Part shown: positions 1 to 48,141 of the stretch, one piece after another
How positions within the stretch are numbered: the first letter of the stretch is position 1
Layout: each line of letters opens with the position of its first letter
Source: a virus
Strand: one strand, 5' to 3'
IMG/VR virus record: IMGVR_UViG_3300021138_001874
Location: 1 to 48,141 of that record
DNA: 48,141 nt
The notes under the pieces: generated by a model
The model's database searches: none
What the model was told of the DNA's origin: nothing
What the model saw: the letters and a program-made list of their open reading frames with translations, nothing else
Made by a program: the position numbers and the translations under genes

Positions 1-696
1 CGCCCTTGTAGTTTCAACGCCAATTGCTGTAGTTGTAGCAGTAGATACAGGTTTTGCTAAATCAGACGTGTTATTAACATTACCCAACCCAACCATGGCG
101 GCAGTAATGCCAGATACTGTGCCTGTAAATGTTGGTGACGCTAAAGGTGCTTTCAAAGAAACAGCAGTAGTCAAAGCCGCAGCAGCAGACTCATCAGAAG
201 AAAGCTGTGTAGCGATCTCAACTAATGTGTCTAAAGCAGCAGGAGCTGCGCCGACAACAGCTTGGATCTTGGCGTCAGTTTCGGTTTTAGTATAGGTAGT
301 CGCCTGTGGCGCTAATAGTGCCTCAGCTGCTTGGGCTCTTGATGTTTCAACAGCAATCGCTGCAGCAGTAGCAGTAGAGACAGGCTTAGCAGTATCGGAC
401 GTATTGTTGACATTACCTAAGCCTACCATTGCTGCAGTAACACCGCTAACAGTACCGGTAAATGTTGGTGACGCCAAAGGAGCCTTTAATGCTTCAGCCG
501 CTGTTGCTCTACTTGTTTCTGCAGAAACACTGGCAGCAACTACAGCTACATTAGCGTCTACCTGTGTTTTTGTATAAGTATTCGCTTGAGATGCAGCCGC
601 ATCTGCAGTAGCTTGCAAATTAGTAAGGTTGCTATCCATTTCAGTAAAAGATAAACGGCTTCCCTTTGATGCTCTTGTTACAATTGTTGTACTCAT
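1..696 (-). CDS. Tail fibre protein, C-terminal part beyond window edge
   Basis: Open frame of 232 codons with no stop before the window edge. It starts at an ATG (696) preceded by AGGAA. The protein is rich in Ala/Thr/Ser and carries two copies of a module containing SPTFTGTVSG, GLGNVNNTSD and AKPVSTAT, followed by VETSRAQAAEA-type helical linkers. These are typical of tail-fibre and collar shafts of many phages. The TYTKTETDAKI linker matches TYTKSEVDAAI at the C-terminus of the neighbouring upstream fibre. It is the last leftward gene seen and follows two other fibre genes. Its receptor-binding tip is probably outside the window. Family-level call only; no enzymatic domain is visible. Confidence 0.75.
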   Translation of the reverse strand, partial: MSTTIVTRASKGSRLSFTEMDSNLTNLQATADAAASQANTYTKTQVDANVAVVAASVSAETSRATAAEALKAPLASPTFTGTVSGVTAAMVGLGNVNNTSDTAKPVSTATAAAIAVETSRAQAAEALLAPQATTYTKTETDAKIQAVVGAAPAALDTLVEIATQLSSDESAAAALTTAVSLKAPLASPTFTGTVSGITAAMVGLGNVNNTSDLAKPVSTATTTAIGVETTRA

Positions 697-732
697 TTTA
701 TGTTCCTAAATTGATGTAAGTTATCTAAAAAA

Positions 733-2838
733 TTAATCGTATAAAGTAGCTGCAAAATCAGACAATGCCTTTGTAATTGCGGCAGCAATAGCTGCGTCAA
801 CCTCTGATTTAGTGTAAGTATTAGCTTGCTGTGAAAACAAAGCCTCAGCTGCTTCTGCTCTTGTGATTTCAGCATTCAAATCACTTCTCAACGCACTCTC
901 TACAGAAACTGCTCTGGATGTTTCTGCTGAAATAGCTGCAACAGTGGCAGTTGATACAGGCTTATTGGCATCCGAGGTGTTGTCTACATTACTTAAGCCT
1001 AGACTTGATTTAGAAACGCTAGATGTTGATGAGGCAATAGCAGCTGTCACAAATGGCTCAGTTGCCAATGCAACTTCTTGGTTTGTTTGCCCGGCAACCC
1101 ACTTACCAACAGTTTCATCCCATACCAATCTTTGCCTAGCCAAATCACCGCGATCAACATCAATACCGGCATAGCGCAACGAGACGCCAGATCCAGCCTC
1201 TCCTTTGTTTACAGTAATAATATTGTCTTTAATTGACATATTTGCCGTATTAACAAAAGTTGTTGTGCCATTAACGGAAAAGTTGCCGGCAACAGTTAAT
1301 GCACCTGATATACTTTGATCACCTTGAATGTTGACGACAGGAGCAGTCAAAACAACTTGAGTTGATGATGATATGCGCGTCATTGAGCCTTGGCCGCCAG
1401 ACTGTACAACTACATCCGCATTTTGACCGTTAGTCTGAATAATAGTGGCCGCTTGTGAATCAAGAACTGTTTCACCTGTACCACTTGTTGAAATAGTAAT
1501 GCCTTGATTTACATCAGCAGTAAAATTCATTGTTGCTGCAGTAGAACCAAGAACAGGAACGCCATTCAAATACAAAGTATTGGCATCTAAATGAAGCTCT
1601 TTAGTATAGATCGCATCAAATTTATCAGTCGGCGAACCAATATTAGACACCCCAGATACCGCAGGCATAATGTTGCCTGACACGGTTAATGTATTTACAG
1701 CAAAATTATTTGAGGAACTACCAGTAGCAGAAGCTGAAGCTGAAACAATAGCACTGGCAACCTGAGCTGATGTTTGATAACCAGCATCATTAATAAATGC
1801 AGAAACATTAACTGGAACAACAGGTATGGTCGGTTTATTTATCAAATCCAAATATGAACCAGATGTTGCAACTGTAGCTAAAGATGACGCATTAGCTTTG
1901 CCAGAGATTCCTGCAGCAATTGAGGCGCTGACATTGCTTGCGGTTTGATAATTGGCATCATTAATCAATTGACTAACAGCTGTTGGAATACTATTAGATA
2001 ATGAAGAGTTAGAAACCTGAATATTTGAAAGTATTTGAGCCTCTAATGCTGAGATCTGCGCATCAACAATAGCTGAATCAGCCTTAGTTACAAGAACAGA
2101 ATTGACAATATCTAATGCACTCTGTAATGAATTTTCAGCTATTTGTGCTCTTGTAGACTCATCAGCCAGAGCAGAAGCAGCACTAGTGCTCATTGATGAA
2201 ATAGCCGCACTTAAATCACCATCAGCATTACTAAATGCTGCAACAATTTCAGATAAACTGTCGATTGCAGAAGGATCAGCATTGCTAACCAAATTATCGA
2301 TTCTAGCGCCTAGCACTGCATCTTGAGCATCAACATATTGCGTAAATGCAACGGGATTGTTATTAATCTCTAGCACGCCAGCATTACTGGTTAACACGGC
2401 AGAGCCTAGGTTTAATTGCTGTGTTGCAGAAACAGTTGTTGAGTTTAAATATTGCATTGAGAAAAGAACAACCGTTCCCGTCATTGCCTCAGATAACTCA
2501 ATTTTTATGGTATTTAGATCAACAATAGCAATATCCGCAATCATTAAATTGTGGTTGCTGTCATAGATAAAATAAGCAAAATCTGTTGTATTAAAATTGT
2601 GGGTTACTGTCCACAACGATGAAGCAACACCTTGAACATGCAAGTAAGATGCTTGCTTAATGCCAATAGGTTGCCATGAGAAAAAACCTGAATTATTAAC
2701 AAGCTCAGTGTAAAAGTACGGAATACCGTCTTTTGTGATAAGCGTATAGGGCTCAGGGTTTAACGGAAAATCAGAAAGGTTCTTTTTCCAACGAAGTACG
2801 CCGGAAAGTTCTAAGTCACCTAAAACACGAATTGACAT
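733..2838 (-). CDS. Tail fibre protein with N-terminal beta module and helical shaft
   Basis: 701 aa, ATG with AAAGGA upstream. Residues ~1-150 hold a structured head (MSIRVLGDLELSGVLRWKK) and a beta-rich module containing LWTVTHNFN and IELSEAMTGTVVLFS, also found in two neighbouring genes. Residues ~170-270 are a helical stretch with DPSAIDSLSE and MSTSAASALA, which recurs in the 786-aa fibre. A beta-structured middle part with SVSGNI/GNFSVNGTTTF-like segments follows, then a C-terminal SNVDNTSDANKPVSTAT module and TYTKSEVDAAI. The order resembles a trimeric fibre shaft. Likely host-recognition or shaft component of the virion; the receptor is unknown. The 36-bp gap to the next fibre gene argues for co-transcription. 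Confidence 0.8.
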   Translation of the reverse strand: MSIRVLGDLELSGVLRWKKNLSDFPLNPEPYTLITKDGIPYFYTELVNNSGFFSWQPIGIKQASYLHVQGVASSLWTVTHNFNTTDFAYFIYDSNHNLMIADIAIVDLNTIKIELSEAMTGTVVLFSMQYLNSTTVSATQQLNLGSAVLTSNAGVLEINNNPVAFTQYVDAQDAVLGARIDNLVSNADPSAIDSLSEIVAAFSNADGDLSAAISSMSTSAASALADESTRAQIAENSLQSALDIVNSVLVTKADSAIVDAQISALEAQILSNIQVSNSSLSNSIPTAVSQLINDANYQTASNVSASIAAGISGKANASSLATVATSGSYLDLINKPTIPVVPVNVSAFINDAGYQTSAQVASAIVSASASATGSSSNNFAVNTLTVSGNIMPAVSGVSNIGSPTDKFDAIYTKELHLDANTLYLNGVPVLGSTAATMNFTADVNQGITISTSGTGETVLDSQAATIIQTNGQNADVVVQSGGQGSMTRISSSTQVVLTAPVVNIQGDQSISGALTVAGNFSVNGTTTFVNTANMSIKDNIITVNKGEAGSGVSLRYAGIDVDRGDLARQRLVWDETVGKWVAGQTNQEVALATEPFVTAAIASSTSSVSKSSLGLSNVDNTSDANKPVSTATVAAISAETSRAVSVESALRSDLNAEITRAEAAEALFSQQANTYTKSEVDAAIAAAITKALSDFAATLYD

Positions 2839-2856
2839 ATTTATTTCCTTTATTTA

Positions 2857-3060
2857 TTAGGATGCTGGTTTTTTAGCGCCAACATAAATTGCTTGCCCGT
2901 TAAGCGTCTTATAAATCAGCATGACCAAATGATATTGATGAGAAATAAACGTCAATTTTTCAGTATCAGTTACATCGCTCCTTAATTTAAACGTATCAAT
3001 ATTCTCCTGGATCTTCTCTAGCCATCCATATATATGATGATTTAAGTGGTGTTCTTTCAT
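2857..3060 (-). CDS. Small hypothetical protein between fibre genes
   Basis: 67 aa, His-rich at the N-terminus (MKEHHLNHHIYGW), predicted mostly helical, no recognisable motif and no membrane segment. Its ATG overlaps the stop of the upstream 68-aa gene (TAATG), so the two are probably translationally coupled. Position immediately before a fibre gene suggests a fibre chaperone or a small virion-associated protein, but this is inference from location only. Confidence 0.6.
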   Translation of the reverse strand: MKEHHLNHHIYGWLEKIQENIDTFKLRSDVTDTEKLTFISHQYHLVMLIYKTLNGQAIYVGAKKPAS

Positions 3061-3266
3061 TAATTCGCCCTTGACAAGGATTCAGCTTTTTCAAAAAACT
3101 GCTTCATAAAAATAACGTCATTTTTAAACTGCTCTCTGACTGGCTTTTTATAAAAATCAGCCTCAATGGCGTTTTCTTTGAGCGTATTAAGACACCCCTC
3201 AATATGTACTAAAGCGTCATCAAAAGTGGTTAAAGTGTCTAACCAAACATTCGGCATTTGTTTCAT
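3060..3266 (-). CDS. Small hypothetical protein
   Basis: 68 aa, charged and helical (KKPVREQFKNDVIFMKQFFEKAESL). First gene after the terminator at 3291-3324, so it should need its own promoter. A degenerate copy (7 of 9) of the late motif lies just upstream at 3276-3284. No known domain recognised. It is coupled by a one-base overlap to the following 67-aa gene. Confidence 0.55.
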   Translation of the reverse strand: MKQMPNVWLDTLTTFDDALVHIEGCLNTLKENAIEADFYKKPVREQFKNDVIFMKQFFEKAESLSRAN

Positions 3267-3290
3267 AACAGCACAGTCACAAGCACTTTT

Positions 3291-3324
3291 AAAAAAACGG
3301 TGAGCAAGTTGCCCAACCCACCGT
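3291..3324 (-). terminator. Rho-independent terminator after fibre gene
   Basis: On the minus strand ACGGTG pairs with CACCGT and is followed directly by seven T. It lies 25 bp downstream of the short reading frame that continues the 786-aa fibre, ending that transcription unit. Confidence 0.7.
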
Positions 3325-3349
3325 CTAACCTTATTTTTTGAACATTAAC

Positions 3350-3571
3350 TTATATAGTGTAGGAAATTGATCCATCGCTATACGTTGTTTTCTTTATCCA
3401 ATATGGAGACCAACTAACACTACCATTAGGATGATAGGTGTCATATTTAAGATGGAGTGCCGCTTGATCGGCAGCAGATAACCATCCTATATATACAGTC
3501 TCCACAGAGACCGCTGTTTTTGTTACAACAGGTGGAATTACCACCGGCGCTGTTACTACAGCGGGACTTGT
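3350..3571 (-). other. In-frame continuation of the 786-aa fibre beyond its TAA stop
   Basis: The frame of the fibre gene continues after its TAA (3572-3574) for 73 more codons. Directly after the stop it reads TSPAVVTAPVVIPPVV, a Pro/Val linker, then a compact domain with VETVYIGWLSAADQAALHLKYD and PYWIKKTTYSDGSISYTI. A GTG at 3544 could start a 64-aa protein, but no Shine-Dalgarno precedes it and the linker coding clearly begins before it. I therefore see it either as a C-terminal fibre domain cut off by a nonsense mutation or as a readthrough extension. The domain itself is unrecognised. The terminator follows 25 bp downstream. Confidence 0.55.
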
Positions 3572-5932
3572 TTAAATAGATTTTATTGCTTGTACAGCAA
3601 CCTTAACTTTTGAAGCATCTGATAAATAAACAGTCAATGTATTGCCATTAGTCTCTTCAACGCAAACGATGTCATTTCTATAAACGCCATCTGCGCCTTG
3701 AGTAAGTACAGTAAAGTCTACAAAATCAGCATTTAGGTTATGAGCAACAACGTGAGTAGTTGCAGAAACACCTGACTGGAATGTAAAGATGTTTGCATTG
3801 ATGTCAGAACGGATCTGAGTATCAGCAGCAGTACGTGCCGCAACCTCATTAGACAAACCAGTTGTCAAAGTTGCCTCAGCAGCAGTTGCTCTGGTAACTT
3901 CGTTATTGATTTCGTTAGTCAAAGCCAAGCTAGCCGCTTGCAACGCAGCTGTTTCATTTGCAGCCAAGCCATCAGCGTAAGTTTGCGCTGCTGCTTGAGC
4001 CGCACTAGCTTTAGCTGTTGCATCAGCCGCAGCTGCTGCTTGTACAGAAGCTTCTGCAGTCGTTGCTCTAACTACTTCTGCTGCAAGATCAGACTTAACT
4101 TGTAAAGCTAATGCATCTACTTCATTAACCGCAGCTACTAAAGTAGTTTTAGCATTAGTTGCTAAAGTAGTTAGGTCGCCAATTTTGCCGTTAACTTGAC
4201 CCTCAACAGTCGTTACGCGAGTGTCTAAAGCAGAGTCGACAGCAATACGAGCAGATGTCTCAGAAGCCAAATCAGATGATAATTGGCTTTCAGATGCTTG
4301 AGCGCGAGTAACTTCAGATGTCAAGCCAGTAGTTAAAACACCTTCTGCAGCTGTTGCACGAGTTGTTTCAGCGGAAATTGCATTAGAATTAGCTAAGTCG
4401 CCAGCAGTACGATCAAGAACTTCTTGAGCTAAAGCCGCAGTTAAAATACCTTCAGCTGCAGTCGCACGAATCACTTCTGCATTTACACTGCCTTGTAGTG
4501 TAGCTTCTTCAGCTTTAGCGCGAGCTACTTCAGCAGCAAGTGCAGAAGCCGCGCTTGTAGACATCGTATTGATTGACGCCAATAAGTCAGCATCGTCTTT
4601 GTTGATTAAAGACAATAACTCAGAAATAGAATCAATTGCGGCAGGATCAGTATTAGAAATAACATTATCAATACGTTGACCTAACGCAGATTCAGCTGCA
4701 GTTGCACGAATAACTTCAGCATTTAAGCCAGTAGTTAAGACGCCTTCCGCTGCAGTAGCTCTAGTTACTTCCGCAGATAAGTCAGAAGTTAATTTGGCTT
4801 CCGCACCTTGTGCGCGTGAAGTTTCAGCAGCCAAATTACTTGTTAATGTATTTTCAGCAGATTGAGCGCGCGATACTTCAGTAGAAATGCTTGCAGATAA
4901 GCCAGCTTCAGCAGTTGTTGCACGTTGAGCTTCAGCAGTTAAGTTAGAAGTAATTGCAGACTCAGCTGATTGAGCGCGAGCAACTTCAGCAGACAGATTA
5001 GTTGTTAGCTGGTTTTCAGCGCCTTGAGCACGCGAAGTCTCAGAAGCAATCTCAGCAGATAAATTGCTTTCAGCAGCTTGAGCGCGAGTTGATTCAGATG
5101 CAACGGCAGCAGTTAAACCAGCCTCAGCAGCTGTTGCGCGAGTTACTTCATTAGATAAATCTAAAGCAACTTGGTTTTCAGCAGCTGTAGCGCGAGCAAC
5201 TTCTGCGTTTAATGAATTTGTTGCAGCAGTAATAGCTGACGAACGATCAGCAATCTCTTTATTTAAGTTAGATTGCAGAGTGTTATCATTAGCTAAACGA
5301 GTAGCAGCCTCAGCATCAAGATTATTTTGAAGAGTATTTTCAGCGCCAGTTGCACGAGAAACCTCTGCAGCCAAACCTGATTCAAGATTTGTTGCGCGAC
5401 CTTCTAATGAAGTAGCGCGAGAATCTAATGCGCTTTCAGCAGATATAGCGCGTGATTCTTCGGTGTTGATAGCAACTTGCAAAACGCTTTCTTCATTAGA
5501 AGCGCGAGCAACTTCAGCAGCCAAAGCAGCCGATAAGCCATCAACTTCAACTTGCAAATCAGCTTTTGCCTGGGCAATATCATTTAAGATTGTAGTAACA
5601 AAATTAGGATCGTTAGCAATTGCTTGAGCAAGTTCACGCAAAGTATCTAATAATGCAGGAGCTGCATCTACTAACTGAGCAATTTTTGTATCAGTATATG
5701 ACTCAGCTGATGCCAATGCGCTAGCAACATCAGAATCAAGAATAAATGCGCGTATAATTACCGCACCATTTGCATCTAATGATGAATATTTAAAATTTCT
5801 TTCAGCTGTATTAAACCAGACTCTACCAGGCTGAGCGGGAACTGGATCAGCTGCCAAACGCTCTACGTTAAGATTTTCGATCCAGCTATTATTAGCAAGG
5901 TTAATGCCGTGAATTCTTGGAAATTGTGCCAT
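3572..5932 (-). CDS. Repetitive helical tail fibre protein
   Basis: 786 aa. Residues ~1-60 are a conserved fibre head (MAQFPRIHGINLANNSWIEN, then AQPGRVWFNTAERNFKYSS). Residues ~70-700 consist mainly of an 18-residue repeat of the form LxAEVxRAxxAExxLxxx, at least fifteen copies, interrupted by a DPAAIDSISE/MSTSAASALA module shared with the 701-aa fibre. Eighteen residues equal five alpha-helical turns, so a long straight coiled-coil rod is expected. The C-terminus (FQSGVSATTHVVAHN to VKVAVQAIKSI) is a beta module shared with neighbours. Extended, fibre-like virion protein; the repeats invite recombination. Translation stops at TAA but the frame stays open beyond it. Confidence 0.85.
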   Translation of the reverse strand: MAQFPRIHGINLANNSWIENLNVERLAADPVPAQPGRVWFNTAERNFKYSSLDANGAVIIRAFILDSDVASALASAESYTDTKIAQLVDAAPALLDTLRELAQAIANDPNFVTTILNDIAQAKADLQVEVDGLSAALAAEVARASNEESVLQVAINTEESRAISAESALDSRATSLEGRATNLESGLAAEVSRATGAENTLQNNLDAEAATRLANDNTLQSNLNKEIADRSSAITAATNSLNAEVARATAAENQVALDLSNEVTRATAAEAGLTAAVASESTRAQAAESNLSAEIASETSRAQGAENQLTTNLSAEVARAQSAESAITSNLTAEAQRATTAEAGLSASISTEVSRAQSAENTLTSNLAAETSRAQGAEAKLTSDLSAEVTRATAAEGVLTTGLNAEVIRATAAESALGQRIDNVISNTDPAAIDSISELLSLINKDDADLLASINTMSTSAASALAAEVARAKAEEATLQGSVNAEVIRATAAEGILTAALAQEVLDRTAGDLANSNAISAETTRATAAEGVLTTGLTSEVTRAQASESQLSSDLASETSARIAVDSALDTRVTTVEGQVNGKIGDLTTLATNAKTTLVAAVNEVDALALQVKSDLAAEVVRATTAEASVQAAAAADATAKASAAQAAAQTYADGLAANETAALQAASLALTNEINNEVTRATAAEATLTTGLSNEVAARTAADTQIRSDINANIFTFQSGVSATTHVVAHNLNADFVDFTVLTQGADGVYRNDIVCVEETNGNTLTVYLSDASKVKVAVQAIKSI

Positions 5933-5936
5933 TTTT

Positions 5937-6137
5937 TTATCTCTTTAAAAATTTGCGAAGGTTAATAAGTTCTTGATCCACTCGGCGACAACAGCTATTG
6001 CTGTGCTCCACTCTCCACTGGCCTAATGATTTATCGCTCTCGAAAACAAACGATCCGCTCTCAAAGCCTAAAAATTCTGCGCCATTACTTTTTATAAATG
6101 CAGCAAGGTGTAACTCCTTACATGAAAACTTATCCAT
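5937..6137 (-). CDS. DUF5659-like small protein
   Basis: 66 aa beginning MDKFSCKELHLAAFIKSNG, then FLGFESGSFVFESDKSLGQW. This layout (aromatic, LAAFL, Gly turn, F.F.. strand, charged helix) matches my memory of DUF5659, a small phage-associated domain of unknown function. I chose the ATG at 6137 because GGAG lies six bases upstream; an earlier in-frame ATG at 6149 overlaps the previous stop codon. It sits four bases before the long fibre gene and is probably in one operon with it. Confidence 0.6.
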   Translation of the reverse strand: MDKFSCKELHLAAFIKSNGAEFLGFESGSFVFESDKSLGQWRVEHSNSCCRRVDQELINLRKFLKR

Positions 6138-6148
6138 TCGTCGCTCCA

Positions 6149-6439
6149 TCAGAATGTTGTATTGAAAATAACATCGACAAATCCACTTGTAGCTTCTGTT
6201 AATTCCACAACAAACGAATTGTCATCAATTATTTTTGTGGATGCCATAAACCTATATCCATCTAAATCTGTAAGCCTCTCTATAAATAAAGAGGTGCCTT
6301 TATTGTGCTGAACTAGCCACTCCATAGATTCCGTAAAGGCATATCTAATTACGGAATCTCCAGGTGAGCTATAAAGCTCGACACTATCCAGGACTAGGCT
6401 TAGACCATCATCTAATACCAAGCTCTCTGTGATACTCAT
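6149..6439 (-). CDS. Small fibre-related beta protein
   Basis: 96 aa, no signal or membrane segment. The C-terminal half (MEWLVQHNKGTSLF to VVELTEATSGFVDVIF) follows the same pattern as modules in the two large fibres: W/V.V.HN, a variable middle, then a D.N.h.VeLsEA..G.V strand pair. It may be a stand-alone copy of that module, perhaps a fibre base or adaptor subunit. The start codon lies only five bases after the -10 part of a late-promoter motif (6444-6460), and no Shine-Dalgarno is evident, so a very short or absent leader is possible. Confidence 0.6.
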   Translation of the reverse strand: MSITESLVLDDGLSLVLDSVELYSSPGDSVIRYAFTESMEWLVQHNKGTSLFIERLTDLDGYRFMASTKIIDDNSFVVELTEATSGFVDVIFNTTF

Positions 6440-6443
6440 TCAT

Positions 6444-6460
6444 ATACTCTCGTCACGACC
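6444..6460 (-). promoter_or_regulatory. Late-promoter motif H
   Basis: Minus strand GGTCGTGAC followed by GAGAGTAT. It keeps the two invariant positions of the family: A four bases and T eight bases after GAC, the latter two fitting the A and T of a -10 hexamer (GAGTAT). Second of two tandem sites ahead of the tail operon. Confidence 0.6.
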
Positions 6461-6491
6461 ATTAATAGGACACTCGTTGCTTTCGATTCAC

Positions 6492-6508
6492 ATCATCGTG
6501 TCACGACC
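6492..6508 (-). promoter_or_regulatory. Late-promoter motif G
   Basis: Minus strand GGTCGTGAC followed by ACGATGAT (-10-like GATGAT). It lies between the terminator at 6511-6540 and the tandem motif H, as expected for a promoter restarting transcription for the tail genes. Confidence 0.65.
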
Positions 6509-6510
6509 AC

Positions 6511-6540
6511 GCAAAATAAAACGCCTAATAAAAATTAGGC
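6511..6540 (-). terminator. Rho-independent terminator ending the capsid operon
   Basis: GCCTAAT and ATTAGGC (6523-6540) form a 7-bp stem with a 4-base loop. On the minus strand it is followed by GTTTTATTTT. It lies just after the 83-aa gene and before the tandem late motifs. Confidence 0.75.
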
Positions 6541-6557
6541 ATTTTAAAATTTATATT

Positions 6558-6809
6558 TTATTTTTTTGCTGGTTGTGCCGATGTAACTTCATCAGCATGA
6601 ATAACGTCATCAACGCTAGGCTTTTGAGCTACTTGGGATTGTTTAGGCGTAGCTTTGCTATCTGCCAGCTTATAGCCAGCAATTGAAGAAATACGATTGG
6701 CAACATCCACTGGCAAATCTTCAGAGATCTTTCCTTCTGGATGTTGTAAAAATTTGTAACCGCTAATGACATCAGCGGCATTAGGTAAAGTGCAAATAAC
6801 TTGCGGCAT
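6558..6809 (-). CDS. Hypothetical protein downstream of capsid
   Basis: 83 aa starting MPQVICTLPNAADVISGYKF at an ATG with AGAGGAA six bases upstream; an earlier in-frame ATG (6839) has no ribosome site. The N-terminal half looks like a small globular fold with a conserved Leu-Pro-Asn-Ala segment; the C-terminal half is a Ala/Lys-rich tail (PSVDDVIHADEVTSAQPAKK). Small genes at this place after the capsid gene often encode head-completion or decoration proteins, but I recognise no family. It lies between two terminators, so it may be expressed by readthrough. Confidence 0.65.
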   Translation of the reverse strand: MPQVICTLPNAADVISGYKFLQHPEGKISEDLPVDVANRISSIAGYKLADSKATPKQSQVAQKPSVDDVIHADEVTSAQPAKK

Positions 6810-6866
6810 AACTATTCCTCTAATCCAGAACAAAGGCATTTGCCTTTATTGACTCAAATTCAGATG

Positions 6867-6905
6867 CTAAAAAAGTGCCGCTACTTATTTCACGGCACTT
6901 ATTTT
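6867..6905 (-). terminator. Terminator after major capsid gene
   Basis: AAGTGCCG and CGGCACTT form an 8-bp stem (6873-6900). On the minus strand the stem is followed by a T tract. It sits between the capsid stop codon (6926) and the next gene and could limit downstream expression relative to capsid protein. Confidence 0.75.
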
Positions 6906-6925
6906 GCGCTAACCAATCACATCAG

Positions 6926-8374
6926 TTATCCGAAAGGCTTCCATAAAGCACCTGATGGAACGATGTTTTCAATAACAACATGATGCTTGCGCTTGCCGAT
7001 TCTTAGGTAACCAAACAACAATTGCGCCCATGGCACGGTCGCTGCATTAGTTGGATACAATGGGAATTTAGTCATAGGCAAGTATTGACGCCATGTAATT
7101 GCTTGCTGGCCTGGCAACATATTCAATAAATATGCTTTTGTAGTACCTGGTATCTTGCGATTTTTGTCTACAAAAGTAGTTGTTGCGCCTGATGCAGGAA
7201 TACGGCACATCAAACGCAAATCATCAACAGCATCAGAACCATTCAATCGACCACGATAGATCGCATAACCAGTCTCAGCACCAGAAGCAGAACGAGCAAT
7301 TGTTAAAGTAACTGCATCACCAGCAGAAACAGCAATTTGATCTGTAACAACTACGGTTGACTGACCAGCAGCATTAACGCCAGCAACTGCATAATAGTAA
7401 TTGCCACCTTGGCTTGCTTTCCATTTAGAATCAGCACCGCCAGCATCTGCAACAGCAGTTACGGTAGCAGGCTTGAAAAGTGCATTTTGAGAAGCTACAG
7501 TTGGGAACTCAACTTCAAAAGGCTTTTGTTGGCGCTCATCACGGATAAATACATCAGGAATTGTTTTAATATCGCCCCATGATGTAGAAATACCTTTAAC
7601 AGGTGCGCCTAACATCAATTCTTGAGATGTGCCATTCAGTGAAACACGGAAAGCAGGATCAAGATGGGTGTTGAAATCAGATTGATTTAATTGCGACATG
7701 AACAAATGCGTTGGAGTACCAAAGTTACCAAAGCCAGTGATCAATGCTGCCGCTTGGTCAATAGCACTAATGCTATTTAATGGCTCGCCCGCTGCATCAA
7801 TAATATGCTCACTGTCGCCCAAAGAGGCGATTTGTGAATAAATACCATCAAATTCAGTTTGAACGATTGAGCTATCGCCCTCAAAACTTAAGAATTCAGC
7901 ATCAGTCAATAACTGCAAAGCACCGTTTTGCGCTTCAACTGCTTCAGCTTCTACAATTGAATTTTGCAGAGTAGAAACGAAAGATACCTCACGACGAGTC
8001 ATTAAGTATTTAACTAAGCCAACCCTACGATTGTATTGACCTTGAGCACCGGCAATAATACCTGTTTCAGAGTTAGTTGAGCCGCCCAAAAAGCCGCCAA
8101 CTCCAGACTGTTCAGTCCATTCGTCAACAGTTGCAGTAGCATTAGTTTTTGCCATCTCATTAAACAAAGCAAAATGCTTGTTTTCTTGAATGGTAGATAA
8201 CATGGTTTTCTCAAGAGACTGGATACGTAATGCACCAGCACCTTGCAATTGAGCAACATCAGAACCATAGCCAGCTTCAAGAGCTTTCTTTAGTTCACCA
8301 ACTTCACCAAATGACATTTCGCCAGAAACAGATTGCCCATTGGCGACACTGGGCAACAGAGCAGGATTTAACAT
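6926..8374 (-). CDS. Major capsid protein (HK97-like) with inserted Ig/FN3-like domain
   Basis: 482 aa; ATG after AAGGAAAATAT. The N-terminal segment (33-55) reads EAGYGSD and GALRIQSLE, also present in the upstream protease. The core has features of myo/podoviral HK97-fold capsids: FALFNEMAKTNATATVDEW, RREVSFVSTL, THLFMSQLNQSDF, and the C-terminal KFPLYPTNAATVPWAQLLFGYLRIG. Residues ~300-400 (SKWKASQGGNYYYAVAGV to ASGATTTFVD) look like an immunoglobulin/fibronectin-like beta sandwich inserted in the capsid, probably surface exposed. Gene order protease-scaffold-capsid supports the call. Confidence 0.85.
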   Translation of the reverse strand: MLNPALLPSVANGQSVSGEMSFGEVGELKKALEAGYGSDVAQLQGAGALRIQSLEKTMLSTIQENKHFALFNEMAKTNATATVDEWTEQSGVGGFLGGSTNSETGIIAGAQGQYNRRVGLVKYLMTRREVSFVSTLQNSIVEAEAVEAQNGALQLLTDAEFLSFEGDSSIVQTEFDGIYSQIASLGDSEHIIDAAGEPLNSISAIDQAAALITGFGNFGTPTHLFMSQLNQSDFNTHLDPAFRVSLNGTSQELMLGAPVKGISTSWGDIKTIPDVFIRDERQQKPFEVEFPTVASQNALFKPATVTAVADAGGADSKWKASQGGNYYYAVAGVNAAGQSTVVVTDQIAVSAGDAVTLTIARSASGAETGYAIYRGRLNGSDAVDDLRLMCRIPASGATTTFVDKNRKIPGTTKAYLLNMLPGQQAITWRQYLPMTKFPLYPTNAATVPWAQLLFGYLRIGKRKHHVVIENIVPSGALWKPFG

Positions 8375-8387
8375 ATATTTTCCTTAG

Positions 8388-9017
8388 TTACACTAGAACT
8401 TTATTAACAATGTCGGCACGAACGGGCAGACCTTTTAGGAATGAAGCCTCGGCTATCGACACATCGAGTGCGGTTAAGCGGCCAGCAGCTTGTGCTGTTA
8501 ACGCTTTCGCCATAAACTCTTCGGCAGATAAACCTTCAGGCTCACTTTTTGCCATTGTTTCAGCAGCAGGTTTTTCAGCTATTGAAACAACAGTTTTACG
8601 ACCACGACCTTCAGAGCCAAGCTTCGTAATTTCGGTTTTAAGTGCGCTAATTTGCTCACCTTGAGATTTAATAAGATCCAGCGCAGTACCCATAAACTTC
8701 TTCACAGATACTTCTTGACCATCAATTTTTGACATTAACGATTTAATAAATTCTGTGCCATCAACAGCATCAATCTCTTCGCCAGAATCTAATTTGAAAT
8801 TAAATGACTTGCCCATAGGCTCATCATCTTTGTCTTTGTCTTCATTTTCATTTTTATCGTCAGCAGGCTCATCATGATTTTCTTGGTCATTTAATTCAGC
8901 CGCTTCCGCGATTTTTTTATCATCCTCATCACCGCCGCCTTTATCTTCATTAGCAGGTTCAGATTTATGCATGGACTGGAGTTCTTCCAGTTCGCCCAAT
9001 AGTTTTTCAAAACTCAT
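8388..9017 (-). CDS. Capsid scaffold protein
   Basis: 209 aa, highly charged. Residues ~20-70 are an acidic Asp/Glu/Lys/Asn-rich disordered stretch (DEDDKKIAEAAELNDQ), residues ~75-130 contain FNFKLDSGEEIDAVDG and a predicted coiled coil (GEQISALKTEITKL), and the C-terminus is a short helix-rich region, the usual capsid-binding end of scaffolds. It lies between protease and capsid and overlaps the protease stop by four bases (ATGA type). Family not recognised by sequence; role assigned from composition and position. Confidence 0.7.
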   Translation of the reverse strand: MSFEKLLGELEELQSMHKSEPANEDKGGGDEDDKKIAEAAELNDQENHDEPADDKNENEDKDKDDEPMGKSFNFKLDSGEEIDAVDGTEFIKSLMSKIDGQEVSVKKFMGTALDLIKSQGEQISALKTEITKLGSEGRGRKTVVSIAEKPAAETMAKSEPEGLSAEEFMAKALTAQAAGRLTALDVSIAEASFLKGLPVRADIVNKVLV

Positions 9018-9910
9018 TGTTTCAAGCCTCTTTGTAAATCACTTAGAAAACGCTCAACAGAGGCAGCTGCTGTATCAGCGGGCATACCAAATTGTTTACG
9101 AGCGAAATTAACAAGTTCAGCAGGCTTGGCGCCACTGACTCTTTTTTTGCGGATTGCCTCCGCAAGATGGTCGCGAAAATCCCAGTAACTGAGTAAATTC
9201 GATTCCAAACTTTGTTTTCGCAATGCGCCGCCACCTGACAGCGCTGCGGAATCTGTTCCATAACCCGCTTCAATGGCCTTGATGAAGTCAAAGCCTTCAG
9301 CGCACAAAGATTTTGCTAATGCGCCAAAAGGAAGAGTAGATACGGTAGCTAGGTTGGCGTTAACCGGTGTTTTTGAGAAACCTATGTTTGACCACCTAAC
9401 TTTATTGATAACGGCACGCTTTGCTTTAGTTTCAGGATCAATAATCACCGACTTAGCAATGACTGAGCCGCCCACAGAGGGATACCAGCGAGCAGGAGGG
9501 TTAAGTTCGGTTAATGATGACCAGAAAGAATTTGCACGCTCGGCAGCTGATCCAGAACCTGAATAGATTTGCCCCTTAACAAAGGTCGCCCCGTCGCGTA
9601 CAGCCACATCAACAGGACGGCCAATTTCAAATAATTCATAATTAGGAATCCCGGCTTTTGCACCAATTTGAGTGAAATGATCTATATCAAGATTGCCAAA
9701 CTTTAGGTAATAAGCTGCCGATTCCTCAAGCGCTTTTGCAAGCACTACTTCATTCTGCTGATCTAACGACTCGTTAGAGGCTTCCAGATAAATAAAGCGA
9801 TCAACTCCCTCCGTAACAGGCGATGCTTTTAGCATTTGGGTAATGCTTAGATAAGACGGCACTGCATCTAGCAATCCACGATCTTCAGTTGATAAATAAT
9901 CTATTTTCAT
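9014..9910 (-). CDS. Prohead maturation protease
   Basis: 298 aa. Residues ~37-150 match the herpesvirus/HK97 prohead-protease fold: RFIYLEASNESLDQQNEVV, then NLDIDHFTQIG (candidate catalytic His78) and ARWYPSVGGSV (candidate Ser145). Known prohead proteases use such a His/Ser pair to cleave scaffold and capsid N-termini. Residues 214-236 repeat a segment of the capsid N-terminus (EAGYGTD, GALRKQSLE), suggesting a fused scaffold or a processing/targeting site. No Shine-Dalgarno precedes the ATG, which lies seven bases after the -10 part of motif F, so the mRNA may be leaderless. Confidence 0.8.
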   Translation of the reverse strand: MKIDYLSTEDRGLLDAVPSYLSITQMLKASPVTEGVDRFIYLEASNESLDQQNEVVLAKALEESAAYYLKFGNLDIDHFTQIGAKAGIPNYELFEIGRPVDVAVRDGATFVKGQIYSGSGSAAERANSFWSSLTELNPPARWYPSVGGSVIAKSVIIDPETKAKRAVINKVRWSNIGFSKTPVNANLATVSTLPFGALAKSLCAEGFDFIKAIEAGYGTDSAALSGGGALRKQSLESNLLSYWDFRDHLAEAIRKKRVSGAKPAELVNFARKQFGMPADTAAASVERFLSDLQRGLKQ

Positions 9911-9917
9911 AGCTATT

Positions 9918-9934
9918 ATTATTTTGTCACGACC
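9918..9934 (-). promoter_or_regulatory. Late-promoter motif F
   Basis: Minus strand GGTCGTGAC followed by AAAATAAT (-10-like AATAAT). It stands directly upstream of the protease-scaffold-capsid operon and head-to-head with a DUF1640 gene. Confidence 0.7.
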
Positions 9935-10011
9935 TAGACGAGCGGTAATTAATCTACAAATTTAGCGATCAAGTCAGGTACACTATTGGAAAATCATTTA
10001 GGAGATAAATC

Positions 10012-10374
10012 ATGTCGGCGCTATCTTTCGATACACACGAGTTTTTTAATGAACTGAAAGGCGCGGGCTTTAGCGAGCAACAAGCGGAGGTCATCACTAA
10101 ATTACAAAAAAATACAATAACGACCACGCTGGAACAAGCACGGCACGATTACCAATTGGATGATCTAGCGACTAAGCGCGATTTAAAAGAAATTGAAGCG
10201 ATCCTAAAGCGTGACCTGAAAGAGCTTGAGCTTCGCCTTGAATCACGCATCAAGGACACGGAACTTAAAATAGTTGAATCAAAAGCCGACTTAATACGCT
10301 GGGTAGTGGGTGTTGGCGTACTGCAAACAGCGCTTATAACAGCGTTACTCATTAAGTTAAGCGCAGCTATTTAA
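10012..10374 (+). CDS. DUF1640/CCDC90-like coiled-coil membrane protein
   Basis: 120 aa. N-terminal module SFDTHEFFNELKGAGFSEQQAE, a central coiled coil with DLATKRDLKEIEA and an additional KRDLKELELR repeat, and a C-terminal hydrophobic helix (GVGVLQTALITALLIKL). This order is typical of the bacterial relatives of DUF1640 (CCDC90/MCUR1-like), proteins of unknown bacterial function anchored by a C-terminal transmembrane helix. Good ribosome site TTAGGAGA. It is transcribed against the surrounding late genes, as expected for an accessory moron. Its N-terminal half is closest to the copy at 31858. Confidence 0.8.
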   Translation: MSALSFDTHEFFNELKGAGFSEQQAEVITKLQKNTITTTLEQARHDYQLDDLATKRDLKEIEAILKRDLKELELRLESRIKDTELKIVESKADLIRWVVGVGVLQTALITALLIKLSAAI

Positions 10375-10377
10375 TTG

Positions 10378-10611
10378 CTAATACCCCGCCACCAAATTTA
10401 ACAGCCTAGCCTTTTCAGCAAGCAAGCGCCTGTACTCATAAGCTGTTGCGCTATCATGGGCCACATGACCATAAGGCAATGATTGTAGTCTTACATCGAC
10501 CCTACTCAACTCATCTTCGGCATGACGCCTTAAATTATCGTCGTAATCTAATGACTTTTTCATCATAGAGTCGTTTTCGGCTAGTGAACTTCTTAGTTTT
10601 TCAATATCCAT
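10378..10611 (-). CDS. Small hypothetical coiled-coil protein
   Basis: 77 aa, charged and helical (MDIEKLRSSLAENDSMMKK, then LLAEKARLLNLVAGY), no motif recognised. It lies between two oppositely oriented accessory cassettes (DUF1640 and a toxin-antitoxin pair) and could be the downstream gene of the methyltransferase transcript. Ribosome binding site weak. Real gene likely from length and composition, function unknown. Confidence 0.5.
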   Translation of the reverse strand: MDIEKLRSSLAENDSMMKKSLDYDDNLRRHAEDELSRVDVRLQSLPYGHVAHDSATAYEYRRLLAEKARLLNLVAGY

Positions 10612-10668
10612 AGATTAACCCACTGTAAATTGATTGACTCTATACGGGATTCCCATACAATAAAGCCC

Positions 10669-10965
10669 ATGAGAACCGTTATCGAAACACCTACTTTTGA
10701 AAATCAAGCCAATAAAATCTGGTCTGAAAATGAGCGTATGGCATTTATTACTTGGATTTCTAATAACCCATTGTCGGGCGATGTGATACCAGGTGCAGAC
10801 GGTGCGCGTAAAGTACGATGGTCGATAGCAGGCAAAGGCAAGCGCGGCGGTGTTCGCGTTATTTATTTTAATTTGACCGAGCAAGGAACTATTATTTTGA
10901 TTACGCTTTATAAAAAAACGATCAAGGATAATATCCAAGCCAGCGATATTCAAAAGGCGGTGTAA
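10669..10965 (+). CDS. RelE/HigB-family toxin
   Basis: 98 aa from ATG 10669 (MRTVIETPTFENQANKIWS). Contains the family pattern GADGARKVRWSIAGKGKRGG, then VRVIYF and ITLYKK, matching RelE/HigB-like mRNA interferases in which conserved Arg/Lys and Tyr contact ribosomal mRNA. It is followed one base after its stop by an HTH antitoxin, the toxin-first order of HigBA/NadS-like pairs. The pair is oriented against the late genes. I preferred this ATG over one 39 bases upstream because the family starts here. Confidence 0.8.
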   Translation: MRTVIETPTFENQANKIWSENERMAFITWISNNPLSGDVIPGADGARKVRWSIAGKGKRGGVRVIYFNLTEQGTIILITLYKKTIKDNIQASDIQKAV

Positions 10966-10966
10966 T

Positions 10967-11275
10967 GTGGACATAGAAAAAATAGCACAAGCAATAGAAG
11001 CTGATGCAGGCATGGCCTTAGATGACCTTAGACAAGGGCTTGCTGAAATGCAAGCGGGTCTAGGGCGAATCACTACGCCAGAGCAAATCTTAGTAAGAGC
11101 CGCTAGAGACAAAACAGGCTTATCGCAACAAGCCTTTTCAGAGCGTATTAAAACCCCTGTTGCAACTTTACGCGACTGGGAGCAAGGACGGTTTACACCG
11201 CCAGGCGGTGTGATTTGCCTATTAAAAATAATTTGCAACCATCCCGACTTAGTTAATGAGCTTGATGTGGCGTGA
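10967..11275 (+). CDS. HigA/NadS-like HTH antitoxin
   Basis: 102 aa from a GTG immediately after the toxin stop (coupled translation). N-terminal helix (MDIEKIAQAIEADAGMALDDL) would neutralise the toxin. Residues ~40-95 are a Cro/CI-type helix-turn-helix (DKTGLSQQAFSERIKTPVAT, LRDWEQGRFTPPGG) expected to bind and repress its own promoter. Gene ends five bases before the convergent methyltransferase gene. Confidence 0.8.
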   Translation: MDIEKIAQAIEADAGMALDDLRQGLAEMQAGLGRITTPEQILVRAARDKTGLSQQAFSERIKTPVATLRDWEQGRFTPPGGVICLLKIICNHPDLVNELDVA

Positions 11276-11279
11276 TCAA

Positions 11280-12026
11280 TCATGCCGCCTCTACCTCTTT
11301 AGCTTGAGCGCCTTCAATTCTGTTTTTTGCTATTTCAAAATAGCCAGCGTCAAGTTCAATGCCTATGAATCTGCGGCCTGTTAGCTGGGCTGCAACTTTC
11401 ACGCTACCCCCCCCCATAAAACAATCCAGCACCACATCATCTGCATTTGAATAGGAATTAATTAACCATTGGCATAAATCAATGGGCTTTTGTGTAGGGT
11501 GTAATGATTTATGGTTATTTTTGCTAAATTTTTGCACCGATCTAGGGTGACGGTCGCCAGTGTTAATCGTAGTATTTGACCGCACACTGTTTGTGTGCGC
11601 CATACGGTCAGCTTTATGCGTAACAGTATAGGCTTTACCCGCTACTTTCTGTGGGTTATACGTGGATTTTTTCAAGGCGCTAGTCATCACAATAATAAAT
11701 TCATGCACCATCATTGGCCGTAAATTTGCGTTTAAAAAACCAATAGCCCTTGTCTTTTCCCAGACAATTTCATAAGCTGTTTTAAAAACTTTATAGCCCT
11801 TAAGCTCAATCAGTAGGTTTAAATCACAAAACGAAACTAGAACGCCCGTATCTTTTAAAACCCGCTTACAGTCGATTAACCATTGTTTGTAGTCGATTCT
11901 AGGCGTTTTATCAAATGCCAGATTAGTAGAGTAATAAGGCGGATCAGTTACGATTAAATCCACACTACCATCCGCCATATTAGCCATTTCAACCAGACAA
12001 TCACCGTGTATTAACTGCATACTCAT
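11280..12026 (-). CDS. DNA adenine/cytosine-N4 methyltransferase with G9 tract
   Basis: 248 aa N6_N4-methyltransferase. Catalytic DPPY at residues 28-31 comes first, a target-recognition region in the middle, and the SAM-binding FMGGGS motif near residue 205 with FIGIELD downstream: the beta-class order. No restriction endonuclease partner is adjacent, so it may protect phage DNA from host restriction or act epigenetically. The codons for the Gly run contain nine consecutive G (11407-11415), a tract prone to slippage, and a shift would destroy the SAM site. Transcribed from motif E or by readthrough from the polyvalent gene. Confidence 0.85.
   Translation of the reverse strand: MSMQLIHGDCLVEMANMADGSVDLIVTDPPYYSTNLAFDKTPRIDYKQWLIDCKRVLKDTGVLVSFCDLNLLIELKGYKVFKTAYEIVWEKTRAIGFLNANLRPMMVHEFIIVMTSALKKSTYNPQKVAGKAYTVTHKADRMAHTNSVRSNTTINTGDRHPRSVQKFSKNNHKSLHPTQKPIDLCQWLINSYSNADDVVLDCFMGGGSVKVAAQLTGRRFIGIELDAGYFEIAKNRIEGAQAKEVEAA
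11407..11415 (-). repeat. G9 homopolymer inside methyltransferase gene
   Basis: Nine C on the plus strand (nine G in the coding strand) encode the Gly run of the SAM-binding motif. Tracts of this length are known to vary by slipped-strand mispairing. Confidence 0.8.
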
Positions 12027-12058
12027 ACCGTAAACCCCATAATATTATTTAATGGGAT

Positions 12059-12075
12059 AGTATTTAGTCACGACC
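12059..12075 (-). promoter_or_regulatory. Late-promoter motif E
   Basis: Minus strand GGTCGTGAC followed by TAAATACT (-10-like AATACT). Its first G is the last base of the stop codon of the polyvalent gene; it would drive the methyltransferase. Confidence 0.65.
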
Positions 12076-15000
12076 TAAAATAACTCACTTTGTGGCTTAG
12101 CTGCACCTATGCCTTGTTGCTTTAAATAATAGCCTAAGCCGCTGTCATCCATGGAATCAAGCGGTGTAGTCATTAAATTTCGTAGCGCGTACTTATTAGA
12201 GAGTCGGCTTTGTGCGCGTTTATCTGATTCATGGTCTGAAACCAGATCAATTAAATCAATGTTGTTCTTTTGACCAATTCGATTAATTCGACCTTGGCGC
12301 TGTGCGTGATTCATAGCAGTCTGAGGAATATCATATTGCGCAAGCCAACGACCAGATTGAAGGTTTGCGCCAGTAGCTCCTGCATCAGAGCAGACAATAA
12401 TATCGGCTTTGGCATCGCCCTTATCAGGATTGAAGGCCTGTATCTTTGCCGCCTTATCTTTTGCTGAATCCTTGCCGGAGATAGTCACGACTCGATGACC
12501 CTCTGCTTCTAAACGCTTTCTAATGCTCTCGACCGCCTCTAGTGAGTGAGCAAAGACCACGCCTTGCTGTCCTTTCTTACCATTAGCTATCTCAATCAAC
12601 TTATTAAGCTTTCCTGCAGCAGGATGATTATCTAGCACCTTGCGAATAGCTGATTGCTTCATGATACCGACTGAATCAGCGACCTTTTTTGCAACGGCTT
12701 CATGCTGGTCTTCTGGTACACCATCAAACATGGCGGGTGCAAAAGCTTGAGCCGTCTTTATATCGACTTGATTAGTCATTTTAGCAATGCGTAAGCTAGC
12801 GGCTTGCTGTTCTACGGTCTTCAGTGCCTCTTGTTGCGCCTCGGTTTGTGGCACCTTAATCTGTTGCTTGTTCACACTAATATCTGGCTTAACTTCCATG
12901 GCGTACAAATGCCTGGCTAATTCTCTTTGTAAACCTTGTTTAGCCGCTTGGGTATCGCCACCATAACGACGCATGAACGCATCGCGGTCGTTATAGCGAT
13001 CACCGTCCATCTTTTGTAGCGCACTAAACGCCTCAGAAGCATCATTTTTAACAGGATCAGCTGTTGCTGAAATATGGTAAGGCGTATTATCGGTTACCCC
13101 ACCAATCACATTAGACATGCGTGAGTTTTCTTTACCTTCACGATCTAACAGGTTATGCCCTTCATCAACCGCAGAGAAATCAAAGTTAATGCCGTGGTGA
13201 TCTAGCACATCCTTGGTATAGCTCGCCCTTTCCTTTTGCGTCATGCCGCCCATTTTGTCAGCAATTACATCAGTGCTTTCGCCGGTCTTTAGACTTGCCA
13301 TTTTTAGTAGATCATCACGAAAAGATTGATGTGTGACTACGGTAAAATGGTTATCTGGATCTTTATAAGAAGCAAGACGGCTTTCAAAGGAATCGCCAGG
13401 ATTGCAATGCCAGTTGTATTTACCAGCCTCTAAGAAGCGCAAGGCTTCAGCACCCATTTGTCCTTGCACGATACTTGGGCAGCAGATCACGCCTTTTTTT
13501 ATCTTGCCTTGTGAATGCAGGCTAGAAAATGCGCCCAGCATCATAGCTGATTTGCCTGAACCCACTCCGGCCCCAAGCATTACGCGCTTATTGGCTTCGA
13601 CTAGCTTGATGGCTCTTTGTCGCTTTACGCCATCAGGTCCGGACATCGACGGATTAAATAACTTGACTGGCTTATTAGGCTCAAAATTAGCACCGACTAC
13701 CCCCATCATTTTGTTGATCATGTTTTCAGCGGCGTGGCCTATGGTTTTGCGTTCATCCGCTTTTAAAGCTAGCGCCTCCTTATTGTCATCTTCTTCAGAC
13801 GAAAATAAAGACATCTGCGCTTGACCATAAGCCGCTTGCTTCTCTTTGGCTTGCTCTATCTTGTCGCCTACAGATCCAGACGAATATTTTCCTTGTACTC
13901 GCTCTCGTAAAGAATCAATAAGTGAACGCTCAGCCTTTAGCCGCTTTTCACGCTCAGTAGGATCAACAGCATCAAGATGATTAAGATTGTTTCTTACAAT
14001 AGTCTTGCCGATCTTTAACGCAGCATCAGGACGTTGTGTATTATAGTTTTGCGCAAAGCTCTCTGAGACTTTTGAGCGGATTAAATCTTGTATAGACTCA
14101 AAAGCCCTAACACTACCTCGCATTAAATGCGAGTATTTACCCCAATCTAAACCCGCATCAGCCGCAACTGCACTCGCTTCATCGTAGTCACTCTTCCATG
14201 CTTTCCAGGCTGGATTTTCCGAAACCTCGCCAAACAGATCCTCAGTAAATTTAATGGGCTCATTCTTTTGAAGATTGTCAGCTTTTTCACGCAACCCTGC
14301 TTGCTCTGGTGATTCTTTAGCAACATTTTTATAAAACCAATTGCGCAAGGCTGATCGATCTTGCGCTGTTAGCTCACCAATAGGCTTATAAGCAATCTTA
14401 CCGGCAGGCTCAGACGCTAATGCCCTATGCAGCGCATCTTGTGCAATCGCATCAGGCTCAAAGGTTTGTTTATTAAGCGTTGAACGCGTACCGCCCCATT
14501 TAGAAGCCACATAATCATCAGCGTATTGCTGAAATATGGGTTCTAAATGCTCGACTCGCATTAACTTACCATTAAAATTCTTAGTAGGGATAGCCTCATT
14601 AAGGGCTTTTCTGTATTCAGAAGCTCGATCAGCACCCACCGATAGCATAAAGGGCAAGGAATTTAGATCCGACAATATATCAGCTGGTCTATCCCCATCA
14701 GCCATGCGACCACCAATATACTCACGCACTGAATCTGCTAAATTAGAACCTTTAGCATCAAAAGGCTGCGATAGCTGCGGAGCAACTCCAGCTTTAAAAT
14801 TAAGACCCAAGTCAGGGCGCTTAGAGAAGCCTTGCGGCAGCCAATCATCCTCATCTTCATCACCACGCATAATAGATAGATTGCGATCTATACGCTGCAT
14901 ATTCTCTTTGTCGATAGGTTTAGCAAGCTTGTCCATGCCAGAAGCTTTAATGGTTGCAAAAGTATTTCCGGCCACCTTATCCAGATTAAAGTCGTCATTA

Positions 15001-18000
15001 TTTAAGCCCAAAGCCCATAGCTGTTGTACAGCTGATTCTGATGTAGACTTGCCCAAGGACACCTGAACAAAGTCACGCTTACCACCGCGCAGTGCCGCAG
15101 AAATAGCCGCATTTGCTTCCATTTCTCCTAGAGCTTGCCCCATGACTTTACGTGCTGTTGCTAAATGCTCTTTACGTTGATGATTCAGCCCAGAGGCATG
15201 AGCAAAGTCTTGCGAGTTTGCGGCCTGATCCATTTCAATCTTGTTAGCTATGTCCTGCAGCTCTTGAGCCTGTGCTAGGGCTTCGCTCTGTAACTCCGGA
15301 GCATGTGCCACATGATATTCCTCAACGCCGCTGGCAATATCATCAGTCTTATCTTTGTAATCAGAATGCAAACGCCTTGCAAGCACTTGAGCAGCGCCCG
15401 CAATTCCTAACACGTCGATAACTGATCTATCCATTAGAGAATCACCGCCTACTGCATGGGATAACGCATTAATAACATTATATGCGCCCGTAGAGACATG
15501 ACTTTCTATTGACTCCTCTCCACCTACTGCTTGCACACCTGCTAAAAAGGCCTTGGCCTTAGATGTACTTAAATCGTCATGTATCGCCTTAAGCGCGACC
15601 TTATCATCAGGCTCAGAGGTTGCTAACACATAGGCTTTAGGCTCTACAGTCGCTTTATTAACCTCCTTGTTTGCATCACGCGCAGCTTTTTCCATGGCCG
15701 CTAATTTCTTTTGCGCCTTGATCAGCTCAACAGCTTTTTTAGCATCAACTATTTTTGCATTTAAGTCAGGTTTTGGCAGCTTTGATAACTCGTCTTTAAT
15801 ATCTTGCGCTATCTGGCCTCTTTCAATTTGTGCATCCGTCTTGCCAGTCGTCTTGGTTTCGCTGACTTTTGAATCAAGACTATCTTGCGTCAGCCCAGCA
15901 TTTTCAGCGCGCTTTTTAAAATCTTGAGAAATACCCGACTTGTCAGTTAAACGAACCGGATCAAGATCATCAGCAGAAATTAAAGCCGCATTTTCATCAT
16001 GTAGCGGCATTACGCCCAGACCAGCAGCTGCCCGCGCATCAGCATTATCAACCAGCATTTTACGCTGTACATTGACAGCTTCCTTAGCCCTGGTCAATAA
16101 TTCCGCATGATGCTTAAGCTCTGCCTTTTTAGCGGCTTGCTCTGACAATCCGGATGTATTTAGCTCTGTTTCTTCATGCTTCCAACCCATAGCATCAGCA
16201 ACAGTTTTGATAAAATCTTTTTGCGACTTCTTTCGTTGAGCATTAATATTTTCTTTGGCCTGAGTCTTTGCATCATGTATGCCTAGCTCTTTATCACGCC
16301 TTATACGCTCTTTGTCGACTAATCGTTTATTGTGCGCACGCTCTGAATGCTCCTGTTTATAATCAGCTTCAGACTTAACACCGCGTAACTTAAGCATATT
16401 AAGTTTGCCACCTGCGCCGCCCACCACTCGGAACGTACCTGAATTATCCTTGGCAGGCTGCACCAATATTGGAACACCTTTAGAGCCTTCGCCGTTTGGA
16501 TGAACCGTTATCCATCTTGCGCCATCTGGTATAGCGCCATGATCAGACTTAAAGAACTCAACACCCCAATCCATTAAATGTGAAGCGATACCAAAATCAG
16601 TGACAAGAAATTTACCCAGCGATAGGCATTTAAATACGGCATGACCCTCATCAACGAAATCAGCAATGACATTAATGCCATGGTCAATACACCCTTCAAG
16701 AGCCGGTAAATCTTGAATAATCTCAACACGAGAAAAACCTTTCCCTAGCGTTACTTTAGAGTAGCCTAGTATTGAGCCGTCTGCGTTAATTATTGCTCGA
16801 AAAAAAGAAGCCTGACCTACCTCATGATGAATAATTAATGGGCTTTCTATTGTTGGCTTTAATGCGCCAATGAGTGATGAGCCATAGTCAGGATAATCTA
16901 GCGTTTCAGGGAGAAGTTCTATCAAATCACCCATGAACGACTTAACCATATTGCCTGGGAACTCGCCATCCCATGACTCACGAGTAAAGGGTACTTCACG
17001 CCAGATAAAGCCAGCCTTAGCAAGCCTTTCTGACAAAGTTACAGGCAAAGCTTTAATCATAGCTGGTTTTTTGTTGGTGGCTTTTACTTTATCAACAAAT
17101 TCGCCAACAGACATAGCTGTTATTTCGCCCAAAAAACGAGGATCATCATAATGATGCAAAAATGCTTGTCTTGCGTCATCCTCAGAATCAAAGCCGATCA
17201 TGCACTTATCTTCGTCGTATTCCGACCAGTCCCCCACCTTTCGCTGGTGAACAATGTAAACTATTGGCGCATTAAGATTAAAGCCCAAATATATATCAAC
17301 CTCATCACCATCAACCCCCGTTGAATTACTAACATAACCATAAGGGTAAATCATGCGAACTTCCCATAATTTGCCATTAGGATCTTGGCCGCTACGAACT
17401 GACCCGGCCTCATTCTCTATCTTGATAGTCAAACCATTCCACGAAATTGATCGTTTTTTATAATTGCCTGATTTTATTTGATATTCTGATGGCTCATATG
17501 GTGAACTGTACCTATCCATTGATATATCTGATTTAGTAAAGCTTGTATTTTTATAATTAATTCCGCTTTCAATCATCCACTTGATTAAATTGCTATCTTC
17601 AGGTAAATTGCATTTTGCAATCAGTTGAACCTTTTCGTGAGAAATGGGGAGCCACCTTGTTGATCGCTCTGATAATTCGGAACCGGACAAGAAGCTCGGA
17701 CTTAGCGCCCCGACGCTGATTGACTTTCTAATTTTTACGTTATATTTTCGATACTTGAATACTGCTTTAATGTAAGATTTTAGCTGATCCTCATTCATTA
17801 TATACGCTGACCTAACTACATATCCATTCGCCCCACCCTTGACAACAGGGTTAATAACTACACACTTGTCTAAAGCTCCGCGACGAACAAACATCACATA
17901 TCCATCTTTTGTAGCTGGCATAAATACATGCGGATGCTCCATAACCCACTGAACATGAGATCTCATAGAGGCTTCGTCAGGAAATTGATCAGAATGCTTT

Positions 18001-18197
18001 GTATGCAATTTAAAATAATCTGCAACAACGGGATTTAAGCCCAACCCAGCCCACTGAAGCACACTATTCTTTACTGGAACTCTGTGCTGAACCCCATGCC
18101 TTCCTGAGTTATCTTTTGTATAAGGATTAACATAATGCCCATCCTTACGCGTATAGCCTTTGACGTGGGACTTAAATAAAAGTATCAAGGGCGCCAT
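12075..18197 (-). CDS. Polyvalent protein: BECR-like and pyrophosphatase-like domains plus Snf2 helicase
   Basis: 2040-2044 aa. Residues ~70-155 (HPHVFMPATKDGYVMFVRRG, then VVRSAYIM) look like a BECR-fold (Barnase-EndoU-ColicinE5-RelE) nuclease. Residues ~240-385 (WEVRMIYPYGYVSNSTGVDG, DEVDIYLG) resemble the InPase domain of phage polyvalent proteins. Residues ~565-640 hold WITVHPNGEGSKGVPILV and VVGGAGGKLN. A long charged helical region follows. The C-terminus is an SF2/Snf2 helicase: Walker A GVGSGKS near 1550, DEGH near 1682, SAT, and motif VI QRQGRINRIGQ near 1975. Polyvalent proteins are injected with DNA and counter host defences. ATG at 18197 chosen over an upstream TTG at 18209. Confidence 0.85.
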   Translation of the reverse strand: MAPLILLFKSHVKGYTRKDGHYVNPYTKDNSGRHGVQHRVPVKNSVLQWAGLGLNPVVADYFKLHTKHSDQFPDEASMRSHVQWVMEHPHVFMPATKDGYVMFVRRGALDKCVVINPVVKGGANGYVVRSAYIMNEDQLKSYIKAVFKYRKYNVKIRKSISVGALSPSFLSGSELSERSTRWLPISHEKVQLIAKCNLPEDSNLIKWMIESGINYKNTSFTKSDISMDRYSSPYEPSEYQIKSGNYKKRSISWNGLTIKIENEAGSVRSGQDPNGKLWEVRMIYPYGYVSNSTGVDGDEVDIYLGFNLNAPIVYIVHQRKVGDWSEYDEDKCMIGFDSEDDARQAFLHHYDDPRFLGEITAMSVGEFVDKVKATNKKPAMIKALPVTLSERLAKAGFIWREVPFTRESWDGEFPGNMVKSFMGDLIELLPETLDYPDYGSSLIGALKPTIESPLIIHHEVGQASFFRAIINADGSILGYSKVTLGKGFSRVEIIQDLPALEGCIDHGINVIADFVDEGHAVFKCLSLGKFLVTDFGIASHLMDWGVEFFKSDHGAIPDGARWITVHPNGEGSKGVPILVQPAKDNSGTFRVVGGAGGKLNMLKLRGVKSEADYKQEHSERAHNKRLVDKERIRRDKELGIHDAKTQAKENINAQRKKSQKDFIKTVADAMGWKHEETELNTSGLSEQAAKKAELKHHAELLTRAKEAVNVQRKMLVDNADARAAAGLGVMPLHDENAALISADDLDPVRLTDKSGISQDFKKRAENAGLTQDSLDSKVSETKTTGKTDAQIERGQIAQDIKDELSKLPKPDLNAKIVDAKKAVELIKAQKKLAAMEKAARDANKEVNKATVEPKAYVLATSEPDDKVALKAIHDDLSTSKAKAFLAGVQAVGGEESIESHVSTGAYNVINALSHAVGGDSLMDRSVIDVLGIAGAAQVLARRLHSDYKDKTDDIASGVEEYHVAHAPELQSEALAQAQELQDIANKIEMDQAANSQDFAHASGLNHQRKEHLATARKVMGQALGEMEANAAISAALRGGKRDFVQVSLGKSTSESAVQQLWALGLNNDDFNLDKVAGNTFATIKASGMDKLAKPIDKENMQRIDRNLSIMRGDEDEDDWLPQGFSKRPDLGLNFKAGVAPQLSQPFDAKGSNLADSVREYIGGRMADGDRPADILSDLNSLPFMLSVGADRASEYRKALNEAIPTKNFNGKLMRVEHLEPIFQQYADDYVASKWGGTRSTLNKQTFEPDAIAQDALHRALASEPAGKIAYKPIGELTAQDRSALRNWFYKNVAKESPEQAGLREKADNLQKNEPIKFTEDLFGEVSENPAWKAWKSDYDEASAVAADAGLDWGKYSHLMRGSVRAFESIQDLIRSKVSESFAQNYNTQRPDAALKIGKTIVRNNLNHLDAVDPTEREKRLKAERSLIDSLRERVQGKYSSGSVGDKIEQAKEKQAAYGQAQMSLFSSEEDDNKEALALKADERKTIGHAAENMINKMMGVVGANFEPNKPVKLFNPSMSGPDGVKRQRAIKLVEANKRVMLGAGVGSGKSAMMLGAFSSLHSQGKIKKGVICCPSIVQGQMGAEALRFLEAGKYNWHCNPGDSFESRLASYKDPDNHFTVVTHQSFRDDLLKMASLKTGESTDVIADKMGGMTQKERASYTKDVLDHHGINFDFSAVDEGHNLLDREGKENSRMSNVIGGVTDNTPYHISATADPVKNDASEAFSALQKMDGDRYNDRDAFMRRYGGDTQAAKQGLQRELARHLYAMEVKPDISVNKQQIKVPQTEAQQEALKTVEQQAASLRIAKMTNQVDIKTAQAFAPAMFDGVPEDQHEAVAKKVADSVGIMKQSAIRKVLDNHPAAGKLNKLIEIANGKKGQQGVVFAHSLEAVESIRKRLEAEGHRVVTISGKDSAKDKAAKIQAFNPDKGDAKADIIVCSDAGATGANLQSGRWLAQYDIPQTAMNHAQRQGRINRIGQKNNIDLIDLVSDHESDKRAQSRLSNKYALRNLMTTPLDSMDDSGLGYYLKQQGIGAAKPQSELF

Positions 18198-18201
18198 AAA
18201 C

Positions 18202-18603
18202 TCAATCAATCAGATTTAAAAACAACTCTGATTGATCAGCAGACATAAAGAACAAAGCCTTTGTCATTTTCTCTGGAATGTCTTTACCTGGACGCTTGCC
18301 ATCAACTTGGCTGTCAGTTTTGCTAGTATCTTCAGTCAGCCCCTTATCTGCATCTTGGCGCAAGCTATCAACTTCATCCTCATTATTAGCATGAACACGC
18401 GCAGCATCATCCATCCAGACCTTATGTCCGCTTTCATGCTCAAACTCACGCACCGGTGTATCGTCGTGAATTGATTTGCCGGACTTGCCTGAGGCATGAT
18501 ACTCGCGGCCAGCAAACTTTAATGACGATGCTTTTTCAGGATTTCCCTTGCAATCTGCCTTGCCTACAACAAAAGGATGATCTTTTTCTGATGAATTACT
18601 CAT
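18202..18603 (-). CDS. Hypothetical protein upstream of the polyvalent gene
   Basis: 133 aa, hydrophilic and charged (FAGREYHASGKSGKSIHDDT, then VREFEHESGHKVWMDD), probably partly disordered. The C-terminal segment KALFFMSADQSELFLNLID resembles short docking tails found in injected or capsid-packaged proteins. No family recognised. It follows the DUF5681 gene by four bases and its stop lies five bases before the ATG of the giant gene, so the three form one transcript from motif D. A chaperone or co-packaged partner of the giant protein is possible but unproven. Confidence 0.65.
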   Translation of the reverse strand: MSNSSEKDHPFVVGKADCKGNPEKASSLKFAGREYHASGKSGKSIHDDTPVREFEHESGHKVWMDDAARVHANNEDEVDSLRQDADKGLTEDTSKTDSQVDGKRPGKDIPEKMTKALFFMSADQSELFLNLID

Positions 18604-18607
18604 AATA

Positions 18608-18892
18608 TCATTTCGCGTTTAAGTCAGGCTTAACATCTAAAATACGATTTGATAAGCCATAAATTTCAAATATTAACCCTGCCGCCTGAATATCGCCAGC
18701 AAGCGCACTATCTAAAACCTTATAAAAAATTGCGACAATGTTTTTATCTAAAGCATCTCTAACCTTAGCCATTTTAATTTCTTCGGTCTGCTTAGGTCTG
18801 CCCAGCGGATTACCACTTACCCCAGCCTTAAACTTAGAATCTATTTTTTTTGAAACATCCACTGCTCTTTCAGTCGCCATAACACTACCCAT
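18608..18892 (-). CDS. DUF5681-domain protein
   Basis: 94 aa. The segment FKAGVSGNPLGRPKQTEE is the hallmark of DUF5681, a short domain frequent next to phage terminases and in mobile elements and of unknown function. The rest is helical (KVRDALDKNIVAIFYKVLDSAL). First gene of the transcript from motif D; alternative in-frame ATG at 18880 is equally plausible because neither has a strong ribosome site. Confidence 0.75.
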   Translation of the reverse strand: MGSVMATERAVDVSKKIDSKFKAGVSGNPLGRPKQTEEIKMAKVRDALDKNIVAIFYKVLDSALAGDIQAAGLIFEIYGLSNRILDVKPDLNAK

Positions 18893-18913
18893 TAAATTTA
18901 ATTGATTTGTTAA

Positions 18914-18930
18914 ATTCTGGTGTCACGACC
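18914..18930 (-). promoter_or_regulatory. Late-promoter motif D
   Basis: Minus strand GGTCGTGAC followed by ACCAGAAT (-10-like CAGAAT), 22 bases ahead of the DUF5681 start and back-to-back with the sigma70 promoter of a DUF1640 gene. Confidence 0.7.
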
Positions 18931-18982
18931 TAAGACAAGCTAACAATTAAATGCAAAACATAAAATGGTAGGACGTGGATAT

Positions 18983-19011
18983 TTGACAACCCACAACCGT
19001 TTCGGTATGTT
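18983..19011 (+). promoter_or_regulatory. Sigma70 promoter of a DUF1640 gene
   Basis: TTGACA at 18983-18988, 17-bp spacer, TATGTT at 19006-19011, 28 bp before the ATG. It shows that the accessory gene has its own host-type promoter, independent of the late motif family. Confidence 0.7.
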
Positions 19012-19039
19012 GATAAAATTATCTTAAGGAGCTATAGCG

Positions 19040-19291
19040 ATGACAACGATTACTTTTGATACCAACGAATTAGTTAACGAACTTGAAACTAGTGGATTTA
19101 CTAGAAAACAATCAGAAACAGTGATTGCTGTTCTTAAAAAATCGCAAAGCGAGTTAGCTACTAAGAATGATATAGCACCACTAGCCTCTAAGACTGACCT
19201 TCTTGAACTTAAAGTTGATATTGTTAAATGGGTAGGCGCTTTAATGATGGCGCAAGTGGCTGTAATTGCGGCATTGGTGAAGTTGCTTTAA
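19040..19291 (+). CDS. DUF1640-like coiled-coil membrane protein
   Basis: 83 aa: ITFDTNELVNELETSGFTRK module, short linker ELATKNDIAPLASKTDLLEL, and C-terminal transmembrane helix ALMMAQVAVIAALVKLL. AAGGAG lies ahead of the ATG and a strong sigma70 promoter upstream. Antisense to the late genes. Its C-terminal half is closest to the truncated copy at 32434. Function in bacteria unknown. Confidence 0.8.
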   Translation: MTTITFDTNELVNELETSGFTRKQSETVIAVLKKSQSELATKNDIAPLASKTDLLELKVDIVKWVGALMMAQVAVIAALVKLL

Positions 19292-19319
19292 TTTGACGCA
19301 CCCCAAATGTTTCGAGCAT

Positions 19320-19505
19320 CTATTGAGCAGGATTGACCTGCTTAAATTGAGAAATAATTAATTTTACAGCCTGAGCTTGTTCAGGACTTAGTCCCTCAAA
19401 ATCATTCCCAACTGTAAGAGACGCTTCAAGCCTTGCAACTATTTCATAGTTCAAGCTCCTGTCATTATTTTTTGCCGCATGTATAAATCTTCCCTGGATA
19501 TTCAT
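19320..19505 (-). CDS. Small protein carrying a repressor-type C-terminal tail
   Basis: 61 aa from ATG 19505 (MNIQGRFIHAAKNNDRSLNY); a second ATG at 19520 gives 66 aa. The C-terminal LSPEQAQAVKLIISQFKQVN is nearly identical to LSPDQIQAVKLIIAQFEQTN of the CI-like repressor at 39284, but there is no helix-turn-helix. It may be a remnant of a repressor or a small partner sharing its oligomerisation tail. Located downstream of the two tRNA genes on the same strand. Confidence 0.5.
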   Translation of the reverse strand: MNIQGRFIHAAKNNDRSLNYEIVARLEASLTVGNDFEGLSPEQAQAVKLIISQFKQVNPAQ

Positions 19506-19548
19506 CAGGAGCTTTAACAAACTTATATGTCATAAATAGTTTTAATAA

Positions 19549-19624
19549 TGGTGGAGCCAGGGAGGATCAAACTCCCGACCTCTTGCGTGCAAGGCAAGCG
19601 CTCTATCAGCTGAGCTATGACCCC
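19549..19624 (-). tRNA. tRNA-Ala (TGC)
   Basis: 76 nt on the minus strand beginning GGGGTCATAGCTCAGC. The acceptor stem has seven pairs, the anticodon stem/loop is CTTGC-CTTGCAC-GCAAG with anticodon TGC, the T arm has GTTTGATCC, and the 3' CCA is encoded. Very similar to proteobacterial tRNA-Ala. Cotranscribed with tRNA-Asn from motif C. Confidence 0.93.
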
Positions 19625-19693
19625 TATAAATTACACTGTCTTTGTCCATGAATCCGCATGGTCATTACCGACTTCCAGCATTGCCGTTTTTTT

Positions 19694-19768
19694 TGGCTCC
19701 CTGAGATGGGCTCGAACCACCGACCAATTGATTAACAGTCAACCGCTCTACCACTGAGCTATCAAGGA
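19694..19768 (-). tRNA. tRNA-Asn (GTT)
   Basis: 75 nt on the minus strand beginning TCCTTGATAGCTCAGTGG. The acceptor pairs TCCTTGA/TCAGGGA, the anticodon loop is CTGTTAA (anticodon GTT), the T loop is GTTCGAGCC, discriminator G, and CCA is encoded. First gene after motif C. Neither tRNA shows a flanking repeat that would mark it as an attachment site. Confidence 0.93.
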
Positions 19769-19784
19769 ATAATTAACAAGACTA

Positions 19785-19801
19785 ATCGTATTGTCACGAC
19801 C
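19785..19801 (-). promoter_or_regulatory. Late-promoter motif C
   Basis: Minus strand GGTCGTGAC followed by AATACGAT (-10-like TACGAT), 17 bases before the first base of tRNA-Asn. It indicates that the tRNAs are expressed late. Confidence 0.7.
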
Positions 19802-19815
19802 AAAATAAAGCAAAA

Positions 19816-20520
19816 CTACCACGATGTAATTCGCATACCTACTACACCTGCATACTGATTGCCTGAGCCTGATTCAGGTATGATCACACCCAAATAGTAA
19901 CTTTTATAAAACCAGTTTAACTGCGCACCTGATAAGTTATTATGTCCGCCAAAGTAATCCATTTCCCAGCTAAATTTCTCATTAAACTTAACAACAAAGC
20001 CTGTTGTTACATCGATCACATCAACAGGAATAGTTGCCAAATAACTATTAACAAAATAACTGCCAGAATGAATCTCTATATCATTAGTGACTTGATAAGA
20101 CAGCAAGCCAAAATCAACATGATGCCATTGTGGTAGTGCACCAAAGACTGTGCCATTTTGAGATCCAATATTTACACCAAAATGCTCTGTCAAATTGAAG
20201 CGCTGAATAATATTAATGTAAGTATCGCACTCAAAGTTTTGAGCACCTCTACCAAATATAGGACAGTTATAGGTGGCCGCCTGAACAGTCAGCCCAAAAT
20301 CAAATGAATAACCAATTGTGGCATTAATATAGTCAGTATCAACAGGCAATAAATTACCATTACTATCAAATGAATTGGTGTTGTGATAATAGTTATCTTC
20401 AATTTGAGCAGTTACAGCGCCAACTGCAACCTCTGGCGTCGTATCAAGCTTATGACTTCCTTTTGCACTCACTGTTAATGGCAGACATAATACTGCCATT
20501 GCTAAGCATTTTTTAAGCAT
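19816..20520 (-). CDS. Phage-encoded outer-membrane beta-barrel protein
   Basis: 234 aa. N-terminal signal peptide MLKKCLAMAVLCLPLTVSAKG with an AxA-like cleavage site (VSA). The rest alternates short amphipathic strands with aromatic girdles (YINATIGYSFDFGLTVQAA, EIHSGSYFVNSYLA, KSYYLGVIIPE), and the last residue is Trp after a hydrophobic strand (GVVGMRITSW), the C-terminal signature recognised by the BAM machinery. It is translated right after the MuF gene (stop overlaps the start; GAGGG ahead). Not a virion type; more likely inserted into the host envelope late in infection or made by the lysogen. PagP/Ail/Lom-like function not established. Confidence 0.75.
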   Translation of the reverse strand: MLKKCLAMAVLCLPLTVSAKGSHKLDTTPEVAVGAVTAQIEDNYYHNTNSFDSNGNLLPVDTDYINATIGYSFDFGLTVQAATYNCPIFGRGAQNFECDTYINIIQRFNLTEHFGVNIGSQNGTVFGALPQWHHVDFGLLSYQVTNDIEIHSGSYFVNSYLATIPVDVIDVTTGFVVKFNEKFSWEMDYFGGHNNLSGAQLNWFYKSYYLGVIIPESGSGNQYAGVVGMRITSW

Positions 20521-22733
20521 CACAATCCCTCTTGATGACTAAACAAATTGGATAAAAAGCTAGCAAACTCAGGATCATCACCAAAAGCTGACGAATCCAT
20601 AGCCACCCACTGGCCACGGCAATTATGCACTACAATTCCACCGCCAATAATGTAAGACTCATCATCTTCAACACCAAAGTTATAAAGCCTTTTATTTGCA
20701 ACCTCCTTTTCACAAATATCAGTAACCTCTATGTCTGAAAACACATAATCACCAGAATGATTCATAGCCAATCTTGCTATTTCTTGGGCAATAAAACTAG
20801 GGTTAGCTTTTGCTAATTCATGATCAAATCGCATAACAGTCCACCCCATGCTAGTAAGATCATTATCCCTACGATCATCTCTTGAGATAAATTCGCCTCT
20901 TCTGTGCCAAGCAGCGCCATCTATCTCTATGGCTATTTTTTGCTCTGTCAATGCTATATCTAACCACCAGTAACGCACCCTTCCAGAGATGTCTTTCATT
21001 CCAGAAAGAACCCTGTGTTGTAGCGTAGGCTCTACACCAAGCTCTAAAAGCTCTCTGTGTATAGATAACTCAATGCCACTGGGAGTATAGTTTTTATTTG
21101 CATTTGAAATTGCAGATCTTTTTTTAACGTCGTCACTTCTTAACCACTCATACCCTTTTTCCTTGGCTGAAATTCTTGCCTTTTTAGTAAGATCTCTCCT
21201 TTGCTCAACAGTCATTAGCCGCATTCTTTTCTTATTGGCTTCTGAAGTAACCTGCCTAGCCTCGTCCCTTGTGTCTGGCTCAGAAAATTGATTACTTCCA
21301 CTAGGCTCTACGCAAGATTTCCCACAATTATTAACATTTGGGTGCTTTAAATTAACAAATGGCTTGCCGCAACCTTGGCATATTTTAGAAAGAGCAACAA
21401 TTCTGTCGCCAACAACTATATCTCCTGACTTAATCCATCCCCTCGATGTTAAATAAGGGTGCTCTGGAGTTGTAAAAGGCATTCTCTTTTTATTTTTAGT
21501 ACCCAATGTTAGGCCGATCACGTTGCCCGTATGCTTCTTTCCACTAAGAACCCAATTTACAGGCTTAAATCTTCCTTTGTGAGTCAAGACTAAATCACCA
21601 ACTTTTATATCTGAAATTGGCTTATAACCCTGCACTGTGTAAATTAGAACCCTTGGATTAATAAAGCAATGGGGATGCATTACTCCCGCACCTACCCACC
21701 ATAATTCAGATGGCAGTCGCTCGACCAACTCATCACCGCTACGCTTTCGTGGGGACGATGATCGGCCTATATTGGTTTTACCTACCCAAACTTCCTTAGT
21801 GCCGTCCTTGTCTTCAGAGGACGGATCAACCACGCTAAAAATTCGCCCATCGATCTTTTTACAAAATGGGCAGGCGCCTCTGTACATTTCCATGCGCCTA
21901 ACTTTAGACCCAGCAGGCAATGAAGCAATAACGCCTTGATTAGCCATTTCACCGGCTTCTGTTAGCGCGATCCTACGCCAGTCTCTATTTGCAGATGAAA
22001 ACGTATCAAATAAAGCTTGTTCTAGCGTCTGAGCATTAGACGACTCATCATTCAATAGCTTGGCTGACTCATGGTTTAAAATGACCTTCTTAAGCTTATG
22101 CCTAAACCCATCAGAAACAGCCTGAACATTCTCGCAACCATAAAGCTTGCCATATTCCATAATCGCTTCAGCAGCTGGAGATAGGTTAAACATCGTTACC
22201 GCTTCTACTACAGTCGAAGGCAATGCCTCAACAATGGTTGCAGCTGCAGCAATATCAATATTGTCCATGTGCACTTGCGCCTTTCCCATTAATCCCGACT
22301 TAACCGCTAGCCACTCAGCCTCTTCATTAAGTTGATCAGCCGGCAAATATCGCTGTACTGTATAATCAATCAGCATAGACCAATCATTTAGCGTCATTAA
22401 ATCTGGCGGTATGTTTTGCAAATAGGTATAAACTAAATCAAGCTCTGCTTGTGTCCAACGACCCATATAACCTACAGGAACTGTTGTGTGCCTTAGAGCA
22501 GGAACGTAATAATCGCCTGCCAGCCACTTTTTCAACTCCTCCTGAACCTTAGCAATCTTAAATAGGCCACGATCAGTAAACTTTTCGATTAGCTCACGTA
22601 TAAATGGGCTTTCATGTTGCGCCCAAATATCATGCGCTAAACCGTCTTCATCATTCAGTGCTTTGTGTAGATGCTCTAATGCGCCATCACAAGAGCACTC
22701 TGGAATATTTGATATATCAATCAGCAGCGCCAT
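20520..22733 (-). CDS. MuF/SPP1 gp7-like head morphogenesis protein interrupted by an intein
   Basis: 737 aa from ATG 22733 (GGAAGGGA upstream). N-terminal extein ~355 aa is helical; its end carries the SPP1 gp7/Mu F domain: MEMYRGACPFCKKIDGRIF, then HPHC and CRGQW, where the family normally reads HPxCRC/G. The HPH and CRG parts are separated by 349 residues that form an intein (Cys start, His-Asn end, Cys+1). After splicing the protein would be ~388 aa. MuF proteins are minor head proteins bound to the portal, often carrying injected effectors. Gene lies directly after the portal and accessory gene, the usual place. Confidence 0.85.
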   Translation of the reverse strand: MALLIDISNIPECSCDGALEHLHKALNDEDGLAHDIWAQHESPFIRELIEKFTDRGLFKIAKVQEELKKWLAGDYYVPALRHTTVPVGYMGRWTQAELDLVYTYLQNIPPDLMTLNDWSMLIDYTVQRYLPADQLNEEAEWLAVKSGLMGKAQVHMDNIDIAAAATIVEALPSTVVEAVTMFNLSPAAEAIMEYGKLYGCENVQAVSDGFRHKLKKVILNHESAKLLNDESSNAQTLEQALFDTFSSANRDWRRIALTEAGEMANQGVIASLPAGSKVRRMEMYRGACPFCKKIDGRIFSVVDPSSEDKDGTKEVWVGKTNIGRSSSPRKRSGDELVERLPSELWWVGAGVMHPHCFINPRVLIYTVQGYKPISDIKVGDLVLTHKGRFKPVNWVLSGKKHTGNVIGLTLGTKNKKRMPFTTPEHPYLTSRGWIKSGDIVVGDRIVALSKICQGCGKPFVNLKHPNVNNCGKSCVEPSGSNQFSEPDTRDEARQVTSEANKKRMRLMTVEQRRDLTKKARISAKEKGYEWLRSDDVKKRSAISNANKNYTPSGIELSIHRELLELGVEPTLQHRVLSGMKDISGRVRYWWLDIALTEQKIAIEIDGAAWHRRGEFISRDDRRDNDLTSMGWTVMRFDHELAKANPSFIAQEIARLAMNHSGDYVFSDIEVTDICEKEVANKRLYNFGVEDDESYIIGGGIVVHNCRGQWVAMDSSAFGDDPEFASFLSNLFSHQEGL
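20622..21668 (-). mobile_element. Intein with Vsr/DUF559-like homing endonuclease
   Basis: 349 codons. Block A: Cys1 followed by FINPRVLIYTVQGYKPISDI and KVGDLVLTHKG; block B TTPEHPYLT; block F YNFGVEDDESYIIGGGIVVH ending His-Asn before Cys+1. The insert carries a zinc-finger-like Cys cluster (CQGCGK, NNCGKSC) and a nuclease domain RYWWLDIALTEQKIAIEIDG, AAWH, then RDDRRDNDL and GWTVMRF, the EDxHD pattern of Vsr-like/DUF559 enzymes. All splicing residues are present, so it should be active. Confidence 0.85.
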
Positions 22734-23352
22734 TCCCTTCCCCAAGCGCTAACTTTAACGCTAGTTCTGAACGCAAATTAGTAATAGCCATATCAGCATG
22801 AGCCTTAATCTCTGCAATCGCTTTAATCAACGGCTCTAGGTCTACTTTAGGAGCTTCTGCAATCGTTTCTGCACTCACTTGTGGCTCGTTCCAATGCTCA
22901 CCATAAGATTTGCGTATGTACTCAATCGACGGAACAAATCCAGCAGAAATAAGCGCAGCATCAATGGCCGCTTGCTCTTTCAACGCAAACACTGAAATAT
23001 CACCACTAGGCAATGCTTTATTGAGTGGTTTTTCTTCCTCTGGCACCTCGCCTTCGACATAAACACGATTACCATCTTCATCCTCAGCAATAGCGCCATC
23101 TTCGCCACGTTCAACTAAAACAAGCTTTCTGGCTCTACGTTCTTTATGCCCCAACACATCAGCCCAAGATACGCGCACCACTCCATCCTCGCCGCTTTCA
23201 TGAAGAACCTGAACGCCATGCTGACCGACAGCATGAACCTTTCCAGATAATGCGCCATGCTCTGGATGTTTAAAATAAAGCACATCGCCATCTATAACAT
23301 TTCGGCTTTGTATGGGTAGTTTTTGTTGTAAATTAGTTTTTTTCATTATCAT
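22717..23352 (-). CDS. SH3/KOW-like hypothetical virion-associated protein
   Basis: 211 aa. Residues ~18-110 show a beta-rich domain (NVIDGDVLYFKHPEHGALSG, KVHAVGQHGVQVLHE, DEDGNRVYVEGE) like small SH3/KOW-type barrels. Then a Pro/Glu linker, and a C-terminal helical region (LEPLIKAIAEIKAHADMAI). It is coupled to the portal stop (ATGA overlap) and its own end overlaps the start of the MuF gene. Possibly portal- or MuF-associated; no family recognised. Confidence 0.65.
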   Translation of the reverse strand: MIMKKTNLQQKLPIQSRNVIDGDVLYFKHPEHGALSGKVHAVGQHGVQVLHESGEDGVVRVSWADVLGHKERRARKLVLVERGEDGAIAEDEDGNRVYVEGEVPEEEKPLNKALPSGDISVFALKEQAAIDAALISAGFVPSIEYIRKSYGEHWNEPQVSAETIAEAPKVDLEPLIKAIAEIKAHADMAITNLRSELALKLALGEGNGAAD

Positions 23353-25943
23353 TCAATCGTGTAAATAACTTGTGTAGGCGTTCCAAAATCCAGCTCTTCT
23401 GTTTTTTCAAAATCAAATTCATTCCAACCACCCAAAGACTTGACAAAATCAGCCATACATCTAAAATTACTTTCGTGGGGGATGCCGTCACTGTCAAGTC
23501 CCCAATCGAGCCTATCTGATAGGTGCTGGAGCGATTCCGGGTAAATCGGTAAGGGCGGGGCCGTAAGGTCTAAAAACCGTGCGGATGCAGACACTAAAGA
23601 CTTATCAAAATTTTCAGTGTCTTTGATTAAAGCCCCTAAAGACTTACTAAGCCTTTCAGGGGCTTTGTTTTTAGTGGACTTCCTGCCTTTTGGAGCTGGC
23701 ATTTTGTAATATTTACGATTTTGATCAAATTCCTTATTACTCCAATAATGAGCCGATCTAAAGCGATACTCCTTTTCTTTTTCAAACCAACTAAGAATAA
23801 CCACATAATTAACGCCATTAATATTTTTTTCTACAAATATCTCCCTATCACCGTTTTCTAAGATAGCATCTGGATCAGCAATACAGTCCACCATATACTG
23901 CATCATAGAAGCTCTTTTAGCCTCAAACTCCCTTTTATTAGTTTCATTATTTTTTTTAGTATAAGCATGATCCTGATTTTGCTTAAAATTTAGCTTTGCA
24001 TCAAATAACCCAGCCTTTCTTTTAATGGTGATAGCCCAGTTTCCTTCAATATTATCTTTAAAGTATTTTTCAGCCTCTTCAAGTGAGCTAATTTTTGATG
24101 AATCTGGTAAATGAGCCGAATAATCCTCATCACTATCAGTTGAAGACTTGGCCTGACTTCCGCCTTGATGCCCTGGTCTGCCTTTATGACCTTCAAATGA
24201 TTTACTCAATCCCTCATCACCATTTGCTAATTCAGCACCTTGAGCAGGCTGCGCAGGCTTAGCTGGTTCAGCCGCTTGCTCTTCTTGAGCAGGCTCTACT
24301 GTATCGCTATCGGGCTTTTTCTCAACTGTATCGCTTTTTTGTTCACCTTGATTATCATTGCTAGAGCTTTGACTAGGCTGTCCAAAGTCTGGCTGTTCAG
24401 GCTGCTGCTGGGTTAATTGCATCCATGGCCCTACTAATTGCGGATTTAAAGGCGCATCACCCATAGGACCTTTTATAGCCTCATAGCCCTCCTCTGCCCT
24501 AGCCTCATTAACTGTCAATAACAGCTTACGCAGCTCAAACTTTTCATCAGCGTTTTGAGGGTCAAGCCCTGTCCATCGAAAAACATACTTATCTGAAAAA
24601 TCAGAAACAATGTAATCAGTGATTAGGTTTTCAAAATAAGCTAATACAGGCCGCAAGCCACTGTCCTTAGACGCCGCTAGCTTTTCAGCAGTATCAGAGC
24701 CAGCTAGCGCAGAGGAGCTACCGGCAGTAAACGAATCAAAGTTAATCTCAGATGGCGACATACCATAAATGGCGCAAGCAATAGAGGTTAAAAAGGTCAT
24801 CCATTTGCCGAAGTACATCTCGTCATAATCTACTCCAAATTTCTCAAAGCTCGCCCTAGACTCTTGATCTTTTGAAACCATGACCGGCAATGACCATTGA
24901 TTATTGATACCCTTAACCATCGAGTTCCAGTAGCGCTTAAAGGCATCTATATCTTGATTAGTATAGTTGCCAGATAAGTGCAACATACCCTTAGGAATAG
25001 CGTTCTGATCAAAGCCTTTAATGTTATAGGTTAAAGCATTTAGATAGCCTGTCACCACTCGCACCAGCAATTCTGTTTCTGGCAGACCATAGCCGCATAC
25101 AGAGACATCAGATCTTGGATTGCGCGGCTCATAAATCAAATCATCAAAGCTATAAGCTGCACTGACTCTTCCTTGCACAACTTGAAGCGCAAATATTTCA
25201 TCATCGCCACGATAACCATCTTCCGTACATAAACGTATTGAGCCACCGTCAACAGCGTAAAAGCCATCCATTCCTTGGGCTTTATCACGCTTCCACTCGG
25301 TCTCTATGCCGACAGAATCCATTATTAAAGTGTCGCGAGTTACCTTGCCCAAGAACTGAGCAAATGAATCACGCCTTAAAGCTTTGCGCCTGCGTGGTGA
25401 AAATTCCCACCCGCAATTAGCTATGAATCTGTTTAACTGATGAATAGAGCCTTGCTCAGCATCATTAAGTTGATGTGACTTATCAATATGCTTAATTTCA
25501 AAGCCCGGCGCATCCCTATTATCTTCTGTCACTCTAGCAAAGCGCTGTACCTGCCTTACCCTAGTCATGACAATAGCATTTAGTATAGGCGTTTGCTCTA
25601 CCATCATGCGTAAAGAATCAAAGCCTAATGCACTAGGACGTTCCCAAAAGTCGCCATTGACTGACAGCTGCCAGTCATCCAACTGGATTGACTGCATACC
25701 TTTTTCTCTGCGCTTAGCATGTTTGCTTGGAAATGGAACAATATTAGGATTCATCGCCTTACGAATAGCTTCATCCTGATAGCCTTCGTGAATATGAGCA
25801 ATCACCTCCCTAACAGCCTCTGCTGGAATAAGATCGCTTAAAGCATTTGTTTTATGGGACTTTTGCAATTCAGCAAGCGCATCATTGCGTTCGTCTTGTG
25901 GGGCATTTTCGTTAAATGCGACTGATTGCGCGTTGTCTGACAT
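23349..25943 (-). CDS. Portal protein fused to a C-terminal BECR-like nuclease domain
   Basis: 864 aa, far longer than usual portals (~450-550 aa). Residues ~90-510 are portal: LGFDSLRMMVEQTPILNAIV, GYGLPETELLVRVV, KGMLHLSGNYTNQDIDAFKR and FTAGSSSALAGSDTAEKLAAS. After a Pro/Gln/Glu-rich linker comes GHKGRPGHQGGS, a spacer common before phage-borne effector domains. Residues ~640-745 (MMQYMVDCIADPDAILENGD, NYVVILSWFEKEKEYRFRSA) fit the phage BECR-type (PBECR) nucleases appended to portal and MuF proteins. It would be carried in the virion at the portal vertex. Catalytic residues not assigned. Confidence 0.8.
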   Translation of the reverse strand: MSDNAQSVAFNENAPQDERNDALAELQKSHKTNALSDLIPAEAVREVIAHIHEGYQDEAIRKAMNPNIVPFPSKHAKRREKGMQSIQLDDWQLSVNGDFWERPSALGFDSLRMMVEQTPILNAIVMTRVRQVQRFARVTEDNRDAPGFEIKHIDKSHQLNDAEQGSIHQLNRFIANCGWEFSPRRRKALRRDSFAQFLGKVTRDTLIMDSVGIETEWKRDKAQGMDGFYAVDGGSIRLCTEDGYRGDDEIFALQVVQGRVSAAYSFDDLIYEPRNPRSDVSVCGYGLPETELLVRVVTGYLNALTYNIKGFDQNAIPKGMLHLSGNYTNQDIDAFKRYWNSMVKGINNQWSLPVMVSKDQESRASFEKFGVDYDEMYFGKWMTFLTSIACAIYGMSPSEINFDSFTAGSSSALAGSDTAEKLAASKDSGLRPVLAYFENLITDYIVSDFSDKYVFRWTGLDPQNADEKFELRKLLLTVNEARAEEGYEAIKGPMGDAPLNPQLVGPWMQLTQQQPEQPDFGQPSQSSSNDNQGEQKSDTVEKKPDSDTVEPAQEEQAAEPAKPAQPAQGAELANGDEGLSKSFEGHKGRPGHQGGSQAKSSTDSDEDYSAHLPDSSKISSLEEAEKYFKDNIEGNWAITIKRKAGLFDAKLNFKQNQDHAYTKKNNETNKREFEAKRASMMQYMVDCIADPDAILENGDREIFVEKNINGVNYVVILSWFEKEKEYRFRSAHYWSNKEFDQNRKYYKMPAPKGRKSTKNKAPERLSKSLGALIKDTENFDKSLVSASARFLDLTAPPLPIYPESLQHLSDRLDWGLDSDGIPHESNFRCMADFVKSLGGWNEFDFEKTEELDFGTPTQVIYTIE

Positions 25944-25975
25944 AGTTGATTACCAGAAAATTATTTATTCTGGTA

Positions 25976-25992
25976 ATCGTAGTGTCACGACC
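25976..25992 (-). promoter_or_regulatory. Late-promoter motif B
   Basis: Minus strand GGTCGTGAC followed by ACTACGAT (-10-like TACGAT), 33 bases ahead of the portal start. It restarts late transcription after the antisense DUF1640 gene between terminase and portal. Confidence 0.7.
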
Positions 25993-26042
25993 TATAATAA
26001 TACCTAACAAGATCATGCTGTCATTAAAACTTCGAGGAAAAT

Positions 26043-26300
26043 ATGACCACTATTACTTTTGATACCCAAGAAGCCGTCATTAAATTAAAATCAGTTGGCG
26101 TTACACAAGAACAGGCTGATGCCTTTGTACGCGTTATTGTTGAATCACAGCATGAATTATCAACTAAACGAGATATAGACGATTTACGTAAAGATATAGA
26201 CACGCGCTTAATTCAAATGGAACAACGACTAATTATTAAACAAGGCGCATTAATGGCTTTTGCTATCGGAATTGTTGCAGCCCTGGTTAAGCTACTTTGA
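26043..26300 (+). CDS. DUF1640-like coiled-coil membrane protein
   Basis: 85 aa: TITFDTQEAVIKLKSVGVTQ, coiled coil TKRDIDDLRKDIDTRLIQME, then transmembrane helix GALMAFAIGIVAALVKLL. GAGGAAAAT precedes the ATG. The second half is almost the same as in the copy at 31231, while the first half differs. It lies antisense between the large terminase and portal genes. Confidence 0.8.
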   Translation: MTTITFDTQEAVIKLKSVGVTQEQADAFVRVIVESQHELSTKRDIDDLRKDIDTRLIQMEQRLIIKQGALMAFAIGIVAALVKLL

Positions 26301-26307
26301 GCTTTTC

Positions 26308-27921
26308 CTATCTTTGTATAAATGATTGACACCCAACATCACGAACAGCTACCAAAAACCCACGATCTAAACACTTTCCCTCGCTATACGCAGAGCAGTT
26401 TCCGCAAAAGTTTCCATCAGGCACTTGAATTGCATCAATAACACCACTAGGCAGCCCAGGCATTTCTTTTGATATGCGTGCCTGCACTGGATTAACCGGC
26501 TTGCTTACGTCAGGAATGAAAATCATAGCGGGCTCATTGCCAATAAGCATTGAAAACGCCCTAGAAAGCGCATCAACTTGGTCATCAAACGTACCATTAG
26601 GAAACATACGCATCTCACTGATAAGCGCATCATTCCAATCAGCCTTAAGCATGACCACATTACCGACATTGATCTGAGCAGCAAACGGCTCAGCCCTTAC
26701 CACCTTATTACCAGACTCAGGTGTAGCCTTAACTGAAAATCCAGACAGACTACGCACCAAATATTTAACCTGAGTTAATCCCGCTTGCCCAGGATCTTGC
26801 GGAATAGATATGCGGCAGTTATCACCATCACGAGCCGCTGTATTAACCAATGCAGCATCTCGCTCATCAGGCGACACTCTTATGCGCACCATATCAGCGA
26901 TAATGCACCGACCATCAGCTAAGCGTCCAATCTTAGCGCCAGCAGTAAAATCACCCGTTGTAGAAGCTGCAAAATCCCAACCTCTCACCCATTCGGTCAC
27001 ACCATGCGGAATAGCCTGCACAACGCTAATATTGTCCGGCTTGATAATACCACCCGCCAAAGGCGAAGGTATCTGCATATACTGGCCAGCAAATGTATAG
27101 GGATCTGCTTGCTCCATTGCCCTTAGTTTTTCTATAGTGTGCATCTCAGGCCACAAAGCAGTTCCATCAGGCTTAATAGCCGATAAACAAACATGATGCC
27201 ATTCTTCACCACTACCACCTTCTAGTAAAAAACCTGTCATATCATTTTCATGCAAACGCTGCATTATCACTATAATTGGTGTTGTTGGTGAGTTAACACG
27301 CGAAGCAATAGTGTTATTAAAGCGGGTATTAATGCGGCTTCTCATTGTATCTGAGAATGCATCATCGGGCTTCAATGGGTCATCAAGTATGAGACAACCC
27401 TCAAAACCATCACACGGACTATTTGTACCCGCCCTCTCACGAGTTTTAGCGCCAGCTCCGAATCCAGTAATTGGCCCACCAGTAGACGTTGCATACAAGC
27501 CGCCACCTGCCATCGTGTACCATTTCTTTTTACTATCCGAATCAGTTCTAATAGCCACCCCAAATATACGCTGGTACTCTTCAGACTTGATTAGCTCTCT
27601 TATCTCACTTGAATTATCTAGCGCTAGATCATCAGAAAACGATAAATGAATAAATTTAGCGCCCGGATTATTAGCCAATACCCATGCCACAAACATTTTA
27701 ACGGCTACGGCTGTTTTCCCATATCTAGGGGGGATATTGATAATAAGTCGAGTAATATTACCTTTTACCACCTCAACCAACGCATCAATGATCTCATAAA
27801 AATGAGGCGTCATAATGAATTTACGCCCAAATTGATGCTTAAAGAAATACCTTATAAAAAAATAAAATTCGTTAATCAATCTGGCTTTAAGATCAATTTC
27901 TTTTCTATCAATATTCATCAT
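26308..27921 (-). CDS. terL: Terminase large subunit
   Basis: 537 aa. Packaging ATPase with Walker A PPRYGKT at 64-70, Walker B LILDD at 177-181, an adenine-binding N-terminus, then an RNase H-like nuclease (RGWDFAASTTGDFTAG, GTFDDQVDALSRAFSM). Architecture is that of the TIGR01630-type terminases. The last ~50 residues carry four cysteines (CGNC-x7-C, then C near the end), an extra small metal-binding tail. Start overlaps the small-subunit gene by 14 bases. ATGATG: either Met is possible. Confidence 0.9.
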   Translation of the reverse strand: MMNIDRKEIDLKARLINEFYFFIRYFFKHQFGRKFIMTPHFYEIIDALVEVVKGNITRLIINIPPRYGKTAVAVKMFVAWVLANNPGAKFIHLSFSDDLALDNSSEIRELIKSEEYQRIFGVAIRTDSDSKKKWYTMAGGGLYATSTGGPITGFGAGAKTRERAGTNSPCDGFEGCLILDDPLKPDDAFSDTMRSRINTRFNNTIASRVNSPTTPIIVIMQRLHENDMTGFLLEGGSGEEWHHVCLSAIKPDGTALWPEMHTIEKLRAMEQADPYTFAGQYMQIPSPLAGGIIKPDNISVVQAIPHGVTEWVRGWDFAASTTGDFTAGAKIGRLADGRCIIADMVRIRVSPDERDAALVNTAARDGDNCRISIPQDPGQAGLTQVKYLVRSLSGFSVKATPESGNKVVRAEPFAAQINVGNVVMLKADWNDALISEMRMFPNGTFDDQVDALSRAFSMLIGNEPAMIFIPDVSKPVNPVQARISKEMPGLPSGVIDAIQVPDGNFCGNCSAYSEGKCLDRGFLVAVRDVGCQSFIQR

Positions 27922-28471
27922 CTAGTTCGCCGTAGTAAGCCAGCTTAAGTTCATGCGCAGGGATATTGACCAATGACACTGAATGACTTTGTGCAATAGC
28001 CGTATTGCTGTTGTTAATCACTGTAGTAGGCTCTTTACCAACCAAACCATCACGAGACTTTTGAATCGCAGATCCAGCAGCATTAATGTCCTGAAAAGAA
28101 ACATTATCAATGCCAATCTGTTTAAGCTTTTTAATAGTCATATCTATAACCAGCCTTTGCGCCTTATCGCACAATTCAAGATCACGGAGCTTTTTGTCAA
28201 CAATGCTGTTGAAAATATCAAGCTCTGTTGAATTAAAGGTTGATTTTTCTTTTTCTATCTCTTTATCTAGTTGTTTAGATTGAATAACTTTTTCAACAAG
28301 TGTTGAATTTTTTCCTTTTAGCCAGCCCTCTTTTTTAGCTTTCTTGCTTATGCCGCTTCTATCGGTAATGCCTATCTTCTTTACCTCAGGCGTTTCAATA
28401 ATTTCTGCTAGGGATAGTCCTTGCTGATAATAAGCCCTAACAACCTCCCAATCCTTTTCACTATATGCCAT
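27908..28471 (-). CDS. terS: Terminase small subunit
   Basis: 187 aa. N-terminal helix-turn-helix (WEVVRAYYQQGLSLAEI, TDRSGISKKAKKEGWLKGK) for DNA recognition, then long helices for oligomerisation (KSTFNSTELDIFNSIVDKKL) and a C-terminal SHSVSLVNIPAHELKLAYYG segment that may bind the large subunit. First gene of the late block, preceded by motif A and overlapping the large-subunit gene. Confidence 0.8.
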   Translation of the reverse strand: MAYSEKDWEVVRAYYQQGLSLAEIIETPEVKKIGITDRSGISKKAKKEGWLKGKNSTLVEKVIQSKQLDKEIEKEKSTFNSTELDIFNSIVDKKLRDLELCDKAQRLVIDMTIKKLKQIGIDNVSFQDINAAGSAIQKSRDGLVGKEPTTVINNSNTAIAQSHSVSLVNIPAHELKLAYYGELDDEY

Positions 28472-28501
28472 TTCTAAACTCTATAAGCTTCTAATGCACA
28501 A

Positions 28502-28518
28502 AGCGTGCTGTCACTACC
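28502..28518 (-). promoter_or_regulatory. Late-promoter motif A (one mismatch)
   Basis: Minus strand GGTAGTGAC followed by AGCACGCT, differing from the family at one base of the nonamer and keeping A and T at the two fixed positions. Located between the early-operon terminator and the terminase genes. Confidence 0.55.
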
Positions 28519-28532
28519 AAATCAATGCAAAT

Positions 28533-28557
28533 AAAAAAGCCCCTTAACGAGGCTTTT
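28533..28557 (-). terminator. Terminator at early/late boundary
   Basis: AAAAGCC and GGCTTTT form a stem with a 9-base loop. The U-tract works in either direction. It separates the zinc-protein genes from the late promoter A and terminase genes. Confidence 0.75.
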
Positions 28558-28576
28558 CTATATCCACTCCTACGCC

Positions 28577-28882
28577 CTACTTATAGTCGTCATCAATACT
28601 TGCATGTCTAAAAAGAGATGGTGTAAATGGCTGCAACACACGTTCTCTAATCAAAACCTCTTGCGGCATTGATATTGATTTTTTTGGGTTAACAAAGCAC
28701 TCAAAGACATGACCATACTTTTGTACAGACGCCCCGCACCAGCATAATTCGGTATGCTCACCTATCACCTCAGCACCGCAATTTGTACAGCGGTACCGAA
28801 ACTCTCCTTCATCTGTCATTTGCTCAATAATACGACCTGCACAATGCTTGCAGACATGATCAATTAATTCCCATCCCATCAA
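28577..28882 (-). CDS. Small zinc-ribbon protein, candidate late regulator
   Basis: 101 aa with two Cys-x2-Cys knuckles (CKHC at ~11-14, CTNC at ~32-35) plus CWC further on, the pattern of a zinc ribbon in transcription factors such as Ogr/Delta-type late activators, although the spacing (x17) differs from Ogr. The basic C-terminal half (KKSISMPQEVLIRERVLQPF) has no known fold. It is the last gene before the late block, overlaps the upstream zinc protein by four bases, and is a candidate for the activator of the GGTCGTGAC promoters. Function is inferred from position and metal motif only. Confidence 0.6.
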   Translation of the reverse strand: MMGWELIDHVCKHCAGRIIEQMTDEGEFRYRCTNCGAEVIGEHTELCWCGASVQKYGHVFECFVNPKKSISMPQEVLIRERVLQPFTPSLFRHASIDDDYK

Positions 28883-29409
28883 TAACTAGCCTCAGCGATA
28901 GGAGTTGGGTTAACCATACCAAACCAAACAGCCTTAGGTGCAGTCCGTAAAATAGATAAATAGACTTCCATTAGCGACGTTACCTTATCAAGCTTTCTAA
29001 CTTGAGTGGTTTCACCTGCATCAATAGCGCATGAGACATAAGCAGAGCCCACTTCCTTGCAAAAAATAGGCGGCGAACCTTTTGCATTTTTGCCTATCAA
29101 AACTTCGCGCTCACGGTTGTAACAACTTACGCAGATTGAGCCACGAATTAATCGATTTGCACCTTTTTGGCATCTTGAGCACAATAGCTTACCCAGAAAG
29201 CAGGATGTTGAATTACTGCAAGCACCGGCATGTTTAGCGCCGACTTGGCATGACTTGCATGTAAATCTAAGTCCTTCTTTTAAACCCACAGGAGACATAG
29301 CCTCCGTATACATTCGTGCACAAAAATCAGTTGAATAAGTGCCTAATCCTTTTGGACAAGTAAAGTAATCGCCCAAAGCCCCGTCATATTTAAAATAGCT
29401 AATATCCAT
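28879..29409 (-). CDS. Multi-cysteine zinc-binding protein
   Basis: 176 aa with many Cys in pairs (FTCKSC, LCSRC, ICVSCYN), suggesting two or three zinc fingers between residues ~45 and ~100. Residues 100-176 are an alpha/beta segment with a conserved DKVTSLMEVYLSILRTAPKA. No family recognised. Transcribed with the 101-aa zinc-ribbon protein through a four-base overlap; both may act in late gene control. Confidence 0.6.
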   Translation of the reverse strand: MDISYFKYDGALGDYFTCPKGLGTYSTDFCARMYTEAMSPVGLKEGLRFTCKSCQVGAKHAGACSNSTSCFLGKLLCSRCQKGANRLIRGSICVSCYNREREVLIGKNAKGSPPIFCKEVGSAYVSCAIDAGETTQVRKLDKVTSLMEVYLSILRTAPKAVWFGMVNPTPIAEASY

Positions 29410-29517
29410 TACTAGTCTCCATAAAAAAGCGGCATGTTTACAACTCTCTCAATTTCGTCAGAAGACTATTAGTCGTCCTGCCTTAAACCCCTCACAACTA
29501 CGTTAAATACCAACTCT

Positions 29518-29766
29518 TTACATGACCGCTATTAGCATTGCATTAGTGACAAAAGAGACAATAAGCCCTGCGGTAACTACTTTTAACTTAAACAATAACG
29601 CGCTATTTTCTTGGTACATTTCTTTTGCTAATTCGGAATATGCAAAATAATAATCTTCCCTTTCATGATTTATAAGATCATAACAATCCTCAACCCTTGC
29701 CCACTCCCCTGTATCGCATTGCTCCATAGCGCCAAACTTATAAAATCCTTGGTTGTATCGTTTCAT
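29518..29766 (-). CDS. Small membrane protein (MKRYN type)
   Basis: 82 aa. Starts MKRYNQGFYKFGAMEQCDTG, a short motif seen in many phage early proteins and shared with the next gene, then a helical region and a C-terminal transmembrane helix (VVTAGLIVSFVTNAMLIAVM). Directly follows the related 88-aa gene with no gap, so the two probably arose by duplication. Membrane function unknown. Confidence 0.65.
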   Translation of the reverse strand: MKRYNQGFYKFGAMEQCDTGEWARVEDCYDLINHEREDYYFAYSELAKEMYQENSALLFKLKVVTAGLIVSFVTNAMLIAVM

Positions 29767-30033
29767 TTAGATTAATCCTGTGTATTTTGAAAATTGAAAG
29801 GCTAATAAAGACACAATGACTATAAGTAGTTTAGTCACTAGTTTATTTGAGCTTGAAAGCTTTGATTTTATGTCGGATATAAGATATTTCTGATCAAACA
29901 CATCCTCTAAAGCATTATCAAGTGCATGCTCAACACTATCTAAGGCTTTGCTGTGATCTTCATAAGTAACCCAATAACCATCAGGATCTGTGTAATATTC
30001 CATCATTCCATTCTTACAGTTGTAGCGATTCAT
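29767..30033 (-). CDS. Small membrane protein (MNRYN type)
   Basis: 88 aa. MNRYNCKNGMMEYYTDPDGY shares the start and glycine-tryptophan context of its 82-aa neighbour. Residues 30-60 are helical, and the C-terminus is a transmembrane helix (KLLIVIVSLLAFQFSKYTGL). Start overlaps the preceding stop (TAATG). Part of an operon of tiny membrane proteins. Confidence 0.65.
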   Translation of the reverse strand: MNRYNCKNGMMEYYTDPDGYWVTYEDHSKALDSVEHALDNALEDVFDQKYLISDIKSKLSSSNKLVTKLLIVIVSLLAFQFSKYTGLI

Positions 30034-30182
30034 TAATTATCTTCTTCTCTTGATTTTGAGGACTTACAAAAACGACTATCTTTTTTGCAGATGTCATAGA
30101 TCAATACCGGCAGCATTAAAACTAAGACAATGAATTCAATGAAATTTATAATCTTTACCACGATCACACCTATATCAATCAT
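30033..30182 (-). CDS. 49-aa membrane protein
   Basis: Short gene with ATG overlapping the stop of the 29-aa gene and its own TAA overlapping the next ATG. The protein has one transmembrane helix (INFIEFIVLVLMLPVLIY) followed by a basic, Cys-containing tail (DICKKDSRFCKSSKSREED). Real gene status rests on tight overlap on both sides and an undisturbed frame. Function unknown. Confidence 0.55.
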   Translation of the reverse strand: MIDIGVIVVKIINFIEFIVLVLMLPVLIYDICKKDSRFCKSSKSREEDN

Positions 30183-30268
30183 TCTCTGTTATTCTTCGCG
30201 GCCATATACATTAGATAACCTGTAAAAAATACCGTAGTTACAACTATTATTAATACCTCTGTATTCAT
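30179..30268 (-). CDS. 29-aa membrane peptide
   Basis: MNTEVLIIVVTTVFFTGYLM with a C-terminal MAAKNNRE. Almost the whole peptide is one transmembrane helix. A GGAG ribosome site is nine bases upstream. It begins six bases after the RuvC-like stop and overlaps the 49-aa gene. Looks like a minimal phage membrane peptide; role unknown. Confidence 0.5.
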   Translation of the reverse strand: MNTEVLIIVVTTVFFTGYLMYMAAKNNRE

Positions 30269-30274
30269 TTTTGT

Positions 30275-30694
30275 TTACTCCTCAGGGGATAAGTATCTAT
30301 ATTTATGCGCCATAACGCCTGCATCGCGCATGTGTTGGTTAGTTTGCTTCTCCCAGCCTGTTAATGCCTTAAATGCAGCGCTATTAACTTTTCCGGCTGG
30401 TTTTTCTATAATTACTTGCCTATCTTTATTCGCAAGGTAGGCAATTAATAATTCTGCTTCTCTAATACATGAACCGACATTAACACCGGTACGTTGTATT
30501 GCGCCCTTTGTTACCGCTTTGTTATGCCAAACATGCTTATTGGAGGGTAATTCAACCACGATAGCGGCATACTTAAAGTTATCGATAACCTGAATTGCCC
30601 CCCAAAAATCCGTTTCAAACACCTCGGTTAGCTTGCCATTGTCTGAAAGAGCAATTCCAGTGTGGCGACCTGGATCAATGCCTATGACTTTCAT
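30275..30694 (-). CDS. RuvC-like Holliday-junction resolvase
   Basis: 139 aa RNase H-fold enzyme. IGIDPG at 4-9 supplies the first catalytic Asp, VVELP near 46-50 the second acidic residue, and EKPAGKVNSAAFK plus MRDAGVMAH near the C-terminus the remaining part of the site. It is shorter than cellular RuvC, as for phage RuvC-like resolvases (RusA-independent), and fits next to SSB in a replication/recombination operon. Could resolve branched replicative or packaging intermediates. Confidence 0.8.
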   Translation of the reverse strand: MKVIGIDPGRHTGIALSDNGKLTEVFETDFWGAIQVIDNFKYAAIVVELPSNKHVWHNKAVTKGAIQRTGVNVGSCIREAELLIAYLANKDRQVIIEKPAGKVNSAAFKALTGWEKQTNQHMRDAGVMAHKYRYLSPEE

Positions 30695-30697
30695 ACA

Positions 30698-31153
30698 TCA
30701 AAAAGGTATATCGTCATTAAAGTCTTCATAAGCAGGTGGCACTGGCGGCATCGTTGGATTATTAGGCTGTGCCTTACCATAAGCGCTTGCTTGCTGACTG
30801 GCTCTAGCATCATTGCCACTATTACCTTGCTGTCCACAAAACTGAAACTCTGATACCACTATCTCAGTCACCCAATGCTTAACGCCGTCTTTTTCATAGC
30901 TACGAGTACACTGCTCACCCTCAACATATATCAGACTGCCTTTTTTAAAGTGCTCGGCAATCACCTCTGCCCGCCTACCAAAGCTAACCAACCTAATCCA
31001 CTCGGTTTTATCCTTAATCTCGCCAGTGGCTTTATCTGTCCACCGCTTAGAACAGGCTATCGAAAAATTAACGACAGCCGTGCCAGTGGGTAAATAACGC
31101 AGATCAGGATCAGCACCCAAATTGCCCATGAAAACGCACTTATTAATAGACAT
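30698..31153 (-). CDS. ssb: Single-stranded DNA-binding protein
   Basis: 151 aa. OB-fold N-terminus MSINKCVFMGNLGADPDLRY, then WIRLVSFGRRAEV and LIYVEGEQCTRSY as in E. coli SSB. Disordered Gly/Asn/Pro/Gln linker and an acidic tip ending DDIPF that recruits partner enzymes. Ribosome site AAAGGAAAG. First gene of this part of the early operon, next to the resolvase. Confidence 0.93.
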   Translation of the reverse strand: MSINKCVFMGNLGADPDLRYLPTGTAVVNFSIACSKRWTDKATGEIKDKTEWIRLVSFGRRAEVIAEHFKKGSLIYVEGEQCTRSYEKDGVKHWVTEIVVSEFQFCGQQGNSGNDARASQQASAYGKAQPNNPTMPPVPPAYEDFNDDIPF

Positions 31154-31177
31154 ACTTTCCTTTTTAGATTGATTAAA

Positions 31178-31207
31178 TTGTTTTTAAGCGTGGTAAACTG
31201 GTATAAA
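31178..31207 (+). promoter_or_regulatory. Putative promoter of the DUF1640 array
   Basis: TTGTTT (31178-31183), 18-bp spacer, TATAAA (31202-31207), 23 bp before the first DUF1640 ATG. The -35 is weak but spacing and -10 are good. Confidence 0.5.
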
Positions 31208-31230
31208 AATTAAAATAACTAGGATTACTT

Positions 31231-31533
31231 ATGGCTGCTATTACTTTTGATACTTTAAAATATGCTAATAGACTTAAAGCTGCTGGCGTGCCTGATAGAC
31301 AAGCAGAAGCTGAGGCAGAAGTCTTAGCAGAAGCACTTGAAGTTAACCTTAAAGAGTTAGTCACTAAAGAAGACTTATTGGCTACCCAAAAAGATTTACA
31401 CCGCGATATTGATGATCTACGTCGTGATATAGATGCTAGATTTGTCCAGATGGAGCAACGCTTAACCATTAAGCTAGGTGCGCTTATGGCTTTCTCCATC
31501 GGCATCGTTGCTGCACTGGTTAAACTACTTTGA
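31231..31533 (+). CDS. DUF1640-like protein, array copy 1
   Basis: 100 aa: AITFDTLKYANRLKAAGVPD module, coiled coil with LKELVTKEDLLATQKDLHR and DDLRRDIDARFVQMEQR, then transmembrane helix GALMAFSIGIVAALVKLL. First of five tandem genes oriented against the early operon. The N-terminal half is nearly identical to copy 2 and the C-terminal half to the copy at 26043, so it is a hybrid. AGGA ribosome site upstream. Confidence 0.8.
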   Translation: MAAITFDTLKYANRLKAAGVPDRQAEAEAEVLAEALEVNLKELVTKEDLLATQKDLHRDIDDLRRDIDARFVQMEQRLTIKLGALMAFSIGIVAALVKLL

Positions 31534-31566
31534 TAATCAGCCAACTTAATTTCATTAGGAATCATC

Positions 31567-31836
31567 ATGGCCACTATTACTTTCGATACGCTAAAATTTG
31601 CTAATAAACTTAAATCAGCAGGCGTACCTGATAAACAAGCAGAAGCTGAGGCAGAGGCTTTATCAGAAGCCCTTGAGGTAAATCTTAAAGAACTAGTGAC
31701 CAAAGAGCATCTTGACATTAAGCTCCAGCAAGAATTAGCGCCCATACGTACTGATTTAGCAGTTATCAAATGGATGATAGGTTTAATGTTAGCAGGCGTT
31801 ATCTCGCTAGTATTAAAAGCCTTTTTCCCTTCATAA
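31567..31836 (+). CDS. DUF1640-like protein, array copy 2
   Basis: 89 aa: TITFDTLKFANKLKSAGVPD (as in copy 1), linker KELVTKEHLDIKLQQELAP, and a C-terminal helix with a different ending (WMIGLMLAGVISLVLKAFFP) shared with copy 4. TTAGGAATC ribosome site. Probably translated from the same transcript as copy 1. Confidence 0.8.
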   Translation: MATITFDTLKFANKLKSAGVPDKQAEAEAEALSEALEVNLKELVTKEHLDIKLQQELAPIRTDLAVIKWMIGLMLAGVISLVLKAFFPS

Positions 31837-31857
31837 TTCACCTCATTAGGAATAATA

Positions 31858-32121
31858 ATGGCCGCCATCAACTTTGATACGCACGAATTTTTTAACGAAC
31901 TCAAGTCATCAGGCTTTAGTGACCAACAGGCCGAAACGATCACGCGCTTACAAAAAGCGGCTATCGTATCTACGCTTGAGCAAGCCAAGCATGAATATGA
32001 TTTGGATAACGTCACTACTAAACGCGACCTAAAAGAGCTAGAACTACGTTTAACCATAAAAATGGGCACGATGCTGTCTGTCGCTGTTGCTGTTATCGCT
32101 GCACTAGTCAAACTACTTTGA
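31858..32121 (+). CDS. DUF1640-like protein, array copy 3
   Basis: 87 aa: INFDTHEFFNELKSSGFSDQ, then QAETITRLQKAA, closest to the copy at 10012; coiled coil NVTTKRDLKELELRLT; C-terminal helix GTMLSVAVAVIAALVKLL as in the VKLL class. TTAGGAATA upstream. 21-bp spacing to copy 2. Confidence 0.8.
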   Translation: MAAINFDTHEFFNELKSSGFSDQQAETITRLQKAAIVSTLEQAKHEYDLDNVTTKRDLKELELRLTIKMGTMLSVAVAVIAALVKLL

Positions 32122-32154
32122 TAACCCGCTAACTTAACTTCACTAGGAACAGCT

Positions 32155-32427
32155 ATGGCAACCATCACTTTTGACACCCATAAATTTGTACGTAAACTAA
32201 GGACAGCCGGACTTGAAGAAGAACAGGCGGAAGCTTTCGCAGACGCTTTTAGTGATGCGCAAGGCGAAGCAGACTTAGCTAGTAAGCGCGACATTAGCGA
32301 CTTACGCCGAGAGATTGATGTACGCTTTGAGCGCATCGATGGCGAACTAAAGCTTAATCGCTGGATGCTAGGCATTTTAATTGCCGGTGTCATGTCACTA
32401 GTGTTAAAGTCATTTTTTCCATCGTAG
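32155..32427 (+). CDS. DUF1640-like protein, array copy 4
   Basis: 90 aa: TITFDTHKFVRKLRTAGLEE, coiled coil DLASKRDISDLRREIDVRFE, and a C-terminal helix WMLGILIAGVMSLVLKSFFP shared with copy 2. CTAGGAACA upstream. Followed within seven bases by an N-truncated copy. Confidence 0.8.
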   Translation: MATITFDTHKFVRKLRTAGLEEEQAEAFADAFSDAQGEADLASKRDISDLRREIDVRFERIDGELKLNRWMLGILIAGVMSLVLKSFFPS

Positions 32428-32433
32428 CGTCCT

Positions 32434-32595
32434 ATGCAAGGCAAAGCAGACTTAGCGACTAAGCAAGACATAGAAAGCTTAAAACAAGAGATGAAAGTCA
32501 GCATGTCTGAGTTAAAAGTCGAGTTAATTAAATGGGTAACAGGTGCTTTAATTGCGCAAGCTGCTGTTATTGCCACATTAGTCAAACTACTTTGA
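32434..32595 (+). pseudogene. N-truncated DUF1640 copy 5
   Basis: 53 codons (MQGKADLATKQDIESLKQEM, then ALIAQAAVIATLVKLL) that start in the middle of the family's coiled coil. The family N-terminal ITFDT module is missing and no good ribosome site precedes the ATG. AQGKADLATK matches AQGEADLASK in copy 4, suggesting a recombination or deletion endpoint there. It may still be translated as a short membrane peptide. Confidence 0.65.
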
Positions 32596-32626
32596 AGACT
32601 TGCTAACTTAATCATCCCCAAACTCC

Positions 32627-33625
32627 CTAAGCCGCAGCGGCAACAGTTGTGTTGATGGTTAAACTCTGAATACAATCGCCCATGCGCTCACTGGATAAAT
32701 TAATCAACCAAGGCAATAGCTCAAGAGGGATATGGTTGCTAATCAATTCTTGTAGCGACTCTTTACTCCCGCCTATGTCAGCCATAAACTTCGCTTTGCT
32801 TTGAACCAATTGATCAGAAGGAATAGAGTGAAACATACCTATTTCGGATGCCATTTGGGTAACTATCCAGCGTCTAGTTTCTCCATTTTCTAACGGCACA
32901 AGATTGATGGCGATGCTATTGTGTTGCACAGGCTCTTCGGGTTGTTTGGGCATAATTTCTCCGGCTACGCTTTTGATGCGTTCTGCCACTAAGTCTTCGA
33001 GTTCTTCGGGGGTAAAGGCCAGCTTAAGGGGTTCGGCTGGAATGGCTTGCTTTTTTAGGGGTAGTAACTTCATGCCTAAAAGACGCGCTGCTTCTGCTAA
33101 TTTACCTGCAGGGATGTTTTTGTAAGTGGTGATACCGTAATGCTCATAAATCTTGCGATACAAAATTGGATAAGCTTTACCATCGCTTTTGCAGAATGCT
33201 TCAATGGATTTTTTAAACTGTGCGGCTTCGGCTTCGCTGATAAACGGAGAGGCGAGTGACTTTAGGCCGTATTGGGGTTTTTGGAGTTGTTGAAGCTTAG
33301 CTTCTAGTTGATCAAAAGCATTGATATACGACTCTTTCCATTTAGCCGCTTCTTTGCCAGTGAAACCCATCGCTAAAAATATAAAGCCGTTTTTAGTCAT
33401 CTCATATGCTGGGCGCTTTTCGCCTTTAGCATCTAAATATTCAACCAGCCCAAAATTGAGCGCGTGAAATTCCGCTGAACATTCAAGGTTTTGGATTGCT
33501 CGCAAGACATGCGTATGACGCTTGCCAAAAAATTCAGCAACTTTAAGTGAAGTGGTTTTGATAACGCCATTGATTTCAGCAACGTCTGGGCGTAATTCGG
33601 TTGTAACTTGAGATTGATTGTTCAT
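32627..33625 (-). CDS. rha: Rha-family phage regulatory protein
   Basis: 332 aa. N-terminal Rha domain (TTSLKVAEFFGKRHTHVLRA, RPAYEMTKNGFIFLAMGFTG, KEAAKWKESYINAFDQLE), known from phi80 and similar phages. The central part (FKKSIEAFCKSDGKAYPILY, TYKNIPAGKLAEAARLLGMK) is an ORF6C-like domain. Rha proteins interfere with growth in IHF-deficient hosts and are early regulators. The ATG overlaps the TGA of a short upstream frame (coupled). Confidence 0.85.
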   Translation of the reverse strand: MNNQSQVTTELRPDVAEINGVIKTTSLKVAEFFGKRHTHVLRAIQNLECSAEFHALNFGLVEYLDAKGEKRPAYEMTKNGFIFLAMGFTGKEAAKWKESYINAFDQLEAKLQQLQKPQYGLKSLASPFISEAEAAQFKKSIEAFCKSDGKAYPILYRKIYEHYGITTYKNIPAGKLAEAARLLGMKLLPLKKQAIPAEPLKLAFTPEELEDLVAERIKSVAGEIMPKQPEEPVQHNSIAINLVPLENGETRRWIVTQMASEIGMFHSIPSDQLVQSKAKFMADIGGSKESLQELISNHIPLELLPWLINLSSERMGDCIQSLTINTTVAAAA

Positions 33626-33870
33626 GAGTAACTCCTTGCAAATGATTTTAAACCACCGCTCGAAGTGACCAAACTTTGGGCGGTGGGCAATGTATTAGGT
33701 TGGTCAATCGGGGCAAGGACCCGACAGGCTCGAAAGCCTCCCAATACACCACCCACCATAAAGTGAAGGGCATAAAAAAAGCCACGAACCTTTCGGCGCG
33801 TAACTTCTGCGCCTTGCTTACACGAGTGACCAAACCCGCCTGCCCAATGTGGGGCAGTGGGTAAATGATA
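33622..33870 (-). other. Ash/Icd-like leader frame upstream of rha; 317-bp region without firm gene
   Basis: The 317 bp between rha and the RelE gene hold no firm gene. One frame, ending TGA in the four-base overlap with the rha start, reads RRKVRGFFYALHFMVGGVLG, GFRACRVLAPIDQPN and ends SFARSYS. The FF...HFMVG pattern and the position directly ahead of a regulator recall the Ash/Icd-like leader peptides of satellite phages such as P4. I find no in-frame ATG with a ribosome site, so its start is unknown. Confidence 0.3.
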
Positions 33871-33942
33871 GCTGGGGTTCGTAACTTTGTCAAAATTTAC
33901 ACAATTATTTACAATGCTTATAAAATACTTATAATTGCTGCT

Positions 33943-34200
33943 ATGAACGAAATTAACTGGAATCCTAAAGCGCTTAAGCAAATAGAAAAGATCAAGGATA
34001 GTAAGGCACGAAAGCGTGTTTATACTGAATCGCAAGCCTTGTCTGATTTTCCACATTGTCAGGGCGTAAAAAAGCTGGTCAACCATGAATACAGCTACCG
34101 CTTGCGGGCTGGCAATTACCGAGTGTTTTTCGAGTTCGACGGCGATGTTCATATTATCAACATTGAAGAGGTGAAAAAACGTGATGAAAGCACTTACTAA
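33943..34200 (+). CDS. RelE-family toxin
   Basis: 85 aa from ATG 33943: INWNPKALKQIEKIKDSKAR, then HGYSYR-like NHEYSYRLRAGNYRVFFEFD and IINIEEVKKRDESTY. This is the RelE/ParE fold with conserved Arg and terminal Tyr. It is followed, with 17-20 bp overlap, by an HTH antitoxin. Oriented away from rha and opposite to the early operon. Confidence 0.85.
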   Translation: MNEINWNPKALKQIEKIKDSKARKRVYTESQALSDFPHCQGVKKLVNHEYSYRLRAGNYRVFFEFDGDVHIINIEEVKKRDESTY

Positions 34201-34516
34201 CTACCAAATGATTAACGGAGCAGACGGCAGGCCAGCGTTTGTTGTGATGCCTTATGCCGATTTTGTAAAAATTCCAGGAGCAATTGCTCCCGGCATGATT
34301 CCAAATGCTGTCGTCGGCAAGCGCATCATGGAAGATATGAGCATGTTGCAAGCTTGGCGTGAATACTTGCTGTTGACACAAACTGATATGGCGGAGCGTA
34401 TGGGCATCACTCAAGCTGGTTATGCACAAATCGAATCTGCCAAACGCCCACGCAAGGCCACGCTGGAAAAAGCGGCGACAGCGCTGGGTATTTCTTTGGC
34501 GCAGTTGGCGTACTAG
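34184..34516 (+). CDS. HTH antitoxin of RelE module
   Basis: 110 aa from ATG 34184, overlapping the toxin. The N-terminal part (NYQMINGADGRPAFVVMPYA) resembles a Phd-like toxin-binding segment, and the C-terminal HTH (LLLTQTDMAERMGITQAGYA, QIESAKRPRKATLEKAATAL) binds DNA. A typical antitoxin whose HTH is C-terminal. Confidence 0.85.
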   Translation: MKALTNYQMINGADGRPAFVVMPYADFVKIPGAIAPGMIPNAVVGKRIMEDMSMLQAWREYLLLTQTDMAERMGITQAGYAQIESAKRPRKATLEKAATALGISLAQLAY

Positions 34517-34525
34517 GGGCTTATT

Positions 34526-34876
34526 ATGACCATTCACATTGAAGACATGGCCAGTATGGATTTTTCCGATGTCACTACCGGAAACAAAATGCGCCCCATT
34601 CACCCTGGCGAAATTCTGCGAGAAGAATTTTTGATTCCGCTGGATATGAGCGTCAACGCCTTGGCTATTGCTTTGCGCGTTCCTGCAACCCGTATCCATG
34701 AAATTGTTAAGGAGCGTAGAAGTATTAGCCCCGACACGGCTTTGCGTTTGGCTAGGTACTTTGGCGCATCTGCCGAATTTTGGCTTAACCTGCAAAGTTC
34801 TTATGACTTGCGCTTGGCTAAGCAGCAGATTCTTCCAGCCATTGAGCAAGAAGTATTGCCACGCGTAGCCGCTTAA
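34526..34876 (+). CDS. higA: HigA-family antitoxin without its HigB
   Basis: 116 aa. HigA-type HTH: MRPIHPGEILREEFLIPLDM, SVNALAIALRVPATRIHEIV and RRSISPDTALRLARYFGASA. The typical family is encoded after a HigB toxin, but the gene in front here is the complete RelE/HTH pair. It may neutralise a related host toxin (anti-addiction) or be a left-over of a lost HigB. Nine bases separate it from the preceding gene, so it is co-transcribed. Confidence 0.85.
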   Translation: MTIHIEDMASMDFSDVTTGNKMRPIHPGEILREEFLIPLDMSVNALAIALRVPATRIHEIVKERRSISPDTALRLARYFGASAEFWLNLQSSYDLRLAKQQILPAIEQEVLPRVAA

Positions 34877-34920
34877 AGACTGGCTCAAAGAGCATTCAGA
34901 GGCATAGGCTAATTGAAAAC

Positions 34921-35214
34921 TCATATCGAGATATACCCAAAAGCAAGCCAGTATTCCTGAGTGCGCCTAACCCCTTCGTAGTGCATCAACTTGAGCATAT
35001 CGCCTTCATAGCCGTGTGAGCTTCTTGACACGCGGCCATCAAGCAAATCATGACAGCTTGAGCAGCAGAAAGCCCCATGGAGATCACTGACTTTCATACC
35101 CATGCCACCGCCGTTTAAGTGTGCAAGCACTACGGTTTCTGTTCTGCGATTACAAACGCCTGGTATTCTCACCAAGCATTCTTGCCCTTTAGCCGATTGA
35201 CGTAATTTATTCAT
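34921..35214 (-). CDS. YbcO-like HNH nuclease family protein (DUF1364)
   Basis: 97 aa. LRQSAKGQECLVRIPGVCN, ETVVLAHLNGGGMGMKVSDL and GAFCCSSCHDLLDGR match the DUF1364/YbcO family of lambdoid nin regions, a small HNH/zinc-type nuclease. His and Cys residues (HL, CCSSCHD) are in the expected places. The four-base overlap with the upstream DUF1367 gene copies the lambdoid arrangement. Confidence 0.85.
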   Translation of the reverse strand: MNKLRQSAKGQECLVRIPGVCNRRTETVVLAHLNGGGMGMKVSDLHGAFCCSSCHDLLDGRVSRSSHGYEGDMLKLMHYEGVRRTQEYWLAFGYISI

Positions 35215-35669
35215 GCGTAAGCCAAAACCTTGCTGACTAATAAATTCATATCATCCTCGCTGTAGTAAGTTAAGTAATCGCTCAAAATGACTGTAATGGC
35301 CGTATTGAATAAACTATCAAATTCGTCTTGTTTCATTTTGGCAAAGCTGATCGATTTAGCTCTTTGCACCACGTTATTGCGCTTGTTAAGCTCAAGTTCC
35401 CAATGCCCACAGGCGATAATGACTTCTTCCCTAAAACGCTCAAAAGACTTAAAAACCCGAATGTTGTTGTGAAACACTTCTGGCTGTTCGTAGTTTTCAT
35501 AGGCAAGGTTCAGTAAGCTAAAAAACTTGCGGTGCATAGGTGCGTTTCTTGGCTGCGTAATTTCAGCCTTGTATAACTCATTAGCTCTAAAACCTTCCAT
35601 AGCCTCTGCCGATACATCATCTGCAGGACAAAAGGTGTCATAGAGTTTTCTTAGCCAAATCGTAGTCAT
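35211..35669 (-). CDS. DUF1367 protein
   Basis: 152 aa. Core KAEITQPRNAPMHRKFFSLL and NLAYENYEQPE, followed by a helical C-terminus, matches DUF1367 of nin-type regions, of unknown function. Start overlaps a 46-aa membrane gene (ATGA) and its end overlaps the YbcO-like gene. Confidence 0.8.
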   Translation of the reverse strand: MTTIWLRKLYDTFCPADDVSAEAMEGFRANELYKAEITQPRNAPMHRKFFSLLNLAYENYEQPEVFHNNIRVFKSFERFREEVIIACGHWELELNKRNNVVQRAKSISFAKMKQDEFDSLFNTAITVILSDYLTYYSEDDMNLLVSKVLAYA

Positions 35670-35806
35670 TTAATTTTCAATAAAAGAACAGCTAAGCTAA
35701 AGCCCAATGCGGCTGCTGTAATCAATAAGCTTATCGCCAAAGCAATCACAGGAAAGCCATCTGCGCTTAGTAAAAACTCAAAATATGACTGATTAAAACC
35801 CTTCAT
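35666..35806 (-). CDS. 46-aa membrane protein
   Basis: Reads MKGFNQSYFEFLLSADGFPV and then one transmembrane helix (ALAISLLITAAALGFSLAVL) ending with LKIK. AGGGA lies ahead of the ATG, and its TGA overlaps the DUF1367 ATG (ATGA). It also overlaps the preceding 43-aa gene by 14 bases. The coupled ends argue for expression; function unknown. Confidence 0.55.
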   Translation of the reverse strand: MKGFNQSYFEFLLSADGFPVIALAISLLITAAALGFSLAVLLLKIK

Positions 35807-35924
35807 GATTAATCCCTAAAATGACCACCATCAGCCAACTAAAACGCCAGCCAAATGAGGTTGATTCGATCCACGGCAACAGTGTCCAGTCGGCAGGATG
35901 GGGTAAGATGGCATATTCGATCAT
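35793..35924 (-). CDS. 43-aa membrane peptide
   Basis: MIEYAILPHPADWTLLPWIE followed by a hydrophobic stretch (WRFSWLMVVILGIN). An excellent ribosome site AAGGG precedes the ATG, 14 bp after the stop of the P-like gene. Its 3' end overlaps the next gene. Possibly a small inner-membrane effector of the early operon. Confidence 0.5.
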   Translation of the reverse strand: MIEYAILPHPADWTLLPWIESTSFGWRFSWLMVVILGINHEGF

Positions 35925-35938
35925 AAAATACCCTTGTT

Positions 35939-36715
35939 TTAGTGATAGTTTTCTAACATCAAACTCGCTTTTTCAAGTAGCTGATGATTATATTTTGCAA
36001 GCTCAATGCGCTCAGCCTCACGATCAAGAATATCTTGACGCTTTTTGTCCTCAAGCATTTTTTGCCCATCTTTCATAGCCTGACTAAGCTCACGCCACTT
36101 TGACTTTAGGTGCTGCGCATTGTTAGGCATTTCAGTTACTTTCCCGGTCAACAATCCAGCAATAACACCAGCATCTTTAGGAGCTGGCAGATACTTATCA
36201 GCAATCTGTTGTGTAATGCGTCCTGCTAACACGGCTTTTTGCAATACCGGCTCAATCATAGTCTTGTCATAGCCTGTGCAGACTTTCCAGACAACAGGCG
36301 CTTGCATAATTGACGCTTCGCTGCATAAGCGCTCATAAGCGCCCTTAAAGGCCATACGTGCAGCAATTCTGTCGCCCTCGGTGATTAAATCAAAAGCCAC
36401 TGCATAAGCAGCTGCCATCTCCTCTGTCCAGACAACTGTCTCATCCTCTGACCTTGGCATCATTGCCCACGCTTCATCAGCGCTAAGGCGTTTATTATGC
36501 GCACTTAGCAGATCAACAATGTCAGCAGGTACTGGTGCATAACGACTGGTTTTGCAATGATGCCTAAGAGCCGCAAGCACTGGTTCAATGTCGTAATCCT
36601 CAAGACTACTGAACGCTGATACCATTGCGCGTTGCGATAACACTCTACCGGCTGCCAATACCTCATGAGCATCAGCCCAAGCCTCTGAAAATTCGTTAAA
36701 GTCTCGCTTGTTCAT
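35939..36715 (-). CDS. Replication P/helicase-loader-like protein
   Basis: 258 aa. N-terminal FSEAWADAHEVLAAGRVLSQ, then VLAALRHHCKTSRYAPVPADIVDLL, a layout common to phage helicase-loader/replisome-organiser proteins (lambda P, G39P-like). The middle (AWAMMPRSEDETVVWTEEMA) is alpha-helical, and the C-terminus is a charged coiled coil (KMLEDKKRQDILDREAERIE). Follows the O-like gene with a 20-base overlap, giving an O-P pair. Function by analogy; no Walker motifs present. Confidence 0.65.
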   Translation of the reverse strand: MNKRDFNEFSEAWADAHEVLAAGRVLSQRAMVSAFSSLEDYDIEPVLAALRHHCKTSRYAPVPADIVDLLSAHNKRLSADEAWAMMPRSEDETVVWTEEMAAAYAVAFDLITEGDRIAARMAFKGAYERLCSEASIMQAPVVWKVCTGYDKTMIEPVLQKAVLAGRITQQIADKYLPAPKDAGVIAGLLTGKVTEMPNNAQHLKSKWRELSQAMKDGQKMLEDKKRQDILDREAERIELAKYNHQLLEKASLMLENYH

Positions 36716-37508
36716 ATCTAATCTCTGTCGAAGTTGAATCTATTGCATCACCTATATTGCCATCAGGGTATAAATACACTGGGCGCTGCATAGGTTGTTT
36801 TACAAATCCTGAGTTTTTGCCAAAAGCAGAATTATTTGCTTTTTGATTTTGCCAATTCCATCCAGAATTAAAACTTTGCCAGCTCCGCTCAATACAGATC
36901 CTTACAGCATCGCTAGGCGTAATCTCTGCTTTCAAAGCCTCTCTTTCGAGAGCTTTAATCGCAGTTTGAGTAAGCTTTGTTTTCCTAATCTTCAAAAAGT
37001 CCTGAACCAAAACTAGGTCGATACCCAATGCAAGAAGCGCGGCGGTTTCAAAGTTTTGTTTTTTTGTCGGTGTCGTTTTGTTTTCTAGATTTTTTTTCGA
37101 TGTAGCGTTAGCTACATGCTTTTTCTCTTTTTCTGTATCTGTATCTGTATCTGTATCTGTATCTGTATCTGGGGGCGTTACTGTAACGTTACATGCTATT
37201 TTTTTTCTCTCTCTATGCCTTGCAACCCGCTCCGCACTTGAGTCTGATATAAATTGACGCTTATCCCAGTTAAGAACATTATTAGATTTATCAATAAAAC
37301 CCTTTTCAATAAAAATATCTTTTGTAACCTGCCATTCTTCGTTACTAATCCTTAGTTGAAACGAAACTTCATCATCTTGTAACGTTACATTGCCGTTACA
37401 TCTAAGACACAAAACCATAATTAATCTTCTTTGGTTTTGCTCACTCATCATTTGAACCTTAGGATCAGTTAAAAACTCTGCATAGAGCCTGAACCACAGA
37501 TTAGACAT
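36696..37508 (-). CDS. Replication initiator (O-like) protein
   Basis: 270 aa. N-terminal winged-helix-like region (WFRLYAEFLTDPKVQMMSEQ, FIDKSNNVLNWDKRQFISDS) followed by VARHRERKK, as in phage replisome organiser/initiator proteins. A (Asp-Thr)n linker coded by a hexanucleotide repeat and a Lys-rich linker connect to a C-terminal helical domain (QTAIKALEREALKAEITPSD). GTAACGTTAC palindromes lie inside its gene and could be origin iterons, as in lambda O. The P-like gene overlaps its 3' end. Confidence 0.75.
   Translation of the reverse strand: MSNLWFRLYAEFLTDPKVQMMSEQNQRRLIMVLCLRCNGNVTLQDDEVSFQLRISNEEWQVTKDIFIEKGFIDKSNNVLNWDKRQFISDSSAERVARHRERKKIACNVTVTPPDTDTDTDTDTDTEKEKKHVANATSKKNLENKTTPTKKQNFETAALLALGIDLVLVQDFLKIRKTKLTQTAIKALEREALKAEITPSDAVRICIERSWQSFNSGWNWQNQKANNSAFGKNSGFVKQPMQRPVYLYPDGNIGDAIDSTSTEIRYEQARL
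37101..37388. other. Candidate origin elements inside the initiator gene
   Basis: Palindromes GTAACGTTAC at 37183-37192 and 37379-37388, each followed by AT, plus another CGTTAC nearby (37391-37398) and TGTAGCGTTAGCTACA at 37101-37116. Repeated CGTTAC within the initiator gene resembles lambda-type iterons, but copy number is low, so this is tentative. Confidence 0.35.
37133..37168 (-). repeat. Hexanucleotide tandem repeat (CTGTAT)6
   Basis: Six perfect copies of CTGTAT (plus strand), encoding alternating Asp-Thr on the minus strand in the O-like protein. Slippage adds or removes two residues without breaking the frame. Confidence 0.85.
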
Positions 37509-37700
37509 AAATAAAATTCTTCATGCTGTTACTCCGATAACCCGACAAAAAATGGCGTAGCAACATGGTCGGAGACATGCTTTCGAGCGCCCTCTAGCTA
37601 CGCACAAACTGTTAAAACTCTTTACCCCTAAAGGGCGGGGATTTTCACCGTGTTAAACTAAGCTCTCTTACCAACCACGTTTAACTAGGATCAATCCCCA

Positions 37701-37879
37701 TGAACGAACACACTAAACTTGAACTACTTAAAATTGCCGCGACCTTGACAGCCGCTTCATCTAGCAATAAACACTCAAACCTTGTTAAAACTGAGTTTGA
37801 GCAATATTGCTTTTACCTCTTTAAAAACTTTGACAAGCTAGGATCTATAGAAAAAATAACTAGCGAAGACCAAAATTAA
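37701..37879 (+). CDS. Small hypothetical protein (~59 aa)
   Basis: ATG after an AGGA at a distance; reads MNEHTKLELLKIAATLTAAS and on to LFKNFDKLGSIEKI, helical, no motif. In the text I read, the frame before and after about 37731-37741 disagrees by one base, so either I misread a homopolymer/boundary there or the gene carries a frameshift. Gene lies divergent from the O-like gene and its 3' end overlaps the next gene by ~20 bp. Confidence 0.4.
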
Positions 37880-38048
37880 CCTTTGACATAAGGCTATTTA
37901 ACGCCTGTAAAATAATGTAATCAGCCAAAAAATTAGGATGTTGTTGCTCAAGAAATTCAAATATTTTTCTTTCCATTTCTGCTATAGCTTCAACATCCCT
38001 TTTGATTATTAAGCCCACCTTGCTTAATTTAGAGCTTTCTTCAGTCAT
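37860..38048 (-). CDS. Small hypothetical helical protein
   Basis: 62 aa with a helical, weakly hydrophobic C-terminus (FLADYIILQALNSLMSK). The ATG follows the preceding stop codon directly (TAGATG), so it is in the leftward early operon. Function unknown. Confidence 0.55.
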   Translation of the reverse strand: MTEESSKLSKVGLIIKRDVEAIAEMERKIFEFLEQQHPNFLADYIILQALNSLMSKVNFGLR

Positions 38049-38270
38049 CTAATCCACCTGTTTAAACTTACTGCATTCACGCAGCTCAGAACCGCCATAG
38101 AAGACGTGATAATTGGCTTTGTTACCCAATACCACCACTAATTCATTAAGTTGCTCAGTAGTTGCGCCCTTATTGACGTAATGCTCATAAGCCTTACATC
38201 TGCCAATACCTTTGCCATCGCCTACAGTGTCTTTGATAAAACCACGACACCTAGCGCAACACGCTTTAAT
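38049..38270 (-). CDS. Cys-rich small protein with no standard start codon
   Basis: 73 codons reading KACCARCRGFIKDTVGDGKG and IGRCKAYEHYVNKGA, then VLGNKANYHVFYGGSELREC. The Cys pattern (CCARC, GRC) is typical of small phage zinc proteins and the frame is clean. Upstream there is an in-frame stop and only GTA, GTT, TTA, CGT and ATT, so translation would have to begin at ATT (38270), by reinitiation after the preceding gene, or by frameshifting. The stop is joined to the next ATG. Confidence 0.5.
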   Translation of the reverse strand: MKACCARCRGFIKDTVGDGKGIGRCKAYEHYVNKGATTEQLNELVVVLGNKANYHVFYGGSELRECSKFKQVD

Positions 38271-38278
38271 ACGTAAAA

Positions 38279-38479
38279 CTACTTATCCGACTGAGTCGGA
38301 TTGTTACCGGCAACCCTTAGGATTAAAGTAGCCTCACGATGTTTTTGAATAGCCCAGTTGCCAAGAATTTCATCAACTAGCTTGGTGCGACATTCACCAC
38401 TTGCTGAACAATGACCATCTAAAACATCAACAGTAAAACGCGGCAATTGCACTCTAAGCTCTACAGTTTCTCTAGCCAT
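38279..38479 (-). CDS. Ribbon-helix-helix-like small regulator
   Basis: 66 aa. VELRVQLPRFTVDVLDGHCS followed by CRTKLVDEILGNWAIQKHRE resembles an Arc/MetJ ribbon-helix-helix dimer (strand, helix, turn, helix), possibly a cII/Arc-like regulator. Ends directly before the Cys-rich frame. Family call moderate. Confidence 0.6.
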   Translation of the reverse strand: MARETVELRVQLPRFTVDVLDGHCSASGECRTKLVDEILGNWAIQKHREATLILRVAGNNPTQSDK

Positions 38480-38566
38480 TACTTAACCCTTAAAATTTAA
38501 AAATACCCTTATGTTAAAATCCGACTTCTCACTTCCATCAACTAACACAAGGGTGAAACTATAGAC

Positions 38567-38767
38567 ATGCAAAACGTCCGATCTAAAGCAATTAAAGCAA
38601 TTGGCTATGACGATCAAACCAGTCGCTTATTTATTCAATTCACACATAACCCAAAAATCTATCATTACTACCAAGTGCCTAAAGCTATCTACTCAGGTTT
38701 TATGGCAGCCAGTTCTAAGGGTGATTACTACAATAGTTACATTCGCGACCATTACACGGCCGCCTAA
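38567..38767 (+). CDS. KTSC-domain protein
   Basis: 66 aa. SKAIKAIGYDDQTSRLFIQF, then YHYYQVPKAIYSGFMAASSK and YNSYIRDHY match the KTSC domain, found in many phage and lysyl-tRNA-synthetase-linked proteins, of unknown function. Lone rightward gene within the leftward operon. Its last 53 bp overlap the convergent 90-aa gene. Confidence 0.85.
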   Translation: MQNVRSKAIKAIGYDDQTSRLFIQFTHNPKIYHYYQVPKAIYSGFMAASSKGDYYNSYIRDHYTAA

Positions 38768-38987
38768 CGACAACAAAATCACTGTGCACATATTCTTGTC
38801 CTGTAGACGTATGTGCGCCGTATTTAACAATAAGCTCTTCAAGCGCATTTATTTCTTTGTCAAAACAAGTTGTCCAAGACGTTTCAACCTGAAAACCAAG
38901 GTCAGGCCTATCGGTAATCAAGCAATAGTTATTGCCCAGCATCGCCAAGATGGCTTGATTAATAATCCGAACATCCGCCTCATCCAT
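38715..38987 (-). CDS. Hypothetical early protein
   Basis: 90 aa, MDEADVRIINQAILAMLGNN then a beta-rich part (LGFQVETSWTTCFDKEINAL). Start overlaps the end of the Cro-like gene by eight bases. The C-terminus overlaps the KTSC gene on the other strand; the last residues (PCNGRECNYCSNHP) may be the least reliable part. No family recognised. Confidence 0.5.
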   Translation of the reverse strand: MDEADVRIINQAILAMLGNNYCLITDRPDLGFQVETSWTTCFDKEINALEELIVKYGAHTSTGQEYVHSDFVVVRRPCNGRECNYCSNHP

Positions 38988-39210
38988 TGTTATTTTCCAA
39001 AGATGTCGGGGCGGATTTTCTAGGGTAGATAGAATCCATCATTTCTGTATCACTGAAGCCATAAGCATCTTGTATAGGTCTAACTCGTTCAGCATGGGGA
39101 ATTTTTTTTCCATTAATCCAATCCGACAAAGTAGAGTCGGCTATGCCTAGCGCAGCTGCCGCTAGGATTTGATTACCGTATATTTTTTTTAACTTAAGGA
39201 ATATGTTCAT
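38980..39210 (-). CDS. cro: Cro-like regulator
   Basis: 76 aa from ATG 39210 (MNIFLKLKKIYGNQILAAAA). HTH with LGIADSTLSDWINGKKIPHA, similar to the CI-like protein's DWINGEKLPS. First gene of the leftward early operon and divergent from the repressor, the classic cro position. Earlier ATGs in the frame lie within the operator region and are unlikely starts. Confidence 0.8.
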   Translation of the reverse strand: MNIFLKLKKIYGNQILAAAALGIADSTLSDWINGKKIPHAERVRPIQDAYGFSDTEMMDSIYPRKSAPTSLENNNG

Positions 39211-39220
39211 GGTTATATTA

Positions 39221-39259
39221 TTAGCCAATAGCGAATTATTTGCAACAGTTAATAGCGAA
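39221..39259. promoter_or_regulatory. Repressor operators at the cI/cro junction
   Basis: Two sites with the core AATAGCGAA: O1 TTAGCCAATAGCGAA (39221-39235) and O2 with the core at 39251-39259. Located between the divergent repressor and cro-like genes. Matching sites occur again at 43779-43817. Confidence 0.65.
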
Positions 39260-39283
39260 TTATGTTTGATAGATAATAAGGTG

Positions 39284-39778
39284 ATGAAATACCCAGAATA
39301 TGCCACTAGATTTAAACGGGCTTGGAAAGAGTTTAAGTCACCCATAAAAACCCAAAAGGAATTGGCGATTAAACTTGGAGTTGCTCAAGCAACTGTGAGT
39401 GACTGGATTAATGGGGAAAAATTACCGTCTATGGACACGGCGCTTGATATATCAGAAAAACTAGATTGTTGCGTTGTCTGGCTACTGACAGGCAAAGGCC
39501 AAAAATCCCCCAACGACCCGCCAGACTTACGAAACGTCATCGACGTGACTCACCTAAGCCCAGATCAGATCCAAGCCGTTAAGCTCATCATTGCCCAATT
39601 TGAGCAAACAAATCCGCCTAAATATGAACAAAAACTGTTGACAGCGCCTGCTGAAAATGCGGGGGGGGCATCTGAGCAAGCTCAACAGCCTCAAGCCCAA
39701 GATAGACGAGTAACCAACCATCAACGCTTCATGAAAAATTTACATGGAATGATTAGATCGACCTGCAGTAGCGAGTGA
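39284..39778 (+). CDS. CI-like phage repressor
   Basis: 164 aa from ATG 39284. HTH TQKELAIKLGVAQATVSDWI, then NGEKLPSMDTALDISEKL. No S24 peptidase domain is present, so it is not LexA-type self-cleaving; the C-terminal half carries the LSPDQIQAVKLIIAQFEQTN tail, which is repeated in a small gene at 19320, and a Gln/Ala-rich end. Eight G (39661-39668) in the C-terminal codons could slip. Expected to bind the AATAGCGAA operators and maintain lysogeny. Confidence 0.85.
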   Translation: MKYPEYATRFKRAWKEFKSPIKTQKELAIKLGVAQATVSDWINGEKLPSMDTALDISEKLDCCVVWLLTGKGQKSPNDPPDLRNVIDVTHLSPDQIQAVKLIIAQFEQTNPPKYEQKLLTAPAENAGGASEQAQQPQAQDRRVTNHQRFMKNLHGMIRSTCSSE

Positions 39779-39962
39779 GTGTTTATGCTATGGCGGTAAT
39801 GATAAAATGAAAATAAATTATAATGCGTGTTTTTGCTCAAGCCCAAGCCCAAGCCGTGACTTAAGCTATGCGACGATGCCTGCAAGGTCTAACCTGAAAT
39901 GAGTTATAATGAACGTAGAAATAAAACGAGTCGCTAAGCGACCATTTACGGAGCGCGTTTAA

Positions 39963-40517
39963 ATGCTTATTAATCATGATAGAGAAAAGCTTATTCAAGC
40001 GATTATTTATTTTGCAAAAAACACACAATATTGCGGCAAAATAAAATTGTTTAAACTGCTTTATTTCCTTGATTTTGAGCACTATAAAATTACTGGGCGC
40101 AGTGTCACAGGACTAACTTATAGTGCGTGGAAAATGGGGCCAGTTCCGACCGCGCTATATGAAGAAATAGACTCACCTGAGCCAGATTTTGCCCTAGCAA
40201 TAAGCGTATCAGAAAAGCCCACACCCTATGGTCGGCCCATGTTGTCATTTAAGCCGAACAGTGCCTTTTTAGGAACGCTATTTTCAAGGCGTGAATTAAA
40301 GCTATTGGAAAAGTTAGCGCACGAGTACCAAGAAACAAAATCAGACGATATGATAGAGGCGACACACCTTGAAAATATGCCTTGGGATCAGGTCTATAAT
40401 AAACAAGGTAATAAACAAGCTGTAATCCCTTACGAATATGCGTTACAAATAAACGAGCGCGACGATATGCTAAGGCTAATTCAAGAGCGCAAGGAGATGG
40501 TTGAGGCGCTTGGATGA
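39963..40517 (+). CDS. Panacea (DUF4065/SocA-like) protein
   Basis: 184 aa. KLFKLLYFLDFEHYKITGRS, then LTYSAWKMGPVPTALYEEID and the C-terminal DMIEATHLENMPWDQVYN are the signature of the Panacea/DUF4065 domain, a common antitoxin for diverse toxins. The expected toxin partner follows directly but is reduced to 23 codons. A hairpin GTCGC/GCGAC precedes the gene at 39930. Confidence 0.85.
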   Translation: MLINHDREKLIQAIIYFAKNTQYCGKIKLFKLLYFLDFEHYKITGRSVTGLTYSAWKMGPVPTALYEEIDSPEPDFALAISVSEKPTPYGRPMLSFKPNSAFLGTLFSRRELKLLEKLAHEYQETKSDDMIEATHLENMPWDQVYNKQGNKQAVIPYEYALQINERDDMLRLIQERKEMVEALG

Positions 40518-40585
40518 ATGCCGGCTCCATATTTTTTGATACCAACTTTCACTCGCTACACATTGATAAAGGTTTAAAAAACTAG
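40514..40585 (+). pseudogene. Truncated partner of the Panacea gene
   Basis: 23 codons overlapping the Panacea stop by four bases (ATGA): AGSIFFDTNFHSLHIDKGLK. The pattern GxIFFDxNFxxxD resembles the N-termini of proteins encoded next to Panacea antitoxins, so this may be the start of a lost toxin gene. The rest of the expected gene is absent. Confidence 0.45.
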
Positions 40586-40725
40586 ATAAATAACCGCACT
40601 TAAAGCGGGAATTATTAAGAGGCAATGCTGTCTAAGTTGGCACATTGTGGACAAACATCCCTATTAAACTTACTATACATAAACCTTTAGTAGTAATTCT
40701 ATGCATAATCATTGCAGGTAAAAAT

Positions 40726-40968
40726 ATGGTTATTATCGATTTTTCAAAAACATCAAAACAAGCATTTATAAATGGGTTTTCAAAAGGGCTTGCGGCGCCC
40801 GTCATGTTATTTGGAAGCTTTGACGCGCCACCTTTAGTAGAAATAAAACAAATATATGCTCAACCAATTAGTGATGAAAACGCACTGCAAAGTGATTGGT
40901 ATAAAATTGGCACAGACATTAATAATGTAATATCTCGATATGACTCAAAAGTCAGTACAGAAAAATAA
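40726..40968 (+). CDS. Hypothetical protein
   Basis: 80 aa from ATG 40726: IIDFSKTSKQAFINGFSKGL, then a segment PLVEIKQIYAQPISDENALQ. The upstream ATG at 40645 would add a hydrophobic leader (VVILCIIIAGK) but has no ribosome site. Function unknown. Overlaps the DUF2335 gene by 29 bp, so both are probably one unit. Confidence 0.55.
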   Translation: MVIIDFSKTSKQAFINGFSKGLAAPVMLFGSFDAPPLVEIKQIYAQPISDENALQSDWYKIGTDINNVISRYDSKVSTEK

Positions 40969-41374
40969 CAGAAGGGCTATTAAGCAAACTGCTACTAGCC
41001 AATCTTCTTTAACCCATTATCAAGGCCCCATTCCTCCCCCTGATATTTTAAAGGGATTAGATGATTTGGTGCCAGGCACGGCGGCAAAATTAATTCAATT
41101 AGCGCTTGAAGAATCCGCACATCGAAGAACATTAGAAATTAAAGTTGCAGACGCTAATATTTCAGCTCAACAAAAACAAACAGAAATTAATCTAAAACAA
41201 ACAAAAGCTGTATTTACAAGTGATCTCTTAGGACAAATATTTGGCTTTTTAGTTTGCATTACTTCAATAGGCTTATCAGGTTATTTAGGATATAAGGATC
41301 ATGAAGCATTAGCTTTTGCAATTGCCGCTATTCCCACAGCTGCAATTATTAAAGCATTCATTATAAAAAAATAA
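40940..41374 (+). CDS. DUF2335 membrane protein
   Basis: 144 aa. HYQGPIPPPDILKGLDDLVP and AAKLIQLALEESAHRRTLE match DUF2335, a family of phage/prophage-associated membrane proteins. Two transmembrane helices follow (ILGQIFGFLVCITSIGLS-like and AFAIAAIPTAAIIKAF). The cytosolic N-terminal half may bind a partner. Terminator directly after. Confidence 0.8.
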   Translation: MTQKSVQKNNRRAIKQTATSQSSLTHYQGPIPPPDILKGLDDLVPGTAAKLIQLALEESAHRRTLEIKVADANISAQQKQTEINLKQTKAVFTSDLLGQIFGFLVCITSIGLSGYLGYKDHEALAFAIAAIPTAAIIKAFIIKK

Positions 41375-41408
41375 TTAGCTAAGTTAAACAACTCAACTTG
41401 ACATCAAA

Positions 41409-41429
41409 CCGCTTAACTGCGGTTTTTTT
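41409..41429 (+). terminator. Terminator after DUF2335 gene
   Basis: CCGC-TTAACT-GCGG stem followed by seven T. It also begins the repeated spacer element (ACACCCACTTAAAAAA...) described separately. Confidence 0.75.
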
Positions 41430-41480
41430 ACACCCACTTAAAAAAATACTCAATCACCCATCCTGCCTTGTGCGGGTTTT
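41423..41480 (+). repeat. Repeated spacer/terminator element, copy 1
   Basis: TTTTTTTACACCCACTTAAA and following TACTCAATCA, then CATCCTGCCTTGTGCGGG plus T tract. The second half can fold as CCTGC/GCGGG with U tract. Copies also at 42153 and 43688. Confidence 0.65.
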
Positions 41481-41500
41481 TGCGACTAATATTTCATACC

Positions 41501-41890
41501 TCAATGCCTCATAGCCTCTCTAGCAGCTTGAGCAAGGAAACCTGAGCGTGTTGCCCCGTGCGCTTTTGCATAACTATCAATCTCACTGACTAAACTTTGT
41601 GGCATAGAGATATTTAAGCGCACGGGTTTAGTATCAAGCTTTGTAACATCCACATCAATTAATAACCAAACTCCATCAACATAATCAGCATCCGTCACTA
41701 GCTTATCTAATGAACTAGGCTTAGGTAACTCTAAGTTTTGACCCTCGCACCATAGCTCAATAGCCTCCTGAACCATGCGAGGCAAATCTTGCCAGTCATC
41801 AGCCGCAGAAAAACACCCAGGAAAATCGGGGATAGAAACACCGTGGGCGTGAGCTGCATCGCCTAAATGGATATACACAGGATATAACAT
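41501..41890 (-). CDS. hicB: HicB antitoxin
   Basis: 129 aa. N-terminal partial RNase H-like fold (VSIPDFPGCFSAADDW) and a C-terminal ribbon-helix-helix (VRLNISMPQSLVSEIDSYAK). Located eight bases after HicA, the usual toxin-first order. Bound HicB blocks the HicA active site and represses the operon. Confidence 0.9.
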   Translation of the reverse strand: MLYPVYIHLGDAAHAHGVSIPDFPGCFSAADDWQDLPRMVQEAIELWCEGQNLELPKPSSLDKLVTDADYVDGVWLLIDVDVTKLDTKPVRLNISMPQSLVSEIDSYAKAHGATRSGFLAQAAREAMRH

Positions 41891-41898
41891 AAAATCTC

Positions 41899-42084
41899 CT
41901 ACCAGTCCCAGCCGGCTTGTTTGTAAATATTACGTAAAGTACCTATTGCCAAATCCTTGCGCGGATGTGGCACGACGACATGGCCAAGCTTAGTGGTGTG
42001 CGCAAATTTTTCATGATCGCCTTTGCCACCCACCTTAAACCAACCTTCTTTTTGTAAACGCTTAATAATGTCTTTGCTGTTCAT
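41899..42084 (-). CDS. hicA: HicA toxin
   Basis: 61 aa. dsRBD-like fold with KRLQKEGWFKVGGKGDHEKF and VVPHPRKDLAIGTLRNI, including the conserved His of the mRNA interferase active site. Ribosome site AGGGT. Full length and intact. Confidence 0.9.
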   Translation of the reverse strand: MNSKDIIKRLQKEGWFKVGGKGDHEKFAHTTKLGHVVVPHPRKDLAIGTLRNIYKQAGWDW

Positions 42085-42152
42085 ACCCTAAATTATACAC
42101 ACAAATACACAATAAAGCTAAACAAGCCTACTCAAAACAAATCCTCCTCACA

Positions 42153-42170
42153 CATCCTGCCTTGTGCGGG
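42153..42170 (+). repeat. Repeated terminator element, copy 2
   Basis: CATCCTGCCTTGTGCGGG followed by GTTTTG. Same as copies at 41459 and 43688; hairpin CCTGC/GCGGG. Lies between the HicAB and DUF4258 cassettes. Confidence 0.6.
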
Positions 42171-42177
42171 GTTTTGT

Positions 42178-42200
42178 AAATGTCCGCTAGGCGGACATTT
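42178..42200 (+). promoter_or_regulatory. Palindromic operator candidate
   Basis: Ten-base arms AAATGTCCGC and GCGGACATTT around TAG. It lies 19 bp before the start of the DUF4258/HTH pair, where an autoregulatory antitoxin site would be expected; a weak hairpin terminator is the alternative. Confidence 0.5.
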
Positions 42201-42219
42201 AAAGATTTTGCGCGAGTGT

Positions 42220-42468
42220 ATGACTGATGACTCTAAAATATTTATTAGTCCTCATGCTAAAAAGCGAATGACAGAACGGAACATTACCCTTAAGCAGGTT
42301 TTAACCTGTATAGAGAAAGGCAGGATTAGCGAATCACCCTATAGAGACATAAAGGGAGATTGGCGGTGTATAATTGATCATTACACATCAGGCAGCGCAG
42401 TAACCGTAGCAACTGCCTTTAAATATAATAATAACGGAGAGTACATAGTTGTTGTGACTGTGTTTTGA
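42220..42468 (+). CDS. DUF4258 toxin-like protein
   Basis: 82 aa from ATG 42220: PHAKKRMTERNITLKQVLTC, then SPYRDIKGDWRCIIDHYTSG and a strand ending VVTVF. This is DUF4258, a RelE-related family that often forms type II modules with an HTH antitoxin. The next gene overlaps the stop with its alternative start and starts 14 bases later. Confidence 0.8.
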   Translation: MTDDSKIFISPHAKKRMTERNITLKQVLTCIEKGRISESPYRDIKGDWRCIIDHYTSGSAVTVATAFKYNNNGEYIVVVTVF

Positions 42469-42482
42469 ATGAGGCTGGTAAT

Positions 42483-42920
42483 ATGTATCACTATCAAGAA
42501 AGCGGATTAAATAACATTTGGCTTGTTAATGGCTACACTACGCTAGACGACCCTGAGTATGGGCGGTGCGTGTCCATTACTGATGTCTTTGGATTAAATA
42601 AAGCTATTGCTCATAACCTTATCTACAATAAGCCTACACTTAGCGGGGAGGAGTTTAGATTTTTGCGTAAAGAACTCGACTTATCGCAAAAAGCTTTAGC
42701 CGACTTGATCGGCAAAGATGAGCAGTCAGTTGCTAGATGGGAAAAAAGCGGTAAAGCCCCCAAGTGGGCAGATAGAATGCTAAGAGCCTGTTTAATTGAG
42801 TTTTATGGTGAGGCAACAGGTATTTTAGAATTGATAGCTAGAATTAAAGATATTGATGAAAAAGAACAGGAAAAAGAAATATTTAAGGATTATGATTCGG
42901 GCTGGAAGCGAGCCGCTTAA
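42483..42920 (+). CDS. HTH antitoxin of the DUF4258 module
   Basis: 145 aa from ATG 42483 (GAGG upstream). N-terminal toxin-binding part (MYHYQESGLNNIWLVNGYTT), then HTH: RKELDLSQKALADLIGKDEQ, SVARWEKSGKAPKWADRMLR, as in MqsA/HigA-like antitoxins. It would also bind the palindrome at 42178. Confidence 0.8.
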   Translation: MYHYQESGLNNIWLVNGYTTLDDPEYGRCVSITDVFGLNKAIAHNLIYNKPTLSGEEFRFLRKELDLSQKALADLIGKDEQSVARWEKSGKAPKWADRMLRACLIEFYGEATGILELIARIKDIDEKEQEKEIFKDYDSGWKRAA

Positions 42921-42936
42921 ATAATATCACTCTATT

Positions 42937-42990
42937 AACCCGCACTCAGCGGGTTTTTTAATACCACAAGCCCCTTAACTGGGGTTTTTT
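42937..42990 (+). terminator. Double terminator after the DUF4258 module
   Basis: ACCCGC-actca-GCGGGT with T6 (42938-42959) and CCCC-ttaact-GGGG with T6 (42971-42990). The second could also stop convergent transcription. Confidence 0.75.
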
Positions 42991-43027
42991 GTGCCTTTTA
43001 AAGGTGATATGCGTTCACCTTTAACTT

Positions 43028-43315
43028 TTAAGCTGCCCAATCCAGCTCAATCTTAAACTGTAGTCCTGCTTTAATAGCGAGCGATAGCAGCATATCTAGG
43101 CTAAACTTCTTCCATTGACCACGAACTAAGTTAGATACCCGAGATTGAGTAATCCCAAGCCTTTCGGCAACTTCTTCTTGCGTTAAGTCTTTCTCTATAA
43201 TCCACAGTCTTAACTTGGCCATCAAATTAGCACGAATCTGCAATACTTCGGCCTCATGGGGCGGAAAGCCAAGGGCTATAAATAAATTCTCGCTAGCCTC
43301 AATAATTTCTGTCAT
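43028..43315 (-). CDS. XRE antitoxin of a RelE-type module
   Basis: 95 aa. HTH TQEEVAERLGITQSRVSNLV, GQWKKFSLDMLLSLAIKAGL. N-terminal linker to the toxin. Intact; it is coupled to the damaged toxin gene by a TAATG overlap. Confidence 0.85.
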   Translation of the reverse strand: MTEIIEASENLFIALGFPPHEAEVLQIRANLMAKLRLWIIEKDLTQEEVAERLGITQSRVSNLVRGQWKKFSLDMLLSLAIKAGLQFKIELDWAA

Positions 43316-43630
43316 TACTTTTCTCCAATTTGCTTAAAGCGTAACCTAGCTAATTCAAGATCACGCGGGGCGGTTTTCTGGGTTTTTTTCTGAAAACAAT
43401 GTAATACATATACGCCCTCAGGCAGTGCCGCTAAATAAACAACTCTAAATATCCCGTTTGCTCTTATTCGTATCTCACGAACGCCAGCACCAATACTAGG
43501 CATAGGCTTCCAGTCTGATGGATTAAGCCCTAATTGGACTTGATAAAGCTCAATACCAGCATCACGCCTAGCATCTTCTGGAAAATCCCGAAGATCGTCT
43601 TTGCTGACCTAAGAATATAGTTTTTTTCAT
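43315..43630 (-). pseudogene. RelE/Gp49-like toxin gene with frameshift
   Basis: The family N-terminus reads MKKTIFLG from ATG 43630 in one frame, and the rest (SKDDLRDFPEDARRDAGIEL, YQVQLGLNPSDWKPMPSIGA, REIRIRANGIFRVVYL, VLHCFQKKTQKTA) in another. The shift lies at about 43606-43609 and fits loss of two bases. An internal ATG at 43503 gives only a 62-aa C-terminal piece. The paired antitoxin remains intact. Confidence 0.75.
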
Positions 43631-43687
43631 AAGCCAATTATAAATCCTACTAACATTTATACAAGTTTTTATATATTTATAAGCCCC

Positions 43688-43740
43688 ATCCTGCCTTGTG
43701 CGGGTTTTTTTACACCCACTTAAAAAATACTCAATCAATC
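43688..43740 (+). repeat. Repeated spacer/terminator element, copy 3
   Basis: CATCCTGCCTTGTGCGGG with T7, followed by ACACCCACTTAAAAAATACT and CAATCA, the same two blocks as copy 1 but in the opposite order. Confidence 0.65.
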
Positions 43741-43778
43741 AAGCACTTAAATTATTTTACTGGGTTTTGTTGAAATAA

Positions 43779-43823
43779 TTCGCTATTGGCTATTGACATA
43801 AATTCGCTATAGGCGAATAATAT
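43779..43823 (+). promoter_or_regulatory. Rightward early promoter with CI operators
   Basis: TTGACA at 43793-43798, then AATAAT at 43816-43821 (17-bp spacer). TTCGCTATTGGCTAT (43779-43793) flanks it and TTCGCTATAGGCGAA (43803-43817), a near-perfect palindrome, lies inside the spacer. Both are the reverse complement of the AATAGCGAA core at the cI/cro junction, so the repressor should block this promoter. Confidence 0.7.
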
Positions 43824-43898
43824 CCCTCAACAGCCCAGCAAGCTGAAAAGATTTTAGCTTGCCAAGCTTTCTCCTAGGCCCGAAGGCCACACTCCGTA

Positions 43899-43922
43899 CC
43901 CCTCGCAATGAGGGGCTTTTTT
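43899..43922 (+). terminator. Leader terminator 1
   Basis: CCCCTC-gcaat-GAGGGG stem, then C and six T. About 75 nt after the expected start of the early transcript. Confidence 0.7.
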
Positions 43923-44056
43923 ACGAATCCTTAGTGATAGGCACTGTTTTTGAAGGTCAGTGTTTATCAGTAAGAATTTTGCGGCGGGAGTCCACCAGCT
44001 CCTTAATAAGCCTGGTGCAGTGGTTAACAATGGTTATGCCAATGCCGTAAAGCTAA

Positions 44057-44085
44057 CCCAGACCGGCTAAGAGTCTGGGATTTTA
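44057..44085 (+). terminator. Leader terminator 2
   Basis: CCCAGAC/GTCTGGG 7-bp stem followed by ATTTTAT. Confidence 0.6.
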
Positions 44086-44112
44086 TAGGTAACAACTTTA
44101 AATAAAGAGTAC

Positions 44113-44147
44113 CCCTCGATGGCTTAGCTTAGTCAAAGAGGGTTTTT
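44113..44147 (+). terminator. Leader terminator 3
   Basis: CCCTC/GAGGG stem with a 20-base loop followed by five T; weaker than the first because of the loop size. Confidence 0.5.
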
Positions 44148-44311
44148 ACGCATGGGATCTTAATCTTGTTCAACTGCAAGTAAAAAGCTACTTGTACAGG
44201 AAGCAGGCGAGATCCCATCCTTAAAAGTACGTACCCCGCAGAGCAACCTGCCTTAACAAAGCAACCTTTATTGCGCTGGACAGCTCCAGCGCACCTTATT
44301 GGAGAAAAGAA

Positions 44312-44539
44312 ATGAGCATTAAAAAAGACTACGCCAATAGAGCAACTCTATTAACCCCAACAGAAGACTATGACAACCACTGGCACAGTGATCTTGCAAT
44401 GGCACGTAAAGGTATTATTGCTGCTATTGTCGTGATAATAGCCGCACTTACTCTTTCAGTCGTATCTTACGCAGCCCAAGCTCCTGCAACTCAATCAGTA
44501 TCAAGCCAAAGCTTGGTTGATCAAAACGGAGAAGAGTAA
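44312..44539 (+). CDS. Small membrane protein before recT
   Basis: 75 aa with one transmembrane helix (GIIAAIVVIIAALTLSVVSY) flanked by a polar N-terminus and a Gln/Ser-rich tail. Ribosome site TTGGAGAAAAG. Its TAA overlaps the ATG of recT (TAATG). No family recognised; a membrane anchor or immunity-type function is possible. Confidence 0.65.
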   Translation: MSIKKDYANRATLLTPTEDYDNHWHSDLAMARKGIIAAIVVIIAALTLSVVSYAAQAPATQSVSSQSLVDQNGEE

Positions 44540-45330
44540 TGAACGCAGTAGTAAAAATTCAAGAAAACAATGGCATACAACCTATTGGTGCAGCGGAACT
44601 TGTTAGAAATCCATCCATGATGGATCAATTTAACGCCTTGGCCTCTGTTATGGCAGGCAGCAAAGTAACAATTCCTAAGCACTTGCAAGGCTCTACAAGT
44701 GATTGTTTTGCTATCGTATTACAAGCAGCACAATGGGGCATGTCGCCGTTTAGCGTTGCCCAAAAGACCCATTTAGTAAATGGTGTGCTGGGCTATGAAG
44801 CGCAATTAGTCAATGCAGTGATACAAGCATCAGGAGCAATTACCGGGCGCTTTCATTATGAATACACTGGAGAAGGCGAAAACTTAGCCTGCCGTGTAGG
44901 CGCAATTATTAGAGGCGAATCAGAAGTAGTCTGGAACGAATGGTTAACAGCTCGATCTGTAGCAACAAAAAATTCACCTTTATGGAAAACAAACCCAAAA
45001 CAACAGCTCGCTTACTTGCAAGTTAAAAACTGGGCAAGACTGTATTGCCCAGGCGCAATCTTGGGCGTGTATTCAGAAGATGAATTACCAGATGAAAAAA
45101 TTATTAATCAAGCAGGTAGCATTGAATCAAACACCGTAATTGATATAAAGCCAGAGCCTCGCACATGTTCAGACGAATATTTTAAAAAAAACCAATCAAA
45201 ATGGCGTGATCCAATCATTTCAGGGACTAAAAATGCTCAGGACGTCATTGATTACGTGGCAGCAAAAGGTTTTGTTTTTTCAGAAGAGCAGCTATTAGAA
45301 ATAGATAGCTGGACACACGAAAACGATTAA
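44539..45330 (+). CDS. recT: RecT-family single-strand annealing protein
   Basis: 263 aa. HLQGSTSDCFAIVLQAAQWG, SPFSVAQKTHLVNGVLGYEA, and later TNPKQQLAYLQVKNWARLYC, the RecT core. The C-terminus (DVIDYVAAKGFVFSEEQLLE) is less conserved. Works with the adjacent exonuclease in double-strand-break and replicative recombination (Red-like). Confidence 0.9.
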   Translation: MNAVVKIQENNGIQPIGAAELVRNPSMMDQFNALASVMAGSKVTIPKHLQGSTSDCFAIVLQAAQWGMSPFSVAQKTHLVNGVLGYEAQLVNAVIQASGAITGRFHYEYTGEGENLACRVGAIIRGESEVVWNEWLTARSVATKNSPLWKTNPKQQLAYLQVKNWARLYCPGAILGVYSEDELPDEKIINQAGSIESNTVIDIKPEPRTCSDEYFKKNQSKWRDPIISGTKNAQDVIDYVAAKGFVFSEEQLLEIDSWTHEND

Positions 45331-45341
45331 GGAGATAGATT

Positions 45342-47177
45342 ATGGAAAAACTAAATTTAGTTCAAGGTAGCGAGGCATGGCTGCAATACAGAGCAACAAA
45401 GCTTAATGCTTCAGATGCTCCTGCCATGATGGATCAATCAAAATACAAATCACGCAATGAGTTATTGCGTGAACATGCAACAGGAATTGCCCAAGAATTT
45501 GATGCACAAACTCAAAAAATATTTGATAACGGCCATCGCTTTGAAGCATTAGCAAGATCGCGAGCAGAAGAAATCATTGGAGAAGATTTAGCGCCTTTGG
45601 TTGGCTTTGAAGGTGATCTGTCTGCATCATTTGACGGTATCACCTTTATGGAGGATGTCATTTTTGAGCACAAAACTCTTAATGATGAAATACGCCAAGC
45701 TCAATCAGTTAATGATCTTCATCTTCAATATCATATACAAATGGAGCAACAACTCCTAGTGTCTGGTGCTGAAAAATGCCTATTTCATGCGACTAAATGG
45801 AGTGATGATAATACATTGCTAGAAGAGGTTTATTTCTGGTATGAGCCTAATTTAGAGTTACGCGCTCAGATTGTCGCTGGCTGGAAACAATTTAAAAAAG
45901 ACCTTGAAAGCTACGTCTTTATTGAAATAGTTGAGCCACCAAAAGCTGAAGAAATAAGAGATCTTCCAGCCGTTACTATCCAAGTTAAAGGTGAACTAAC
46001 ACTATCAAACTTAAATGATGTAACGCCTTTATTTGATAAATTTTTAGCAGAAGCAAAAACAACATTAATTACAGATAATGATTTTGCTATTGCAGAAGCA
46101 GAAAGCAAAATAGCTAGAGAAACCGCTAAAAAATGCAGGCTTACCGCAAAAGCAGTTGTCGATCAAATATCAACAGTAAGTGAAGCCGTTAAAACACTTG
46201 AGCTTTATGCGGATAAATTTGACAAATTAGCGTTATTACAAGAAAAAGCTGTAAAAGAACAAAAAGAAACACGAAAAACTATTGCAAAGCTTGAGCGTGA
46301 ATCTACATACGCGGCTTTTATTTCTGATCTTGAAAAAACCATCGCTCCAATTCGCTTGATGCTTGCCCAACAAGATAAGCCTGATTTTGTCAGCGCAATG
46401 AAAAATCAACGCAACCTAAATAGTCTTTATAACAAGCTTGATTCAGAACTTGTAAGGGCAAAAATTGCGGCAACAACACAAGTAAATGACATCCAAGAAA
46501 AGCTAAGCTGGTGCAAAGAATCATCAGCAGGTTATGGCTTTTTATTTAACGATCTACAGCAAATAATTTATAAGCAAAAAGATGATTTTAAATTACTTAT
46601 TACCTCAAGAATTGAGCAACATAAGAAAAATGAATTGGAAAAATTAGAGTTACAACGCTTGCAGATCGAAGCAGAAGCCAAACAAAAAGCCGAAGCAGAA
46701 CAAGCCAAAAAGCTAGAGGCAGAACGCGAAAAAGTGAGAGCCGAAGAACAGGCAAAAATCACCGAGCAACAACGACTCGATAAGCTTGAGTTAGAAGCAA
46801 CTAGAGCTAAGCAAGCGCAAGAACAAGCGGCTATTGATGCTCAGCAAAAAGCCAAAGCAGAAGCCGAAGCCCTGCGCAAAACCGCACACCATATCGAACA
46901 TGCCGCACAATATGCAGATCGACCAGCAGATCGTAATGCTGAACTGGCAGGAGCTGCCAAGCTACGTAAACAAGCAGATGACATAGAGCTGTCTTTTAAA
47001 GACGATAGCAAAGAAATTGAACCTACGCTTATTAAGCCAATAAAAAGCAATCCCAATCAAAGTGTTCGTAATCGCATCATAAGCGCCGTTGCCTTTGAAT
47101 TTAACTGCTCAAATGACGATGCTTTGCAGATTATTTTAAATGAATTTGAGATTGAAATAGAGGAGTTGGCAGCATGA
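45342..47177 (+). CDS. YqaJ-type exonuclease with long coiled-coil C-terminus
   Basis: 611 aa, about double the usual ~250-300. Residues 1-190 are the YqaJ/lambda-exonuclease domain: GSEAWLQYRATKLNASDAPA, catalytic Asp98, Glu109/Lys111 (EHK), QMEQQ at 133-137. Residues ~200-600 are a long charged coiled coil (KAEAEQAKKLEAEREKVRAE) with DUF1351-like linkers. Processes DNA ends for RecT; the coiled coil may bring in the annealing protein or oligomerise. Confidence 0.85.
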   Translation: MEKLNLVQGSEAWLQYRATKLNASDAPAMMDQSKYKSRNELLREHATGIAQEFDAQTQKIFDNGHRFEALARSRAEEIIGEDLAPLVGFEGDLSASFDGITFMEDVIFEHKTLNDEIRQAQSVNDLHLQYHIQMEQQLLVSGAEKCLFHATKWSDDNTLLEEVYFWYEPNLELRAQIVAGWKQFKKDLESYVFIEIVEPPKAEEIRDLPAVTIQVKGELTLSNLNDVTPLFDKFLAEAKTTLITDNDFAIAEAESKIARETAKKCRLTAKAVVDQISTVSEAVKTLELYADKFDKLALLQEKAVKEQKETRKTIAKLERESTYAAFISDLEKTIAPIRLMLAQQDKPDFVSAMKNQRNLNSLYNKLDSELVRAKIAATTQVNDIQEKLSWCKESSAGYGFLFNDLQQIIYKQKDDFKLLITSRIEQHKKNELEKLELQRLQIEAEAKQKAEAEQAKKLEAEREKVRAEEQAKITEQQRLDKLELEATRAKQAQEQAAIDAQQKAKAEAEALRKTAHHIEHAAQYADRPADRNAELAGAAKLRKQADDIELSFKDDSKEIEPTLIKPIKSNPNQSVRNRIISAVAFEFNCSNDDALQIILNEFEIEIEELAA

Positions 47178-48010
47178 CTAATGATATAGCTATACGCGCT
47201 GAAATAAGAACAATATTAGAAATAATTACTCCTGACAGAGCAAGGAGTTTATTAGAATCAAATACCAATAATCGACCTGTTATTAAGGCTAGCTTAGCTA
47301 AGCTATGCAATGAAATGCAAATGGGACGGTTTGTGTTTAATGGGGATTCTATAAGAATATCCAAAACAGGCAGATTGCTGGATGGACAGCATCGTTTATT
47401 GGCTGTTGTTAAGACAGGAATTTCTATTGAAACACTTGTAGTTTATGGCCTTAATGATGGGTGCTTTAAGACGATAGACCAAGGATCTTTAAGAACCCTT
47501 TCGGCTCTTTTAAGCATGGAAGGAGCAACAAATTATACTATGGCGGCGGCAGCGTCAATGTTGATCCAAAAATACTTAGATGGTTACACCCCGACCCAAG
47601 GATCAAATGGAGCTAGATCAAAAACAGATTTGGTTAATTTTTATAATGAAAATAAGGCTAATATTTTGTTAGCAACGTCGCGCATATCAGGCTCAAAACA
47701 ACTAAAAAAACTCATGTCAGCAGGATACTTAGCGTTTATTTATTTCATCTTATATGGAATAAATAAAGAGGACTGTGAATTGTTTTTTTCAAGGGTTGAA
47801 AGTGGGAATGCACTTGTCACACATCAACCTGAGCTAGTACTGAGGGAAAAATTAATATCAGTAATATCCAAAAGCGATAAAGAAAGCCAAGTAGCTAGAG
47901 CCGCTTATTTTATTTTTGCATGGAACGCGTTTAGAAATAATAAACAAATGAAATTAATGCGCTGGACTCGTCAGGGAGATTGTGCGCAAGAATTTCCAAG
48001 GGCAATATGA
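47174..48010 (+). CDS. ParB/sulfiredoxin-like DNA-binding protein
   Basis: 278 aa. Motif DGQHRL at 70-75 within ISKTGRLLDGQHRLLAVVKT is the ParB/Srx-fold hallmark (cofactor- or DNA-binding His/Arg). The rest is helical with FKTIDQGSLRTLSALLSM and RFQ-like C-terminus. Function in this class of phage proteins is not established. Overlaps the exonuclease stop by four bases and the next gene by four. Confidence 0.8.
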   Translation: MTNDIAIRAEIRTILEIITPDRARSLLESNTNNRPVIKASLAKLCNEMQMGRFVFNGDSIRISKTGRLLDGQHRLLAVVKTGISIETLVVYGLNDGCFKTIDQGSLRTLSALLSMEGATNYTMAAAASMLIQKYLDGYTPTQGSNGARSKTDLVNFYNENKANILLATSRISGSKQLKKLMSAGYLAFIYFILYGINKEDCELFFSRVESGNALVTHQPELVLREKLISVISKSDKESQVARAAYFIFAWNAFRNNKQMKLMRWTRQGDCAQEFPRAI

Positions 48011-48141
48011 ACATGACCATCCAACAAAAAATAAAAGAACTACAAGACGAAATAGAGCGCCTTAAAGCGCAAGAACAACTCACAAATAACTGGAACGATG
48101 CCCCGATAATATGTGAACTTAATGGCTATAGATGGCACTTA
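48007..48141 (+). CDS. Coiled-coil protein, C-terminus beyond window
   Basis: 45 codons visible without stop: MTIQQKIKELQDEIERLKAQ then EQLTNNWNDAPIICELNGYR. ATG at 48007 overlaps the preceding stop (ATGA); a second ATG at 48013 is also possible. Function cannot be named from this fragment. Confidence 0.55.
   Translation, partial: MNMTIQQKIKELQDEIERLKAQEQLTNNWNDAPIICELNGYRWHL

Follow-up and report, generated by a model that had tools for sequence, protein, structure and literature searches.

The 484-nt RNA leader that runs from the early promoter of this phage (43793–43821) to its first early gene (44312) is a structured cis-regulatory RNA, with covariation-supported structure at a recurring place in the operon, and we consider it new among the cis-regulatory RNAs of phage early operons. 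It most probably controls whether transcription gets to the early genes. Direct support exists for the promoter with its operators, the helices, the covarying pseudoknots, the modular build and a leader that remains constant across operator swaps. All evidence is comparative and the viral contigs are metagenomic; the window, i.e. the whole stretch of DNA analysed here (48,141 nt; IMG/VR record IMGVR_UViG_3300021138_001874), is a virus contig.

The early region shows a lambda-like layout, in which the early promoter is the counterpart of PL and the cro promoter that of PR:

43793–43821, plus strand: early promoter TTGACA-17-AATAAT, sigma-70-type, 11 of 12 consensus positions; transcription predicted to start near 43828
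43777–43818, plus strand: two operator copies, AATTCGCTATTGGCTATT (43777–43794) and AATTCGCTATAGGCGAAT (43801–43818), 24 bp apart, at the PL-type promoter
39217–39261, minus strand: rightward (cro) promoter with two operators, nearly leaderless
39287–39778, plus strand: CI-like repressor (Pfam Phage_CI_repr, 1e-8)
38980–39210, minus strand: Cro-like protein (Pfam HTH_3, 1e-6), divergent from CI
44312–44539, plus strand: first gene, encoding 75 aa, one hydrophobic span, C-terminus SLVDQNGEE, with relatives behind such leaders
44539–45330, plus strand: second gene, RecT-like annealing protein (Pfam RecT, 4e-26; phrog_561, 2e-82)

The operator motif, beginning with AATTCGCTAT, occurs twice at the early promoter (43777 and 43801) and twice more, with the same 24-bp spacing, at 39220–39261 between the divergent CI-like and Cro-like genes. 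The genes driven by the PL-type promoter encode the small membrane protein, RecT and a RecE-like exonuclease; a search of the rightward operon for a second leader copy or a similar segment found none. The 75-aa protein had no match in Pfam or PHROG, and its relatives stem from ten sources (L124, L103, L105, L114, L118, L004, L005, L130, L131 and L128). Small membrane proteins beside the leader or its module B usually end in [SA]LVDxxGxE, and in many related phages the early operon opens with the gene of a small protein ending in SLVDxxGEE. Between repressor and early promoter (39963–42920, 43028–43503) lie an ORF with a SocA/Panacea domain, HicAB-like and HigBA-like pairs, and DUF4258 and HTH genes. 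The terminator-like sequence CCTGCCTTGTGCGGGTTTTT is present at 41462–41476 and 43690–43704 and recurs several times between early genes of these phages.

Comparison of related phages revealed that the operators upstream are exchanged and the leader is constant. In L002, a phage ~99% identical to the window over 40.5–47.2 kb, the operators differ at both promoters, as does the DNA-binding half of CI, and the leader is the same except for module B. The two phages form a heteroimmune pair with a common C-terminal CI half and early region (39217–39778 and 43777–43821 in the window; L002, L145). The operator motif is replaced by another motif in both L002 and L124. More generally, operator regions are 60–77% alike between phages whose leaders stay 88–100% identical, and ~10 different operator pairs stand before the same leader types.

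An ORF survey from ~43828 to the ATG at 44312 found no credible gene, bearing out the gene-free stretch of ~490 nt described in the original prediction; the structured stretch had been placed between the early promoter and recT, which holds except that the 75-aa ORF comes first and recT second. The sole leader ORF (43859–44050, 63 codons, TTG start) was rejected for want of a ribosome site, and an MVMPMP mini-ORF was rejected as missing from L103 and L105. Folding of 43828–44320 gave −175.8 kcal/mol vs. −132.8 ± 5.5 kcal/mol for dinucleotide shuffles (z −7.8; 0 of 100 equally low) and, after G+C correction by regression, the leader is the most stable among 395 equal-length windows across the record. 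Helices and hairpins of the leader, other than P1, P2 and the pseudoknot helix described below, are:

43838–43862, 43877–43888, 43899–43915 (T1) and 43934–43969: helices with pair probability near 1
44057–44079 (T2), 44113–44142 (T3), 44150–44219 and 44272–44293: further helices with pair probability near 1
43926–43978, plus strand: long hairpin between T1 and module B, from pair probabilities
44150–44219, plus strand: long hairpin C, from pair probabilities, with a single G-C to A-U double change in L124
44272–44293, plus strand: stable hairpin D, a 9-bp perfect stem adjoining the ribosome site GGAG (44301–44304)

The leader contains at least eight helices, eight of them with pair probability near 1, compared with the six stem-loops counted originally, and the stable hairpin expected right before the ribosome site was recovered as hairpin D, upstream of the GGAG at 44301. 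Compensatory changes in homologous leaders, proposed as a check on the stems, were looked for and are present; the stems are conserved. Rfam 15 returned no match to the leader at the gathering score and no convincing one with lax filters, and for the L103 leader microRNA models only, far under the gathering score. Elsewhere in the window, a C4 antisense RNA (Rfam RF01695; 33676–33763, minus strand; 59 bits, gathering score 45) lies directly upstream of a Phage_pRha gene (33625–32630, minus strand) and overlaps an ORF (33622–34152) that has no Pfam match.

Three of the hairpins resemble intrinsic terminators:

43899–43922, plus strand: T1, intrinsic-terminator-like, CCCCUC/GAGGGG (6-bp stem) followed by CUUUUUU, one C ahead of six U; unchanged in L002 and L124
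44057–44089, plus strand: T2, terminator-like, CCCAGAC/GUCUGGG with loop CGGCUAAG and a weak U-tract; compensatory change in L002
44112–44147, plus strand: T3, terminator-like, CCCUC/GAGGG (5-bp outer stem) followed by UUUUU; lost in L002

The original claim of at least three stem-loops with terminator form thus stands as to the three terminator-like hairpins, but their quality is mixed, and T1 and T2 have modest terminator scores, owing to the spacer base before the U run of T1 and the poor U-tract of T2. In L002, the T2 arms CCCAGAC/GUCUGGG have become CCCGCAC/GUGCGGG, and ~55 nt before T3 are gone, which fuses T2 to the T3 tail and gives it the T3 U-tract. The T2 loop CGGCUAAG is kept in close relatives, and other versions of T2 are found in L128 and L129.

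T2 belongs to a larger structured unit, module B, whose pseudoknot (43986–44017) the first reading of the sequence had overlooked:

43974–44091, plus strand: module B, structured RNA comprising P1, P2, pseudoknot and T2; covariance model R1, 130.6 bits, the window itself being one of the source sequences of R1
43979–44050, plus strand: P1 closing helix, UUGCGGC (43979–43985) with GCCGUAA (44044–44050)
43986–44003, plus strand: P2, GGGAG (43986–43990) with CUCCU (43999–44003); double-sided changes in 4 of 5 pairs
43993–44017, plus strand: pseudoknot helix, CACCAG (43993–43998) with CUGGUG (44012–44017); double-sided changes in 5 of 6 pairs, 100% of cells paired

The P2 loop and the strand after P2 form an H-type pseudoknot, with an A-rich loop between the strands of the pseudoknot helix. 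This pseudoknot is well supported by compensatory changes. In a first six-row alignment (window, L002, L124, L103, L105 and L106), 100% of cells were paired and 7 pairs changed on both sides vs. 3.3 in shuffles, a signal that was destroyed by sliding the partner strand. An alignment of 12 divergent copies has 98.5% of its P2 and pseudoknot cells paired, with double-sided changes in 9 of 11 pairs, a value reached by 0 of 500 shuffles; since several alignment rows are related to one another, such shuffle counts are not probabilities. The pseudoknot helix takes the forms CACCAG/CUGGUG, CACCGG/CCGGUG, CUCUCG/CGGGAG, CUCGAA/UUCGAG and CAGACG/CGUUUG, and P1 likewise covaries across relatives (G-U, A-U, G-C or U-A at one position, C-G or U-A at the next).

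In 10 of the 12 module B copies, P1 is followed by a terminator-like hairpin with a U-tract that varies and arms that are unrelated between copies (CCCAGAC/GUCUGGG, CCCGCAC/GUGCGGG, CCCUAGC/GCUAGGG, or GCCCG/CGGGC plus UUUUUUU); this hairpin is weak in L131 and absent from L134, and L132 is degenerate. The position of the module varies as well: in L130 and L131 it follows the first membrane-protein gene, ahead of the next gene, and in L135 and L136 it lies between early genes, flanked on both sides by terminator-like hairpins, which marks module B as a mobile early-operon unit. A search for a conserved antiterminator pairing that would exclude T2 found none: the GCCG of the P1 3′ strand can pair with the CGGC of the T2 loop in some copies only, and this candidate was rejected, as the match is not kept in L130, L131 and L133. 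In L134 (2727–3030), the P1 5′ strand can pair in two ways, with the P1 strand downstream of it or with a 14-nt complement further upstream, ACCATCACGAAACC, possibly a natural switch without a terminator. By eye, a tRNA-like sequence is seen directly 3′ of module B in L131 (1602–1680).

In the 5′ part of the leader, the window carries the following elements:

43829–43862, plus strand: 5′ element, an AACAGC..GCUGAAA motif plus the hairpin 43838–43862, from pair probabilities
43868–43875, plus strand: UUUCUCCU segment, a possible partner of the ribosome-site GGAGAAA (44301–44307), pair probability 0.79–0.99

The AACAGC..GCUGAAA motif is also found at the 5′ end of the L124, L129, L132 and L137 leaders, and the window 5′ hairpin may alternatively form a small pseudoknot (CAGC/GCUG plus GCAA/UUGC). 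Most related leaders instead start with module A, a pseudoknot (ACGG/CCGU plus AAUCC/GGAUU) with an adjoining hairpin, followed in most by a boxA-like GCUCUUU, a hairpin, CUCCU and T1. In module A, 98.6% of cells pair and 5 pairs show double-sided changes; its ACGG/CCGU helix hardly varies. Model R2 found no match to module A in the window, and a likeness noted by eye near 37650 (CGGTGAAAATCCCCG) was rejected on the same result. A CUCCU-GCC..GGC-ACA segment before T1 is common to the window and several module A leaders. As side observations, repeat ORFs with GGTTACGGTGACGGT-like units are located inside the early leader region of L005 (1781–2008) and L137 (1900–2110), and GGCAAGGC repeats in that of L082.

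Searching with the T2 hairpin matched eight IMG/VR contigs. The exact window version of the hairpin is present in L124, together with other operators and other recombination genes (301 genomes searched, representing the order of a Methylococcaceae metagenome assembly). Module B occurs in 7 of these 301 methanotroph-order genomes in addition to the IMG/VR contigs; the covariance model added six further copies in the host order, and a pattern search three more contigs. Beyond the host order, a draw of 369 genomes of the class, made without a positive control, contained no copy, and a search of 50,697 phage records for similar DNA found none. The host order is probably Methylococcales, an assignment made indirectly from the matches of relatives. 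Taken across phages, the leader modules are exchangeable and mobile.

We propose that the leader could act as a tandem attenuator, exerting cis RNA control over the PL-type early operon in temperate methanotroph phages, an idea to which we give about an even chance. Transcription would start at the CI-repressed promoter and, on its way to the first gene, meet between one and three terminator-like hairpins. These are adjoined by folded modules: in the window, the 5′ element precedes T1 and the module B pseudoknot precedes T2, and in relatives the module A pseudoknot lies ahead of T1. Each fold, on emerging from the polymerase, would decide whether the next hairpin terminates. The leader might in this way provide a second checkpoint behind the repressor, keeping leaky expression low while the phage is a lysogen and freeing the operon upon induction or infection, and the final hairpins probably also govern how the first gene is translated. 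We infer that T1–T3 terminate and that the adjoining pseudoknots, which would read a signal, control them, because terminator-like hairpins between a regulated promoter and its genes have been kept in many phages despite sequence change. The modest scores of T1 and T2 and the failure to find a conserved pairing that would exclude T2 argue against an attenuator, and the pseudoknot may have another role, given that in L134 it occurs without a terminator after it. The general class of pseudoknot riboswitches with a terminator likewise has a P1-closed pseudoknot domain followed by a hairpin of this kind, but here there is no Rfam family match and the setting is that of phage early operons.

The original prediction likened the leader to the put RNAs of phage HK022. 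HK022 put suppresses terminators without proteins, via the β′ zinc-binding domain. Both systems place a cis-acting RNA just 3′ of an early promoter and terminators or terminator-like hairpins ahead of the early genes, without a dedicated antitermination protein gene in front. However, put comprises two stem-loops and is present at both early promoters (PMC9378689), whereas here pseudoknot modules are interleaved with terminator-like hairpins in one early operon only. Membership in the put family was not borne out: a covariance model built from 8 put RNAs (R3) finds both HK022 puts (putL, 96 bits; putR, 53 bits), yet its best hit in the window is at chance level and outside the leader (5.2 bits, E 1.8), and it has no match in 25 relative sources; the leader is thus distinct from put. 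A put-like though unrelated mode, in which the nascent pseudoknot would stay on the polymerase so that T1–T3 and later terminators are ignored, appears unlikely to us. It would suit a leader directly behind a repressed early promoter, with no protein gene preceding the terminator-like hairpins, and pseudoknots with A-rich third loops; put, too, folds compactly and includes a triplex (PMC9378689). Apart from the silent put model, module B comes after T1 here and, in L130 and L131, behind the first gene; the rightward operon has no copy; and module B itself precedes a terminator-like hairpin, which better fits a local device than a processive element. With similarly low probability, the modules might represent a second, unrelated class of RNA-only antiterminators, i.e. 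pseudoknots that let the elongation complex pass the next terminator and are exchangeable among methanotroph phages. Lambda nut/N and rrn boxA also act from leader RNA, in lambda that of an early operon, and module A leaders contain a boxA-like element; no N-like gene precedes the terminator-like hairpins here, which sets the leader apart from lambda. For module A leaders, boxA-dependent antitermination is possible: GCUCUUU is found in most copies (CGCUCUUUGUACAA in L114; also L004, L005, L137 and L138), though the L103-type copies are one motif base short, and a boxA-type TGCTCTTTAACAA exists in two host-order genomes (L146, L147 and L148), where a search for 16S start motifs near the sites found none. 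As an account of the leader in general, recruitment of NusB/S10 by the module A sequence, with or without a phage protein, is very doubtful, because the window has no module A and its boxA was rejected (29 matches to TGCTCTTTAACAA with up to 3 mismatches vs. 30.6 expected, those in the leader having 3).

Other readings shift the function away from readthrough. Transcripts ending at T1–T3 might act in trans as small RNAs on host or phage, with readthrough being secondary; stable, conserved folds bounded by terminator-like hairpins would fit, as would unpaired motifs that are conserved, e.g. the T2 loop CGGCUAAG, but the modules keep their early-operon place, intergenic copies are less natural for separate small RNAs, and we consider this improbable. 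A special case is known from phage P4, where leader immunity (CI RNA) involves terminators in the early leader. The window leader has terminator-like hairpins in the same place; it is, however, common to phages with different operators and repressors, which renders a P4-type immunity determinant unlikely. Type III toxin–antitoxin systems (ToxI) similarly place a pseudoknot RNA with a terminator in front of a gene, but neither their tandem pseudoknot repeats, of which the leader contains none, nor a ToxN endoribonuclease gene, sought with Pfam and PHROG among the scanned downstream proteins, was found, leaving a ToxI-like antitoxin unsupported. The leader might also protect the mRNA and mask the ribosome site of the first gene, through CUCCU/GGAG pairing over 400 nt. 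The high pair probability of UUUCUCC/GGAGAAA in the window and CUCCU-like segments ahead of T1 in most relatives point this way; yet own pairs were not significantly above cross-lineage pairs (598 of 5040 permutations), CUCCU fits any ribosome site, and the terminator-like hairpins are left unexplained, so that we hold a post-transcriptional role to be quite improbable. A tandem attenuator would be the simplest reading, on which we are evenly divided.

Phages beyond the enterobacterial models must also pass early terminators. The leader described here offers a compact, well-supported RNA family that comes in many natural variants and behind exchanged operators, and a direct reporter test is therefore possible. 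The covariance model may in addition be used to find early operons of methanotroph phages.
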